From: a virus
DNA length: 45,148 bases
Direction: 5' to 3' (one strand)
Virus record (IMG/VR): IMGVR_UViG_3300010297_001898
Coordinates: 1 to 45,148 of that record
Within the stretch, counting starts at the first letter, position 1. Every line of letters begins with the position of its first letter. Under the pieces are notes generated by a model. The model was not told the origin of the DNA. It saw nothing but the letters and a program-made list of their open reading frames with translations, and did no database searches. The position numbers and the translations under genes were made by a program. Below, one piece after another: positions 1-45,148 of the stretch.

Positions 1-575
1 GGTATTGGTACGACGAGTCCTAGTAGAGAGCTAGAAATTAAGAACGATGCGCCCACCCAAAATACCGGTATTAAAATTCATAACAATAGTGCATCAAACG
101 CAGCCATACTCGAATTAGAAGCCGCCAGAGCCAGTGACGGCTCAGATGTCAGCCAAATACTAACGGCTAACTTGGGCAATAATATTACTAATATTAGAAC
201 TCACAGAAGAGGTGCAGACGGCGGCGAAATTGCATTTTTTACTTCGGCGGCAGGTAGTGGCGATGTTTTAACACAGCGAATGGTTATTCGCGAAACTGGT
301 AATGTTGGTATTGGTACGACAAACCCAGGTAAGTTATTAACGCTTTCAAGAGCAACTGAAGCAGCAAATGAACAACTTGAATTACGTGTTGCTGGTGGTA
401 TTTCTAACGGAAATTATGATGGTATTATATGGTCCCAAGGGTCATCTGGTGGCACAACCCTAGCAACTCAAAGAGTTCATTATTATTCTACTGGTCAAGT
501 AGATATGGGATTCAGTTTAAGACAAGACGCTAACATACTATACTTGCAAAGAGGTGGCAATGTAGGTATTGGTAC
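1..575 (+). repeat. Imperfect direct repeats in the tail fibre gene
   Basis: The string GGTATTGGTACGAC starts at bases 1 and 307, and its first 11 bases recur at 565. Each copy encodes GIGT and marks one fibre repeat unit. Such repeats can promote recombination between fibre modules. Confidence 0.6.
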
Positions 576-1281
576 TAATGATCCTATATTAAAGCTGCAT
601 ATTGAACAAGGCGACATATATCTTAAAGGAAACCGATATATTCGTTATCGAACAGATAACAACTGGGACTACTATCTCAGAGGAGAAAATAACAACTTTA
701 GATTATATGATTCTGAATCTTATGATTTTATTACCGCAAAATATAATGGAGGCGGCGATAATAAAATATTAGACCTCATGGATAATAATGTAATAGTTAG
801 AAAGTCCTATCCTATTATAGGTTTAGATGGTAGTGCTAGTGAACATATATATTCTCGCACTTACAATCAAACTTTGGCCACAAGCACCGATGGTGCTGCT
901 TGGTTTAGGGTTGCTAATATTCCAGGCCGAGTGCCATGTCGAGTACACATCAGCACAACGGGTGGCTATTATACTCCAGGATATTCAGCCTTTACAATAA
1001 TGAGAAACTGGACTGGTGCCGGTACAGCAGTAACAGATATTACTAATCTGCACAGCAAGTATGTTTCTACAATTAGATCGTCTGCAGATACTCAAGGAGA
1101 TGGTTTCTACCTAGACATATATTTTAATGGGGTAAGTTCTGGTCAGTTATCAGACTTTTGCAGAGTCACGGTTGAACCAATTGGTTATATGAGCACAAAC
1201 GCCACTACATCAATTGAAGTTTATGCATCGCCAACAAGAAATCCTACTGTATTAACTTATTCTGCCACCCATTCGATATAG
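1..1281 (+). CDS. Tail fibre protein, C-terminal part (5' end outside window)
   Basis: The frame is open from base 1 with no start codon, so only the last 426 codons of a longer gene are visible. It has three copies of a short fibre motif of the type NVGIGTTNP followed by a hydrophobic strand, at about bases 1-40, 300-345 and 560-600. This motif is common in long tail fibres and adhesins, including those with C-terminal chaperone domains. The rest is rich in Gly, Asn, Ser and Thr, with a beta-rich C-terminal part that may bind the receptor. A small chaperone-like gene follows 10 bases later, which supports a fibre role. The exact T4 equivalent cannot be named; host specificity is inferred. 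Confidence 0.75.
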   Translation, partial: GIGTTSPSRELEIKNDAPTQNTGIKIHNNSASNAAILELEAARASDGSDVSQILTANLGNNITNIRTHRRGADGGEIAFFTSAAGSGDVLTQRMVIRETGNVGIGTTNPGKLLTLSRATEAANEQLELRVAGGISNGNYDGIIWSQGSSGGTTLATQRVHYYSTGQVDMGFSLRQDANILYLQRGGNVGIGTNDPILKLHIEQGDIYLKGNRYIRYRTDNNWDYYLRGENNNFRLYDSESYDFITAKYNGGGDNKILDLMDNNVIVRKSYPIIGLDGSASEHIYSRTYNQTLATSTDGAAWFRVANIPGRVPCRVHISTTGGYYTPGYSAFTIMRNWTGAGTAVTDITNLHSKYVSTIRSSADTQGDGFYLDIYFNGVSSGQLSDFCRVTVEPIGYMSTNATTSIEVYASPTRNPTVLTYSATHSI

Positions 1282-1291
1282 GATATAACAT

Positions 1292-1516
1292 ATGATAGAT
1301 GATAATCAAGAATTAATTAACGCTCAAGAAGTTGCTTTGTACTGTTTACGGCATGAACGTAATAACAGGCTTAAACAAACTGACTGGGTTGCTGGTGAAG
1401 ATGTTCCGCAGTCAATTAAAGATAGATGGTTTCCTTATCGTCAAGCATTGCGTGATATCACAGAAAACTATACATCTCTTGATGATGTTGTTTGGCCAAC
1501 AAAACCATCTTCATAA
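1292..1516 (+). CDS. Small tail assembly chaperone-like protein
   Basis: The product has 74 residues. It shows the pattern RNNRLKQTDW, then DVPQ, then YRQALRDI, then VVWPTKP. This arrangement (TDW, YRqaLRDi, WP.kP) is typical of small phage tail fibre assembly chaperones, which help fold or trimerise the fibre encoded just upstream. It lies directly behind the fibre gene and before the late promoter for the neck genes. The ATG at 1292 is preceded by a weak purine stretch. Family assignment is by motif only. Confidence 0.65.
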   Translation: MIDDNQELINAQEVALYCLRHERNNRLKQTDWVAGEDVPQSIKDRWFPYRQALRDITENYTSLDDVVWPTKPSS

Positions 1517-1519
1517 ATA
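1512..1519 (+). promoter_or_regulatory. T4-type late promoter (CATAAATA)
   Basis: CATAAATA overlaps the stop codon of the preceding gene and lies 19 bases before the gene 13 start. It matches the T4 late consensus TATAAATA at 7 of 8 positions. The window encodes gp55, the sigma factor that reads this element. Confidence 0.55.
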
Positions 1520-1538
1520 CATATAAAGAGGTCTAAAC

Positions 1539-2285
1539 ATGGCACAGCCAACTACACGTAATGAATTCAAAGAATGGTGCTTACGTAAGCTAGGTAAACC
1601 AGTTATCGAAATTAATGTGGCTGATGAACAGGCTGATGACCGTATTGATGAGTCAGTTTCATACTGGAATGATTATCATTTTGATGGAACAGAAAAAATA
1701 TACTATAAGTGGACGTTAACATCATCTGATATTACTAATAGATATCTAACAGTACCTGAAAATATTATTGGTGTTGTTAACATCTTTGATATCAACGATG
1801 CACTATCTACTAATAACTTGTTTAATATTAGATATCAGATTTCATTAAATGATCTATATGACTTGTCTAACTATAATTACAATTTAGTTCCTTTCTATCT
1901 GAATATGCAAAACATTCAGTTCATTGAAGAGATTCTAGTAGGAAAGCAACCTATTAGATATAACCGTCATGTGAACAAACTGCATATTGATATGGACTGG
2001 GATAGAGTTGCTGCTGGTGAATATGTTATTGCAGAATGTTATAGAGTGTTAGATCCAGACACATATACTGATATGTGGAAAGATCGCTGGTTACAAAACT
2101 ATGCAACTGCAAAGATTAAATATCAGTGGGGATCTAATCTAACTAAATTTGAAGGTATGCAATTACCTGGTGGTGTTCAGTTCAACGGACAAAAAATCTT
2201 AGATGACGCATTAGATGAAATCAGAAGATTGGAAGAAGAGATGAACACTAGTTATTCACTTCCGGTAATGGATATGATAGGGTAA
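1539..2285 (+). CDS. 13: Neck protein gp13
   Basis: Head completion (neck) protein of the T4 type, which with gp14 closes the filled head and forms the site for tail joining. The 248-residue product is shorter than T4 gp13 (309 residues), as in other marine T4-like phages. The N-terminal half has the motif pattern WCLRKLGKPVIEINV followed by acidic residues and DRIDESVSYWNDYH, which I recognise from the family. The gene opens the run 13-14-15-16-17, and a GAGG ribosome site lies 8 bases before ATG. A late promoter sits just upstream. Confidence 0.85.
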   Translation: MAQPTTRNEFKEWCLRKLGKPVIEINVADEQADDRIDESVSYWNDYHFDGTEKIYYKWTLTSSDITNRYLTVPENIIGVVNIFDINDALSTNNLFNIRYQISLNDLYDLSNYNYNLVPFYLNMQNIQFIEEILVGKQPIRYNRHVNKLHIDMDWDRVAAGEYVIAECYRVLDPDTYTDMWKDRWLQNYATAKIKYQWGSNLTKFEGMQLPGGVQFNGQKILDDALDEIRRLEEEMNTSYSLPVMDMIG

Positions 2286-2288
2286 GAT

Positions 2289-3014
2289 GTGGCTACAAAT
2301 TTTTTCTTTAATAACTTCGGGTCATCAGATGAACAAGGTCTAATTGAAGATCTTGTAATAGAATCTATTAAAATCTTTGGCCACGACGTTTATTATCTCC
2401 CTAGAGAGCAAGTTAATTTTGATCAGATTTTCGGTGAGGATACCGTAAATCAGTTTAAGCATGCCTATCTTCTTGAGATGTATATTCGAAATGTAGAAGG
2501 CTTTGAAGGTGAAGGTGATCTATTATCTAGATTTGGATTAGAGATTAGAGATCAAATTACTTTTACAGTTGCACAAAGAACCTTCTTTAACGAAATTGGT
2601 GAATATGAAACTCAAGTCAGACCTAATGAAGGTGACTTAATTTATTTTCCTTTGAACAATAAGATTTTTGAAATTAAGTTTGTAGAGCATGAAGCTATCT
2701 TTTATCAGATGGGCAAGCTCCAGACATATGATTTAAAGTGTGAGTTATTTGAGTATAGCTCAGAGCGCTTCGATACAAAAGTTCCTGCTATTGATAAGAT
2801 TGAAGATCTACATTCATTAGATGCAAGAGTTAAGGCACTTCTTACAGAGCTTGGCGAGCAAATTTATCTTGAAGATGGAACAGGATTGCTTCCTGAGACG
2901 TTTGATCCTAGAGATTCAGATCGTTTTGCTGACAACAATTACTTCCAAGTTGAGTCAGATGGATTTGTAGATTTTAGTGATGTAGACCCTTTTAGTGAGC
3001 GAGGTGTCTTCTAA
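2289..3014 (+). CDS. 14: Neck protein gp14
   Basis: Second T4-type neck protein, 241 residues (T4 gp14 is 256). The N terminus (FFFNNFGSSDEQGLIEDLVIE) and the segment GHDVYYLPRE are characteristic. It starts at GTG only 3 bases after the gene 13 stop. An overlapping ATG at 2287 is out of frame and would not make a protein. The stop overlaps the gene 15 start by one base (TAATG), which suggests translational coupling. It acts in the virion neck between portal and tail. Confidence 0.85.
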   Translation: MATNFFFNNFGSSDEQGLIEDLVIESIKIFGHDVYYLPREQVNFDQIFGEDTVNQFKHAYLLEMYIRNVEGFEGEGDLLSRFGLEIRDQITFTVAQRTFFNEIGEYETQVRPNEGDLIYFPLNNKIFEIKFVEHEAIFYQMGKLQTYDLKCELFEYSSERFDTKVPAIDKIEDLHSLDARVKALLTELGEQIYLEDGTGLLPETFDPRDSDRFADNNYFQVESDGFVDFSDVDPFSERGVF

Positions 3015-3841
3015 TGTTGGGTCATCGCTTTTATCATAGTCATTTACGCAAGTATGTTATTCTATTCGGAACTCTATTTAACGACCTAGTTATTGAGAGA
3101 GACGATGCATCTGGTAACCTTGTACAAACTCTAGCAGTTCCTATTTCATATGGTCCTGCTATGAAAACTTTAGCAAGAGTAGAACAAGATGCAAATTTAA
3201 ATAGAAGAGCATCAGCTATTTTACCGCGCATGTCTTTTGAAATGACTTCTATGGCATACGCACCAGAACGTAAAATGACTAGTACTCAAAGAATTTATCA
3301 TCAAACAACTGGTGATGCTGCTGGTGTTAAATCAGTATATAACCCAGTACCGTATGATATTATTTTTGATCTAAGCATTATGGTTAAAAACGCAGAAGAT
3401 GGTACTAGAATATTAGAACAAATACTACCATTCTTTACTCCAGATTTTACTGCTACTATTGAGCTTATTCCTGAGATGGAATTAAAGCAAGACATACCTA
3501 TTATACTGCAATCAGTAACATCAGAAGATACTTACGAAGGTGATTTTGAGACCAGAAGAGCTATCATTCATACTTTATCTTTTGTAATGAAAGCTTATAT
3601 CTATGGCCCTGTAACATCTCGTAGTAATCTTATTAAATTGGCTAATACAAATATTTTAGCACCAGAAGGTGTTAATACAGCTATTAGATCAGCTAATAGT
3701 TCAGCTGAAGGTGTAGATGTACAGCCAGGTCTATTAGCAAACGGATCACCCACTTCTAACGGAAGCCTAAGTATAGATAAGGCAAATATTGATAGTGACG
3801 ATAATTATGGATTTGTGGTTGAAATAACTGATGGATCTTAA
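3014..3841 (+). CDS. 15: Tail sheath stabiliser and completion protein gp15
   Basis: The 275-residue product matches T4 gp15 in length (272). This protein forms the hexameric ring that ends the tail tube and sheath and joins the tail to the neck. The N terminus with FYHSHLRKYVILFGTLFND and the central segment on the theme STQRIYHQTT followed by VPYDIIFDLSIMVKN are recognisable. It sits in conserved order after genes 13 and 14. The C-terminal about 50 residues are Ser/Asn-rich and probably flexible. The stop lies just before or within the start of gene 16. Confidence 0.85.
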   Translation: MLGHRFYHSHLRKYVILFGTLFNDLVIERDDASGNLVQTLAVPISYGPAMKTLARVEQDANLNRRASAILPRMSFEMTSMAYAPERKMTSTQRIYHQTTGDAAGVKSVYNPVPYDIIFDLSIMVKNAEDGTRILEQILPFFTPDFTATIELIPEMELKQDIPIILQSVTSEDTYEGDFETRRAIIHTLSFVMKAYIYGPVTSRSNLIKLANTNILAPEGVNTAIRSANSSAEGVDVQPGLLANGSPTSNGSLSIDKANIDSDDNYGFVVEITDGS

Positions 3842-3842
3842 C

Positions 3843-4253
3843 ATGACTGACAAGATCGGTGAAACTTTAAATCTTACACCGATGGAAGAACCAGCATCTC
3901 CTGCTGTAAAGAAACCCACGCTTCCATCTAAAGTAGAATCCCGCGATAATGATTTCGAATATGCTCGAGGCAACCTCTACAATATTATTGAAAGAGGTAC
4001 TGATGCCTTGGAAGGCATCTTAGAGCTAGCGCAGCAGAGTCAGCACCCTAGATCATATGAGGTAGCAGCGCAATTAGTTCGAACACTTGCTGATACGAAT
4101 AAAGATCTCTTAGAACTTCAAAAACGTCATAAAGAATTAACAGGTGAGGATAAAAGTCCAAAAACTATTAATAATAATCTGTTTGTAGGGAGTACAGCTG
4201 AATTACAAAAAATGATTAAGCAAGCTTCTAGTGACGAGAATAAAGATGATTGA
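3843..4253 (+). CDS. 16: Terminase small subunit gp16
   Basis: Small terminase subunit, which recognises viral DNA and stimulates the ATPase of the large subunit during headful packaging. The 136-residue product has a helical core of the type YNIIERGTDALEGILELA, then a second helix ending ELQKRHKELTG, typical for T4 gp16, and a flexible tail. The ATG at 3843 is chosen because GGA lies 7 bases upstream; an in-frame ATG at 3831 would add four residues and overlap gene 15. It overlaps the start of gene 17, as in T4. Confidence 0.8.
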   Translation: MTDKIGETLNLTPMEEPASPAVKKPTLPSKVESRDNDFEYARGNLYNIIERGTDALEGILELAQQSQHPRSYEVAAQLVRTLADTNKDLLELQKRHKELTGEDKSPKTINNNLFVGSTAELQKMIKQASSDENKDD

Positions 4254-5877
4254 AAGAGAAAATTATCTAGGTAACCCCAACTTAAAGCGTGCTAATGTTA
4301 CAGTAGAGTTTACTGAAGAGCAAGTACAAGAATTTATCAAGTGCTCTCGAGACCCTGTATACTTTATTCAAAACTATATCCGTATTGTTAATATTGATAA
4401 AGGTTTAGTTAACTTTGAACTATATGATTTCCAAGCTGACTTAGTAGAGCTTGTTGATGATAATAGATTTGTTATTTGTAAGATGCCTAGACAATCAGGC
4501 AAGACTACAACTATTGCAGCTATTATTCTTTGGTATGTTATGTTCAATGAGAACTATAACGTTGCTATTCTAGCTCATAAAGCGTCACAATCAAGAGAAA
4601 TATTAGGACGTATTCAATTAGCATACGAGCATCTACCGAGATGGTTACAAATTGGTATTGATGAGTGGAATAAAGGTTCTATTATTCTAGAGAATGGTTC
4701 TAAAATATCAGCTGCTTCTACTTCTTCATCTGCTATTCGTGGTGGATCTTACAACCTAATTTACTTAGATGAGTTTGCGTTCGTACCTACTCATATTCAG
4801 GAAGAATTCTTTGCTTCTGTTTACCCTACTATTTCATCTGGTCAAACATCTAAAGTCCTTATTACGTCAACACCAAACGGATTAAACCTGTTCTATAAAT
4901 TATGGGTTGATAGTGAAGAGAATCGAAATGACTATAAGCGTCTAGATGTTCATTGGTCTGATGTACCAGGACGAGATGCTGCATGGCGTGAAGCTACTAT
5001 TAGAAATACTTCAGAAGAACAATTTAGAGTTGAGTTTGAATGTGAGTTCATTGGATCTTCTAATACTCTAATTAGTCCTTCTAAACTAAGAATGATGACT
5101 TTTCATAATCCTATATGGCAAAATGAGCATATGAGAGTTTATGAACAACCCCAAGAGAATCATATATACGCTACAATCGTTGATACTGCAAGAGGTGTAG
5201 GAGGAGACTATTCAGCATTTACTGTGATAGATTGCTCAGATGTACCATATAAAGTAGTAGCAGCTTATCAGAATAATAACATACCTCCTATGGTATTTCC
5301 TAATGTTGTTGCTGATATAGCCACGAAGTTCAATAAGTCATACATATTAGTAGAATCAAACGATATTGGAATGTCTGTTGCAGAGACATTACATAATGAT
5401 CTAGAGATTGAAAATGTTCTTATGTCATCTGCAAGAGGTAGAGCTGGTCAAGTCCTTAGTAGTGGATTCGGCGGAGTAGGACAGCAATACCTTGGAGTAA
5501 GAACTACTAAACAAGTAAAACGAGTAGGTTGTTTAAACCTCAAAACACTCATCGAAGGTGATAAACTCTATACGAACGATTTCCATATATTAGAAGAACT
5601 AACCCGTTTCGTAGCTCGAGGAGAGAGCTGGGAAGCAGAAGAAGGTTCACACGATGACTTGGTAATGACGTTAGTATTATTTGGTTGGTTAGCTAACCAA
5701 GACTATTTTAAAGAATTGACTAGTGTTGATATACGTAAGAATGTAGAACAACAACACTTAAGACTAATTGAAGAAGATATGACTCCTTTCGGTCTTATTG
5801 CTGATGGACATGATGCTCATGAAGAGCAATTCCAGGATGCTGTATACGATTGGGAATCGGGAGAGCGGGTTTTCTAA
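4246..5877 (+). CDS. 17: Terminase large subunit gp17
   Basis: Motor ATPase and headful nuclease of DNA packaging, 543 residues from the ATG at 4246 (T4 gp17 is 610). The ATPase domain has Walker A PRQSGKT at about residues 81-87 and Walker B IYLDEFAF at about 172-179. The C-terminal half carries RNase H-like nuclease signatures, with VDTARGVGGDYSAF, VESNDIG and SHDDLVM, which place the acidic metal ligands. An in-frame GTG at 4231 would add five residues, but the ATG gives the expected N terminus (MIERENYLGNPN). It overlaps gene 16 by 8 bases. Confidence 0.95.
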   Translation: MIERENYLGNPNLKRANVTVEFTEEQVQEFIKCSRDPVYFIQNYIRIVNIDKGLVNFELYDFQADLVELVDDNRFVICKMPRQSGKTTTIAAIILWYVMFNENYNVAILAHKASQSREILGRIQLAYEHLPRWLQIGIDEWNKGSIILENGSKISAASTSSSAIRGGSYNLIYLDEFAFVPTHIQEEFFASVYPTISSGQTSKVLITSTPNGLNLFYKLWVDSEENRNDYKRLDVHWSDVPGRDAAWREATIRNTSEEQFRVEFECEFIGSSNTLISPSKLRMMTFHNPIWQNEHMRVYEQPQENHIYATIVDTARGVGGDYSAFTVIDCSDVPYKVVAAYQNNNIPPMVFPNVVADIATKFNKSYILVESNDIGMSVAETLHNDLEIENVLMSSARGRAGQVLSSGFGGVGQQYLGVRTTKQVKRVGCLNLKTLIEGDKLYTNDFHILEELTRFVARGESWEAEEGSHDDLVMTLVLFGWLANQDYFKELTSVDIRKNVEQQHLRLIEEDMTPFGLIADGHDAHEEQFQDAVYDWESGERVF

Positions 5878-5888
5878 TACTGAATTTA

Positions 5889-5896
5889 TATAAATA
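5889..5896 (+). promoter_or_regulatory. T4-type late promoter (TATAAATA) for tail sheath
   Basis: Perfect TATAAATA in the 68-base gap between genes 17 and 18, 50 bases before the sheath start. A strong ribosome site (AAAGGAGA) follows near 5932. High late expression of the abundant sheath protein is expected. Confidence 0.8.
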
Positions 5897-5945
5897 TTGT
5901 AAGATGAAATAATTGGAAGCACCCTGAAATTAAAGGAGACATGAG

Positions 5946-7844
5946 ATGCCATTTCAAGTCAGCCCGGGCGTAAATGTAAGTGAGATTGATCTTACTACGG
6001 TAGTGCCTGCAGTCTCGACTACTGAAGGCGCCATTGCCGGCGTATTCAAGTGGGGTCCTGTAGAAGAAAGAGTTCTTATTGATTCGGAAGCTAAATTAGC
6101 TACCCGTTTTGGTAAACCAACCTCTGACAACTATGAGACCTTTTTTACTGCAGCCAACTTCCTGGCCTATGGTAATAAACTATATGTTGTTCGAACAGTA
6201 AATAGCTCGGCTAATAACGCTGGATCTAACGGCATTGCACAACAAGTTAAAAATAGAATTGCTTTTGATAACGGAACGTTTTCAAACAATGAATTATACT
6301 TTATCGCCAAATATCCTGGTGATTTAGGCAACTCATTGAAAGTGTCTGTATGTGATAGCTCAGCAGCTTATTCTTCAGCACTTAACGCAAACGTTACTAT
6401 TGCAATTGGTAATACAGTAGCTACTTGTTCTAATACAACTGGTGTTGCAGTTGGTGACCAAGTTAAGTTAGGTAACAGTTCAATTGGTACACAGTATCTT
6501 AAAGTTGCTTCTGTTAACACTACTGCAATTTCATTTGCAAGTAAGTATACATTAGGTACAGCGTACACTGGTTCAGCAAGTCGTTTCTGGGAATTCTACA
6601 ATCAAGTAGATGCTGCTCCTGGAACAACAAAGTATGTTACAGATCGTAGCGGTACATCAGATGAAATCCATATTGTCGTAACAGACGAAGATGGAGCTAT
6701 TTCAGGTGTTCCAAATACTATCCTTGAAGTATATCAAGGACTGTCACGTGCTACAGATGCTAAGACAGAGTCAGGCGCTGGTAACCATTATACAACAGTA
6801 ATTAATGATACATCACAGTGGGTGTATGCAGTTAATCATAGAGAGGGTGCTGGGTACGTTAACACAGCCATCAATATGACCGCTGTAGCAAACACTGCAC
6901 CATTAGCTGATTCACTTTCAGGTGGTACAGATACCGCTCCAGAGAGTACAGCTGCACTAGCTGATCTTGCTTTAGGCTATGATATGTTTGCATCTGCAGA
7001 GAATGTTGACATCTCGTTAGTACTACAAGGTAAGGCAATCGGTGGAACAAATGGTGAAGCATTAGGTAATTACATCATCGATAATATCTGTGAAGTAAGA
7101 AAAGATTGCGTAGCATTTATCTCACCTGCATATGGTGATGTAGTTAATAACGCAGGCTCAGAAGCAGACGATGTTGTAACATTCCGTAATTCCTTAACAG
7201 CATCTTCATATGGTGTTCTGGATAGCGGCTACAAATATCAGTACGACAAGTATAATGACGTCTACAGATATATTCCTCTTAACGGTGACATCGCAGGTCT
7301 TGCAGTAAGAACAGACGATGTTAGAGACCCATGGTTCTCACCAGCAGGTTTCAACAGAGGAGTAATTAAGAATATTGTTAAGCTTGCCTTTAACCCAGGT
7401 AAAGCAGAAAGAGATATTCTTTACAAGTCTGATATTAACCCAGTAACGACATTCCCAGGTCAGGGTACGTTGCTGTTTGGTGATAAGACACTGCTTGGTA
7501 GACCAAGTGCATTTGATAGAATCAATGTTCGTAGATTGTTCATTGTTCTAGAGAAAGCAATTGCTACTGCCGCAAAAGCATCGCTCTTTGAATTTAACGA
7601 CGAGTTTACTCGCGCACAGTTTAGAAACCTAGTTGAGCCATTCCTGAGGGATGTACAAGGTCGAAGAGGTATCTATGACTTCCAAGTTGTAGCGGATGAG
7701 ACTAATAACACAGGTGAAGTAATTGACCGTAACGAATTTGTTGCAGACATTTACATTAAACCTGCTAAGTCTATTAACTTTATCCAACTCAACTTCGTGG
7801 CAGTTAGAACTGGTGTTGAGTTCTCCGAGATTGTCGGCTCTTAA
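5946..7844 (+). CDS. 18: Tail sheath protein gp18
   Basis: Contractile sheath subunit, 632 residues (T4 gp18 is 659). The N terminus FQVSPGVNVSEIDLTTVVP and the following AIAGVFKWGP are diagnostic. The C terminus has SLFEFNDEFTRAQFRN, then FLRDVQGRRGIYDFQVV, and IYIKPAKSINFIQLNFVAV, the conserved core that interlocks neighbouring subunits. The middle, about residues 120-330, is a variable surface domain rich in Ser, Thr and Gly. The gene has its own late promoter and strong ribosome site. The ATG at 5946 is chosen; the ATG at 5941 is out of frame. Confidence 0.95.
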   Translation: MPFQVSPGVNVSEIDLTTVVPAVSTTEGAIAGVFKWGPVEERVLIDSEAKLATRFGKPTSDNYETFFTAANFLAYGNKLYVVRTVNSSANNAGSNGIAQQVKNRIAFDNGTFSNNELYFIAKYPGDLGNSLKVSVCDSSAAYSSALNANVTIAIGNTVATCSNTTGVAVGDQVKLGNSSIGTQYLKVASVNTTAISFASKYTLGTAYTGSASRFWEFYNQVDAAPGTTKYVTDRSGTSDEIHIVVTDEDGAISGVPNTILEVYQGLSRATDAKTESGAGNHYTTVINDTSQWVYAVNHREGAGYVNTAINMTAVANTAPLADSLSGGTDTAPESTAALADLALGYDMFASAENVDISLVLQGKAIGGTNGEALGNYIIDNICEVRKDCVAFISPAYGDVVNNAGSEADDVVTFRNSLTASSYGVLDSGYKYQYDKYNDVYRYIPLNGDIAGLAVRTDDVRDPWFSPAGFNRGVIKNIVKLAFNPGKAERDILYKSDINPVTTFPGQGTLLFGDKTLLGRPSAFDRINVRRLFIVLEKAIATAAKASLFEFNDEFTRAQFRNLVEPFLRDVQGRRGIYDFQVVADETNNTGEVIDRNEFVADIYIKPAKSINFIQLNFVAVRTGVEFSEIVGS

Positions 7845-7845
7845 G

Positions 7846-7853
7846 GCTAAATA
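7846..7853 (+). promoter_or_regulatory. Late promoter-like GCTAAATA for tail tube
   Basis: GCTAAATA lies just after the sheath stop and 22 bases before gene 19. The same CTAAATA variant recurs before other late genes at 14277, 37473 and 37762, so it is probably an accepted form of the late element in this phage. A ribosome site (AAGGAGA) follows. Confidence 0.6.
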
Positions 7854-7875
7854 GTTACGATAAGGAGAATATCAA

Positions 7876-8424
7876 ATGGCTTTTAACGTAAACGAGATTA
7901 GAGCGCAACTTACTGCCGGCGGTGCACGATCTTCTCTGTTCCAAGTACAGTTTAGCAATCCAGCGAATGCTGCTGCTAACTTAAAGGTTCCGTTCCTGGT
8001 CAAAGCAGCACAAATTCCTGCTTCGACATTAGGTACGATTGAAGTTCCATACTTCGGTAGAAAAGTAAAGATCGCAGGTGATAGAACATTTGCTGAATGG
8101 ACAGTTACAGTAATCAATGATGAAGACTTCTTGATTCGTAACGCCATGGAAGAGTGGATGAACACTATCAATTCTCACGAGGGTAACCTTAGAGGATTTG
8201 GAGGCTCAGCGCCCGCACTTTACAAAGAGCAAGCATCTGTTACACAATATAGTAAATCAGGTGATGCGCTCAGAACATATAACTTTAACGGCATCTTCCC
8301 AGTTAACATCAGTGAAATTGAACTGAGTTGGGAAACCACAGATGCTATTGAAGAGTTTCAGGTGACGTTCCAGTATGATTACTGGACAGTTGGTGGCCAA
8401 ACCGGTAACGCTGGTGGGGCTTAA
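7876..8424 (+). CDS. 19: Tail tube protein gp19
   Basis: Inner tail tube subunit, 182 residues (T4 gp19 is 163). It begins with the pattern FNVNEIRAQL followed by GGARSSLFQVQFSNP, and includes VPFLVKAAQIPAS, PYFGRKVKIAGDRTF and WTVTVINDEDF, the beta-sandwich core of the tube family. The C-terminal segment VNISEIELSW then FQVTFQYDYW is also conserved. It follows the sheath gene as in T4 and forms the tube through which DNA passes. A second related tube-like gene lies at 14301. Confidence 0.95.
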   Translation: MAFNVNEIRAQLTAGGARSSLFQVQFSNPANAAANLKVPFLVKAAQIPASTLGTIEVPYFGRKVKIAGDRTFAEWTVTVINDEDFLIRNAMEEWMNTINSHEGNLRGFGGSAPALYKEQASVTQYSKSGDALRTYNFNGIFPVNISEIELSWETTDAIEEFQVTFQYDYWTVGGQTGNAGGA

Positions 8425-8435
8425 TAAGGTTTAGA

Positions 8436-8455
8436 GAGAGGGGGTAACCCCTCTC
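8436..8455 (+). terminator. Hairpin with GTAA loop between genes 19 and 20
   Basis: GAGAGGGG and CCCCTCTC can form an 8-bp stem closed by the loop GTAA (a GNRA tetraloop). No T run follows, so it is a weak candidate for a Rho-independent terminator. It may act as an mRNA processing or stability element that sets different levels of tube and portal. Confidence 0.45.
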
Positions 8456-8475
8456 CATACCTTAAAGGAGTTATT

Positions 8476-9993
8476 ATGGCAGAACTTTTCGGTTTCGAGA
8501 TCCGTAGAAAACAAGATGTAGAACCCGTGTCATTCGTTCAAAAGGACGAAGACGACGGAGCTGTAAACATTGCTGCAACAGGCGGTGCTTATGGTACCTA
8601 TGTTGATCTAGAAGGCACTGCAAAGAGTGAAGCTGAATTAGTAACAAGATATCGTAAAATGTGTATGCAGCCAGAGGTTGAGCATGCTATTGATGATATT
8701 ATTAATGAAGCAATCGTTACTAATACAGATAAAGAAATTCTAGAAATTAATCTTGATGACGTTCAACTATCTGCTGGTCTTAAAAACAAGATTAGAGATG
8801 AGTTTAGGAACACATTACGTCTTTTAAATTTTCAAGATAATGCTTACGAGATTTTTCGCAAATGGTATACAGACGGACGTATGTACTACCATGCGATTAT
8901 TAATGAGCAGGACCCACGTAATGGTCTTATTGAGTTAAGATATATTGATTCTCGAAAAATAAGAAAAATTAAAGAGACTACGAAGCAGAAAAAAGGCGAA
9001 GCAATAGTACAAAAAGTTAAGAACGAGTACTATATCTTCAACGATAAAGGCTTCCAGAGCAAATCAAGTCAAGTACCTAATCCAGCAACTGGTGGTGTAC
9101 AAGGCTTAAAGATTGCAAAAGATTCTATCATCCATTGTACATCAGGTCTGATGGATGAGAACAATAAAATGGTATTGTCACATCTTCATAAAGCTATTAA
9201 GCCGCTCAATCAATTGAGAGTGTTAGAAGATGCATCAGTTATCTATCGTATTTCAAGAGCACCAGAAAGACGTATCTTCTATATCGATGTAGGTAACTTG
9301 CCTAAGATGAAGGCAGAGCAGTACTTAAGAGATATGATGGTCAAGCATAAAAACCGATTAGTATATGATGCTGCTTCTGGTGAGATCAGAGATGATCGTA
9401 AGTTTATGACTATGCTTGAAGATTTTTGGCTACCAAGACGTGAAGGTGGTAGAGGTACTGAGATTACTTCACTACCAGGTGGTAGCAATTTAGGCGAAAT
9501 GGATGATATTATCTATTTCCAAAAGAAACTTTATAAGTCACTTAATGTACCTATTTCACGGTTAGAGCCAGAAACAGGATTCACATTAGGTAGAGCTTCT
9601 GAGATCAGTCGTGATGAATTGAAGTTTAGTAAATTTGTTTCTAGACTTCGTTTACGTTTCTCTCATCTTTTTGATAAGATATTAGAGAAGCAGTTAGTTC
9701 TAAAAGGTGTCATGTCTACTGATGAGTGGATGGATATCAAAGAATTAGTTCGATACGACTTTATTGAAGATAATCACTTTAGTGAATTAAAAGACGCTGA
9801 GGTTCTTCGTGAGAGATTACAGACATTGAATGAAGTAGAGAATTATACTGGTAAGTACTTCTCTAAAGCTTGGATTCAACGTCATGTACTTAAGATGGAT
9901 GAAGAAGAAATCAAAGCAATTGAAGGTGAGATCGCTGCTGAAGAGCAGTCAGGTGAACTGGATGTTGGTTCTCGTGATGAGAACGAGCAGTAA
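8476..9993 (+). CDS. 20: Portal protein gp20
   Basis: Portal vertex protein, 505 residues (T4 gp20 is 524). It forms the dodecameric DNA gate at one vertex of the head, nucleates head assembly and docks the terminase. Recognisable segments include LVTRYRKMCMQPEVEHAIDD, RIFYIDVGNLPKMKAEQYL, FWLPRREGGRGTEITSLPGG and PISRLEPETGFTLGRASEIS. These are among the most conserved stretches in T4-like portals. The C terminus is acidic and low in complexity. A strong ribosome site (AAAGGAG) precedes ATG. Confidence 0.95.
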   Translation: MAELFGFEIRRKQDVEPVSFVQKDEDDGAVNIAATGGAYGTYVDLEGTAKSEAELVTRYRKMCMQPEVEHAIDDIINEAIVTNTDKEILEINLDDVQLSAGLKNKIRDEFRNTLRLLNFQDNAYEIFRKWYTDGRMYYHAIINEQDPRNGLIELRYIDSRKIRKIKETTKQKKGEAIVQKVKNEYYIFNDKGFQSKSSQVPNPATGGVQGLKIAKDSIIHCTSGLMDENNKMVLSHLHKAIKPLNQLRVLEDASVIYRISRAPERRIFYIDVGNLPKMKAEQYLRDMMVKHKNRLVYDAASGEIRDDRKFMTMLEDFWLPRREGGRGTEITSLPGGSNLGEMDDIIYFQKKLYKSLNVPISRLEPETGFTLGRASEISRDELKFSKFVSRLRLRFSHLFDKILEKQLVLKGVMSTDEWMDIKELVRYDFIEDNHFSELKDAEVLRERLQTLNEVENYTGKYFSKAWIQRHVLKMDEEEIKAIEGEIAAEEQSGELDVGSRDENEQ

Positions 9994-9994
9994 T

Positions 9995-10002
9995 TATAAA
10001 TA
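9995..10002 (+). promoter_or_regulatory. T4-type late promoter (TATAAATA) for head core genes
   Basis: Perfect TATAAATA directly after the portal stop, 13 bases before the gene 67 start. It would drive genes 67, 68, the 81-residue ORF and gene 21. Confidence 0.75.
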
Positions 10003-10015
10003 AAGGTATAATACA

Positions 10016-10372
10016 ATGTCAGAATATAATGTACAAGACTTAATTAAAAATGCCATCGGTGAAAAGCCAGTAGCTGTTCAGGACGTATTTGACAATCTTA
10101 TGGTTGCAAAAGTACGTGATGAGATTTCCGGTAAAAGAATGGAAGTCGCGAATGCATTTGTAGCAGATGATGAAGAGGTAGAACTCGATGATATCACTGA
10201 TGCAGAACTTGAAGATGCCGCTGAAGATGAAATTGATAATGAAGAACTAGATGATGAAAGTGATGTCGATTCTGATGATGAATCTGACGAAGAAGCAGAA
10301 GACGAGATCGACGAAACTGAAGAAGATTCAGAGGAAGAAGAAAATGGCGAAGACACTGAGACAGATTCTTGA
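10016..10372 (+). CDS. 67: Prohead core protein gp67-like (acidic)
   Basis: Small prohead core component by position and composition, 118 residues. Residues 1-50 are mixed and resemble the N terminus of T4 gp67, with a helix that contains VFDNLMVAKVRDEI. From about residue 52 to the end the chain is almost entirely Asp and Glu. T4 gp67 (80 residues) has the same design and the same place between portal and gp68. Low complexity limits homology claims, so the call rests on context. The 3' end overlaps gene 68 by 29 bases. Confidence 0.75.
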   Translation: MSEYNVQDLIKNAIGEKPVAVQDVFDNLMVAKVRDEISGKRMEVANAFVADDEEVELDDITDAELEDAAEDEIDNEELDDESDVDSDDESDEEAEDEIDETEEDSEEEENGEDTETDS

Positions 10373-10844
10373 GGTTGCTGAACCTAAAGCAGGTGATGAA
10401 AAGCGCTTCAAAGATAAGCATGTAGTGCAGAAGACACGCAACCCTGCATATAAAGATGAAGCAGAAGAAGATGCGGTCTATCAAGCTACTAATGTAAAAA
10501 AAGATAAGACTAAAAAGTCCGGCGATCATACAGAAGGTGATGATGCGAAAATGTATGAAGCAAAAAAGCTTCAGTCATTTTACAACACTGAGCTTGATGA
10601 GGAAGAAAAGTTTATTCCAGAAGGTGTCGTTGATACTTTAAAAAAGATTCAAAAGACTCGTAAAGAGATGCAGATTAAGTTTAAAAACGGCCAGTCTATG
10701 GATGTAGACCCTAAGACAGCAGGGATGCTGATGGACGTTCATAAACAGCTTAACAGTGCAAATGCACGTAAGTTTCAGCAATCATTAGAAAGAGGCCAGG
10801 ATCATTTTATGAAAATGGTTGACTTTGCAGGGAGTGTTGCATGA
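10344..10844 (+). CDS. 68: Prohead core protein gp68-like
   Basis: The product is 166 residues from the ATG at 10344, which has the strong ribosome site GAGGAAGAAG just upstream, inside gene 67. Starting further upstream at 10251 would only add a basic translation of the acidic gene 67 repeat. The protein is Lys/Glu-rich and helical, with KFIPEGVVDTLKKIQKTRKEM and a C-terminal half that holds HKQLNSANARKFQQSLERG. T4 gp68 (141 residues) has the same place and is an internal head scaffold protein that helps set head length. Confidence 0.7.
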   Translation: MAKTLRQILEVAEPKAGDEKRFKDKHVVQKTRNPAYKDEAEEDAVYQATNVKKDKTKKSGDHTEGDDAKMYEAKKLQSFYNTELDEEEKFIPEGVVDTLKKIQKTRKEMQIKFKNGQSMDVDPKTAGMLMDVHKQLNSANARKFQQSLERGQDHFMKMVDFAGSVA

Positions 10845-11086
10845 TCTTAAATCTTAAAGGTGATGAAAGAAATGTAAGCACTGCTAACACAGTTAGTAAT
10901 GCATCATGTGTACGAGTTTATATTGCTACTGGTACAAGAGTTATGACTGTAACTGACGCTGGTGCAACTCAATTAGGTAACACAACGCTAGGAGCAGGCC
11001 AGCATATTGTATCTAAGCATCCAACAGATTTGCTTACGTTTAATAGTGCTACTCCATGTACTCCTATCGCGTTTAATGTAAGTTAA
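10841..11086 (+). CDS. Conserved small beta-rich protein of unknown function
   Basis: The product has 81 residues and overlaps the gene 68 stop by four bases (ATGA). It is rich in Ser, Thr and Val, with alternating hydrophobic residues suggesting beta strands (CVRVYIATG, RVMTVTDAG) and the segment GQHIVSKHPTDLLTF. No function is recognised. Its place between the core and protease genes suggests a minor virion or head protein, but this is inference only. Confidence 0.6.
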   Translation: MILNLKGDERNVSTANTVSNASCVRVYIATGTRVMTVTDAGATQLGNTTLGAGQHIVSKHPTDLLTFNSATPCTPIAFNVS

Positions 11087-11092
11087 GAGGCT

Positions 11093-11746
11093 ATGATGAA
11101 ACTCTTTTGCGAATTATCTGAAGAAGTACAGTTAGTAACTGAAGCTAGAGATGACGGATCTAAAGACTTCTTTATTGAAGGTATTTTCATGCAAGGCGAT
11201 ATTAAGAATCGCAACGGTAGAGTTTATCCTCAACAAGTGCTTGCAAAAGAAGTATCTCGTTACAATGAAGAAGTAATTAAAAAGAATAGAGCTTATGGCG
11301 AATTAGGTCATCCAGCTGGTCCTTCAATCAATCTTGAGAGAGTATCTCATATGATTAAAGAGTTGAAGCAAGACGGCGCTAATTTTGTCGGTAGAGCTAA
11401 AATTATGGACACACCCTACGGTCAAATTGTCAAAAATTTGATGACTGAAGGTGCCACACTTGGTGTATCTTCAAGAGGTATGGGCTCACTTAAAGATGTA
11501 GGTGGTGCTCAACAAGTACAAAATGATTTCTACTTAGCTACAGCTGCTGACATAGTTGCTGATCCTTCTGCACCCGATGCTTTTGTTAAGGGTATTATGG
11601 AGGGTGTTGAATGGGTGTGTGTAGACGGCAACTGGCGAGCACAAGAAGTAGTAGAAAGAATCCAGGAAACTGGTAGACGTTCCGTGAAAGAACTTGAAGA
11701 ACAGAAGCTTGCTCTGTTTGATAGATTCCTAAAAACGCTAGGTTGA
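11093..11746 (+). CDS. 21: Prohead core protease gp21
   Basis: Serine protease that matures the prohead by cutting core, scaffold and capsid proteins, 217 residues (T4 gp21 is 212). The conserved blocks are KNRNGRVYPQQVL, GELGHPAGPSINLERVSHMI and GVSSRGMGSL. The His in ELGHP and a Ser in VSSRG fit the catalytic pair of the T4 prohead endopeptidase family. A possible substrate site is visible in gp23. Two ATG codons lie in tandem (11093 and 11096); GAGG precedes them. Confidence 0.93.
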   Translation: MMKLFCELSEEVQLVTEARDDGSKDFFIEGIFMQGDIKNRNGRVYPQQVLAKEVSRYNEEVIKKNRAYGELGHPAGPSINLERVSHMIKELKQDGANFVGRAKIMDTPYGQIVKNLMTEGATLGVSSRGMGSLKDVGGAQQVQNDFYLATAADIVADPSAPDAFVKGIMEGVEWVCVDGNWRAQEVVERIQETGRRSVKELEEQKLALFDRFLKTLG

Positions 11747-11752
11747 TTAAAT

Positions 11753-11760
11753 TATAAATA
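11753..11760 (+). promoter_or_regulatory. T4-type late promoter (TATAAATA) for scaffold
   Basis: Perfect TATAAATA, 33 bases before the gene 22 start, directly followed by the palindrome TTACTAGTAA. A strong ribosome site (AAAGGAG) follows. Confidence 0.75.
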
Positions 11761-11792
11761 TTACTAGTAAATCTCGATAAAAGGAGCTAACG

Positions 11793-12863
11793 ATGGCTGA
11801 AGAGAGAAAAGATCTAGAGGATCAAGTTATCGAGGACAACATCACTGAAGAAGAGCAGCTCGATGAGTTTAAGGCTTCTGGTGAAGATTCCTCTGTAGCC
11901 GATCCTGTAGCACCAAAAGGTGGTTCTGCTAAGGCGAACCGTAAAGCTGATAAGGATGGTGGTGATAAGGGCACTCAAGAAGTACCTGTTGCCTCAACAC
12001 CTGGTCAGTCTAAATCACAACTTATGGCTAGTATGATGGTCAAGATGGGTGGCATGAATAAGGCTGCACTTCAGGCTATGTACAATGGAATGGCTAAGCA
12101 ACCTAAAGCTGGTGTTGCACCTTCCATGGCGATGCCAAAGCTGAGTGTCAAAGAAGACCTCGGTGATCTGTTTGGTAGCGAAGAGTTATCTGAGCAGTTC
12201 ATGGAGAAAGCTGAGACAATTTTTGAAGCAGCTGTTAATGCACGTCTTGCAATTGAAGTTGAAAAACTTCAGGAGCAGTTTGACGATAAGTTAGCAGAAG
12301 CTACTAAAGAACTTGAAGAGCAAATGACTACTAAGGTCGACGAGTACCTGTCATATGCCGCAGAAGAGTGGATGAAAGAGAACGAAGTTGCTATCGAATC
12401 TGCTCTCAAGGTTGAGATTGCTGAAAACCTAATGAATGGTATGAAGCAAGTATTTGCCGAGAACTATATTGATGTACCAGAAGAGAAGCTTGATGTCTTT
12501 GAAGAGTTAGCTGCTAAAGTAGATGAACTCGAAGAGAAGCTTAACGAAGAAGTTAAGTCGAAAATGGAGCTTACTCGTGAAGTAGAAATTCATCAGCGCG
12601 CTGCTGTATTTGCAGAAGTAGCTGAAAGTCTTACCGACGTTCAGGCTGATAAGTTCGCTAAACTTTGTGAAGGTATCGAGGCTGATGATACAGAAGCGTA
12701 TCAAAAGAAACTCGAAATGATCAAAGAGAACTACTTCACAACAAAGGTAGTTACTGAAGAGGCGGAAGAAGAGCCTTTGGAAGATGCAACAGAAAACACT
12801 GTAGCTATTGATCCAGAGATGTCTCGTTACGCTCAAGCCATTTCAAGAACTGTTAAACGATAA
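11793..12863 (+). CDS. 22: Prohead core scaffold protein gp22
   Basis: Main internal scaffold of the prohead, 356 residues (T4 gp22 is 269). The first about 120 residues are low in complexity and charged, then come long Glu/Lys-rich helices likely to form coiled coils (about residues 130-300). The family segment ELSEQFMEKAETIFEAAVNA is clear, and the C terminus ends MSRYAQAISRTVKR as in related phages. The scaffold is cut by gp21 before DNA enters. It sits just before gene 23, with its own late promoter. Confidence 0.9.
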   Translation: MAEERKDLEDQVIEDNITEEEQLDEFKASGEDSSVADPVAPKGGSAKANRKADKDGGDKGTQEVPVASTPGQSKSQLMASMMVKMGGMNKAALQAMYNGMAKQPKAGVAPSMAMPKLSVKEDLGDLFGSEELSEQFMEKAETIFEAAVNARLAIEVEKLQEQFDDKLAEATKELEEQMTTKVDEYLSYAAEEWMKENEVAIESALKVEIAENLMNGMKQVFAENYIDVPEEKLDVFEELAAKVDELEEKLNEEVKSKMELTREVEIHQRAAVFAEVAESLTDVQADKFAKLCEGIEADDTEAYQKKLEMIKENYFTTKVVTEEAEEEPLEDATENTVAIDPEMSRYAQAISRTVKR

Positions 12864-12866
12864 ATA
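12859..12866 (+). promoter_or_regulatory. Late promoter (GATAAATA) for major capsid
   Basis: GATAAATA overlaps the gene 22 stop and lies 31 bases before the gene 23 start. It matches the late consensus at 7 of 8 positions. AAGGGAGAG precedes the start codon. Confidence 0.65.
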
Positions 12867-12897
12867 ATTGAACAAAGTACTTTAAGGGAGAGCTAAA

Positions 12898-14214
12898 ATG
12901 TACTTATCTGAAAGCGTACAGCAGAAGTGGCAGCCAATTCTTGAGCATGCTGATCTTCCCGAGATCAAGGATTCTCACAAGCGCGCTGTTACTGCTCAAC
13001 TGCTAGAAAATACAGAAGTATCCATCCGTGAAGGTGGTACTTGGAGCACTAAGGGTCTTCTTGCTGAAGCCCCAACAAACGCAACTGGTGCAGACATCGA
13101 CAACTACGACCCAGTATTAATTTCACTGGTCCGTCGTTCTATGCCTAACCTAATTGCATACGACATCTGCGGCGTTCAGCCGATGTCCGGTCCTACTGGC
13201 CTTATCTTCGCAATGCGTTCGAAGTATACAAGCCAGGCTAACTCTGCTACAGAGGCATTCTATAACGAAGCTGATACAGCCTTCTCTACAGTTGCTGCTG
13301 GTGCTAACACTCTTGGTGACAAGAACGTTGGTACAACACCAGGTACAGCTAACAACGCAGAAGCTGGTCTTTACAACTTCGCAGATGCAATGCCAACTGC
13401 TCAAGCTGAAACACTTGGTGAAACTGGTAACACAGCATTCCCAGAGATGGCTTTCTCAATCGAGAAGGTATCTGTTACAGCTGGTTCACGTGCTCTGAAA
13501 GCTGAGTACTCAATGGAACTGGCACAAGATCTTAAAGCTATCCATGGATTGGATGCTGAGACAGAATTAGCAAACATCCTGTCTTCTGAGATCCTTGCTG
13601 AAATCAACCGCGAAATCGTTCGTACAATCAACGTTACTGCTACTCAAGGTGCACAGTCTGATACTACTACAGCTGGTACTTTTGACCTTGACACCGATTC
13701 AAACGGTCGTTGGTCAGTTGAGAAGTTCAAAGGTCTGATGTTCCAGATCGAGCGTGAAGCTAATCAAATCGCAAAAGACACCCGTAGAGGGAAAGGCAAC
13801 ATGATGATCTGTTCATCTGACGTTGCTTCTGCCTTAAATATGGCTGGCGTATTAGATTACACACCTGCGTTGAACTCAAACAACTTGGAAGTAGATGATA
13901 CAGGCAACACCTTTGCTGGTGTATTGAATGGTCGCATTCGTGTCTATATCGATCCATATACAACAGGCAACTATATGACAATTGGTTACAAAGGCTCTTC
14001 TGCTTTTGACGCCGGTCTGTTCTATTGCCCATACGTTCCATTACAAATGGTACGTGCTGTTGGTGAGGATACTTTCCAGCCAAAGATTGGTTTCAAAACA
14101 CGTTATGGTGTTGTTGCTAATCCGTTTGCTCAAGGTGCTACAGCTGGTCTTGGCGCACTTGTTAAAGACTCAAACGTTTACTATCGTAGAGTTCTTGTTT
14201 CTAACATTATGTAA
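12898..14214 (+). CDS. 23: Major capsid protein gp23
   Basis: HK97-fold head subunit, 438 residues (T4 gp23 is 521). Typical blocks are ISLVRRSMPNLIAYDICGVQ, PTGLIFAMRSKY, FPEMAFSIEKVSV, SRALKAEYSMELAQDLKAIH and GLDAETELANILSSEILAE. The C-terminal PFAQGATAGLGALVKDSN is also conserved. The N-terminal stretch contains LLAE at 54-57, a candidate gp21 cleavage site that would remove the first 57 residues. Codon use is more C-rich than in neighbours, as expected for the most highly expressed late gene. A strong terminator follows. Confidence 0.97.
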   Translation: MYLSESVQQKWQPILEHADLPEIKDSHKRAVTAQLLENTEVSIREGGTWSTKGLLAEAPTNATGADIDNYDPVLISLVRRSMPNLIAYDICGVQPMSGPTGLIFAMRSKYTSQANSATEAFYNEADTAFSTVAAGANTLGDKNVGTTPGTANNAEAGLYNFADAMPTAQAETLGETGNTAFPEMAFSIEKVSVTAGSRALKAEYSMELAQDLKAIHGLDAETELANILSSEILAEINREIVRTINVTATQGAQSDTTTAGTFDLDTDSNGRWSVEKFKGLMFQIEREANQIAKDTRRGKGNMMICSSDVASALNMAGVLDYTPALNSNNLEVDDTGNTFAGVLNGRIRVYIDPYTTGNYMTIGYKGSSAFDAGLFYCPYVPLQMVRAVGEDTFQPKIGFKTRYGVVANPFAQGATAGLGALVKDSNVYYRRVLVSNIM

Positions 14215-14243
14215 TCATAATAAGAAACTAAAAATACGAAACT

Positions 14244-14272
14244 GGCCCCGCCTTGAAAGCGGGGCCTTTTTT
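14244..14272 (+). terminator. Rho-independent terminator after gene 23
   Basis: GGCCCCGC and GCGGGGCC form a perfect 8-bp GC stem with a 7-base loop, followed by six T. It ends the capsid transcript and is the clearest terminator in the window. Confidence 0.92.
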
Positions 14273-14275
14273 GTG

Positions 14276-14283
14276 CCTAAATA
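14276..14283 (+). promoter_or_regulatory. Late promoter-like CCTAAATA
   Basis: CCTAAATA lies 3 bases after the gene 23 terminator and 17 bases before the next gene. It restarts late transcription for the tube-like gene at 14301, which has AAGGAG as ribosome site. Confidence 0.55.
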
Positions 14284-14300
14284 TTAGTAAGGAGTGAATA

Positions 14301-14816
14301 ATGGCTGTACAACCTTCTACTAGACAATTTTTATCACCCGCTAGTTTTGACTTTAGCGTTAAGAAACTGCCTGAGACAAAGTTCTTTGTGCAGGGTATTA
14401 ACATACCTGGTATCTCATTAGGTGAAACGCAAGGTCAAGATACTCCATTTCTTAAAATTCCTATTCCAGGTGACCATATTGTCTTTAATGAATTGACAGT
14501 AACATTTAGAGTAGATGAAGATCTCAATAACTATCTCGAAGTTTATAACTGGTTAACAGGTATTGGTTTCCCAGAAGCATTTAATCAGTATGCAGCTGTA
14601 TCAGCTAATGTACCTGGTAGTGGTGAAGGTATCTATTCTGATGGTACTCTAATGATATTGAATAGCGCAAAAAGACCTAATGTAGAAGTAACTTTCGAAG
14701 ATATGTACCCTACTTCAATGACTGATCTTAACTTTACTACTACTATCAGTGATATTGATTACTTAGAAGCTTCTGTTACTTTTAGATACAAATACTATAA
14801 AATCAGAAAACTTTAG
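14301..14816 (+). CDS. Second tail-tube-like protein (gp19 family)
   Basis: The product has 171 residues. It has the layout of a T4-type tube protein: FDFSVKKLPETKFFVQGINI, then an early strand pair with PFLKIPIPGDHIVFNELTV, then VTFEDMYPTSMTDLNF and a C-terminal strand ASVTFRYKYYKI. It is about as long as gp19 at 7876 but differs clearly in sequence. In T4-like phages other than T4, gp19-like paralogues often follow gene 23. It could be a tube initiator, terminator or baseplate hub-associated ring; the exact role is unknown. Confidence 0.7.
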   Translation: MAVQPSTRQFLSPASFDFSVKKLPETKFFVQGINIPGISLGETQGQDTPFLKIPIPGDHIVFNELTVTFRVDEDLNNYLEVYNWLTGIGFPEAFNQYAAVSANVPGSGEGIYSDGTLMILNSAKRPNVEVTFEDMYPTSMTDLNFTTTISDIDYLEASVTFRYKYYKIRKL

Positions 14817-14845
14817 TTGATTTTTACGCTAGTATTAGCTATAAT
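14817..14845 (+). promoter_or_regulatory. Sigma70-like early promoter for uvsY-uvsW
   Basis: TTGATT and TATAAT with a 17-base spacer, with AG before the -35 box. It marks the switch from late structural genes to early and middle recombination genes. Its -35 box overlaps the stop codon of the preceding gene. Confidence 0.8.
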
Positions 14846-14875
14846 AATACTATGTGTATATTTTAGTATGAGGTT

Positions 14876-15316
14876 ATGATGCAATTAGATGCTATATTAG
14901 ACGAATGGCATAAAGACTGTCAAATTGACAGAACAGAGTTAGGTGAAGCTGCACTTAACATTCCCCAATTACATTCTAAGTATTATAAGATGTTTTCTAG
15001 TGAGAGGCTAGCATTAAAAAGGCTAGAAGCTGAATATAAGTCTCTCGCAAAAGCTAAGTGGGAATATTATCAAGGTCATATGGACCTAGAAGACTTACGT
15101 GAGTGGGGATGGGAACCAAATCCTCTAAAGATTCTTAAACAGGATCTCGATAGATATATCGATTCTGATCCTGATATTATCCAACTAACAATGAAAATCA
15201 GTTATGCTAAGGAAAAAGTAGATTTCTTAGATAATGTGATTCGCAGTCTTAACACTCGTGGATATAATATCAGAGCTGCAATTGATTGGGAAAAATTTAA
15301 GATGGGAGCCATCTAG
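14876..15316 (+). CDS. uvsY: Recombination mediator UvsY
   Basis: UvsY loads the recombinase UvsX on single-stranded DNA coated by gp32. The product has 146 residues (T4 UvsY is 137). Common features are the helical N-terminal half, the segment LEAEYKSLAKAKWEYYQGHM, which matches the T4 pattern of a Lys-rich helix followed by a tyrosine pair and Gly, and the C-terminal IRSLNTRGYNIRAAIDWEKF. It precedes uvsW, whose start overlaps its stop by one base (TAGTG). Start ATG at 14876 or 14879. Confidence 0.85.
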   Translation: MMQLDAILDEWHKDCQIDRTELGEAALNIPQLHSKYYKMFSSERLALKRLEAEYKSLAKAKWEYYQGHMDLEDLREWGWEPNPLKILKQDLDRYIDSDPDIIQLTMKISYAKEKVDFLDNVIRSLNTRGYNIRAAIDWEKFKMGAI

Positions 15317-16800
15317 TGGAAACTCTTTCCATTATACCATACAATGAAGTCTTCATAAGAATTAATTGTGAAGCTGGAACAGCATATGAGATGTCAGAGT
15401 ACTTCACATTTACAGTACCTGGTGCTAAGTTTATGCCTGCTGTTCGTAATAAAGTATGGGATGGAAAGATTAGATTATTTAATGTAGCGACTAAGTTACT
15501 CTATAAAGGACTGATTCCATATGTTGAGCAGTTTGCAAAAGAGCGTGATTATAATGTAGATCTACATGAAGACTTAGAAGCTGCTACTGAATTTAGTTTA
15601 TCAGAAGCAAAAGAGTTTTGTAAAGGTTTAGATGTAGATCCTTGGCCAAGAGATTACCAACTAGATGCTTTCGTGCATGGAATACGTCATAGTCGGGGTC
15701 TCCTGTTGTCTCCTACAGCTTCTGGTAAATCACTTATCATATATCTATTGACTCAGTACCTATTGGAGACGAAGGTTCTAATCATTGTTCCGACAGTGTC
15801 TCTAGTGTATCAAATGAAAACTGACTTCTTAGACTATGCTAAGAAAGGTGCTTTAGATGAATCATTTATTAGAGTTATTTCTGGCACTGAATCTAAAGAT
15901 TGGATGTTAGGTCATGATGAATTAATAACTATTACTACTTGGCAATCAATTCATAAGTTACCAAAAAAATGGTTTCAACAATTCGGTACTGTCATAGGAG
16001 ATGAAGCGCATCTATTCAAAGCTAAATCTCTATCATCTATTATGACTAAATTAGAAGACTGTAAGTATAGATATGGCTTTACAGGAACTCTAGATGGTAC
16101 TCAAACTCATAAGTTAGTATTAGAAGGTTTGTTTGGTGCAGTAGAAAAAGTAACTACTACATCTACTCTTATCGAGCAAAAGCATCTTGCAGAGTTTAAG
16201 ATCAAAGCAACAGTACTAAAATATCCAGACCATATTAAGCAACAATGTAAACAATTAACATACCAGCAAGAGATAGACTTCTTAATCAATAATACACAGC
16301 GTAACAGATTTATTAGAAATCTTGCTGTATCATTAAACGGTAATACTCTATTATTATTTCAAATGCTAGATCATGGTAAAGAGTTAAAGCAGCTTATTGA
16401 TAGTCAAGTCGAGCGTACAATAGAACCACGTAAAACATTCTACGTAGCAGGTCAAACAGAAGCATTAGAACGAGAAAATATTAGAGCTATAGTTGAAAAA
16501 GAGACTAATGCTATCATATGTGCATCATATGGTACTTTCTCTACAGGAGTTAATATCAAAAACCTACATAATATAATATTTGCTAGTCCTTCTAAATCAC
16601 GTATTAGAAATCTACAGTCAATTGGTAGAGGTCTTAGAAAGAGTGATAGTAAAGATAATGCTACGTTATTTGATATTGCAGATGACTTGACGTGGAGGTC
16701 ACATAAGAATTACACTATACAGCATTTTGCTGAGCGAATTAAAATATATAATGAAGAAAAATTTGACTATAAAATTTACACAGTCAAACTTAAGGTGTAA
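15316..16800 (+). CDS. uvsW: UvsW RNA-DNA and DNA helicase
   Basis: Superfamily 2 helicase, 494 residues (T4 UvsW about 500). In T4 it unwinds R-loops, which shuts off origin-dependent replication, and migrates recombination forks. Motif I is PTASGKS at residues 133-139, motif II DEAH at 229-232, motif III GFTGTL, and motif VI QSIGRGLRKS is near the C terminus. The N-terminal about 90 residues form the small DNA-binding domain of this family. The start is GTG, overlapping the uvsY stop, so coupling is likely. Confidence 0.95.
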   Translation: METLSIIPYNEVFIRINCEAGTAYEMSEYFTFTVPGAKFMPAVRNKVWDGKIRLFNVATKLLYKGLIPYVEQFAKERDYNVDLHEDLEAATEFSLSEAKEFCKGLDVDPWPRDYQLDAFVHGIRHSRGLLLSPTASGKSLIIYLLTQYLLETKVLIIVPTVSLVYQMKTDFLDYAKKGALDESFIRVISGTESKDWMLGHDELITITTWQSIHKLPKKWFQQFGTVIGDEAHLFKAKSLSSIMTKLEDCKYRYGFTGTLDGTQTHKLVLEGLFGAVEKVTTTSTLIEQKHLAEFKIKATVLKYPDHIKQQCKQLTYQQEIDFLINNTQRNRFIRNLAVSLNGNTLLLFQMLDHGKELKQLIDSQVERTIEPRKTFYVAGQTEALERENIRAIVEKETNAIICASYGTFSTGVNIKNLHNIIFASPSKSRIRNLQSIGRGLRKSDSKDNATLFDIADDLTWRSHKNYTIQHFAERIKIYNEEKFDYKIYTVKLKV

Positions 16801-16801
16801 C

Positions 16802-17182
16802 ATGTCTCATATTTTTTTAAAGCTTAGTAATGGGGATGATATCATAGGGCGTCTTGCTATGGAAGACACAGGCTCTATACGTATTGAAGATCCTGTTATA
16901 GTGAAACTAATCAGTAGAAATCATAATATTGGATATACGTTTTTAGGACCATGGTATTCTTTTGGTCGTGGAAACTTTCATACTGTAGATATACAGAAGC
17001 ATCATATTATTGCTGCGTTTGATGATATGAGTGATCATGTATCTGATCAGTATGAGAAATTTCTTGACTTTTACAACAGTCGTGTATATAATAAAGAGTA
17101 TGACAAGGAAGAAGACTCTATGAGTAAAGAAGAATTAGACGCTTTATTAGAACGAATGAATTATAAAGCATTACTTCACTAG
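16802..17182 (+). CDS. Putative Sm-like (LSm) small protein
   Basis: The product has 126 residues from the ATG at 16802, one base after the uvsW stop. The first about 75 residues look like a small beta barrel: FLKLSNGDDIIGRLAMED, then SIRIEDPVIVKLI, then a later strand HHIIAAFDDM. The G-D/E-D-I-I-G-x-L pattern followed by a second D-P-V strand recalls Sm-like proteins known from marine T4-like phages. The C-terminal 40 residues are a charged helix. A role in RNA binding is inferred from fold alone; no catalytic motif is seen. Confidence 0.5.
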   Translation: MSHIFLKLSNGDDIIGRLAMEDTGSIRIEDPVIVKLISRNHNIGYTFLGPWYSFGRGNFHTVDIQKHHIIAAFDDMSDHVSDQYEKFLDFYNSRVYNKEYDKEEDSMSKEELDALLERMNYKALLH

Positions 17183-17188
17183 TATATC

Positions 17189-17218
17189 TTGCCCCTGTCT
17201 CAATACAGATTATATAGT
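17189..17218 (+). promoter_or_regulatory. Sigma70-like promoter for gene 55
   Basis: TTGCCC at 17189-17194, then TATAGT at 17213-17218 (18-base spacer) or TATATA at 17211 (16-base spacer). It lies 28 bases before the ATG of gene 55 and overlaps a false upstream TTG start. Confidence 0.55.
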
Positions 17219-17245
17219 AATTCTCAAAAAAGGCAACTACTTTTT

Positions 17246-17824
17246 ATGGCTAAAGCAAAAAAACATTATGTAAATAACAAAGAACTGTTTGAGGCGATGG
17301 TATCATATCAGCAGAGTATTCGTGATGCTCAAGAGAGCGGTGACGATAGACCCCCTGTTCCAGAATATGTTGGCCAGTGTCTTGTACAGATTGCAAATAG
17401 ATTATCTCATAAACCTAACTTTATCAATTACTCATATCGAGATGAAATGATTAGTGATGGTATTGAGAACTGTATCACATATATCAACAATTTTAATCCC
17501 GAGAAAAGTAAAAATCCATTTGCATATTTTACGCAAATCATTTATTATGCTTTTTTAAGAAGGATTCAAAAAGAAAAGAAGCAGCTCTACATTAAACATA
17601 AAGCATTAGAAGATAGTGTGTTGTTAGATAAAATTATTGAGCATGCTGAACACGCAGATGGACCTGCACCTATGCCTACCTATATTGATCTCGATAATCC
17701 ATATATGGTAGAGTTTGTACAAAATTTTGAACAACGTCAGAAAGAGAAGAAACAAAGACGTAAAGGTCTAGATAGATTTTCTGAAGACGAGGAATTATTT
17801 AATGAAAATAGCATTAGTGACTGA
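17246..17824 (+). CDS. 55: Late sigma factor gp55
   Basis: Sigma factor that directs host RNA polymerase to late promoters (TATAAATA), acting with the sliding clamp gp45 as co-activator. The product is 192 residues (T4 gp55 is 185). The segment YRDEMISDGIENCITYINNF followed by NPFAYFTQIIYYAFLRRI corresponds to sigma region 2. The ATG at 17246 is preferred over a TTG at 17189 because the latter lies in the -35 box of a likely promoter. The 3' end overlaps gene 47 by 23 bases. Late elements occur across this window. Confidence 0.92.
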   Translation: MAKAKKHYVNNKELFEAMVSYQQSIRDAQESGDDRPPVPEYVGQCLVQIANRLSHKPNFINYSYRDEMISDGIENCITYINNFNPEKSKNPFAYFTQIIYYAFLRRIQKEKKQLYIKHKALEDSVLLDKIIEHAEHADGPAPMPTYIDLDNPYMVEFVQNFEQRQKEKKQRRKGLDRFSEDEELFNENSISD

Positions 17825-18863
17825 TCAACACTTCGGTGTTCGTAACGATAATACAAAATTTTTAGACTATTTTGAAAAGTTTTATTCTAATATCTTCTTC
17901 CCAAAACTAAAAGAAGAAGGGATTGATACTATTATTGATCTTGGAGATTCTTTTGATAGAAGAAAATTTATTAACTACTACTCACTAGAACGTAGTTACA
18001 ATATGTTTTATGATATTATTAAAGCTAACAATATGAAAATGTATTCATTAGTTGGTAATCATAATGACTATTTTAAGAATACAAACGATACAAATAGTGT
18101 TGACTTATTGTTAAGTAGATACGATAATATAGTATGTGTTAATGAACCTATCACCCAAGACTTTGATGGGCTTGATATAGTACTTTTACCATGGATTAAC
18201 TCTAGTAACAGGGATGCATCCATTGAGTATATCAAAACCTCAAAAGCACAAGCTTTATTCGGACATCTTGAACTACAAGGATTTGAAATGTATCGTGGTG
18301 CGATTAATGACCATGGTGATGATCCTAACTTGTTCAATAAGTTTGACATCGTGTGTAGCGGCCATTTCCATCATAAGTCAACAAGAGGGAATATCAACTA
18401 TCTTGGATCACCTTACGAAATGACCTGGTCAGATTTTAACGACCCTAAAGGCTTTCATATATTTGATACTGCAACAAGAGAGTTGACTTTTGTACAAAAT
18501 CCATATACAATGTTTAATAAGGTATGGTATGATGACACTGATGCATCAGTAGCTGATATTGTAGATGAAGACTTCTCTAATCTATCAGGTACATTTGTTA
18601 AGGTCATTGTAAAGAATAAGACTAACCCATATTGGTTCGATATGTTTATTGACCGTATCGAGAAAGCAGATGTGAGTCATCTACAGGTAGTAGAAGATCA
18701 TTTGAACCTCGATCTAGAAGATGATGAAGATTTAGTTAATGAAGCAGAAGACACATTAACAATACTTAAGAAGTATGTTGATCAATTAGATATTAAAGCA
18801 GATAAAGTATTAGTAGATCAATTAGTACGAGATTTATATAGTGAAGCGTTAAGTGTATCGTGA
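17802..18863 (+). CDS. 47: Recombination nuclease subunit gp47 (Mre11/SbcD-like)
   Basis: Metallophosphatase subunit of the gp46/gp47 complex, which resects DNA ends for recombination-dependent replication and breaks down host DNA. The product has 353 residues (T4 gp47 is 339). The metal-binding motifs appear in order: DQHFG at residues 7-11, DLGDSFDRR at about 46-54, GNHND at about 86-90 and GHFHH near residue 187. It overlaps gene 55, and a small gene with a GTGA overlap separates it from gene 46, as in related phages. Confidence 0.95.
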   Translation: MKIALVTDQHFGVRNDNTKFLDYFEKFYSNIFFPKLKEEGIDTIIDLGDSFDRRKFINYYSLERSYNMFYDIIKANNMKMYSLVGNHNDYFKNTNDTNSVDLLLSRYDNIVCVNEPITQDFDGLDIVLLPWINSSNRDASIEYIKTSKAQALFGHLELQGFEMYRGAINDHGDDPNLFNKFDIVCSGHFHHKSTRGNINYLGSPYEMTWSDFNDPKGFHIFDTATRELTFVQNPYTMFNKVWYDDTDASVADIVDEDFSNLSGTFVKVIVKNKTNPYWFDMFIDRIEKADVSHLQVVEDHLNLDLEDDEDLVNEAEDTLTILKKYVDQLDIKADKVLVDQLVRDLYSEALSVS

Positions 18864-19087
18864 AGAAATATATTCATATTAATCAACATAAGATTAGAGC
18901 AAATAAGAAACATGGAACTGATGAACCCGTTATCACAATCAAAGAGGGTCGTAAGAATACATATTGCCATGAAGTCAGAATTAATGGAGACTCTATGGTA
19001 CGCTACGGGGGGAATGATAAGCCTATCCTTCCTTGCGGCGCTCGTGTTGTCATAGAAACTGAAGCAGAAGTAGAAATTATTAGATGA
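18860..19087 (+). CDS. Small conserved protein between genes 47 and 46
   Basis: The product has 75 residues. It starts at GTG within GTGA, overlapping the gene 47 stop, and its end overlaps the gene 46 start (ATGA). The N terminus is basic, and a central segment CHEVRINGDSMVRYGGND leads to a C-terminal strand ARVVIETEAEVEII. No known fold is recognised. The coupled position suggests an accessory factor of the gp46/gp47 complex, but this is inference. T4-like phages often carry a small ORF here. Confidence 0.65.
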   Translation: MKKYIHINQHKIRANKKHGTDEPVITIKEGRKNTYCHEVRINGDSMVRYGGNDKPILPCGARVVIETEAEVEIIR

Positions 19088-20799
19088 TTGTCTTTAAGCA
19101 GTTAAAGTGGAGAAACTTTCTCTCTACTGGTGATGCATGGACTACGATTGACTTAAAACGTAATAAGTCAACTCTTATTGTAGGTGAGAATGGTGCAGGT
19201 AAGTCGACTATTCTTGATGCATTGTCGTTCGCATTATACGGAAGAGCTTTCCGTAAGATTAATAAACCACAACTAATTAACGCTATCAACGGAAAGAATT
19301 CTGTTGTAGAAGTTGCCTTTCAGATCGGTAAGCATGACTATCTGATTAAGAGAGGTATTAAACCAGCTATGTTTGAAATCTGGCAGAATGGTAAAATGAT
19401 TAACCAGGATGCAGCTGCTCGTGACTATCAAGAGATGTTAGAGAAGCAAATTCTTAAACTAAATCATAAGTCATTTTCTCAGATTGTAGTTCTTGGTTCT
19501 AGTACCTTTGTACCTTTTATGCAACTATCTTCTATGAATAGACGTGAAGTAATTGAAGATTTACTCGACTTACAAATCTTCTCTGTTATGAATTCTCTTT
19601 TAAAGGAACGTTTAACTGAGAATAGATCTAACCTTATGGAAGTAGATTATCAAATTAACTTGCAAGAAGAAAAAATTTCTATGCAAGAAAAACATATTGA
19701 TTCTATTGCTGCTAATAGTGCTGATAGAGTTAATGAAAATAGAGATAAGATTCAAGAAGCAGAAGATAAGATTGCAGAGCATGAAGCTACTATTGCAGAT
19801 CTTAATCAGCAGATACAAACCCTAAATAATACTATACAGGATGAGGAAAAGGTATCTGCAAAGAAGATAAAATTGCAGAAACTTGAATTCGCCATCGAAC
19901 GTAAGATTGCTGATCTGAAAAAAGAGATTAAATTTTACGAAGACAATGATAACTGCCCTACCTGTAAGCAGAGTATAGATGAGGACTTTAAATGTAATCA
20001 TCTAGACGGTCGTAAACAAGCATTTAAGGAGACGTCGGACGGTTATGAGCAACTTAGGAAAGAGTTTAATGATACTGTTTCGCGGATGGGTGAAATTCTT
20101 GAAACTCAAAATCAAATTAATATTCTGGAAACTAACGTTAATTCTGAAGTTTCTGAAGTTAATGCGCTAAATCGTATTATTAACAGTATTCAATCAGATA
20201 TCAATAAGATTGAGAACGATAAATCTAGTACAGAGAAAGAGCAAAAGCAGTTAGAGAAGTATAAGAAATCTCTTGAAACTGCTGCGTTAGCTAAGAATGA
20301 TCTTGCAAGCAAGAAAGCAGTACTAGAAGTAGCATCTATGCTACTAAAAGATTCTGGTATCAAAACTAGAATTATTAGACAATATATCCCTGTAATGAAT
20401 AAACTTATTAACAAGTATCTTGCTGCGATGGATTTCTTTGTGCAGTTTGAACTTGATGAAAGCTTTAACGAAACTATTCGTTCACGTTACAGGGATGAGT
20501 TTTCGTATGCATCATTCTCAGAAGGTGAGAAGATGCGTATTGATTTAGCATTACTCTTTACTTGGAGAGCTATTGCTAAGATTCGTAACAGCGCTTCTAC
20601 TAACCTGCTTATTATGGATGAAGTATTTGACTCATCTCTTGATAATTCAGGTACAGAAGAGTTCTTAAAAATACTAAATGACTTGACTGCTGATACTAAT
20701 ATTTTTATTATTAGTCATAAAGGCGATCAACTCTTTGATAAGTTTCATAGTGTTATTAGATTTGAGAAGGTAAAGAACTTCTCGAGGATTGCAGCATGA
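19084..20799 (+). CDS. 46: Recombination nuclease subunit gp46 (Rad50/SbcC-like)
   Basis: ATPase partner of gp47, 571 residues (T4 gp46 is 560). Walker A is GENGAGKS at residues 34-41. Two long coiled-coil arms flank the zinc hook CPTC at residues 291-294. The ABC signature FSEGEKMRID begins near residue 477 and Walker B LLIMDEVFD is near 510. The chain is very rich in Lys, Glu and Asn in the coil parts. The end overlaps the start of the guaC gene by four bases (ATGA). Confidence 0.95.
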   Translation: MIVFKQLKWRNFLSTGDAWTTIDLKRNKSTLIVGENGAGKSTILDALSFALYGRAFRKINKPQLINAINGKNSVVEVAFQIGKHDYLIKRGIKPAMFEIWQNGKMINQDAAARDYQEMLEKQILKLNHKSFSQIVVLGSSTFVPFMQLSSMNRREVIEDLLDLQIFSVMNSLLKERLTENRSNLMEVDYQINLQEEKISMQEKHIDSIAANSADRVNENRDKIQEAEDKIAEHEATIADLNQQIQTLNNTIQDEEKVSAKKIKLQKLEFAIERKIADLKKEIKFYEDNDNCPTCKQSIDEDFKCNHLDGRKQAFKETSDGYEQLRKEFNDTVSRMGEILETQNQINILETNVNSEVSEVNALNRIINSIQSDINKIENDKSSTEKEQKQLEKYKKSLETAALAKNDLASKKAVLEVASMLLKDSGIKTRIIRQYIPVMNKLINKYLAAMDFFVQFELDESFNETIRSRYRDEFSYASFSEGEKMRIDLALLFTWRAIAKIRNSASTNLLIMDEVFDSSLDNSGTEEFLKILNDLTADTNIFIISHKGDQLFDKFHSVIRFEKVKNFSRIAA

Positions 20800-21944
20800 G
20801 AATTGAATCCGATATTAAACTTGACTTTAAGAATGTTTTAATTAGGCCTAAAAGGTCTACTCTCACTAGTAGAAAAGAAGTAGATCTAGAGAGAAAGTTT
20901 CGATTTAGAAACTATCAAGATCGTATTGATGTCGGCAGACATAATTATTACGGTATTCCAATTATGGCTGCTAATATGGATGGTGTTGGTACTTTTGAGA
21001 TGGCTGACGAGTTAGCTCGTCATCGACTATTTACTTGTTTGAAAAAATCATATGAGACTCAAGAGCTTGTATGTTATTTTGATCATGATGGTACTGAAGA
21101 TACTCCAGTAGGGTTACGCACAGAGAATGTTGCGATGTCTATTGGTATTACAGAAGAAGATCATCAAAAGTTTCGTAATGTCTATGAGCAAGTAGATACA
21201 TTACTTAAATACGTCTGCATTGACGTTGCAAATGGCTATACGGAACGTTTCGTAGACTTCGTAAAGCAGTTTAGAACGCTCTATCCTGAAATTGTTATTA
21301 TTGCAGGCAACGTATGCACTGCAGACCAAACACAGGAGTTAATATTAAATGGAGCTGATATTATTAAGTGCGGCATTGGTCCTGGTAGTGTTTGTACTAC
21401 TCGGATTAAAACTGGTGTTGGCTATCCTCAGTTATCGAGTATTATTGAGTGCGCTGATGCTGCTCACGGCCTTGGGGGTCTTATCATTGCTGACGGAGGT
21501 TGCTCAAGTCCAGGAGACGTGGCGAAAGCTTTCGCTGCAGGTGCAGACTTTGTCATGCTCGGAGGTATGCTCGCAGGCCATAGTGAAGGAGGAGGAGACG
21601 TTATTACCAAATTCTTCAATCCTAAAGGAGAGCACTTCTTCAGAAGCAACGACGAAGAGTACTACCCAGTAATAGAGCAAAAACGTTTCGTCCAGTTCTA
21701 TGGCATGAGTTCGGAAGCCGCGAACGATAAACATTTTGGCGGGCTTAAGGAGTATAGAAGCAGTGAAGGTCGAGACGTACTTGTACCTTACCGAGGAGCA
21801 GTGGGTAATACTGTTCAAGATATCTTGGGTGGTCTGCGTTCAACTTGTACTTATGTTGGCGCAGACTCCCTAAAACGGCTTAGTAAATGTACTACGTTCG
21901 TTCAATGTTATGATACACATAATAGGGTGTTTGAAAATGAGTAA
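20796..21944 (+). CDS. guaC: GMP reductase
   Basis: NADPH-dependent GMP reductase, which converts GMP to IMP and ammonia and so links guanine and adenine pools. The product has 382 residues (E. coli GuaC is 347). The N terminus [20 protein letters not shown], the active-site loop [11 protein letters not shown] with Cys200, and [13 protein letters not shown] then [14 protein letters not shown] follow E. coli GuaC closely. Residues about 267-297 form an insertion of about 20 residues before FYGMSSEAA. The gene is coupled to gene 46 and overlaps the deformylase gene. It is an auxiliary metabolic gene, rare in T4-like phages. Confidence 0.92.
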
Positions 21945-22440
21945 TATTATAGAAGGGTCATTGAACCCTATGCTTCGTCAAGAGATGGAGCAATTTGATT
22001 TTAGCAATCCTCCTACTGATCCAGTTCAACTAACTCTTGATATGATCAAAGCTATGGATGAGGGTAGAGGAGTTGGATTATCTGCAAACCAGATGCAACT
22101 ACCATATAGAGTATTTGTCATGGCTGGTGATCCTTCTTTCGCATGTTTTAATCCACGTATCACTGCAACTGGTGATGAATTAGTTGTTATGGAAGAAGGC
22201 TGCTTATCATATCCTGGTATGATTTGCAAAGTAAAAAGGCCTCAATCTATTCGTGTAAGATTTCAAGACCCGTATGGTAATGCAATCGTGAAAAAGTTTA
22301 CAGGAATGTCTGCAAGAATTTTTCAGCATGAATTAGATCATTTGAATGGAGTGGTGTTTTATGAGCAGGCTAACAGATACCATAAAGAGATGGCTATCAA
22401 AAAATATAAAAAGTTGCAGAAAAGACTTGCCGCTGCGTGA
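21937..22440 (+). CDS. def: Peptide deformylase
   Basis: Metal-dependent hydrolase that removes the formyl group from nascent N-terminal Met, 167 residues. All three family motifs are complete: GVGLSANQ at 45-52, EGCLS at 87-91 (metal ligand Cys89), and QHELDH at 130-135 (ligands His131 and His135, catalytic Glu132). The C terminus is short with a basic helix. The ATG at 21937 lies inside the end of guaC. Phage deformylases are frequent in marine T4-like phages, where they may support rapid protein maturation. Confidence 0.93.
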   Translation: MSNIIEGSLNPMLRQEMEQFDFSNPPTDPVQLTLDMIKAMDEGRGVGLSANQMQLPYRVFVMAGDPSFACFNPRITATGDELVVMEEGCLSYPGMICKVKRPQSIRVRFQDPYGNAIVKKFTGMSARIFQHELDHLNGVVFYEQANRYHKEMAIKKYKKLQKRLAAA

Positions 22441-22464
22441 GTTAGCAACTATAATGTATAAATA
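22427..22464 (+). promoter_or_regulatory. Tandem early and late promoters before queE
   Basis: An early promoter, TTGCCG (22427-22432), 17-base spacer and TATAAT (22450-22455), is followed after one base by a perfect late element TATAAATA (22457-22464). The modification island can thus be expressed both early and late. Confidence 0.7.
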
Positions 22465-22471
22465 TATGACT

Positions 22472-22489
22472 GTGGTGCCCTTCCACCAC
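22472..22489 (+). other. 5' leader hairpin before queE
   Basis: GTGGTG and CACCAC form a 6-bp stem with a 6-base loop, starting 8 bases after the late -10 element, so it would lie at or near the 5' end of the mRNA. No T run follows. The ribosome site TAGGAG is 8 bases before ATG. Confidence 0.45.
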
Positions 22490-22511
22490 GCTAATAAAAC
22501 TAGGAGTTTAT

Positions 22512-23408
22512 ATGTCTAAAGAATACTACTATTCTGAAATCTTTCATTCTATTCAAGGCGAAGGCCAATATACAGGAGTTCCAACTGCCTGGTTGAGGTT
22601 CTTTCTCTGCAATCTGCAGTGTAACGGTTTTGGTCAACAGGACCCTACCGATGAGTCAACATATATTCTCCCGTATCAAGATATCGATCCTAATGACTAT
22701 AAAGTTATGGAGGACTTACCTGTTTTTGAATTTGGTTGTGATTCATCGTATTCGTGGTCAAAAAAATTCAAGCAGCTGCAGCGTATCGGTACGGTAGAAA
22801 AAATTGCATCTATTATTCGAATTCATATGAAGAGTGATTGGAACCCTCGAGGTTTATTCAACTTTAATGATACAAATCAACACATGTGCTTTACAGGAGG
22901 TGAACCTCTTATGAAGCATGGTCAAGAAGCATCAGTCGGTATAATGAAAACGTTTCAAGAAGAAGGAGATGCACCTTTTTCAGTAACTTATGAAACTAAT
23001 GGAACTCAACCCTTGACTGATGACTTTATTTCATACTATAATAGCTTTATTGATGATGGCAGAGAACTGTTCTTTTCAGTGTCTCCAAAGCTATGGTCAG
23101 TGGCTGGTGAGAAAGCAAAGAAAGCTATCAAGCCAGAAGTAGTTAAGAAGTATTCAGAGCTATCCCCTAGCGGTCAATTAAAGTTTGTCATTAACGGAAC
23201 TAAAGAGTCTTGGGACGAAATGGAAGACGTTATTGACAACTTTAGGGCTGTGGGTTGTAATTATCCTGTATGGGTAATGCCTGTCGGAGCTACTGTTGAA
23301 GGACAGAAGCTAGTCGATGGAGATGTCGCGCATGAAGCATTCAAGCGTGGTTATAATGTGGCAGCTAGAGTGCACACATACCTTTTCGGTAATCTAATTG
23401 GAGTCTAA
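22512..23408 (+). CDS. queE: 7-carboxy-7-deazaguanine synthase QueE (radical SAM)
   Basis: Radical SAM enzyme that contracts the pterin ring of 6-carboxytetrahydropterin to 7-carboxy-7-deazaguanine. The product has 298 residues, longer than E. coli QueE (223). The N terminus EIFHSIQGEGQYTGVPTAWL is diagnostic, followed by LCNLQCNGFG (Cys33 and Cys37) and, after an insertion, FGCDSSY (Cys76). CFTGGEPL is the SAM-binding glycine motif. The usual CxxxCxxC is thus split, with the third ligand probably Cys76. It heads a run with yhhQ, queD and folE. Confidence 0.92.
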   Translation: MSKEYYYSEIFHSIQGEGQYTGVPTAWLRFFLCNLQCNGFGQQDPTDESTYILPYQDIDPNDYKVMEDLPVFEFGCDSSYSWSKKFKQLQRIGTVEKIASIIRIHMKSDWNPRGLFNFNDTNQHMCFTGGEPLMKHGQEASVGIMKTFQEEGDAPFSVTYETNGTQPLTDDFISYYNSFIDDGRELFFSVSPKLWSVAGEKAKKAIKPEVVKKYSELSPSGQLKFVINGTKESWDEMEDVIDNFRAVGCNYPVWVMPVGATVEGQKLVDGDVAHEAFKRGYNVAARVHTYLFGNLIGV

Positions 23409-23411
23409 AAT

Positions 23412-24005
23412 ATGTTAGGTATTGATTTTAGTCAAGTTAATCGTAGCTTGATGATCAAGCTTGCACTGATGCATGTATTCATCATCGGTCTTGCAAATTA
23501 TGTAGTTCAGTTCGGTGGTATAATTCCTATCGTCGATCTAAAATTCACTTGGGGAATGTTTGTATTCCCGTTAGTAGTTGTTGCTACTGACTTGACAGTA
23601 CGTTTAACCAACAAGTATCTTGCACGTGCAGTAGTAGGTGCAGCATTTGTACCCGCTATTATTATTAGCGGCTTTATCGCTGATTGGCGTATTGGTTTTG
23701 CTAGTGCATTTGCGTACTTAATTGGTCAGCTGTTTGATATTACAATCTTCCAGCGCATTCGTGAGCGTATGACTGATATGTGGTGGGTAGCACCTGCTCT
23801 ATCAACAGTAGTAGCAAACGTCGTTGATACTTACTTGTTCTTCTGGGCAGCTTTTGCTGGAGGTACAAACGAGTTTATGGCAGCTAATTGGCTTGAAATT
23901 GCAACTGTAGATGTATTCTTTAAGATAGGTACTTCTTTAATTGTATTCCTTCCAGTCTATGGTATTCTACTTTCATACTTGCGTAAGCGTATGTTGGTCG
24001 ACTAA
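23412..24005 (+). CDS. yhhQ: Queuosine precursor transporter YhhQ
   Basis: Inner-membrane importer of preQ0/preQ1, 197 residues (E. coli YhhQ is 221). About six hydrophobic segments can be seen. Matching family blocks are VDLKFTWGMFVFPLVVVATD, LTVRL, YLIGQLFDITIFQRIRER, WWVAPALSTVVANVVDTYLF and VDVFFKIGTSLIVFLPVYGI, which run parallel to E. coli YhhQ. Its position between queE and queD shows it serves the 7-deazaguanine pathway by adding uptake of precursors from outside or retaining salvage. Confidence 0.92.
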   Translation: MLGIDFSQVNRSLMIKLALMHVFIIGLANYVVQFGGIIPIVDLKFTWGMFVFPLVVVATDLTVRLTNKYLARAVVGAAFVPAIIISGFIADWRIGFASAFAYLIGQLFDITIFQRIRERMTDMWWVAPALSTVVANVVDTYLFFWAAFAGGTNEFMAANWLEIATVDVFFKIGTSLIVFLPVYGILLSYLRKRMLVD

Positions 24006-24037
24006 GGTATAATGCACTCTAGTTTCACAGGTGATAT

Positions 24038-24490
24038 ATGAAATATTTTTCAACTAAAACATATGGCCATGAGAGAGGACTCTCATGCGCCTTCCGTCAA
24101 CCAAATGCTACTCACAGTCATTGTAGTTTAATTCATGGTTATGCATTGTCATTTAAATTTACTTTTGGATGTGATAATCTAGATGATAAAAACTGGGCAG
24201 TTGACTTTGGCGGATTAAAAGAATTAAAGCAGTGGTTAGAAGATAACTTTGATCATACTACTGCAGTAGATAAAGACGATCCTTTCTTACCAGACTTTCT
24301 TGAGATGGAGAAGAAAGGATTGATGAAAGTAAATGTGATGGATGGTGTAGGATGTGAAAAGTTCGCACAACATGCATACATCTTTGCAGATAAGTTAATT
24401 AGAGATCAGACTAATAATAGGTGCTGGTGTCAAGAAGTAGAAGTGAGAGAGCATGGTGCAAATAGTGCACTAGTTAAGGATGGTTATTAA
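24038..24490 (+). CDS. queD: 6-carboxy-5,6,7,8-tetrahydropterin synthase QueD
   Basis: QueD converts dihydroneopterin triphosphate (made by FolE) to 6-carboxytetrahydropterin, 150 residues. Family features are THSHCSLIHGY with catalytic Cys29 and zinc His33, the segment WAVDFGGLKELKQWLED, FDHTT with catalytic Asp-His, and a late Glu near EVEVREHG. The usual HGH zinc motif reads HGY here, and extra His residues (His26, His28) lie close by. This sequence type resembles a subgroup seen in alphaproteobacteria. It overlaps the folE start by one base. Confidence 0.88.
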   Translation: MKYFSTKTYGHERGLSCAFRQPNATHSHCSLIHGYALSFKFTFGCDNLDDKNWAVDFGGLKELKQWLEDNFDHTTAVDKDDPFLPDFLEMEKKGLMKVNVMDGVGCEKFAQHAYIFADKLIRDQTNNRCWCQEVEVREHGANSALVKDGY

Positions 24491-25179
24491 TGGGTAAGGT
24501 GGCAAGTGCAGTTATTGAAAGCATGATCAAAGATGGTAAACGTTTTTGGGCTGGAGATAATGTATCAGATTATATGAGTGAAGAGACGAAAAAAGCTCTG
24601 ATCGAAGAAACTACAGAAGCATTTGAAGGTGTATTAGATTGTTTGTTAATTGATAGAGCAAACGATCCTAATTCACATGGTACAGCAAGACGATTAGCTA
24701 AGATGTACTTTAATGAGATTATGGCTGGTCGTTATGATGAAAGACCAGCTGCCACAGCGTTTCCTAATCAAGGTCCTGATGCATATACTGGTATGCTTGT
24801 AGTAAGGTCTGAGCTTAGGTCTATATGTTCCCATCACCATCAACCAGTAAATGGTGTAGCATACATTGGAATTATTCCAAGTGAGAAGGTTATAGGACTA
24901 TCTAAATATACACGTATTGCGCAATGGTGTGCTCGTAGAGGTACATTACAAGAAGAGCTTGCTAATGATATCTCAAAAGAGATCCAGAAAGCAACAGGTA
25001 GTCAAGATGTAGGAGTATACATTCAAGCTACTCATGGATGTTGTGAAAATCGAGGTATTATGGCTCATAGTTCACTTACACAAACTACAGTGTTAAAAGG
25101 GTACTTTCATCATGACCATGGTACTAAAAAAGAGTTTATGGATAATATTAAACTACAACAAGAGTTTGCACCTAGATGA
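24490..25179 (+). CDS. folE: GTP cyclohydrolase I FolE
   Basis: First step of the pathway: GTP to dihydroneopterin triphosphate. The product has 229 residues (E. coli FolE is 222). Zinc ligands are visible in ICSHHHQP (Cys113, His116 region) and THGCCENRG (Cys184 region), with substrate residues in GLSKYTRIAQ and the QEELANDI helix. The canonical CEHH motif reads CSHH here. The gene starts one base inside the queD stop and overlaps the Fe-S carrier gene by four bases. Folate synthesis is a possible side role, but the queD-queE context indicates deazaguanine synthesis. Confidence 0.93.
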   Translation: MGKVASAVIESMIKDGKRFWAGDNVSDYMSEETKKALIEETTEAFEGVLDCLLIDRANDPNSHGTARRLAKMYFNEIMAGRYDERPAATAFPNQGPDAYTGMLVVRSELRSICSHHHQPVNGVAYIGIIPSEKVIGLSKYTRIAQWCARRGTLQEELANDISKEIQKATGSQDVGVYIQATHGCCENRGIMAHSSLTQTTVLKGYFHHDHGTKKEFMDNIKLQQEFAPR

Positions 25180-25457
25180 TAACACTGACTGAGTCAGCAC
25201 AAAAATACTTAGAAGAAGTCGGACAACCAAACGTATGGCTATCAGTCAAAGGCGGTGGTTGCTCCGGCTTTCAGTATGTATGGGATACAACAGATAAAGA
25301 GCCTACAATAGGTAATCTTGCTATTGATCCGATCGCTGAGATGTTTGTACTAGGATGCACAGTCGATTACGTAACAGAATTAGGGGGTTCATACTTGAAA
25401 GTCATCAATCCGAACGCTACTGCCTCCTGTGGATGCGGGGAATCTTTCGCCGTATAA
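25176..25457 (+). CDS. A-type Fe-S cluster carrier (IscA/ErpA/HesB-like)
   Basis: The product has 93 residues. The three conserved cysteines of A-type carriers are present, one in GGGCSGFQYVW and two in ASCGCGESF. These proteins deliver Fe-S clusters to target enzymes. It is the last gene of the queE operon, and QueE is the obvious local [4Fe-4S] client, though delivery to host proteins is equally possible. Similar genes occur in many marine phages. A terminator-like hairpin follows directly. Confidence 0.88.
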   Translation: MITLTESAQKYLEEVGQPNVWLSVKGGGCSGFQYVWDTTDKEPTIGNLAIDPIAEMFVLGCTVDYVTELGGSYLKVINPNATASCGCGESFAV

Positions 25458-25459
25458 CT

Positions 25460-25501
25460 TGTAACACTTTGTTTTGTTACAGGAAAAAAGTTCGTTTTTT
25501 C
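25460..25501 (+). terminator. Terminator-like hairpins after the queE operon
   Basis: TGTAACA and TGTTACA form a 7-bp stem with an 8-base loop. It is followed by a second weak A6/T6 hairpin with a GTTCG loop at 25483-25501, whose T6 tract would serve as the run-off. It separates the queE operon from the next promoter. Confidence 0.6.
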
Positions 25502-25513
25502 ACAAAAAAACAG

Positions 25514-25542
25514 TTGATTTATTTCTCTAGGTAGTCTATTAT
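25514..25542 (+). promoter_or_regulatory. Sigma70-like early promoter
   Basis: TTGATT, 17-base spacer, TATTAT, with CAG before the -35 box. It lies 27 bases before the gene at 25569 and would drive the small genes through 26366. Confidence 0.8.
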
Positions 25543-25568
25543 AAGGTATAAGATGAGGAGATAGAGAA

Positions 25569-25982
25569 ATGGAAAAAGCACTCGTAGATTATATCAATGC
25601 TCAGCGTAAAGAAGCTGAGGAGTTTTCTAAGCAGCCAGGCTGCTGGATGGGTAGTATGGTATCACCAGACGATACCGCGTACTGGAACGAGCGTGTTCCT
25701 TCAGGTACGCTTGCTGAATTCAGGCGTATTGAGCTTGAAGAGGATGCATACTACATCACAGCTGATGCGTATAGCAAGTCTTACGCTCGCTCACTAGACC
25801 TTGCATCTATGACTGATGCAGAGTTAGAAGAAGTAATCAAAGACGCATGTAACTCAATAGAACGTGAGCGTAAGTTTTACGAAGAAGAAGAAAAGCGTGC
25901 AAAAGAAGAGGAGCAAAAGCTAGCGGAATCGCTAGGTATTGATGTTCCGACTCTGCAACGCTGGATGAAGGAGGCTGCATAA
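25569..25982 (+). CDS. Hypothetical protein with charged C-terminal helix
   Basis: The product has 137 residues and is first in a transcript from a clear early promoter, with GAGGAGATAG as ribosome site. The N-terminal half contains GCWMGSMVSPDD and an aromatic acidic stretch. From about residue 95 a long Glu/Lys helix precedes LAESLGIDVPTLQRWMKEA, which looks like the first helices of a helix-turn-helix, so weak DNA binding is conceivable. I do not recognise the family. Its stop overlaps the next start (TAATG). Confidence 0.6.
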   Translation: MEKALVDYINAQRKEAEEFSKQPGCWMGSMVSPDDTAYWNERVPSGTLAEFRRIELEEDAYYITADAYSKSYARSLDLASMTDAELEEVIKDACNSIERERKFYEEEEKRAKEEEQKLAESLGIDVPTLQRWMKEAA

Positions 25983-26197
25983 TGAAGTTAGCATATTGTG
26001 ATTATATTGGTAAGTTAATCAATACAACTCTACTTCAAGACTCTACGTCTCCAGAAGGTTATATTACATCTACAGATGGTGTAAAAATGGATCTTCATCC
26101 GATTGGTGGTTATTTTGTATCAACGAAAAAGACTATTGATTGCAGTGATATGAATGGTAAGAAGTATCGCATCACAGTGGAGGAAATCGATGAGTAG
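25982..26197 (+). CDS. Small hypothetical protein
   Basis: The product has 71 residues, likely beta-rich: KLAYCDYIGKLINTTLL, GYITSTDGVKMDL, GGYFVSTKKTIDC, KKYRITVEEID. No family is recognised. It is coupled to the preceding gene and overlaps the next by 8 bases, forming an early operon of small unknown proteins. Such early small proteins often interact with host factors, but no evidence for this is visible here. Confidence 0.55.
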   Translation: MKLAYCDYIGKLINTTLLQDSTSPEGYITSTDGVKMDLHPIGGYFVSTKKTIDCSDMNGKKYRITVEEIDE

Positions 26198-26366
26198 TGG
26201 ATATAAAATTAAGGTGAAATGGGAAGAGCTTCTTGTAAAAGGTTTTTGTGAAGGACTATATGTCGACAAGTATATCAAATGCCTGTCTCTAAAAGAAGCT
26301 TATAAGCTAGTTTCTATGTTAAACAAGGACGATAAAGTGCGTTCGATCGATATGGAAAGAATTTAA
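26190..26366 (+). CDS. Small hypothetical protein
   Basis: The product has 58 residues from the ATG at 26190, which is preceded by GGAGG inside the upstream gene. The pattern KVKWEELLVKGFCEGL then KCLSLKEAYKLVSMLNKD suggests a helix-rich small protein with a beta hairpin start. No function is recognised. It ends just before the next early promoter. Confidence 0.55.
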   Translation: MSSGYKIKVKWEELLVKGFCEGLYVDKYIKCLSLKEAYKLVSMLNKDDKVRSIDMERI

Positions 26367-26369
26367 CAG

Positions 26370-26398
26370 TTGCCTTTTTTCTCAGAAGTTCGTATAAT
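26370..26398 (+). promoter_or_regulatory. Sigma70-like early promoter before the dpdA operon
   Basis: TTGCCT, 17-base spacer, perfect TATAAT, with CAG before the -35 box. It lies 26 bases before the SprT-like gene and probably drives the run through dpdA, queF and queC, as the genes overlap without a visible terminator up to 32.8 kb. Confidence 0.8.
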
Positions 26399-26424
26399 AA
26401 GAGATAATCAGGAGAGAGGTTACT

Positions 26425-27060
26425 ATGCGTATTCGAATTGAGAGTGAAGCATTCAGAGCTGCAGAAGCAGCAGGTCTTGATAATGATAACTGCATTAAGT
26501 ATCATTATTACGTAGAAAAGAGAAAGCGTATCAATCGTACTGGTCGAGCTGCTTTCAAAGATTCTACTAAAGATAAAGTGTATAGTGCTGAGTTTGCTTT
26601 TCAACGAAAGTATGGGAAAGAAAATTTCAAAAAGTTTAACAGCTATGATACGGCTAGAGCTTATCTTAAGAGAGTTATCAAGTCGAAATTATGGCAACAA
26701 TTGGCTCAAGGTCGTTATGTAGAGCTAATTGAGAAGAAGAATATGGGTGGTAGAAGTCGTACCGCTGGTGTATCATGGGGTAGTAGGATACAGTTATGTC
26801 CGAACTATGGTATGAACGAATATGTCTTGCTGCATGAACTGGCTCATAGTTCAGGTAACATGCATCATGACATTAGCTTCCGAAAGGATCTATTGCGTCT
26901 AGTGTCTAGATTTATAGGCAGAGAGGCTGCAAAGATACTTAAGGAAGAATTTAAGAACGCTGGATTGAAGATGTCAAGGAAAGCATCTATACTCGATCCA
27001 GTAGAATGGAACCGCCGTCAAGAACGGCTCGTAATTCTGAGGAGTAAAAAGAATGCGTGA
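26425..27060 (+). CDS. SprT-like zinc metalloprotease
   Basis: The product has 211 residues. The metal motif HELAH is at residues 137-141, followed by a histidine pair in MHHDISFRKDLLRLV that could give the third ligand, the layout seen in SprT-like and related phage metallopeptidases. The N-terminal 110 residues are basic and contain an Arg/Lys-rich stretch that may contact DNA. In cells SprT relatives cut proteins crosslinked to DNA; that role is only a suggestion here. The stop overlaps the next gene by 8 bases. Confidence 0.65.
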   Translation: MRIRIESEAFRAAEAAGLDNDNCIKYHYYVEKRKRINRTGRAAFKDSTKDKVYSAEFAFQRKYGKENFKKFNSYDTARAYLKRVIKSKLWQQLAQGRYVELIEKKNMGGRSRTAGVSWGSRIQLCPNYGMNEYVLLHELAHSSGNMHHDISFRKDLLRLVSRFIGREAAKILKEEFKNAGLKMSRKASILDPVEWNRRQERLVILRSKKNA

Positions 27061-27265
27061 TTTAACTAAATTTCAGCAGCAGATTTGGGCTGCACCAACA
27101 ATTGATCAAAAGCGTCGTATTGCCATGGAAATGGTAGACGTATCACATGCCAAGAAAGAGACGAAGTATAGGCACCATCGTACTATACTAGCAATGAAAT
27201 CAGCAACTCGTATTGACCAGTGGGCAGCTAACTATGCTTTTGCTGGGGAAGGGATGCGCGTATGA
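27053..27265 (+). CDS. Small basic hypothetical protein
   Basis: The product has 70 residues, starting inside the end of the protease gene, with GAGGAG as ribosome site. It contains RDLTKFQQQIWAAPTIDQKR and a basic helix with KKETKYRHHRTI. Its end overlaps the next gene by four bases (ATGA). No known family is recognised. Translation coupling on both sides supports a real gene. Confidence 0.55.
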   Translation: MRDLTKFQQQIWAAPTIDQKRRIAMEMVDVSHAKKETKYRHHRTILAMKSATRIDQWAANYAFAGEGMRV

Positions 27266-27645
27266 TGAAGCAGTATACACAAGGTGGAGTAGTTTACTTG
27301 GTTGATTTTATTAATCGAGAAACTAAAGCAGTAGACTTTCAAAAGTTTGGTCATACTCGTTTTGTTGATGTCGCTGATAGGTTTAAAGTGGAACCCGATC
27401 AGTACGCTAAGTGGGAAATTAGAGTACTCGCAAAAGCACATAATAATGATATAGAAAAAGTTAAAGGCGCAGAAGAAGCTTTTCATTCTGTATTTCCGAA
27501 AAACCTCTGGATCGAAGAAAAGATTGGAGGAGTAACTGAAATAGTTGAAATGGATGGTAAAACACGCTATAATGCAATACAGTGTGTAAGACGTCTTAAC
27601 GAAAAATGGAAAAAAGAGAAGTCACGATATGAAAATAGCGCATGA
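27262..27645 (+). CDS. T5orf172/GIY-YIG-like small protein
   Basis: The product has 127 residues. The start GGVVYLVDF, then FQKFGHTRFVDVADRF, then a strand KWEIRVLAKA and an acidic helix EEAFHSVFP follow the core plan of T5orf172/GIY-YIG nuclease-like domains: a VYLV strand, a KFGhT element with Arg, and a conserved Glu helix. The canonical GIY tripeptide is altered, so nuclease activity is uncertain. It could act in DNA binding or cutting. It overlaps dpdA by 17 bases. Confidence 0.5.
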   Translation: MMKQYTQGGVVYLVDFINRETKAVDFQKFGHTRFVDVADRFKVEPDQYAKWEIRVLAKAHNNDIEKVKGAEEAFHSVFPKNLWIEEKIGGVTEIVEMDGKTRYNAIQCVRRLNEKWKKEKSRYENSA

Positions 27646-28459
27646 AGCTCCATTGAGCATTATGAATCAAGTGCAAAGAGTTACTGATTATGATTATGCT
27701 CTAGTACATCTATTTAAGGATAGTGAACCATACTATGGATTCTTTCAACGAGCATTGCAAGATGGGCGTGAAGTAATTCTAGATAACTCTATCTTTGAAC
27801 TCGGTACTGCATTTACAGGTAATGAATTTGCTTATTGGGTTACTAATTTATCTCCTACTTGGTATATTGTGCCAGATGTCTTAGACAACGCAGATGCTAC
27901 TATTAATAGCTTTGAGACGTTTATGGATGAATTTTCTGGCTTACCAGGTAAAGCTATTGCAGTAGCTCAAGGTGAAACATATAATGATGTAGTGCGTTGT
28001 TATAATTATTTTAAGAGCGATTCTCGAGTAGAAAAGATTGCATTCTCGTTTAATCATCCTTTCTATCAAACTGAATTTTCTGATGCACCTACGAAGTATC
28101 ATGCTATGATGAAAGGTAGACAGCAGATGATTAGCAGGTTGATAGCTGAGAATGTTATTGATACTAATAAGCCGCATCATTTGTTAGGGTGCGGCCTACC
28201 TCAAGAGTTTAAATTCTATAAAGAGATGCATTGGATTGATTCAGTAGATACTTCTAATCCGGTGATGCATGGTATGCATGATATCAGGTATACACCAGAG
28301 GGTCTAGAGAATAAAGAGTCTGTAAAGATGCATACTCTTATGGAAGAAGACTATACAGATAAGATTGGTCTTATCTATAGTAACATTGCTACGTTTAGAG
28401 GTTTTTGTAATGGCGAAAGAGAAGAAATGGATATCAATCTTCTCTCAGAGTGGCTCTGA
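27629..28459 (+). CDS. dpdA: DpdA-type DNA 7-deazaguanine transglycosylase
   Basis: Predicted enzyme that swaps guanine in DNA for a 7-deazaguanine base, 276 residues. Although short, it has the tRNA-guanine transglycosylase elements in order: ILDNSIFELG with Asp52, YIVPDVLDN with Asp83, AVAQGE at 112-116, LLGCGLPQEF at 185-194, and SVDTSNP with Asp207, the candidate nucleophile. There is no room for the RNA-binding or zinc domain of tRNA enzymes, as expected for phage DpdA. It lies among queC, D, E, F and folE and overlaps a formyltransferase gene by 50 bases. Confidence 0.85.
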   Translation: MKIAHEAPLSIMNQVQRVTDYDYALVHLFKDSEPYYGFFQRALQDGREVILDNSIFELGTAFTGNEFAYWVTNLSPTWYIVPDVLDNADATINSFETFMDEFSGLPGKAIAVAQGETYNDVVRCYNYFKSDSRVEKIAFSFNHPFYQTEFSDAPTKYHAMMKGRQQMISRLIAENVIDTNKPHHLLGCGLPQEFKFYKEMHWIDSVDTSNPVMHGMHDIRYTPEGLENKESVKMHTLMEEDYTDKIGLIYSNIATFRGFCNGEREEMDINLLSEWL

Positions 28460-28949
28460 GATCGTTGCGTTAGGAGAGAAGCTAGGTTTCTCTCCTGACT
28501 ATATTTTTACTAATAATAGTAATACAGCTGATTGGCATCCTGATTTAAATCGTAATAATAAAGTACGAGTTTACTCACATAAAGGTATAGAGGAAACTCT
28601 AGAGATCTTTAGTGAACAATATGATTGTTTTGTTACCCTCCATGGATACTTACGTATTCTTAGTCCTAAGATATGTAACCTACCTTTAGACATCTATAAT
28701 GGGCACCCTGGTGCTATTGATATGTACCCAGAATTAAAAGGTAAAGATCCACAAGAAAAGGTGTGGACTAATCTAGCAAAGTATACTACTATAGGATCAG
28801 TGGTACATAAAGTTACTGCCGTAGTTGATGACGGTGATATTGTTAGCAGTGTTCATTATGTTAATAGATGTAGTACAAAAGAAGAATTATATAGCAAGTT
28901 GAGAGAAGCCTCTCTTCAATGCTGGTATCTATTTATGGTGAGGGTATAA
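28410..28949 (+). CDS. Formyltransferase, candidate dPreQ1 formyltransferase (DpdN-like)
   Basis: The product has 179 residues from the ATG at 28410, which lies inside the end of dpdA; starting at 28365 would add unrelated residues. It has the N10-formyltetrahydrofolate transferase core: VTLHGYLRILSP, YNGHPGAIDMYP with Asn97 and His99, then IGSVVHKVTAVVDDGDI with Asp140/141. These match the catalytic Asn, His and Asp of the purine formyltransferase fold. Fused reading with dpdA and nearby queF make formylation of the preQ1 base in DNA the best role. Formylation of sugars or nucleotides is the alternative. Confidence 0.78.
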   Translation: MAKEKKWISIFSQSGSEIVALGEKLGFSPDYIFTNNSNTADWHPDLNRNNKVRVYSHKGIEETLEIFSEQYDCFVTLHGYLRILSPKICNLPLDIYNGHPGAIDMYPELKGKDPQEKVWTNLAKYTTIGSVVHKVTAVVDDGDIVSSVHYVNRCSTKEELYSKLREASLQCWYLFMVRV

Positions 28950-28950
28950 A

Positions 28951-29484
28951 ATGAAAATTGGTATTGCTGGGACTCATAGTACTGGTAAGACGACTTTGCT
29001 TAATGCATTGCGTTCAGAAGATATGTTTAAAGACTATGAGATCTGCGATGAAGTAACTAGACAGGTGCGTAGTTGGGGTTTCGATATTAACGAAGCTGGT
29101 AATGATATTACGCAACGTCTAATTATGATGAAGCATATTGAAAATGTATTCATGTATGATGATATGATTACTGATAGAGTTTGTCTTGATGGTCTTGTAT
29201 ATACGAGATGGCTCTATGAGAATGATAAAGTATCTGGTGATACATTTCTATTTGCAGAAGAAGTATTTGATAAAGTTTGGTCTGAATATGATGTGGTATT
29301 CTGGTTACGTCCTGAGTTTGCATTAGTAGAAGATGGAACTAGGTCTATGGATCTAAACTTTCGTAATGAGATCGATAACTTGTTTGAGCATTATGTGACT
29401 AGTAAAAACTTAAATGTAGTCAAGTTATCTGGTTCGGTACGAGAACGTGTAAATAAGGCATTAGAGGTATTAAATGAGCAATAA
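28951..29484 (+). CDS. P-loop NTPase, NadR/AAA_28-like kinase
   Basis: The product has 177 residues. Walker A is GTHSTGKT at residues 7-14, CDEVTRQVR follows near residue 34, and a later FWLRPEF lies at the place of a lid or Walker B strand. The layout resembles small AAA/NadR-type kinases that phosphorylate nucleosides or ribosides. It sits between the formyltransferase and queF. A nucleotide role linked to the modified base is possible, but no substrate can be read. It starts one base after the previous stop and overlaps queF by 11 bases. Confidence 0.7.
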   Translation: MKIGIAGTHSTGKTTLLNALRSEDMFKDYEICDEVTRQVRSWGFDINEAGNDITQRLIMMKHIENVFMYDDMITDRVCLDGLVYTRWLYENDKVSGDTFLFAEEVFDKVWSEYDVVFWLRPEFALVEDGTRSMDLNFRNEIDNLFEHYVTSKNLNVVKLSGSVRERVNKALEVLNEQ

Positions 29485-30433
29485 AGACATTCTTAACGAT
29501 CTTGTATCAGTTCATCTCGGTAAAGCAGGAGACGGTTCAGTCGTAAAACCGTATGTGACTCCTGATGAGATTGATGCGAGCCTACTTGTACCTGTACCGC
29601 GTAATTTAAATCGCGAACAGTATGATATTAACGAAGATGACTTACCATTTGAAGGTTTTGATACATGGAACTGTTATGAAGTATCAGCTCTTCTAGAAAA
29701 TGGATATCCAGTATCTGGTGTAGTTAAACTGACTTACCCAGCTAGTTCGAAGTTTATTGTAGAGTCAAAATCACTTAAACTATATTTGAACTCTTTCAAT
29801 ATGGCTAGAGTAGCTAAAACGTTGACTGATGCAATTGGTAATATAGAGAAGCAAATCTATGAAGATCTAACCAAAGCATTAGAGGTAGAAGAATTTGATG
29901 TAGATGTAGCGTTTTATGATTATAAAACTCAAGAAGATTTTAATCGGGCTCCAGATGCAGTTAAAAATGTATTCACACCACTAGAAGATCTAGTAGATAT
30001 AGAAGACATGGAGTTCAAAGAATATAATGAAGACCCTGATATTCTTGAAGTAGTAGATAATAATTCAATGTTCAGTTACCGTGTAACTAGTAATGCATTG
30101 AGATCTAACTGCCGTGTTACTAATCAACCTGACTGGGGTGATGTATATATTGCAATTGATGGACCGCAAGTAGTAACTCCTGAATCATTATTGCGTTATA
30201 TTGTATCGATGAGACGTGAGAATCATTTTCATGAAGAGATTTGTGAGTGTATCTATAAGAGATTGTATGATATTCTTCCACGTGAGAGTAATATTGCAGT
30301 AATATGTTTATATACTCGTAGAGGTGGTATTGATATTAACCCTGCTCGTGGAACAGATGAGTACTACTTAGATTCATTTGCAAGAGCTCTTAGCGATCCA
30401 TATGATGCACATAAAAAGACTGCGAGGCGATAA
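29474..30433 (+). CDS. queF: NADPH-dependent preQ0 reductase QueF
   Basis: Nitrile reductase converting preQ0 to preQ1, 319 residues, the long two-domain (unimodular) type as in E. coli QueF (282). The N-terminal domain has WNCYEVSALLENGYP and FIVESKSLKLYLNSFNMARV, the QueF signature. The C-terminal domain has SNCRVTNQPDWGDV with Cys213 (covalent thioimide) and Asp220, seven residues apart as in E. coli, then ENHFHEEICE and LYTRRGGIDINPARG. The NADPH-binding ESKS element is present. QueF makes preQ1 the expected end product of the local pathway. Confidence 0.93.
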   Translation: MSNKDILNDLVSVHLGKAGDGSVVKPYVTPDEIDASLLVPVPRNLNREQYDINEDDLPFEGFDTWNCYEVSALLENGYPVSGVVKLTYPASSKFIVESKSLKLYLNSFNMARVAKTLTDAIGNIEKQIYEDLTKALEVEEFDVDVAFYDYKTQEDFNRAPDAVKNVFTPLEDLVDIEDMEFKEYNEDPDILEVVDNNSMFSYRVTSNALRSNCRVTNQPDWGDVYIAIDGPQVVTPESLLRYIVSMRRENHFHEEICECIYKRLYDILPRESNIAVICLYTRRGGIDINPARGTDEYYLDSFARALSDPYDAHKKTARR

Positions 30434-30585
30434 TGCGTAAATTTATTAATCATACGTCTGTAAGTTTAGTTAAATCACTAATGCGTATTAGTGCATGCGG
30501 TTATCTATACATGGGAAGTTTAGAAGGAGCTGCACTTATGCTATTCGCAGCTGAAATCCTAGGTATTGGCGAAGAGCTAGTATGA
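30433..30585 (+). CDS. Very small hydrophobic protein
   Basis: A 50-residue ORF starting in the queF stop (TAATG) and ending in the next start (ATGA). It begins MRKFINHTSVSLVKSLMRIS and contains a hydrophobic C-terminal stretch GAALMLFAAEILGIG that could be a short membrane segment. An internal GAAGGAG precedes no in-frame start. No function is recognised. The tight couplings on both sides support real translation. Confidence 0.5.
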   Translation: MRKFINHTSVSLVKSLMRISACGYLYMGSLEGAALMLFAAEILGIGEELV

Positions 30586-30908
30586 AGGATAAAAACGTTG
30601 AATCAGTACGCCAGATGCTCTATAATAGAATGGAGACTGGATATAAGAAGTACGGTGTAACTACCGAACGTACTGATATAGATTTACAAGGATGGCTACA
30701 GCATCTACAAGAAGAGTTGCTTGATGCGGCCGTCTATATTGAAAGGCTAAAAGATGAACTTACACAAACTAGATTACATGAGAGTACTGGAGCAGGAAGT
30801 AGCAACTCTTCGTACTCGTCTACAACCTCACGATACGGGGCATATCCATACGACTATAAGCACGTTACAGTCACGTATAAAGGAGATCGAGGAAGAGGTA
30901 AAAAATGA
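30582..30908 (+). CDS. MazG-like small protein
   Basis: The product has 108 residues. The first 60 contain the pattern RMETGYKKYGV, then DLQGWLQHLQEELLDAAVYIERL, typical for short phage MazG-like nucleotide pyrophosphohydrolase-type proteins with acidic metal-binding helices (EELLDA). After about residue 62 the sequence becomes a Ser/Thr/Tyr-rich tail without family likeness. In the same bases, the +1 frame encodes a coiled-coil-like protein. So the true C terminus, or frame, of this gene is uncertain. Confidence 0.65.
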   Translation: MKDKNVESVRQMLYNRMETGYKKYGVTTERTDIDLQGWLQHLQEELLDAAVYIERLKDELTQTRLHESTGAGSSNSSYSSTTSRYGAYPYDYKHVTVTYKGDRGRGKK

Positions 30909-30939
30909 AACTAAAACAAGCTTTGAACTCTCTGCCTGA
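30754..30939 (+). CDS. Overlapping +1-frame ORF with coiled-coil character
   Basis: A 61-residue ORF, or 53 residues from a second ATG at 30778. It reads YMRVLEQEVATLRTRLQPHD then TGHIHTTISTLQSRIKEIEE, a regular helical pattern, and the HDTGHIHTTI stretch looks like a conserved phage protein. It overlaps the MazG-like gene by 155 bases and queC by 35 bases. It is more protein-like than the tail of the MazG-like frame, so either it is a nested gene or the two are joined by a frameshift. Confidence 0.5.
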   Translation: MNLHKLDYMRVLEQEVATLRTRLQPHDTGHIHTTISTLQSRIKEIEEEVKNETKTSFELSA

Positions 30940-31660
30940 TACAGGTAAAAATGTATTAGCAGTATTATCAGGTGGTCTTGATTCTTCTATCATGACTATG
31001 ATGCTGGTAGAAAAATATGGAGCTGACCGAGTAGTCGCCCTATCATATAATTATGGTCAAAAGCAAAAGATCGAATTAACTAAAGCTAAAGAATTATGTG
31101 CTCATCTAAACGTGAAGCATAAAGAGCTTGATCTAGGTATCTTAGGAGAGATTGCTAAGCCAATCTCTGCTAACATTGGTGGTACTGATGTAGCGATGCC
31201 TACGATTAAGGATGTGTTAGGGGATCCTCAGCCTAAGACATATGTGCCATTTCGTAATCTCATCCTCCTCTCTCTGACAATGGCACAGGCTGAGTCCTCT
31301 AACGCATCGCATGTATTTACAGGTCTACAAGTACATGATGAATATGGCTATTGGGATACATCGCAGAAGTTTGTTGATAGTCTTAATGCTGTAGCAGTAC
31401 AGAATAGAACTCATCAGGTTTCTATTATGGCTCCTTTCTCTCATCTATCTAAACAACAAGAGATTGAAATCTGTAAAGAGATTGGTAAAGAGGATTTGCT
31501 TATTCATACTCTTACTTGTTATGATCCAGATGAAGAAGGTCGTAGCTGCGGCAAATGTCCTTCATGCGCAGAACGTATTATGAACTTTGCTAAGGCAGGT
31601 ATGGTAGATCCTATTCCATATCAGAAAGAAATACCTTGGAGTGATATAATTAATGTGTAG
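30905..31660 (+). CDS. queC: 7-cyano-7-deazaguanine synthase QueC
   Basis: ATP-dependent enzyme that turns 7-carboxy-7-deazaguanine and ammonia into preQ0, 251 residues (E. coli QueC is 231). The PP-loop SGGLDS is at residues 22-27. The substrate region YVPFRNLILLSLTMAQAE and the zinc site with Cys205, Cys215, Cys218 and Cys221 (CGKCPSC) are complete. It starts in the MazG-like stop (ATGA) and overlaps a class II glutamine amidotransferase gene by 8 bases, which is of interest as a possible ammonia source. Confidence 0.95.
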   Translation: MKLKQALNSLPDTGKNVLAVLSGGLDSSIMTMMLVEKYGADRVVALSYNYGQKQKIELTKAKELCAHLNVKHKELDLGILGEIAKPISANIGGTDVAMPTIKDVLGDPQPKTYVPFRNLILLSLTMAQAESSNASHVFTGLQVHDEYGYWDTSQKFVDSLNAVAVQNRTHQVSIMAPFSHLSKQQEIEICKEIGKEDLLIHTLTCYDPDEEGRSCGKCPSCAERIMNFAKAGMVDPIPYQKEIPWSDIINV

Positions 31661-32288
31661 TATTATTGGTTCTTTCTCTACGGATAAGATCGTTGAACTA
31701 GCTAAGTTAAACGAATATCGAGGTACATATTCTCATAGTATCACGTATATACATAGGTATACTATGAGTATCCTTAGCGTCTCCCGGGGGGAAGGACCTT
31801 TACTATATGATACTATAAGAGTACCAGATGATCATTATTGCATTGTTCATCAACAAGCTCCTACGACTGATAAGTCATTAGATAATATTCACCCTGCTTC
31901 TATTGGTAATCATCTCTTGTGGCATAATGGTATTATTAAAGAAAAAGAAATAAAACGCTTGCAATCTAAACATGAATCAACATATAATTGGGATACTAAA
32001 TTAATCCTTAGACAGTTGATTGATGATGATACCCCTGATGATATCGACGGAACGTTTAGTTGTGTATGGTACGATGGGTCAGATATTTTAGTGTTTAGAA
32101 ATGAAATAAGTCCTCTATTCATAGACGACGAGCTAAATATTTCATCAACGAAATTTGACGGTAGCAGTTCTATCGAACCAAACATTATGTTCACGCTTGG
32201 TACTTCCCACCCTAAACATAATCTACCGATACTTGAACCTGTAGGTGAGTTCTCAACTGTAGAGAACCCTTATTATTTTGGAGAATAA
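31653..32288 (+). CDS. Stand-alone class II glutamine amidotransferase
   Basis: The product has 211 residues and is only a glutaminase domain. Cys2 after the initiator Met (MCSIIGSF) is the N-terminal nucleophile, and other family marks are a RG.YSHS stretch, VHQQAPTT in place of the usual HxRxAT, HPASIGN, LLWHNGII and DGTFSCVWYD. It releases ammonia from glutamine for a partner. In archaea and some phages such a domain is fused to QueC (Gat-QueC) and amidates preQ0 to archaeosine-type bases. Here it is separate but overlaps queC. Similar stand-alone genes occur in other T4-like phages. Confidence 0.82.
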   Translation: MCSIIGSFSTDKIVELAKLNEYRGTYSHSITYIHRYTMSILSVSRGEGPLLYDTIRVPDDHYCIVHQQAPTTDKSLDNIHPASIGNHLLWHNGIIKEKEIKRLQSKHESTYNWDTKLILRQLIDDDTPDDIDGTFSCVWYDGSDILVFRNEISPLFIDDELNISSTKFDGSSSIEPNIMFTLGTSHPKHNLPILEPVGEFSTVENPYYFGE

Positions 32289-32289
32289 A

Positions 32290-32787
32290 ATGATTCATAT
32301 TGCATCAGGTATGAGTAAATCCTCATTAACTAATGTACAACCTGAAGATATTCAACCTAATGCGGTTGATCTTCGTGTAGATAAAATCTTTGAAAGTCTT
32401 GGTACACCTTTTGTATTAGATGAAGATAAAAAAGAGCATCGAGCATCTCAGGAATTGATGCCTGATGAGAATGGCTATTGGAGTCTTAATCCAGGGTCAT
32501 ATGAGATTGTAATGGAGAATATTATCGATGTGGGACAAGGTGAAGCAGGTTTTGTTATTACTAGATCAACGCTTAATCGAAACGGGGTGTTTATTACTTC
32601 TGGTTTGTACGATTCTGGTTATAACGGTATAATGGCAGGCTGTATGCATGTTAATAATGGTATATTTAAGTTAAAGAGAGGAACGCGCGTAGGTCAATTC
32701 TTACTTTTTGAATCTGAGACTCTTGGTTTATATGATGGAGACTATGGTTTGAATAAAGAACATGATAAGCGATATGGTGTTAACTAA
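32290..32787 (+). CDS. dCTP deaminase/dUTPase-fold protein
   Basis: The product has 165 residues from the ATG at 32290, with GGAG at 32280. It shows the trimeric dUTPase/dCTP deaminase core: QPNAVDLRVDKI, FVITRSTLNRNGVFITSGL, YDSGYNGIMAGCMHV and RVGQFLLFE. ITRSTLNRNGV followed by DSGYNG matches the active-site motifs of this group. It would produce or clean dUTP, feeding dTMP synthesis. It could be deaminase, dUTPase or a bifunctional enzyme. The stop overlaps the next start by one base. Confidence 0.82.
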   Translation: MIHIASGMSKSSLTNVQPEDIQPNAVDLRVDKIFESLGTPFVLDEDKKEHRASQELMPDENGYWSLNPGSYEIVMENIIDVGQGEAGFVITRSTLNRNGVFITSGLYDSGYNGIMAGCMHVNNGIFKLKRGTRVGQFLLFESETLGLYDGDYGLNKEHDKRYGVN

Positions 32788-33650
32788 TGGAAATTTCGAT
32801 CTCAGTAGAAGAGTTAAAGAAAGCGAAACTATTTGTCGCTACTCCAATGTATGGAGGTCAGTGTGCAGGTATGTTTTGTCGATCAACTAATGACTTATCT
32901 GCATTATGTGCTCATTATGGCATTGAAGTCAAATTCTACTATCTCTTTAATGAGAGTCTAATTACAAGAGCTCGTAATTATTGTGTAGATGAATTTATGC
33001 GTTCTGAATGTACACATCTTATGTTTATTGATAGTGATATTGGATTCGATGCTAAAGATATTATTACTTTACTAGCACTTGCGTTGCAAAATAATGGTGA
33101 AAATGATTATGATATTATTTGCGGCCCATATCCTAAGAAGTGTATTTCATGGGAAAAAATTAAAGCAGCAGTAGATAAAGGTGTTGCTGATGAAGATCCT
33201 AATGTACTTGACAACTTCGTAGGTGATTACGTCTTTAATCCAGTAGGCGGCCAGCCTCAGATTAAGATTGATGAGCCTGTAGAAGTTATGGAAGGTGGTA
33301 CAGGCTTTATGCTTATACGTAAAAATACCTTCGAGAAATATAAAGAAGCATATCCTGAGTTCTCTTATAAGCCTGATCATGTTCGTACTGAGCATTTTGA
33401 TGGTACTAGAGAGATTCATGCTTATTTTGATTGTGTTATTGACCCTGATTCAAAACGTTATCTATCAGAAGATTATATGTTTTGTCAGTGGTCTAGAAAG
33501 ATTGGTCTTAAGCTATGGTTCTGTCCGTGGATGAAACTACAGCATGTAGGTACTCATATCTTCGGTGGTAGTCTTGCAGATCTTGCGTCTGTAGGAGCAG
33601 CTGCTACTGCTGATATTAGTAAGCTAGGAGGTAAAAAGAAGGCTAAGTAA
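32787..33650 (+). CDS. Glycosyltransferase-like protein (GT-A type)
   Basis: The product has 287 residues. The N-terminal FVATPMYGGQCAGMF and the segment THLMFIDSDIGFDAKDII, with a D-x-D metal motif, resemble GT-A fold nucleotide-sugar transferases found in marine T4-like phages. GGTGFMLIRKNTFEKY and a late acidic element SEDYMFCQWSRKIGLKLW fit the acceptor and catalytic base region. The acceptor is unknown: DNA, virion protein or host surface. It lies between nucleotide metabolism and the sliding clamp, and its stop overlaps the next frame start. Confidence 0.7.
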   Translation: MEISISVEELKKAKLFVATPMYGGQCAGMFCRSTNDLSALCAHYGIEVKFYYLFNESLITRARNYCVDEFMRSECTHLMFIDSDIGFDAKDIITLLALALQNNGENDYDIICGPYPKKCISWEKIKAAVDKGVADEDPNVLDNFVGDYVFNPVGGQPQIKIDEPVEVMEGGTGFMLIRKNTFEKYKEAYPEFSYKPDHVRTEHFDGTREIHAYFDCVIDPDSKRYLSEDYMFCQWSRKIGLKLWFCPWMKLQHVGTHIFGGSLADLASVGAAATADISKLGGKKKAK

Positions 33651-33751
33651 TGGGTTCTTCAGCACGTACACTTCGTAATTGGCGAGGGTTGCGTACGTTG
33701 AAAGAAGCTGTGATTGATCGTGATGATTATTTTAATTTGTGGAGCTATAAT

Positions 33752-34426
33752 ATGAAATTCTCTGAAGATACGATAAACGTATTGAAGAACTTTTCGACTA
33801 TCAACCCTTCGATTCTGTTTAAACCAGGTCAAATTCTGAGCACTGTATCGCCTCAGAAGACTATTATGGCAAAAGCAGTTATTGAAGAAGATATCCCTGC
33901 TAAAGGCGGTATCTATGAACTATCGAGATTGCTCGGTGTGATGTCTCTATTCGAAGATGCTGTTATACAGTTTAAAGAGACTCATATGAGAGTACAAGAC
34001 AGTAAACGTGCAGTTAATTATACGTTTGCTGAAGAAACTATGATTGTGACCCCTCCTGAAAAGGATATCACTTTCCCTAATCCAGAGGTTGAAGTAACGG
34101 CTGAATGGAATGATATCCAGGGCGTACTTCGAGCGGCTGGTGTAATGCAATTACCTGAGATTGCTCTTAGTGGTAAAGATGGTAATGTATTGATTGAAGC
34201 AGTTAATTCGAAAGATCCGACTGCTGATATCTATAGTGTAACGATCGGTGAAACTGATAAAGAGTTTCGTATGATCTTTAAAACGGAGAACTTAAAGTTG
34301 ATTAACTACAACTATAATATTAAGATCTCATCAAAAGGTATTGCTCAGTTTGAGAGTACCAATCAAGTTGGTCCAAAACTGCAGTATTGGATCGCAACAG
34401 AAACAAACTCTTCGTACGGAGGATAG
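33752..34426 (+). CDS. 45: Sliding clamp gp45
   Basis: DNA polymerase processivity clamp and co-activator of late transcription with gp55, 224 residues (T4 gp45 is 228). The ATG at 33752 with TGGAG before it gives the family N terminus MKFSEDTINVLKNFSTINPS. ILFKPGQIL, GIYELSRLLGVMSLF and the C-terminal IKISSKGIAQFESTN are conserved. An in-frame ATG at 33650 overlaps the upstream stop and would add 34 residues; see findings. The clamp trimer rings DNA and is loaded by gp44/gp62. Confidence 0.93.
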   Translation: MKFSEDTINVLKNFSTINPSILFKPGQILSTVSPQKTIMAKAVIEEDIPAKGGIYELSRLLGVMSLFEDAVIQFKETHMRVQDSKRAVNYTFAEETMIVTPPEKDITFPNPEVEVTAEWNDIQGVLRAAGVMQLPEIALSGKDGNVLIEAVNSKDPTADIYSVTIGETDKEFRMIFKTENLKLINYNYNIKISSKGIAQFESTNQVGPKLQYWIATETNSSYGG

Positions 34427-34427
34427 T

Positions 34428-34655
34428 ATGGCTGAACAACAGCAACAGGCGCCAGGCCTTTCACTGGCAGATCTGCAAAACGTCATTGTGTTTATTGACG
34501 CAGCAGTACAGCGCGGAGCAATCCGTGGGGAAGAGCTCACAGCAGTAGCAGCTCTTCGTGAACGTTTCACTACATTTGTTCAGGCAAATCAACAGGCGCA
34601 AGAAGCTCCAGTTGATACTACTGAGGAACCATCTACAGAAGAAGCCCCTGAATAA
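34428..34655 (+). CDS. Small conserved protein after gene 45
   Basis: The product has 75 residues from the ATG at 34428, preceded by GGAGG. It is Gln-rich at the N terminus, then has a helical core LADLQNVIVFIDAAVQRGAI followed by ELTAVAALRERFTTFV, and an acidic tail. Similar short helical proteins occur in replication regions of marine T4-like phages. Function unknown. It lies 1 base after gene 45 and 16 bases before gene 44, so co-expression with the clamp is clear. Confidence 0.65.
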   Translation: MAEQQQQAPGLSLADLQNVIVFIDAAVQRGAIRGEELTAVAALRERFTTFVQANQQAQEAPVDTTEEPSTEEAPE

Positions 34656-34671
34656 ACAGTAGGATTATATT

Positions 34672-35613
34672 ATGTTTCGTGATGAATTTTTGTGGGTTGA
34701 AAAATATCGTCCTCGGATGATAGATGATTGTATCTTGCCTGATGACCTTAAGCATACGTTTAAGACATTTATTGGGCAAGATAATATACCTAATCTCCTT
34801 CTAGCTGGTGGTCCTGGTGTAGGTAAAACTACAGTAGCACGAGCCATGCTAGAGGAGATTGATTGTGACTATATTGTTATTAATGGTTCTATGAATGGCA
34901 ATATCGATACGCTGAGGCATGAGATTAAAAACTTTGCCTCAGCTGTATCCTTTACTGGTTCTCGTAAATATGTAATTCTAGATGAGGCTGACTATTTAAA
35001 TCCTAATAGTACGCAGCCTGCTCTCCGTAACTTTATGGAAGAGTTTTCTAAGAATTGCGGATTTATTTTTACTTGTAATTATAAGAACCGTATTATTAGT
35101 CCTCTACATTCAAGATGTAGTGTAGTTGACTTTAAGATTCCTGGTAATGAAAAACCTGCGATTGCTGCTAAGTTCTGGGAAAGAACTATGAAGATACTTG
35201 ACATGGAAAATGTTACGTATGATAAAAAGGTAATTGCAGAAGTAGTTAATAAATACTTTCCTGATTGGCGTAGAGTTCTAAATGAACTTCAACGTTATAG
35301 TGCAACAGGTAGTATTGATTCTGGTATCCTTTCTAAAGTAAAAGATATTAGTATTACTAGTCTTATTGAGTCAATGAAGACTAAGAAGTTTAGCGAAGTA
35401 CGTAAATGGGTTGCTAGTAATATAGACAATGAACCTACTGCTATCTTTCGCAAACTATACGATAATGCTCATGAGCATTTAGAACCATCGTCTATACCTC
35501 AGTTAGTATTAACGATTGCTGACTATCAATATAAATCAGCATTTGTAGTAGATCAAGAAGTTAACATGGTAGCATGTTTAACTGAACTAATGGTACAATG
35601 TGAGTTTAAGTAA
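34672..35613 (+). CDS. 44: Clamp loader large subunit gp44
   Basis: AAA+ ATPase that opens and loads the gp45 ring, 313 residues (T4 gp44 is 319). It starts with LWVEKYRPRMIDDCILP, a box shared with RFC subunits. Walker A GGPGVGKT is at 46-53, Walker B VILDEADYL near 103-111, and sensor motif SRC (HSRCSVVDFKI) near residue 145. The C-terminal collar helices end the protein. The stop overlaps a tiny cysteine gene, which in turn overlaps gene 62. Confidence 0.95.
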   Translation: MFRDEFLWVEKYRPRMIDDCILPDDLKHTFKTFIGQDNIPNLLLAGGPGVGKTTVARAMLEEIDCDYIVINGSMNGNIDTLRHEIKNFASAVSFTGSRKYVILDEADYLNPNSTQPALRNFMEEFSKNCGFIFTCNYKNRIISPLHSRCSVVDFKIPGNEKPAIAAKFWERTMKILDMENVTYDKKVIAEVVNKYFPDWRRVLNELQRYSATGSIDSGILSKVKDISITSLIESMKTKKFSEVRKWVASNIDNEPTAIFRKLYDNAHEHLEPSSIPQLVLTIADYQYKSAFVVDQEVNMVACLTELMVQCEFK

Positions 35614-35777
35614 TGGAAGATCAAAAGTATCAAACCAGAACTTGCTCTATATGTGGTACACTAATTGAAGAAGACATGCCTGGTGTTGTTTTCCATAGTA
35701 AGGATATTGAATATGCTTGCTGTGAAAAATGCGTCAGCAAAGTCGAAAATGAGGTAATGAGCGATGAAACCATTTGA
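35613..35777 (+). CDS. Small zinc-ribbon-like protein between genes 44 and 62
   Basis: A 54-residue ORF starting in the gene 44 stop (TAATG) and overlapping gene 62 by 14 bases. It has CSIC near residues 11-14 and a second cluster CCEKC near 38-42, two CxxC-type pairs about 25 residues apart, which fits one zinc ribbon. Acidic residues lie between. No function is recognised. A role in the clamp loader operon or in transcription is possible from position only. Confidence 0.6.
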   Translation: MEDQKYQTRTCSICGTLIEEDMPGVVFHSKDIEYACCEKCVSKVENEVMSDETI

Positions 35778-36153
35778 CTTTGTTAATTCTGCTTCATATA
35801 GTAAAGAAGATCTTATACGGGAGAGTGACAATCCAGAACTAGCTGAGAAGACCTATGCACCTTTTCTAACTAACAAAGCATTTTCATATCATGTTGATAC
35901 TATTATGTACGCTAATGAGATGAATATGCGAAGCGCTCTTGAAAATCAACTAGCATTCGACTATTACCTAAATAGTATCAGACCACAGAAAAGATTCGCG
36001 AAGTGGATTAAGAAAGATACTAGCGATAATCTAGAAGTAGTAAAAGAATATTATCAGTATAATTATGAAAAAGCTGAACATGCTTTATCATTATTGTCGC
36101 AAGAGCAACTGATTGAATTGAAAAAAAGATTGGAAAAGGGTGGTAAATCATGA
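35764..36153 (+). CDS. 62: Clamp loader small subunit gp62
   Basis: One gp62 works with four gp44 in the T4 clamp loader. The product has 129 residues, shorter than T4 gp62 (187) but as expected in marine relatives. The N terminus PFDFVNSASYSKEDLI, the middle FLTNKAFSYHVDTIMYANEM and a helical FDYYLNSIRPQKRFAKW are the recognisable blocks. It follows gene 44 after the overlapping zinc-ribbon ORF, and its stop overlaps regA by four bases (ATGA). Confidence 0.88.
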   Translation: MKPFDFVNSASYSKEDLIRESDNPELAEKTYAPFLTNKAFSYHVDTIMYANEMNMRSALENQLAFDYYLNSIRPQKRFAKWIKKDTSDNLEVVKEYYQYNYEKAEHALSLLSQEQLIELKKRLEKGGKS

Positions 36154-36545
36154 CCTCACTAGAAAGTATGGTCGAGGTGAAGCTAGCTGAAGAAGAAGAC
36201 TTCTTAAAAGTACGAGAAACGCTAACTCGTATTGGTGTCGCCTCCCGTAAAGATAGAACACTATATCAGTCGTGTCATATACTTCACAAACAAGGTAAGT
36301 ACTATATCGTACATTTTAAAGAGCTGTTTGCTCTTGACGGTAAACCTACGAACTTTGCAGAGGAAGATATTGCGCGCAGAAATACAATTGCAAATCTCTT
36401 AACTGAATGGGGTCTTATTACATTAGTTGATCCAATTAAAACAGAAGAGCCAGTTGCACCTTTGAGTCAAATTAAAATTATTTCTTACAAAGATAAAGAT
36501 GCTTGGGAATTAATAACTAAGTATAATATTGGTAAGAAAAAATAG
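36150..36545 (+). CDS. regA: Translational repressor RegA
   Basis: RNA-binding repressor of early mRNA translation, 131 residues (T4 RegA is 122). Family segments are EVKLAEEEDFLKVRETLTRIG, LYQSCHILHKQGKYYIVHFK and ELFALDG, then FAEEDIARRNTIANLLTEWG. In T4 it binds near the start codons of clamp and loader genes, and the gene order 45-44-62-regA is the same here. A short promoter with a palindrome follows the stop at once. Confidence 0.93.
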   Translation: MTSLESMVEVKLAEEEDFLKVRETLTRIGVASRKDRTLYQSCHILHKQGKYYIVHFKELFALDGKPTNFAEEDIARRNTIANLLTEWGLITLVDPIKTEEPVAPLSQIKIISYKDKDAWELITKYNIGKKK

Positions 36546-36598
36546 TTGCCTTCCTGAACAGGAAGACCTATATATAATGTAGGATGCCACGTACGTGG
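36546..36598 (+). promoter_or_regulatory. Promoter with palindromic operator-like site before hsp20
   Basis: TTGCCT (36546-36551) and TATATA (36569-36574) are 17 bases apart, with TATAAT also at 36573. The spacer holds the inverted repeat TTCCTG-AA-CAGGAA (36551-36564), and the palindrome CCACGTACGTGG (36587-36598) lies near the expected transcription start. Both could bind a repressor. Confidence 0.5.
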
Positions 36599-36632
36599 GT
36601 CCGCTACAACCTTGCTTTAATGGAGGTCAATT

Positions 36633-37109
36633 ATGACAAGCAATACTTTTACTTTCCCTCGTGGTGCGTTCGTTGGTTTCGACCACATCTTTAACGATCT
36701 TGAAAGAATGGCAACAGCCCATCAGAAAGATCATTATCCGCCCCACAACGTAGTAAAACATAGCGACGATGAGTATCTTATCGAGCTCGCAGTCGTTGGA
36801 TTCAAACAAGATCACATCGATATTACGATGCATGATGGTATCCTAACCGTCAAAGGCAATCGTGAGTCTCGTAGAGATCAGAGTCTATATGTGCATAAAG
36901 GTATTAGTGGTCGTAAATTCGAGAGATCATTCCGACTCTCTGAATTTGTAGAAGTAACCGGAGCCGATCTTGAGGATGGATTGCTTACAATTCACTTGGA
37001 GCGTATCATCCCAGAAGAAAAGCGTCCCCGTTCAATTAAAATTAACAACGGGGTATCAAATGACCGCACTAGCACTACAAAGCCTGAGCTTCTCAACGAA
37101 GCTTCTTAA
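36633..37109 (+). CDS. Small heat shock protein Hsp20 (IbpA-like)
   Basis: ATP-independent chaperone that holds unfolding proteins, 158 residues. The alpha-crystallin domain spans about residues 40-135, with YLIELAVVGFKQDHIDIT, DGILTVKGNRE, GISGRKFERSFRLSEFVEV, and the closing DGLLTIHLER. Hsp20 genes are a hallmark of marine T4-like cyanophages and relatives. A ribosome site TGGAGG precedes ATG. It overlaps the next gene by 50 bases. Its role in infection is probably head or tail protein folding under stress. Confidence 0.93.
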   Translation: MTSNTFTFPRGAFVGFDHIFNDLERMATAHQKDHYPPHNVVKHSDDEYLIELAVVGFKQDHIDITMHDGILTVKGNRESRRDQSLYVHKGISGRKFERSFRLSEFVEVTGADLEDGLLTIHLERIIPEEKRPRSIKINNGVSNDRTSTTKPELLNEAS

Positions 37110-37311
37110 TGGCTTATTTTCAGCAATAAAGAAAACTCTTCAAGGTATGATGGTTGGCTACATTCTAGCTAGACAATCTTCAGTCAATAGGATTGTTGCG
37201 CAGCAGCTTATCGATGCAGGAGAATACAGACAAGATCAGTATTACGAAGTATTGCATAAGATGAACCAGCAATGCATTGCATCTATCCATAAGGAATTTG
37301 GAAATGCATAA
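37060..37311 (+). CDS. Hypothetical helical protein
   Basis: The product has 83 residues from the ATG at 37060, inside the end of the hsp20 gene, with GGGG upstream. The segment FSAIKKTLQGMMVGYILARQ is amphipathic, followed by NRIVAQQLIDAGEYRQDQYY and a histidine-containing helix. No function recognised. It overlaps the next tiny gene by 8 bases. The region looks like a set of small coupled genes after hsp20. Confidence 0.55.
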   Translation: MTALALQSLSFSTKLLNGLFSAIKKTLQGMMVGYILARQSSVNRIVAQQLIDAGEYRQDQYYEVLHKMNQQCIASIHKEFGNA

Positions 37312-37435
37312 ACTGAAAACCTTCTGGAAAAGTTTATGGATGGACCCAGTAACTAAGTATCTTTCACAATCTAGAGATCACGTTGATCTAGAGCAAAGAA
37401 TGAAAGAGCTTCAGAGAAAAGGTATCTGGATCTGA
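37304..37435 (+). CDS. Tiny DUF3563-like protein
   Basis: A 43-residue ORF. The C-terminal half YLSQSRDHVDLEQRMKELQRKG matches, by eye, the DUF3563 pattern (YL..A.DhvDLErRlr.L.rrG) known from short proteobacterial proteins of unknown function. The N terminus has a Trp-rich basic helix. It overlaps genes on both sides. The likeness to a bacterial family hints at transfer from a host. Confidence 0.5.
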   Translation: MHKLKTFWKSLWMDPVTKYLSQSRDHVDLEQRMKELQRKGIWI

Positions 37436-37476
37436 TGTGGCCTTATACTGAAGAAGAAGCTGACTTTATTAGCTAA
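37435..37476 (+). CDS. Possible 13-residue peptide (MWPYTEEEADFIS)
   Basis: ATG overlaps the previous stop (TGATG), and the 14-codon frame ends in TAA inside a late promoter element. The peptide has a compact aromatic and acidic composition. AAAGG lies about 16 bases upstream. Coupled translation is possible, but the ORF is too short for a firm call. Confidence 0.3.
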   Translation: MWPYTEEEADFIS

Positions 37477-37503
37477 ATATAGTAGGAGCGGGCAACCGCT
37501 CCT
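37472..37503 (+). promoter_or_regulatory. Late promoter GCTAAATA with GCAA-loop 5' hairpin
   Basis: GCTAAATA at 37472-37479 is followed at 37484-37503 by the stem AGGAGCGG/CCGCTCCT with a GCAA tetraloop. The transcript start would be about base 37485, so the hairpin would form the very 5' end. It precedes the gene at 37532. Confidence 0.6.
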
Positions 37504-37531
37504 ATACACACAACACACACAGGAGACTAAG

Positions 37532-37765
37532 ATGTCCAAAAATCCATTCGAATTACGTTTTGATGTACTAAAAATGGCAAAAGAAATGATGGACCGGCAA
37601 TATGATCTTGCTGAAAATCAATTTTATCAAATGCTTGATAATGCCAAAGAACAAAATAAAGATTTAATAGAAATATATGAAAAGTACACGCCTAAGATGT
37701 ATCATCCAACTGAGGTGATGAAAAAGGCGGATGAACTCTATAAGTTCGTTTCCAAGAAAGACTAA
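37532..37765 (+). CDS. Conserved small protein, helical
   Basis: The product has 77 residues with ribosome site AGGAGA. The start MSKNPFELRFDVLKMAKEMM and the following DRQYDLAENQFYQML are typical for a conserved small protein that often lies near structural or lysis genes in marine T4-like phages. Almost fully helical, with YTPKMYHPTEVMKKADELY at the end. Function unknown. Flanked by a late promoter with hairpin before and a terminator after, it forms its own late transcription unit. Confidence 0.65.
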   Translation: MSKNPFELRFDVLKMAKEMMDRQYDLAENQFYQMLDNAKEQNKDLIEIYEKYTPKMYHPTEVMKKADELYKFVSKKD

Positions 37766-37792
37766 ATATAAGGGCACGCAAGTGCCCTTTTT
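37761..37792 (+). terminator. Terminator with GCAA loop, overlapping late-like ACTAAATA
   Basis: AAGGGCAC and GTGCCCTT form an 8-bp stem with a GCAA loop at 37770-37789, followed by TTT. ACTAAATA (37761-37768), a late promoter-like element, lies directly before it. So it may end one transcript and start the next, for the Cys-rich protein and endolysin. Confidence 0.75.
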
Positions 37793-37808
37793 AGTTTAGG
37801 AGCTGTAG

Positions 37809-37976
37809 ATGCACGTGCATGACCCAGACCAAAAGTGTAACAAATGCAAGTGTCCTTGTCATTGTTACGCAGATGTTTGCCCTACTTGTGCAAATGATGT
37901 CTGTGAAATATGCGATTGCGGTAGAACAGGTTCCTATCAAGACATACCCAATTCATTTATAAAAGAGAACACGTAA
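37809..37976 (+). CDS. Cys-rich miniprotein (10 Cys in 55 residues)
   Basis: A 55-residue ORF with a good ribosome site (AGGAG, 6 bases before ATG) whose stop overlaps the endolysin start (TAATG). Cysteines are at residues 10, 13, 15, 17, 19, 24, 27, 32, 35 and 37, in CxxC and CxC patterns, with His at 2, 4 and 18. This recalls metallothioneins or small zinc-knot proteins. Residues 38-55 are an unrelated polar tail. Metal binding is inferred from spacing; no family is recognised. Confidence 0.65.
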   Translation: MHVHDPDQKCNKCKCPCHCYADVCPTCANDVCEICDCGRTGSYQDIPNSFIKENT

Positions 37977-38494
37977 TGGCAGAGAAAAACTGGCAATATT
38001 GTTTAGAAACAATTCTACATCACGAAGGTGGATATGTAAACCATCCAAAAGACCCAGGCGGTGAAACTAACCTAGGTGTTACTAAACGGGTGTATGAAGA
38101 GTTTGGCGGAACAAAAGACATGAAAGACTTGACAGTAGAAGATGTCGAGCCTATTTACAAAAAGAATTACTGGGACAGAGTTAAGGGCGATGATTTGCCT
38201 GCAGGTTTAGATCTGTGCGTCTTTGATTTCGGTGTAAACGCTGGCACAGGACGGGCTGCGAAATACTTACAAGAATTAGTTGGCGCTGGTGTAGATGGGG
38301 CTATTGGTCCTGGTACATTAGGTAAGGTCAATGAGTTTGTAAGCATGGAAGGCCTGGAAGGTACAATTGAAGAGTACCAGAGACGTCGCCAAGGATATTA
38401 TGAATCTCTTTCAACTTTTGACACATTTGGCCGCGGTTGGACCAGACGGGTTGAAGAGACAACTCAATTAGCTTTAGATTTAGCTAAAGAATAA
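37976..38494 (+). CDS. Endolysin, glycosyl hydrolase family 108 lysozyme
   Basis: Muramidase for host lysis, 172 residues. HHEGGYVNHPKDPGGETNLG at residues 15-34 is the family 108 active-site block, with Glu17 as catalytic acid. The second half holds YWDRVKGDDLPAGLDLCVFD and GVDGAIGPGTLGKV, the C-terminal peptidoglycan-binding type 3 domain. No signal peptide is visible, so it needs a holin, which is not seen in the window. It is coupled to the Cys-rich ORF upstream. Confidence 0.92.
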   Translation: MAEKNWQYCLETILHHEGGYVNHPKDPGGETNLGVTKRVYEEFGGTKDMKDLTVEDVEPIYKKNYWDRVKGDDLPAGLDLCVFDFGVNAGTGRAAKYLQELVGAGVDGAIGPGTLGKVNEFVSMEGLEGTIEEYQRRRQGYYESLSTFDTFGRGWTRRVEETTQLALDLAKE

Positions 38495-38509
38495 TCAACG
38501 GAGAAGTAA

Positions 38510-38836
38510 ATGTTTAAGTATATTGTTGCGGCTGTTGCTGCAATGACAATTTCCTCTATGGCTGTTGCTGAGGGGCTTTCAACATCAATCGGTGCAGAGC
38601 GTAATTTAGAAACTGAAATTAACTCAGTTTATTCTTCTGTAAGTTATGGTATTGCTACTGTAACAACTACCTTAGAAGACACAGCAGTTGATAACATGAA
38701 GTTTAATCTATCAACTGTAGAAGTAGACTTTGCGCAGCCAATCGGTGCTACTGGAATTGAAGTCTATATGGATAATGATTTTGATAATGATTTTAAACAT
38801 ACTGCAACTACAGTAGGTGCAAAATTCACCTTCTAA
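38510..38836 (+). CDS. Secreted outer membrane barrel-like protein
   Basis: The product has 108 residues. A clear signal peptide (FKYIVAAVAAMTISSMAVAE) with a cleavage site after AVA is followed by alternating polar and hydrophobic residues that suggest beta strands (VYSSVSYGIATVTTTL, NLSTVEVDF), and it ends in Phe (VGAKFTF), the usual C-terminal signal for barrel insertion. It is short for a full porin, with room for about four to six strands. It lies between endolysin and pstS, with GGAGAAG as ribosome site. A phage-made envelope protein could alter the host surface during infection. Confidence 0.6.
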   Translation: MFKYIVAAVAAMTISSMAVAEGLSTSIGAERNLETEINSVYSSVSYGIATVTTTLEDTAVDNMKFNLSTVEVDFAQPIGATGIEVYMDNDFDNDFKHTATTVGAKFTF

Positions 38837-38842
38837 GAGAAG

Positions 38843-38884
38843 TATGAAAGTTTTATGAAATTATGAGATTTTGGTCTATATACT
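38843..38884 (+). promoter_or_regulatory. PhoB-box-like repeats and -10 box before pstS
   Basis: TATGAAA occurs at 38843 and 38854, spaced 11 bases, with TATGAGA at 38862. On the other strand this reads TTTCATAAAACTTTCATA, close to the PhoB box CTGTCATAAATCTGTCACA but in reverse orientation. TATACT (38879-38884) lies 10 bases beyond the last repeat, the usual place of a -10 box. Confidence 0.4.
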
Positions 38885-38887
38885 CAT

Positions 38888-38920
38888 AGTGAGGATAAGC
38901 GCAACTTATCCTCACTTTTA
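38888..38920 (+). terminator. Strong hairpin before pstS
   Basis: AGTGAGGATAAG and CTTATCCTCACT form a perfect 12-bp stem with the loop CGCAA, followed by TTTTA. It may terminate the preceding gene, or form the 5' end of the pstS mRNA if the -10 box at 38879 is used. Confidence 0.75.
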
Positions 38921-38949
38921 TACCAAAAATCAACTTATTGGAGACAAGT

Positions 38950-39894
38950 ATGAGAAAACTTGCCGTAGTATTATTTAGCATGCTATTTGCGACTTCAGCA
39001 TTTGCACGTGATCAAATCTCAGTTGTCGGATCATCGACAGTATTCCCCTTTTCAACTACAGTAGCAGAAAAATTTGGCCAGACTTCAAACTGGCGCACTC
39101 CTGTAGTAGAATCCACAGGCTCAGGTGGCGGTATTAAAATGTTCTGTAAAGGCATTGGAGCTACTACACCTGACATCGCTAACGCATCAAGAGCAATTAA
39201 ACAATCTGAAATTGATTTCTGTGCTTCTAATAGTGTAACACCTATTGAATATCTTATCGGGTATGATGGTATTACAATTTCGAATTCTAAGGACGGAATT
39301 AGATTTAATTTAAGTAAAAGCGATATTTTTAATGCAGTGTCAGAACAAGTATTGATCAAAGGTGAATGGGTTAAAAATCCATATACTATGTGGAACCAAA
39401 TTAACTCTGAGCTGCCAGATTTAAAGATCGATGTGATGATCCCTCCAACAACATCTGGTACTAGAGATGCATTTGTTGAGTTAATTATGCATGCGCATTG
39501 CAAAAAGAACTTAGGTATGTCTAAGAAAGAATATAAAGCAATGTGCACACAAGTACGTACAGATATTCATGTAGTACAGATGGGCGAAAATGATAATCTA
39601 ATTATTGAAAAGCTTGTTAACGAGAAAGATCGTTTAGGTGTTTTCGGGTTTTCATTTTTAGATCAGAATATAGATAAAGTACAAGCATCAGTTATTGATG
39701 GTGTAGAACCCACATTTGAAACTATTGCAGATGGCTCATATGCTGTATCACGGCCTTTATTCTTTTACGTAAAGAAAGAACATATTGGTGTTATTCCAGG
39801 ACTAGAAGAATATACTAAGTTGTTCATGTCAGATTTAATGATCGGTGATAACGGCGTATTAGTTGATCAAGGACTTATACCTCTTCAAAAATAA
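38950..39894 (+). CDS. pstS: Periplasmic phosphate-binding protein PstS
   Basis: High-affinity phosphate-binding subunit of the host Pst transporter, 314 residues, carried by many marine phages to raise phosphate uptake during infection. A signal peptide (RKLAVVLFSMLFATSAFA) is followed by ISVVGSSTVFPFSTTVAEKF, then ESTGSGGGIKMFCKG and PTTSGTRDAFVELI, the phosphate-contact loops. The ATG at 38950, with TTGGAG upstream, gives the signal peptide; a TTG at 38938 is not needed. A Pho-box-like site and a hairpin precede it. Confidence 0.93.
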   Translation: MRKLAVVLFSMLFATSAFARDQISVVGSSTVFPFSTTVAEKFGQTSNWRTPVVESTGSGGGIKMFCKGIGATTPDIANASRAIKQSEIDFCASNSVTPIEYLIGYDGITISNSKDGIRFNLSKSDIFNAVSEQVLIKGEWVKNPYTMWNQINSELPDLKIDVMIPPTTSGTRDAFVELIMHAHCKKNLGMSKKEYKAMCTQVRTDIHVVQMGENDNLIIEKLVNEKDRLGVFGFSFLDQNIDKVQASVIDGVEPTFETIADGSYAVSRPLFFYVKKEHIGVIPGLEEYTKLFMSDLMIGDNGVLVDQGLIPLQK

Positions 39895-39897
39895 CAG

Positions 39898-39926
39898 TTG
39901 ACTTTTGATACAAGAGGCGCTATTAT
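39898..39926 (+). promoter_or_regulatory. Sigma70-like early promoter for DNA polymerase
   Basis: TTGACT, 17-base spacer, TATTAT, with CAG before the -35 box. It lies 38 bases before gene 43. A hairpin symmetry overlaps its -10 region. Confidence 0.8.
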
Positions 39927-39947
39927 AAGAATAATGATAGCGCCTCT
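39913..39947 (+). other. 11-bp inverted repeat around the gene 43 transcription start
   Basis: AGAGGCGCTAT (39913-39923) and ATAGCGCCTCT (39937-39947) are perfect inverted repeats around a 13-base loop that holds the -10 box. As RNA from upstream it could be a terminator for pstS; as DNA it could be an operator for gene 43. Confidence 0.6.
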
Positions 39948-39964
39948 TTCTATGTAATGGTAAT

Positions 39965-42499
39965 ATGAACTTCTATACTAATATTCATTCCTATAAAGGT
40001 AAGTTACTTCTACGTGGCTACGATAAAGGTACTCGTATGCAACGTAAGATTGATTATAAACCTTACCTCTTTATTAACTCTAAAACTGGTAATAGTGATT
40101 ACCATACTCTGCAAGGTAAACCTGTAGATCGTATAGACTTTGCTTCTATCTCAGAAGCACGTGAGTTTGTACAACGATATCAGGATGTGCATGGTATTAC
40201 GTTTCACGGACTTACGCAGTTTCAATACGTGTATCTTCAAGATGAATACCCTGAAGATGTAGTTGAATATGATCGAGATTTAATTCGTGTATTGAATATT
40301 GATATCGAGGTTGCAGCTGATGAAGGGTTCCCTTCTATTGAGTTAGCTGATAAGCCTATTACTGCTATTACTATGAAGCATAAAGACAAGTATTGGGTCT
40401 TTGGATGCGGTGAGTATACAGTTAAAGATGATAATGTAAAGTATGTAAAGTGTGCTGACGAAGCTACTCTTATTATGAAGTTTCTAGATGTATGGCGTCA
40501 GATTGATCCAGATATTGTTACTGGATGGAACGTAGAGTTCTTTGATGTACCTTATATCGTTAATCGTATTCGTAATGTATGTGGTGAAGGATTCGCTAAA
40601 AAGATCTCACCTTGGGAAATACTAAACGAGCGTACTATTACTATTGCAGGTAGAGAGCATCAGGTATATGATCCTATTGGATTGAACGTACTAGACTATA
40701 TGCAATTGTATCGTAAGTTTACTTTTGTAATGCAAGAGTCATATAGACTTGATCATATTGCAACTGTAGAACTAGGCGAAAAGAAATTAGATTATTCTGA
40801 GTTTGATAGTCTTCTTGAACTGTATAAGAAAGACTATGAAAAATTTATTGACTATAATATTAAAGACGTGGAACTTGTAGAACGTCTAGAAGATAAGTTA
40901 AAGCTTATCGATCAGGTTTTGGCGATTGCGTATGATGGTAAGGTAAACTTCCAAGATACGTTTACGTCAGTACGAATGTGGGACATCATCATACATAATT
41001 ATCTCCTCTCTCAAAAGGTGGTGGTCCCACAACTTAAACTTAAGGATAAAGAACGTCAAGCGGAGGGCGCTTACGTAAAGGATCCTAAAGTCGGCATGCA
41101 TAAGTGGGTAGTTTCATTTGATTTGAACTCCCTGTATCCCCATCTTATCATGCAATATAACATCTCTCCAGAAACGTATGTTAGAAATTGTGGATATCAT
41201 CTCCTGATTGAAGACATAGTAAATGGCAAATTGAATGATGATAACATACGTAAGCAGCTAGACGATGAGAATCTAACTATAGCTGCTACTGGAGGGATGT
41301 TTACTAAAGATTATCAAGGCTTCCTACCTAAACTTATGCAAAAGATGTATGATGATCGAGTAACATGGAAGAATGAGATGTTAAGTGCTAAGAAGGAGTA
41401 TGAGAAGAATCCTTCATATGAGGTAACTAAGAAGATATCTCAATGTCATAATATGCAGTTAGCTAAAAAGGTACAGTTGAATAGTGCTTATGGTGCGTTA
41501 GGTAACCAGTACTTTAGATGGTTTGATCTTAAGTATGCCGAGGCTATTACTAAGTCTGGTCAGCTGTCTATTCGCTGGATGGAGAAGAAGATCAATGAGT
41601 ATCTCAATAGGCTTTTTAAGACAGAGGGTGAAGATTATGTATTGGCGTGCGATACGGATTCAATGTATATTACTCTTGACAAACTTGTTAATCAAGTGTT
41701 TGAAAAAGGAAGTGATGGATCGGAGAGTGAAAGTAAACTACAGACGGAGCGAGTGGTTTCTTTTCTTGATCGAGTCTGTACGGAGAAGTTGGAACCGTAT
41801 ATTGATAAGTGTTACCAGGAACTTGCTACGTATGTAAATGCATACGATCAAAAGATGGTAATGAAGCGAGAAAATATCGCTGATAAAGCTATCTGGACTG
41901 CTAAGAAACGCTATATTATGAATGTGCATGACTCAGAAGGTGTGCGTTATGGTGATCCTAAGTTAAAGATTATGGGCATCGAAGCAGTAAGGTCCTCAAC
42001 ACCTTCGTCCTGTCGTGCTAAGATTAAAGAAGCTATAGTAGTTATTATGAATCAATCTGAAGAAGAGGTGATAGACTTTATTAATAACTTCAGAGAAGAG
42101 TTTAGTCAACTACCTTTTGAAGATGTTGCTTTTCCTAGAGGGTGTAAAGGGCTGACTAAATATAAGGACGCAGCTAGTCTATACCGTAAGGGTACTCCTA
42201 TACACGTTAGAGGCGCTCTTGTATATAATAATCTTCTTAAAGAGCATAAGCTAGAAAATAGATATCAGCCTGTGCAAGAAGGTGATAAGGTAAAGTTCTG
42301 CTATCTTAAACTTCCTAACCCTGTTAGAGAGAATGTTCTCAGTATTAGTAATACGCTTCCTAGACGGTTTGGTCTTGAGAAGTATATTGATTATGATACC
42401 CAATTCGATAAAGCTTTCCTAGAACCTATTAGGACTATCATGGATGCTATTGGTTGGCGTGTTGAGAAGCAAGCATCTCTAGAAGACTTTTGGAGCTAA
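39965..42499 (+). CDS. 43: DNA polymerase gp43 (family B)
   Basis: Replicative polymerase with proofreading, 844 residues (T4 gp43 is 898). Exonuclease motif I has Asp113 and Glu115 in LNIDIEVA, Exo II is in DIVTGWNVEFFDVPYI, and Exo III in YNIKDVELVERL. Polymerase motif A is SFDLNSLYPHLI with Asp386, motif B KVQLNSAYGALGNQYF, motif C CDTDSMY with Asp563 and Asp565. The C-terminal tail, which binds the clamp, ends LEDFWS. It has its own early promoter and follows pstS. Confidence 0.97.
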   Translation: MNFYTNIHSYKGKLLLRGYDKGTRMQRKIDYKPYLFINSKTGNSDYHTLQGKPVDRIDFASISEAREFVQRYQDVHGITFHGLTQFQYVYLQDEYPEDVVEYDRDLIRVLNIDIEVAADEGFPSIELADKPITAITMKHKDKYWVFGCGEYTVKDDNVKYVKCADEATLIMKFLDVWRQIDPDIVTGWNVEFFDVPYIVNRIRNVCGEGFAKKISPWEILNERTITIAGREHQVYDPIGLNVLDYMQLYRKFTFVMQESYRLDHIATVELGEKKLDYSEFDSLLELYKKDYEKFIDYNIKDVELVERLEDKLKLIDQVLAIAYDGKVNFQDTFTSVRMWDIIIHNYLLSQKVVVPQLKLKDKERQAEGAYVKDPKVGMHKWVVSFDLNSLYPHLIMQYNISPETYVRNCGYHLLIEDIVNGKLNDDNIRKQLDDENLTIAATGGMFTKDYQGFLPKLMQKMYDDRVTWKNEMLSAKKEYEKNPSYEVTKKISQCHNMQLAKKVQLNSAYGALGNQYFRWFDLKYAEAITKSGQLSIRWMEKKINEYLNRLFKTEGEDYVLACDTDSMYITLDKLVNQVFEKGSDGSESESKLQTERVVSFLDRVCTEKLEPYIDKCYQELATYVNAYDQKMVMKRENIADKAIWTAKKRYIMNVHDSEGVRYGDPKLKIMGIEAVRSSTPSSCRAKIKEAIVVIMNQSEEEVIDFINNFREEFSQLPFEDVAFPRGCKGLTKYKDAASLYRKGTPIHVRGALVYNNLLKEHKLENRYQPVQEGDKVKFCYLKLPNPVRENVLSISNTLPRRFGLEKYIDYDTQFDKAFLEPIRTIMDAIGWRVEKQASLEDFWS

Positions 42500-42502
42500 A
42501 AA

Positions 42503-42766
42503 ATGTCTGATTTCGATTTTGATTTTGGCTTTAGTGCTGTTACAGAAGATGAACTGAAAGTAGTACAAGAAGCATCTAAACAAGCAGAAACTGCTACACA
42601 AAGCACTTTAATGCTTGAACAAAAGATTAATAGTTTATATAATATGATTATGCCGCTACTAAACAATCTAGCGAAGAATCCTGAAAAGGATTATATCTAT
42701 TGGCCTAATAGATTAGATAAGATTGAACAATTCCGCGACAAACTTGATGAGGTTTATAAAACATGA
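42503..42766 (+). CDS. Small conserved protein between gene 43 and uvsX
   Basis: The product has 87 residues. The N terminus is aromatic and acidic ([18 protein letters not shown]), followed by a coiled-coil-like helix and [19 protein letters not shown], a block I recognise from short proteins at the same place in marine T4-like phages. The Phe/Asp repeats at the start resemble a clamp- or single-strand-protein-binding tail. Function unknown. It lies 3 bases after gene 43 and overlaps uvsX by four bases. Confidence 0.68.
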
Positions 42767-43839
42767 GTGATTTCTTTCGTAATCTGGTAGAAGACATTAA
42801 AGATGCTGATACCGTTATAGCTGCTGATGGTACTGGATCAGCTGAGTTTACTGGTACTATTGATACTGGTTCCTATATTCTGAATGCTGCATTATCAGGT
42901 AGCTTATATGGAGGAGCTCCTAATAATAAGATTACTGCATTTGCAGGTGAGTCTGCTACCGGTAAGACTTTCTTTGTACTAGGTGTAGTCATGCAGTTCT
43001 TAAAAGATAATCCTGAAGGTGGCGTTGTATACTATGATACTGAAGCTGCTGTTACTAAAGAGATGATGGAGTCTAGAGGTATTGATACTCGAAGAGTTAT
43101 TATTGCCGAGCCTGATACTATTCAGAAGTTTAGACACCATGCATTAAAAGTCATTGAGACATATGAGCATACATCTGCTGATAAACGTCCTCCTATGATG
43201 ATGGTTCTTGACTCGCTTGGTCTTTTATCTACTACTAAAGAGATGGAAGATACTACTGAAGGTAAAGAGACTAGAGATATGACGAAAGCTCAAGTCATTA
43301 AAGCTACCTTCCGAGTATTAACTCTTAAACTAGCTAAAGCTAAGATTCCTATGCTAGTTACTAACCATGTATATGATGTAGTAGGGTCTTATGTCCCTAT
43401 GAAAGAGATTGGTGGTGGTACTGGACTTAAGTATGCTGCATCTACTATTGCTATGCTTACTAAGAAAAAAGAAAAAGATGGTACTGATATTATCGGTAAT
43501 ATCGTGAAAGTTAAAATGTATAAGTCAAGACTTTCTAAAGAAAATAAGACCGTAGAAGTACGTCTAAGCTATGAAAAAGGTCTTGATCGTTACTACGGTC
43601 TTCTTGATCTAGCTGAACAGCATGGTATCATTAAGAAGGTATCTACTCGTTATGAAATGCCAGATGGTACTAAGGTATTTGGTAAAGCTATTAATAGTGA
43701 TCCAGAGAAGTACTTTACTCCTGAAATTATGGAACAATTAGAAGCAGCAGCTCGTAAAGAGTTTATGTATGGTGGTGATGAAGAGGAACCCGTAAGTGAC
43801 AATAGACAGGACGATATTAGCGAACCTGATTCACAATGA
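42763..43839 (+). CDS. uvsX: Recombinase UvsX (RecA/Rad51-like)
   Basis: Strand exchange protein of recombination-dependent replication, 358 residues (T4 UvsX is 391). Walker A GESATGKT is at residues 62-69, Walker [11 protein letters not shown] near 147-156, and the DNA-binding loop region lies around [14 protein letters not shown]. It works with UvsY (at 14876) and gp46/gp47 in this window. The C-terminal acidic tail ([17 protein letters not shown]) may control filament formation. Its 3' end overlaps the likely GTG start of gene 41 by 44 bases. Confidence 0.95.
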
Positions 43840-45148
43840 AGAGTACTTACGTAAAGTACTTCCATTTTGCGATAAAAAATATTTTCAAGATCTAACTGAA
43901 CGTACTGTATATGAAGTAATAGATGAGTACGTAGCAAAGTATAACAATGCTCCTTCTAAAGAAGCATTGCAGATTGATTTAAGTGAACGCAATAATTTAT
44001 CTGAAGATCAGTTTAAGAATGCTCGTGAACTAATTAACGATCTTACTCGCGATGAGGATACTGACTTAGATTGGTTAATGGATCAATCAGAGAAGTTCTG
44101 TCAGGAAAAAGCTGTCTATAATGCTATTATGGATAGTATCAAGATATTAGATGATAAGACAGGCTCACAGCAAAAAGGATCTATTCCAGAAATTTTATCT
44201 AACGCATTAGCTGTATCGTTTGATAGTCATATTGGTCATGATTTCATTGAAGATGCAGAAGAGCGCTTTGACTTTTATCAACGTAAGGAATCTCGCATAC
44301 CTTTTGATCTTGACTACTTTAATAAGATTACTAAGGGTGGGTTACCTAACAAGACGTTGAATATTGCACTAGCAGGTACTGGTGTAGGTAAGTCATTGTT
44401 TATGTGCCATTGTGCTGCAGCTAATCTTATGAATGCTAAAAATGTTCTATACATTACTATGGAGATGGCTGAAGAAAAGATTGCTGAACGTATTGATGCA
44501 AATCTACTTAACGTAACTATGGATGAGTTAAAAGTATTACCTAAAGATGCATACGATAAGAAGATGTCGCGTGTATCTAATAAGACTACAGGTAAACTAA
44601 TTATTAAAGAATATCCTACTGCATCAGCAAGCTCTGGACACTTTAGACATCTATTAAATGAATTGAAACTTAAACGTAGTTTTAGACCTGATATTATCTA
44701 TATTGACTATCTTAATATCTGTATGTCAGCAAGATTGAGGCATGGATCAAATGTTAACAGTTATACGTATGTTAAAGCAATTGCCGAAGAGCTTCGTGGA
44801 CTCGCAGTTGAATTTGGTGTGCCAGTGGTGTCAGCTACGCAGACTACTCGATCCGGGTTCACGTCCTCAGACATCGGGCTTGAGGACACATCTGAATCGT
44901 TTGGGTTGCCGGCAACGGCCGACCTTATGTTTGCTCTTATCTCTACGGAAGAGCTCCAAGACCTCGGACAGATCATGGTGAAGCAGCTTAAGAATAGATA
45001 TAGTGATCCGAATATTAATAGACGGTTTGTATTAGGAGTAGATAGAGCTAAGATGAGATTATTTGATGCAGAGCAAGAAGCTCAAGAAGATGTATTAGAT
45101 GGACCAGTATTTGATGAGACTAATACTGGAGCAAGACTTAAAGAAGCA
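43796..45148 (+). CDS. 41: Replicative DNA helicase gp41 (DnaB-like), 3' end outside window
   Basis: Hexameric helicase at the replication fork, 451 codons visible (T4 gp41 is 475), open to the last base. The GTG at 43796 gives the N terminus [20 protein letters not shown], typical of DnaB-like proteins; no in-frame ATG fits. Walker A is GTGVGKS at residues 194-200, then YITMEMAEE, Walker [11 protein letters not shown] and [10 protein letters not shown], the H3-H4 region. Bases 44830-44960 are clearly more GC-rich than the neighbourhood. The start lies inside uvsX. Confidence 0.93.

Follow-up and report, generated by a model that had tools for sequence, protein, structure and literature searches.

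The T4-like phage described here very probably makes its own preQ1, via FolE, QueD, QueE, QueC and QueF, and uses it to modify its DNA with a formylated base. In the proposed pathway, a formyltransferase of the DpdN type would formylate a preQ1-derived base at its aminomethyl nitrogen, with 10-formyl-tetrahydrofolate as the donor, DpdA would exchange guanine in DNA for the deazaguanine, and the main end product would be 2'-deoxy-7-(formylamino)methyl-7-deazaguanosine; substrate, cofactor and product are all inferred. A formyl-deazaguanine pathway has already been proposed from cultured phages; what is new is that hundreds of uncultured viruses carry the formylating gene.

DpdN was reportedly proposed as a dPreQ1 formyltransferase by Cui et al. 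2023, from what are said to be very few cultured phages and with an activity that is predicted only. The named protein presumably comes from a phage of the same type as Flavobacterium phage vB_FspM_immuto_2-6A (MW353175), hereafter immuto. Both the predicted reaction of the proposed DpdN and its gene company match those of the formyltransferase analysed here. Our literature search found no further paper treating DpdN or formyl-dPreQ1.

A predicted gene cluster for deazaguanine synthesis and insertion

The window, that is, the whole stretch of DNA analysed (45,148 nucleotides, positions 1 to 45,148 of IMG/VR virus record IMGVR_UViG_3300010297_001898), comes from an uncultured virus of bacteria. 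The label T4-like is right, because the window carries homologues of T4 structural genes (terminase, tail sheath, portal and major capsid) as well as of T4 replication genes (DNA polymerase, clamp loader, gp46/47 and UvsX). The features of the cluster are as follows.

22512..23408, + strand: queE-like radical SAM protein (phrog_2076, 6.6e-54)
23412..24005, + strand: YhhQ-like queuosine precursor transporter (Vut_1; TIGR00697 above cut-off)
24038..24490, + strand: queD-like 6-carboxytetrahydropterin synthase (PTPS; phrog_2389)
24490..25179, + strand: folE, GTP cyclohydrolase I (GTP_cyclohydroI, 3.5e-39)
27629..28459, + strand: dpdA, predicted DNA-guanine transglycosylase of the immuto/CP220 type, 276 aa (48.5% to immuto DpdA, 41% to CP220 CPT_0056)
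28410..28949, + strand: predicted dpdN-type formyltransferase, 179 aa (Formyl_trans_N; own clade; GAR transformylase the nearest fold)
28410..28459, + strand: overlap of dpdA and the formyltransferase gene, 50 bases (unusually long among 75 measured loci)
28951..29484, + strand: P-loop kinase, AAA_28 / thymidylate kinase-like (AAA_28, 4.2e-15)
29474..30433, + strand: queF, two-domain NADPH-dependent preQ0 nitrile reductase (QueF_N and QueF Pfam)
30905..31660, + strand: queC, preQ0 synthase (QueC, 1.5e-50; NCBIfam TIGR00364 above cut-off)
31653..32288, + strand: separate class II glutamine amidotransferase-like gene, 3' of queC (phrog_12378)

Between folE and dpdA, at 25176-25457, there is also an A-type iron-sulfur carrier (SufA/ErpA-like), which is absent from the other loci compared and might serve QueE.

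A single gene, the AAA_28 kinase at 28951-29484, separates the formyltransferase from queF (29474-30433), so that queF does follow two genes later, as the initial annotation had it. QueF keeps the residues corresponding to C190, D197, H229, E230 and E89 of the E. coli enzyme, together with the NADPH-site motif ESKSxKLYLNSFN, and by these residues is a canonical nitrile reductase. Since every checked catalytic and NADPH-site residue is in place, it should deliver preQ1. A QueF-like amidinotransferase was considered as well and rejected, the NADPH motif being intact.

In the amidotransferase-like gene, Cys2 and an HNG motif are visible, and its homologue in Pseudomonas phage pf16 matches GATase_6 (5e-10). 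The predicted amidotransferase may provide QueC with ammonia, or it may produce a certain amount of archaeosine. A separate gene of this class follows queC in many T4-like phages (the window and pf16, with a relative in nt-1; L108:13719-14357).

The P-loop kinase is 39% identical to CPT_0057 of Campylobacter phage CP220 and 33% to its immuto counterpart. It adjoins this type of DpdA in nearly all loci that were collected by DpdA (L112-L191), and it also accompanies DpdA in Campylobacter phages without QueF or DpdN (L107:7819-8361), a point that, like the amidotransferase-like gene, the initial annotation leaves out.

A formyltransferase family with an altered acceptor side

The 179-residue protein matches Pfam Formyl_trans_N (E=9e-7) and is 42% identical over 96% of its length to a protein of the cultured phage immuto (3e-30). 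Judging from these two matches and the conserved gene order, the observed pair of dpdA and formyltransferase gene is not due to chance. Its AlphaFold model is of high confidence (pLDDT 96.6), with GAR transformylases as the nearest solved structures.

In a tree that also holds PurN, PurU, Fmt, ArnA and other formyltransferases, a long-stemmed branch (100/100) sets all phage relatives apart. The grouping check proposed in the initial annotation thus places the protein outside the purine, Met-tRNA and sampled sugar formyltransferases. Because the outgroup is small (16 sequences) and several of its branches are long, the tree shows separateness and not the nearest kin; the sugar enzymes sampled were few, and some of them are long-branched.

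The catalytic residues were compared among 64 distinct family members. N97, H99 and D140, corresponding to N106, H108 and D144 of E. coli PurN, are kept in all 64. Of the catalytic residues named in the initial annotation, Asn97, His99 and Asp140/141, the first two and D140 therefore stand, while D141 varies among relatives and was rejected, which makes D140 the catalytic aspartate. The folate-side stretch G87-L92, compared with E. coli PurN, is also largely kept. The other side of the pocket is different. N13, H119 and E173 of E. coli PurN, which we take to be the residues of the GAR (acceptor) side, are replaced by E17, D113 and S168 in 64/64 relatives. Such replacements would be expected after a change of acceptor, and the two new invariant acids, E17 and D113, could suit the binding of a guanine-like edge.

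The catalytic triad and fold, the separate clade, the replaced acceptor-side residues, the company of dpdA and queF and the gene order common with immuto together make the identification of the window protein as DpdN well supported, with formylation of a preQ1-derived base as its predicted reaction.

DpdA and its overlap with the formyltransferase gene

DpdA is only weakly linked to tRNA-guanine transglycosylase (TGT) by sequence, and a PDB sequence search with a DpdA profile gave chance matches only. Its AlphaFold model (pLDDT 93) matches both TGT structures (Foldseek E 3.6e-6) and the solved DpdA 7ui4; DpdA thus has the TGT/DpdA fold. Four residues, D52, D83, Q114 and D207, are invariant in 38-39 relatives, and D52 and D207 are candidates for the two catalytic aspartates. 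By sequence identity, the window DpdA groups with immuto DpdA (48.5%) and CP220 CPT_0056 (41%). This type is presumably DpdA3, which has been linked to complete guanine replacement.

The start of the formyltransferase gene had been placed inside dpdA with an overlap of 50 bases, and the coordinates agree. dpdA runs from its ATG at 27629 to a stop at 28459 (276 aa), and the formyltransferase gene from an ATG at 28410, with AGAGG about 8 bases upstream, to a stop whose last base is 28949 (179 aa). The two genes thus have exactly 50 bases in common, 28410-28459. In most of 75 measured loci, the window included, they either abut or share 1-8 bases, the longest overlap being the 50 bases of the window. 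A special function for the overlap was rejected, since the relatives mostly overlap by 1-8 bases: its length is peculiar to the phage of the window and incidental. The extra tail of DpdA (approximately residues 262-276) is of low confidence in the AlphaFold model.

Distribution and gene company

Among 50,697 phage records, the formyltransferase was found in four Flavobacterium immuto records only, so that the immuto phages are its sole cultured carriers. A search of uncultured viral contigs with a two-sequence alignment (window and immuto) found 384 relatives, where the search with the single protein had found none, because its peptide patterns were too specific. With strict patterns, none was found in 84,980 bacterial and archaeal species, each represented by one genome. 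A T4-type major capsid gene is present in 21 of the 27 DpdN-bearing records checked, the large ones among them, so the DpdN module is widespread among uncultured T4-like phages. The expectation that the window would be one of few T4-like examples has to be abandoned in view of these numbers.

The gene order is conserved in about 80 other contigs, some of which are near-copies and not all independent. Of 83 formyltransferase-bearing loci, which include a copy of the window (L002), 80 have dpdA and 79 have queF; in the DpdN loci that reach far enough, QueF is found in 73/73 and DpdA in 72/73. To avoid selection on the formyltransferase, a further 80 loci were fetched by DpdA alone, and 62 of them have 2.6 kb of downstream sequence. 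DpdN occurs in 12 of these, always together with QueF, while another 46 lack DpdN but have QueF, and both are missing from 4. As QueF is thus present in 58/62, this set alone is no proof that DpdN depends on QueF. What it does show is a usual operon of dpdA-kinase-queF, in which some lineages have DpdN after dpdA and ahead of the kinase.

Some loci are arranged differently. In L081, L171, L182 and L187, the formyltransferase gene is about 7 kb from dpdA, yet directly before the kinase and queF. The kinase is missing from some DpdN relatives: L003, L004, L007 and L075, which are among the closest formyltransferase relatives, do without it, and in these loci queC is followed by yhhQ, not by the amidotransferase.

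Alternative explanations

The best sequence and fold matches of the protein are GAR transformylases, and the immuto copy is annotated as one, as are cyanophage proteins. It might then be a phage PurN that boosts the purine supply and stands beside dpdA incidentally. We regard this as highly improbable. What the protein has in common with GAR transformylase is the fold, the N-H-D triad and the folate-side motif; the original acceptor-side residues are gone, N13 and E173 being replaced in 64/64, whereas cyanophage PurN proteins retain both. Moreover, it forms a clade of its own, scores 27 bits against the NCBIfam PurN equivalog, for which the cut-off is 150, and is tied to dpdA and queF in more than 70 loci. 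Some of the weaker matches by profile and by fold are sugar N-formyltransferases, so the acceptor might be not preQ1 but an amino sugar or some other hypermodified group. However, the matched sugar enzymes have about 245-300 residues compared with 179 here, the protein lies outside the sampled ones in the tree, and Pfam and PHROG annotation revealed no amino-sugar genes in the cluster of the window, all of which makes such an acceptor extremely unlikely.

A different question is whether the cluster yields mainly deoxyarchaeosine, or a mixture in which formyl-dPreQ1 is minor. In phage 9g, a Gat-QueC fusion gives dG+ (PMC6884629), and in the window queC adjoins an amidotransferase-like gene, so that the two might work together like a split Gat-QueC. 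Nevertheless, this outcome seems very unlikely. Phage nt-1, which has a relative of the amidotransferase but no QueF and no DpdN, contains mostly dPreQ0, no dPreQ1 and only traces of dG+ (~0.02% of G) (PMC6884629). Furthermore, immuto and L003-type relatives have DpdN without the amidotransferase, and the QueF of the window is canonical. With a split amidotransferase beside queC, some deoxyarchaeosine is possible as a side product.

For the formylation of a preQ1-derived base by DpdN, the acceptor might be either free preQ1 before insertion or dPreQ1 already in DNA. We have a slight preference for the former, because DpdN is small, slightly acidic (median pI 6.3 and net charge -2 among the relatives) and carries no added DNA-binding part.

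Comparison with known systems and implications

The order dpdA-formyltransferase-kinase-queF is common to immuto and the window, with identities of 42% for the formyltransferase, 48.5% for DpdA, 45% for QueF and 33% for the kinase. Like the T4-like window, immuto has a T4-type capsid gene, although a distant one, and its genome is large. Unlike in the window, its dpdA and formyltransferase gene are separated by a small gene, and it has a distant queC elsewhere in the genome, no amidotransferase and a family A DNA polymerase.

A further comparison is with Pseudomonas phage pf16 and the KVP40-type Vibrio phages. In pf16, a QueF 54% identical to that of the window is followed by QueC and the amidotransferase in the same order. 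However, pf16 has a 440-residue DpdA2-like gene in the DpdA slot and no DpdN. The pf16 set is FolE, DpdA2-like, QueF, QueC and amidotransferase, and that of the window is FolE, DpdA-DpdN-kinase, QueF, QueC and amidotransferase; the DpdA slot is where their gene content differs, as though one cassette had replaced another. It is tempting to speculate, though we would rather doubt the scenario as a whole, that in a large uncultured group of T4-like phages a DpdA-DpdN-kinase cassette of the Campylobacter/Flavobacterium type took the slot of the pf16-type DpdA2-like gene, that the free base is formylated by DpdN before its insertion by DpdA, and that most or all guanine in the DNA is replaced by formylated preQ1.

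DpdN is spread among T4-like phages much more widely than the initial annotation assumed, and its predicted activity is readily testable. The hundreds of uncultured members offer many enzymes to assay, and E17, D113 and S168, the invariant residues that set its pocket apart from that of GAR transformylase, are clear targets for mutation. The gene content also forms a series: DpdA with the kinase, the same with QueF, and the same with QueF and DpdN would predict DNA of the dADG, dPreQ1 and formyl-dPreQ1 type, respectively. The calculated [M+H]+ of the formyl-dPreQ1 nucleoside (C13H17N5O5) is 324.1302, or 208.0829 after loss of the deoxyribose, compared with 324.1666 for a dimethyl isobar, 296.1353 for dPreQ1 and 309.1306 for dG+.

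In CP220, the DpdA-like CPT_0056 adjoins the kinase CPT_0057 (41 and 39% identical to their counterparts), as in the window, but QueF, DpdN and the amidotransferase are lacking. Campylobacter phages are reported to be highly modified with dADG, and at the time had no known DpdA (PMC6884629). CPT_0056 (L107:7001-7777), a DpdA relative by its 41% identity that is annotated as 'hypothetical', would be a candidate for their dADG insertase.
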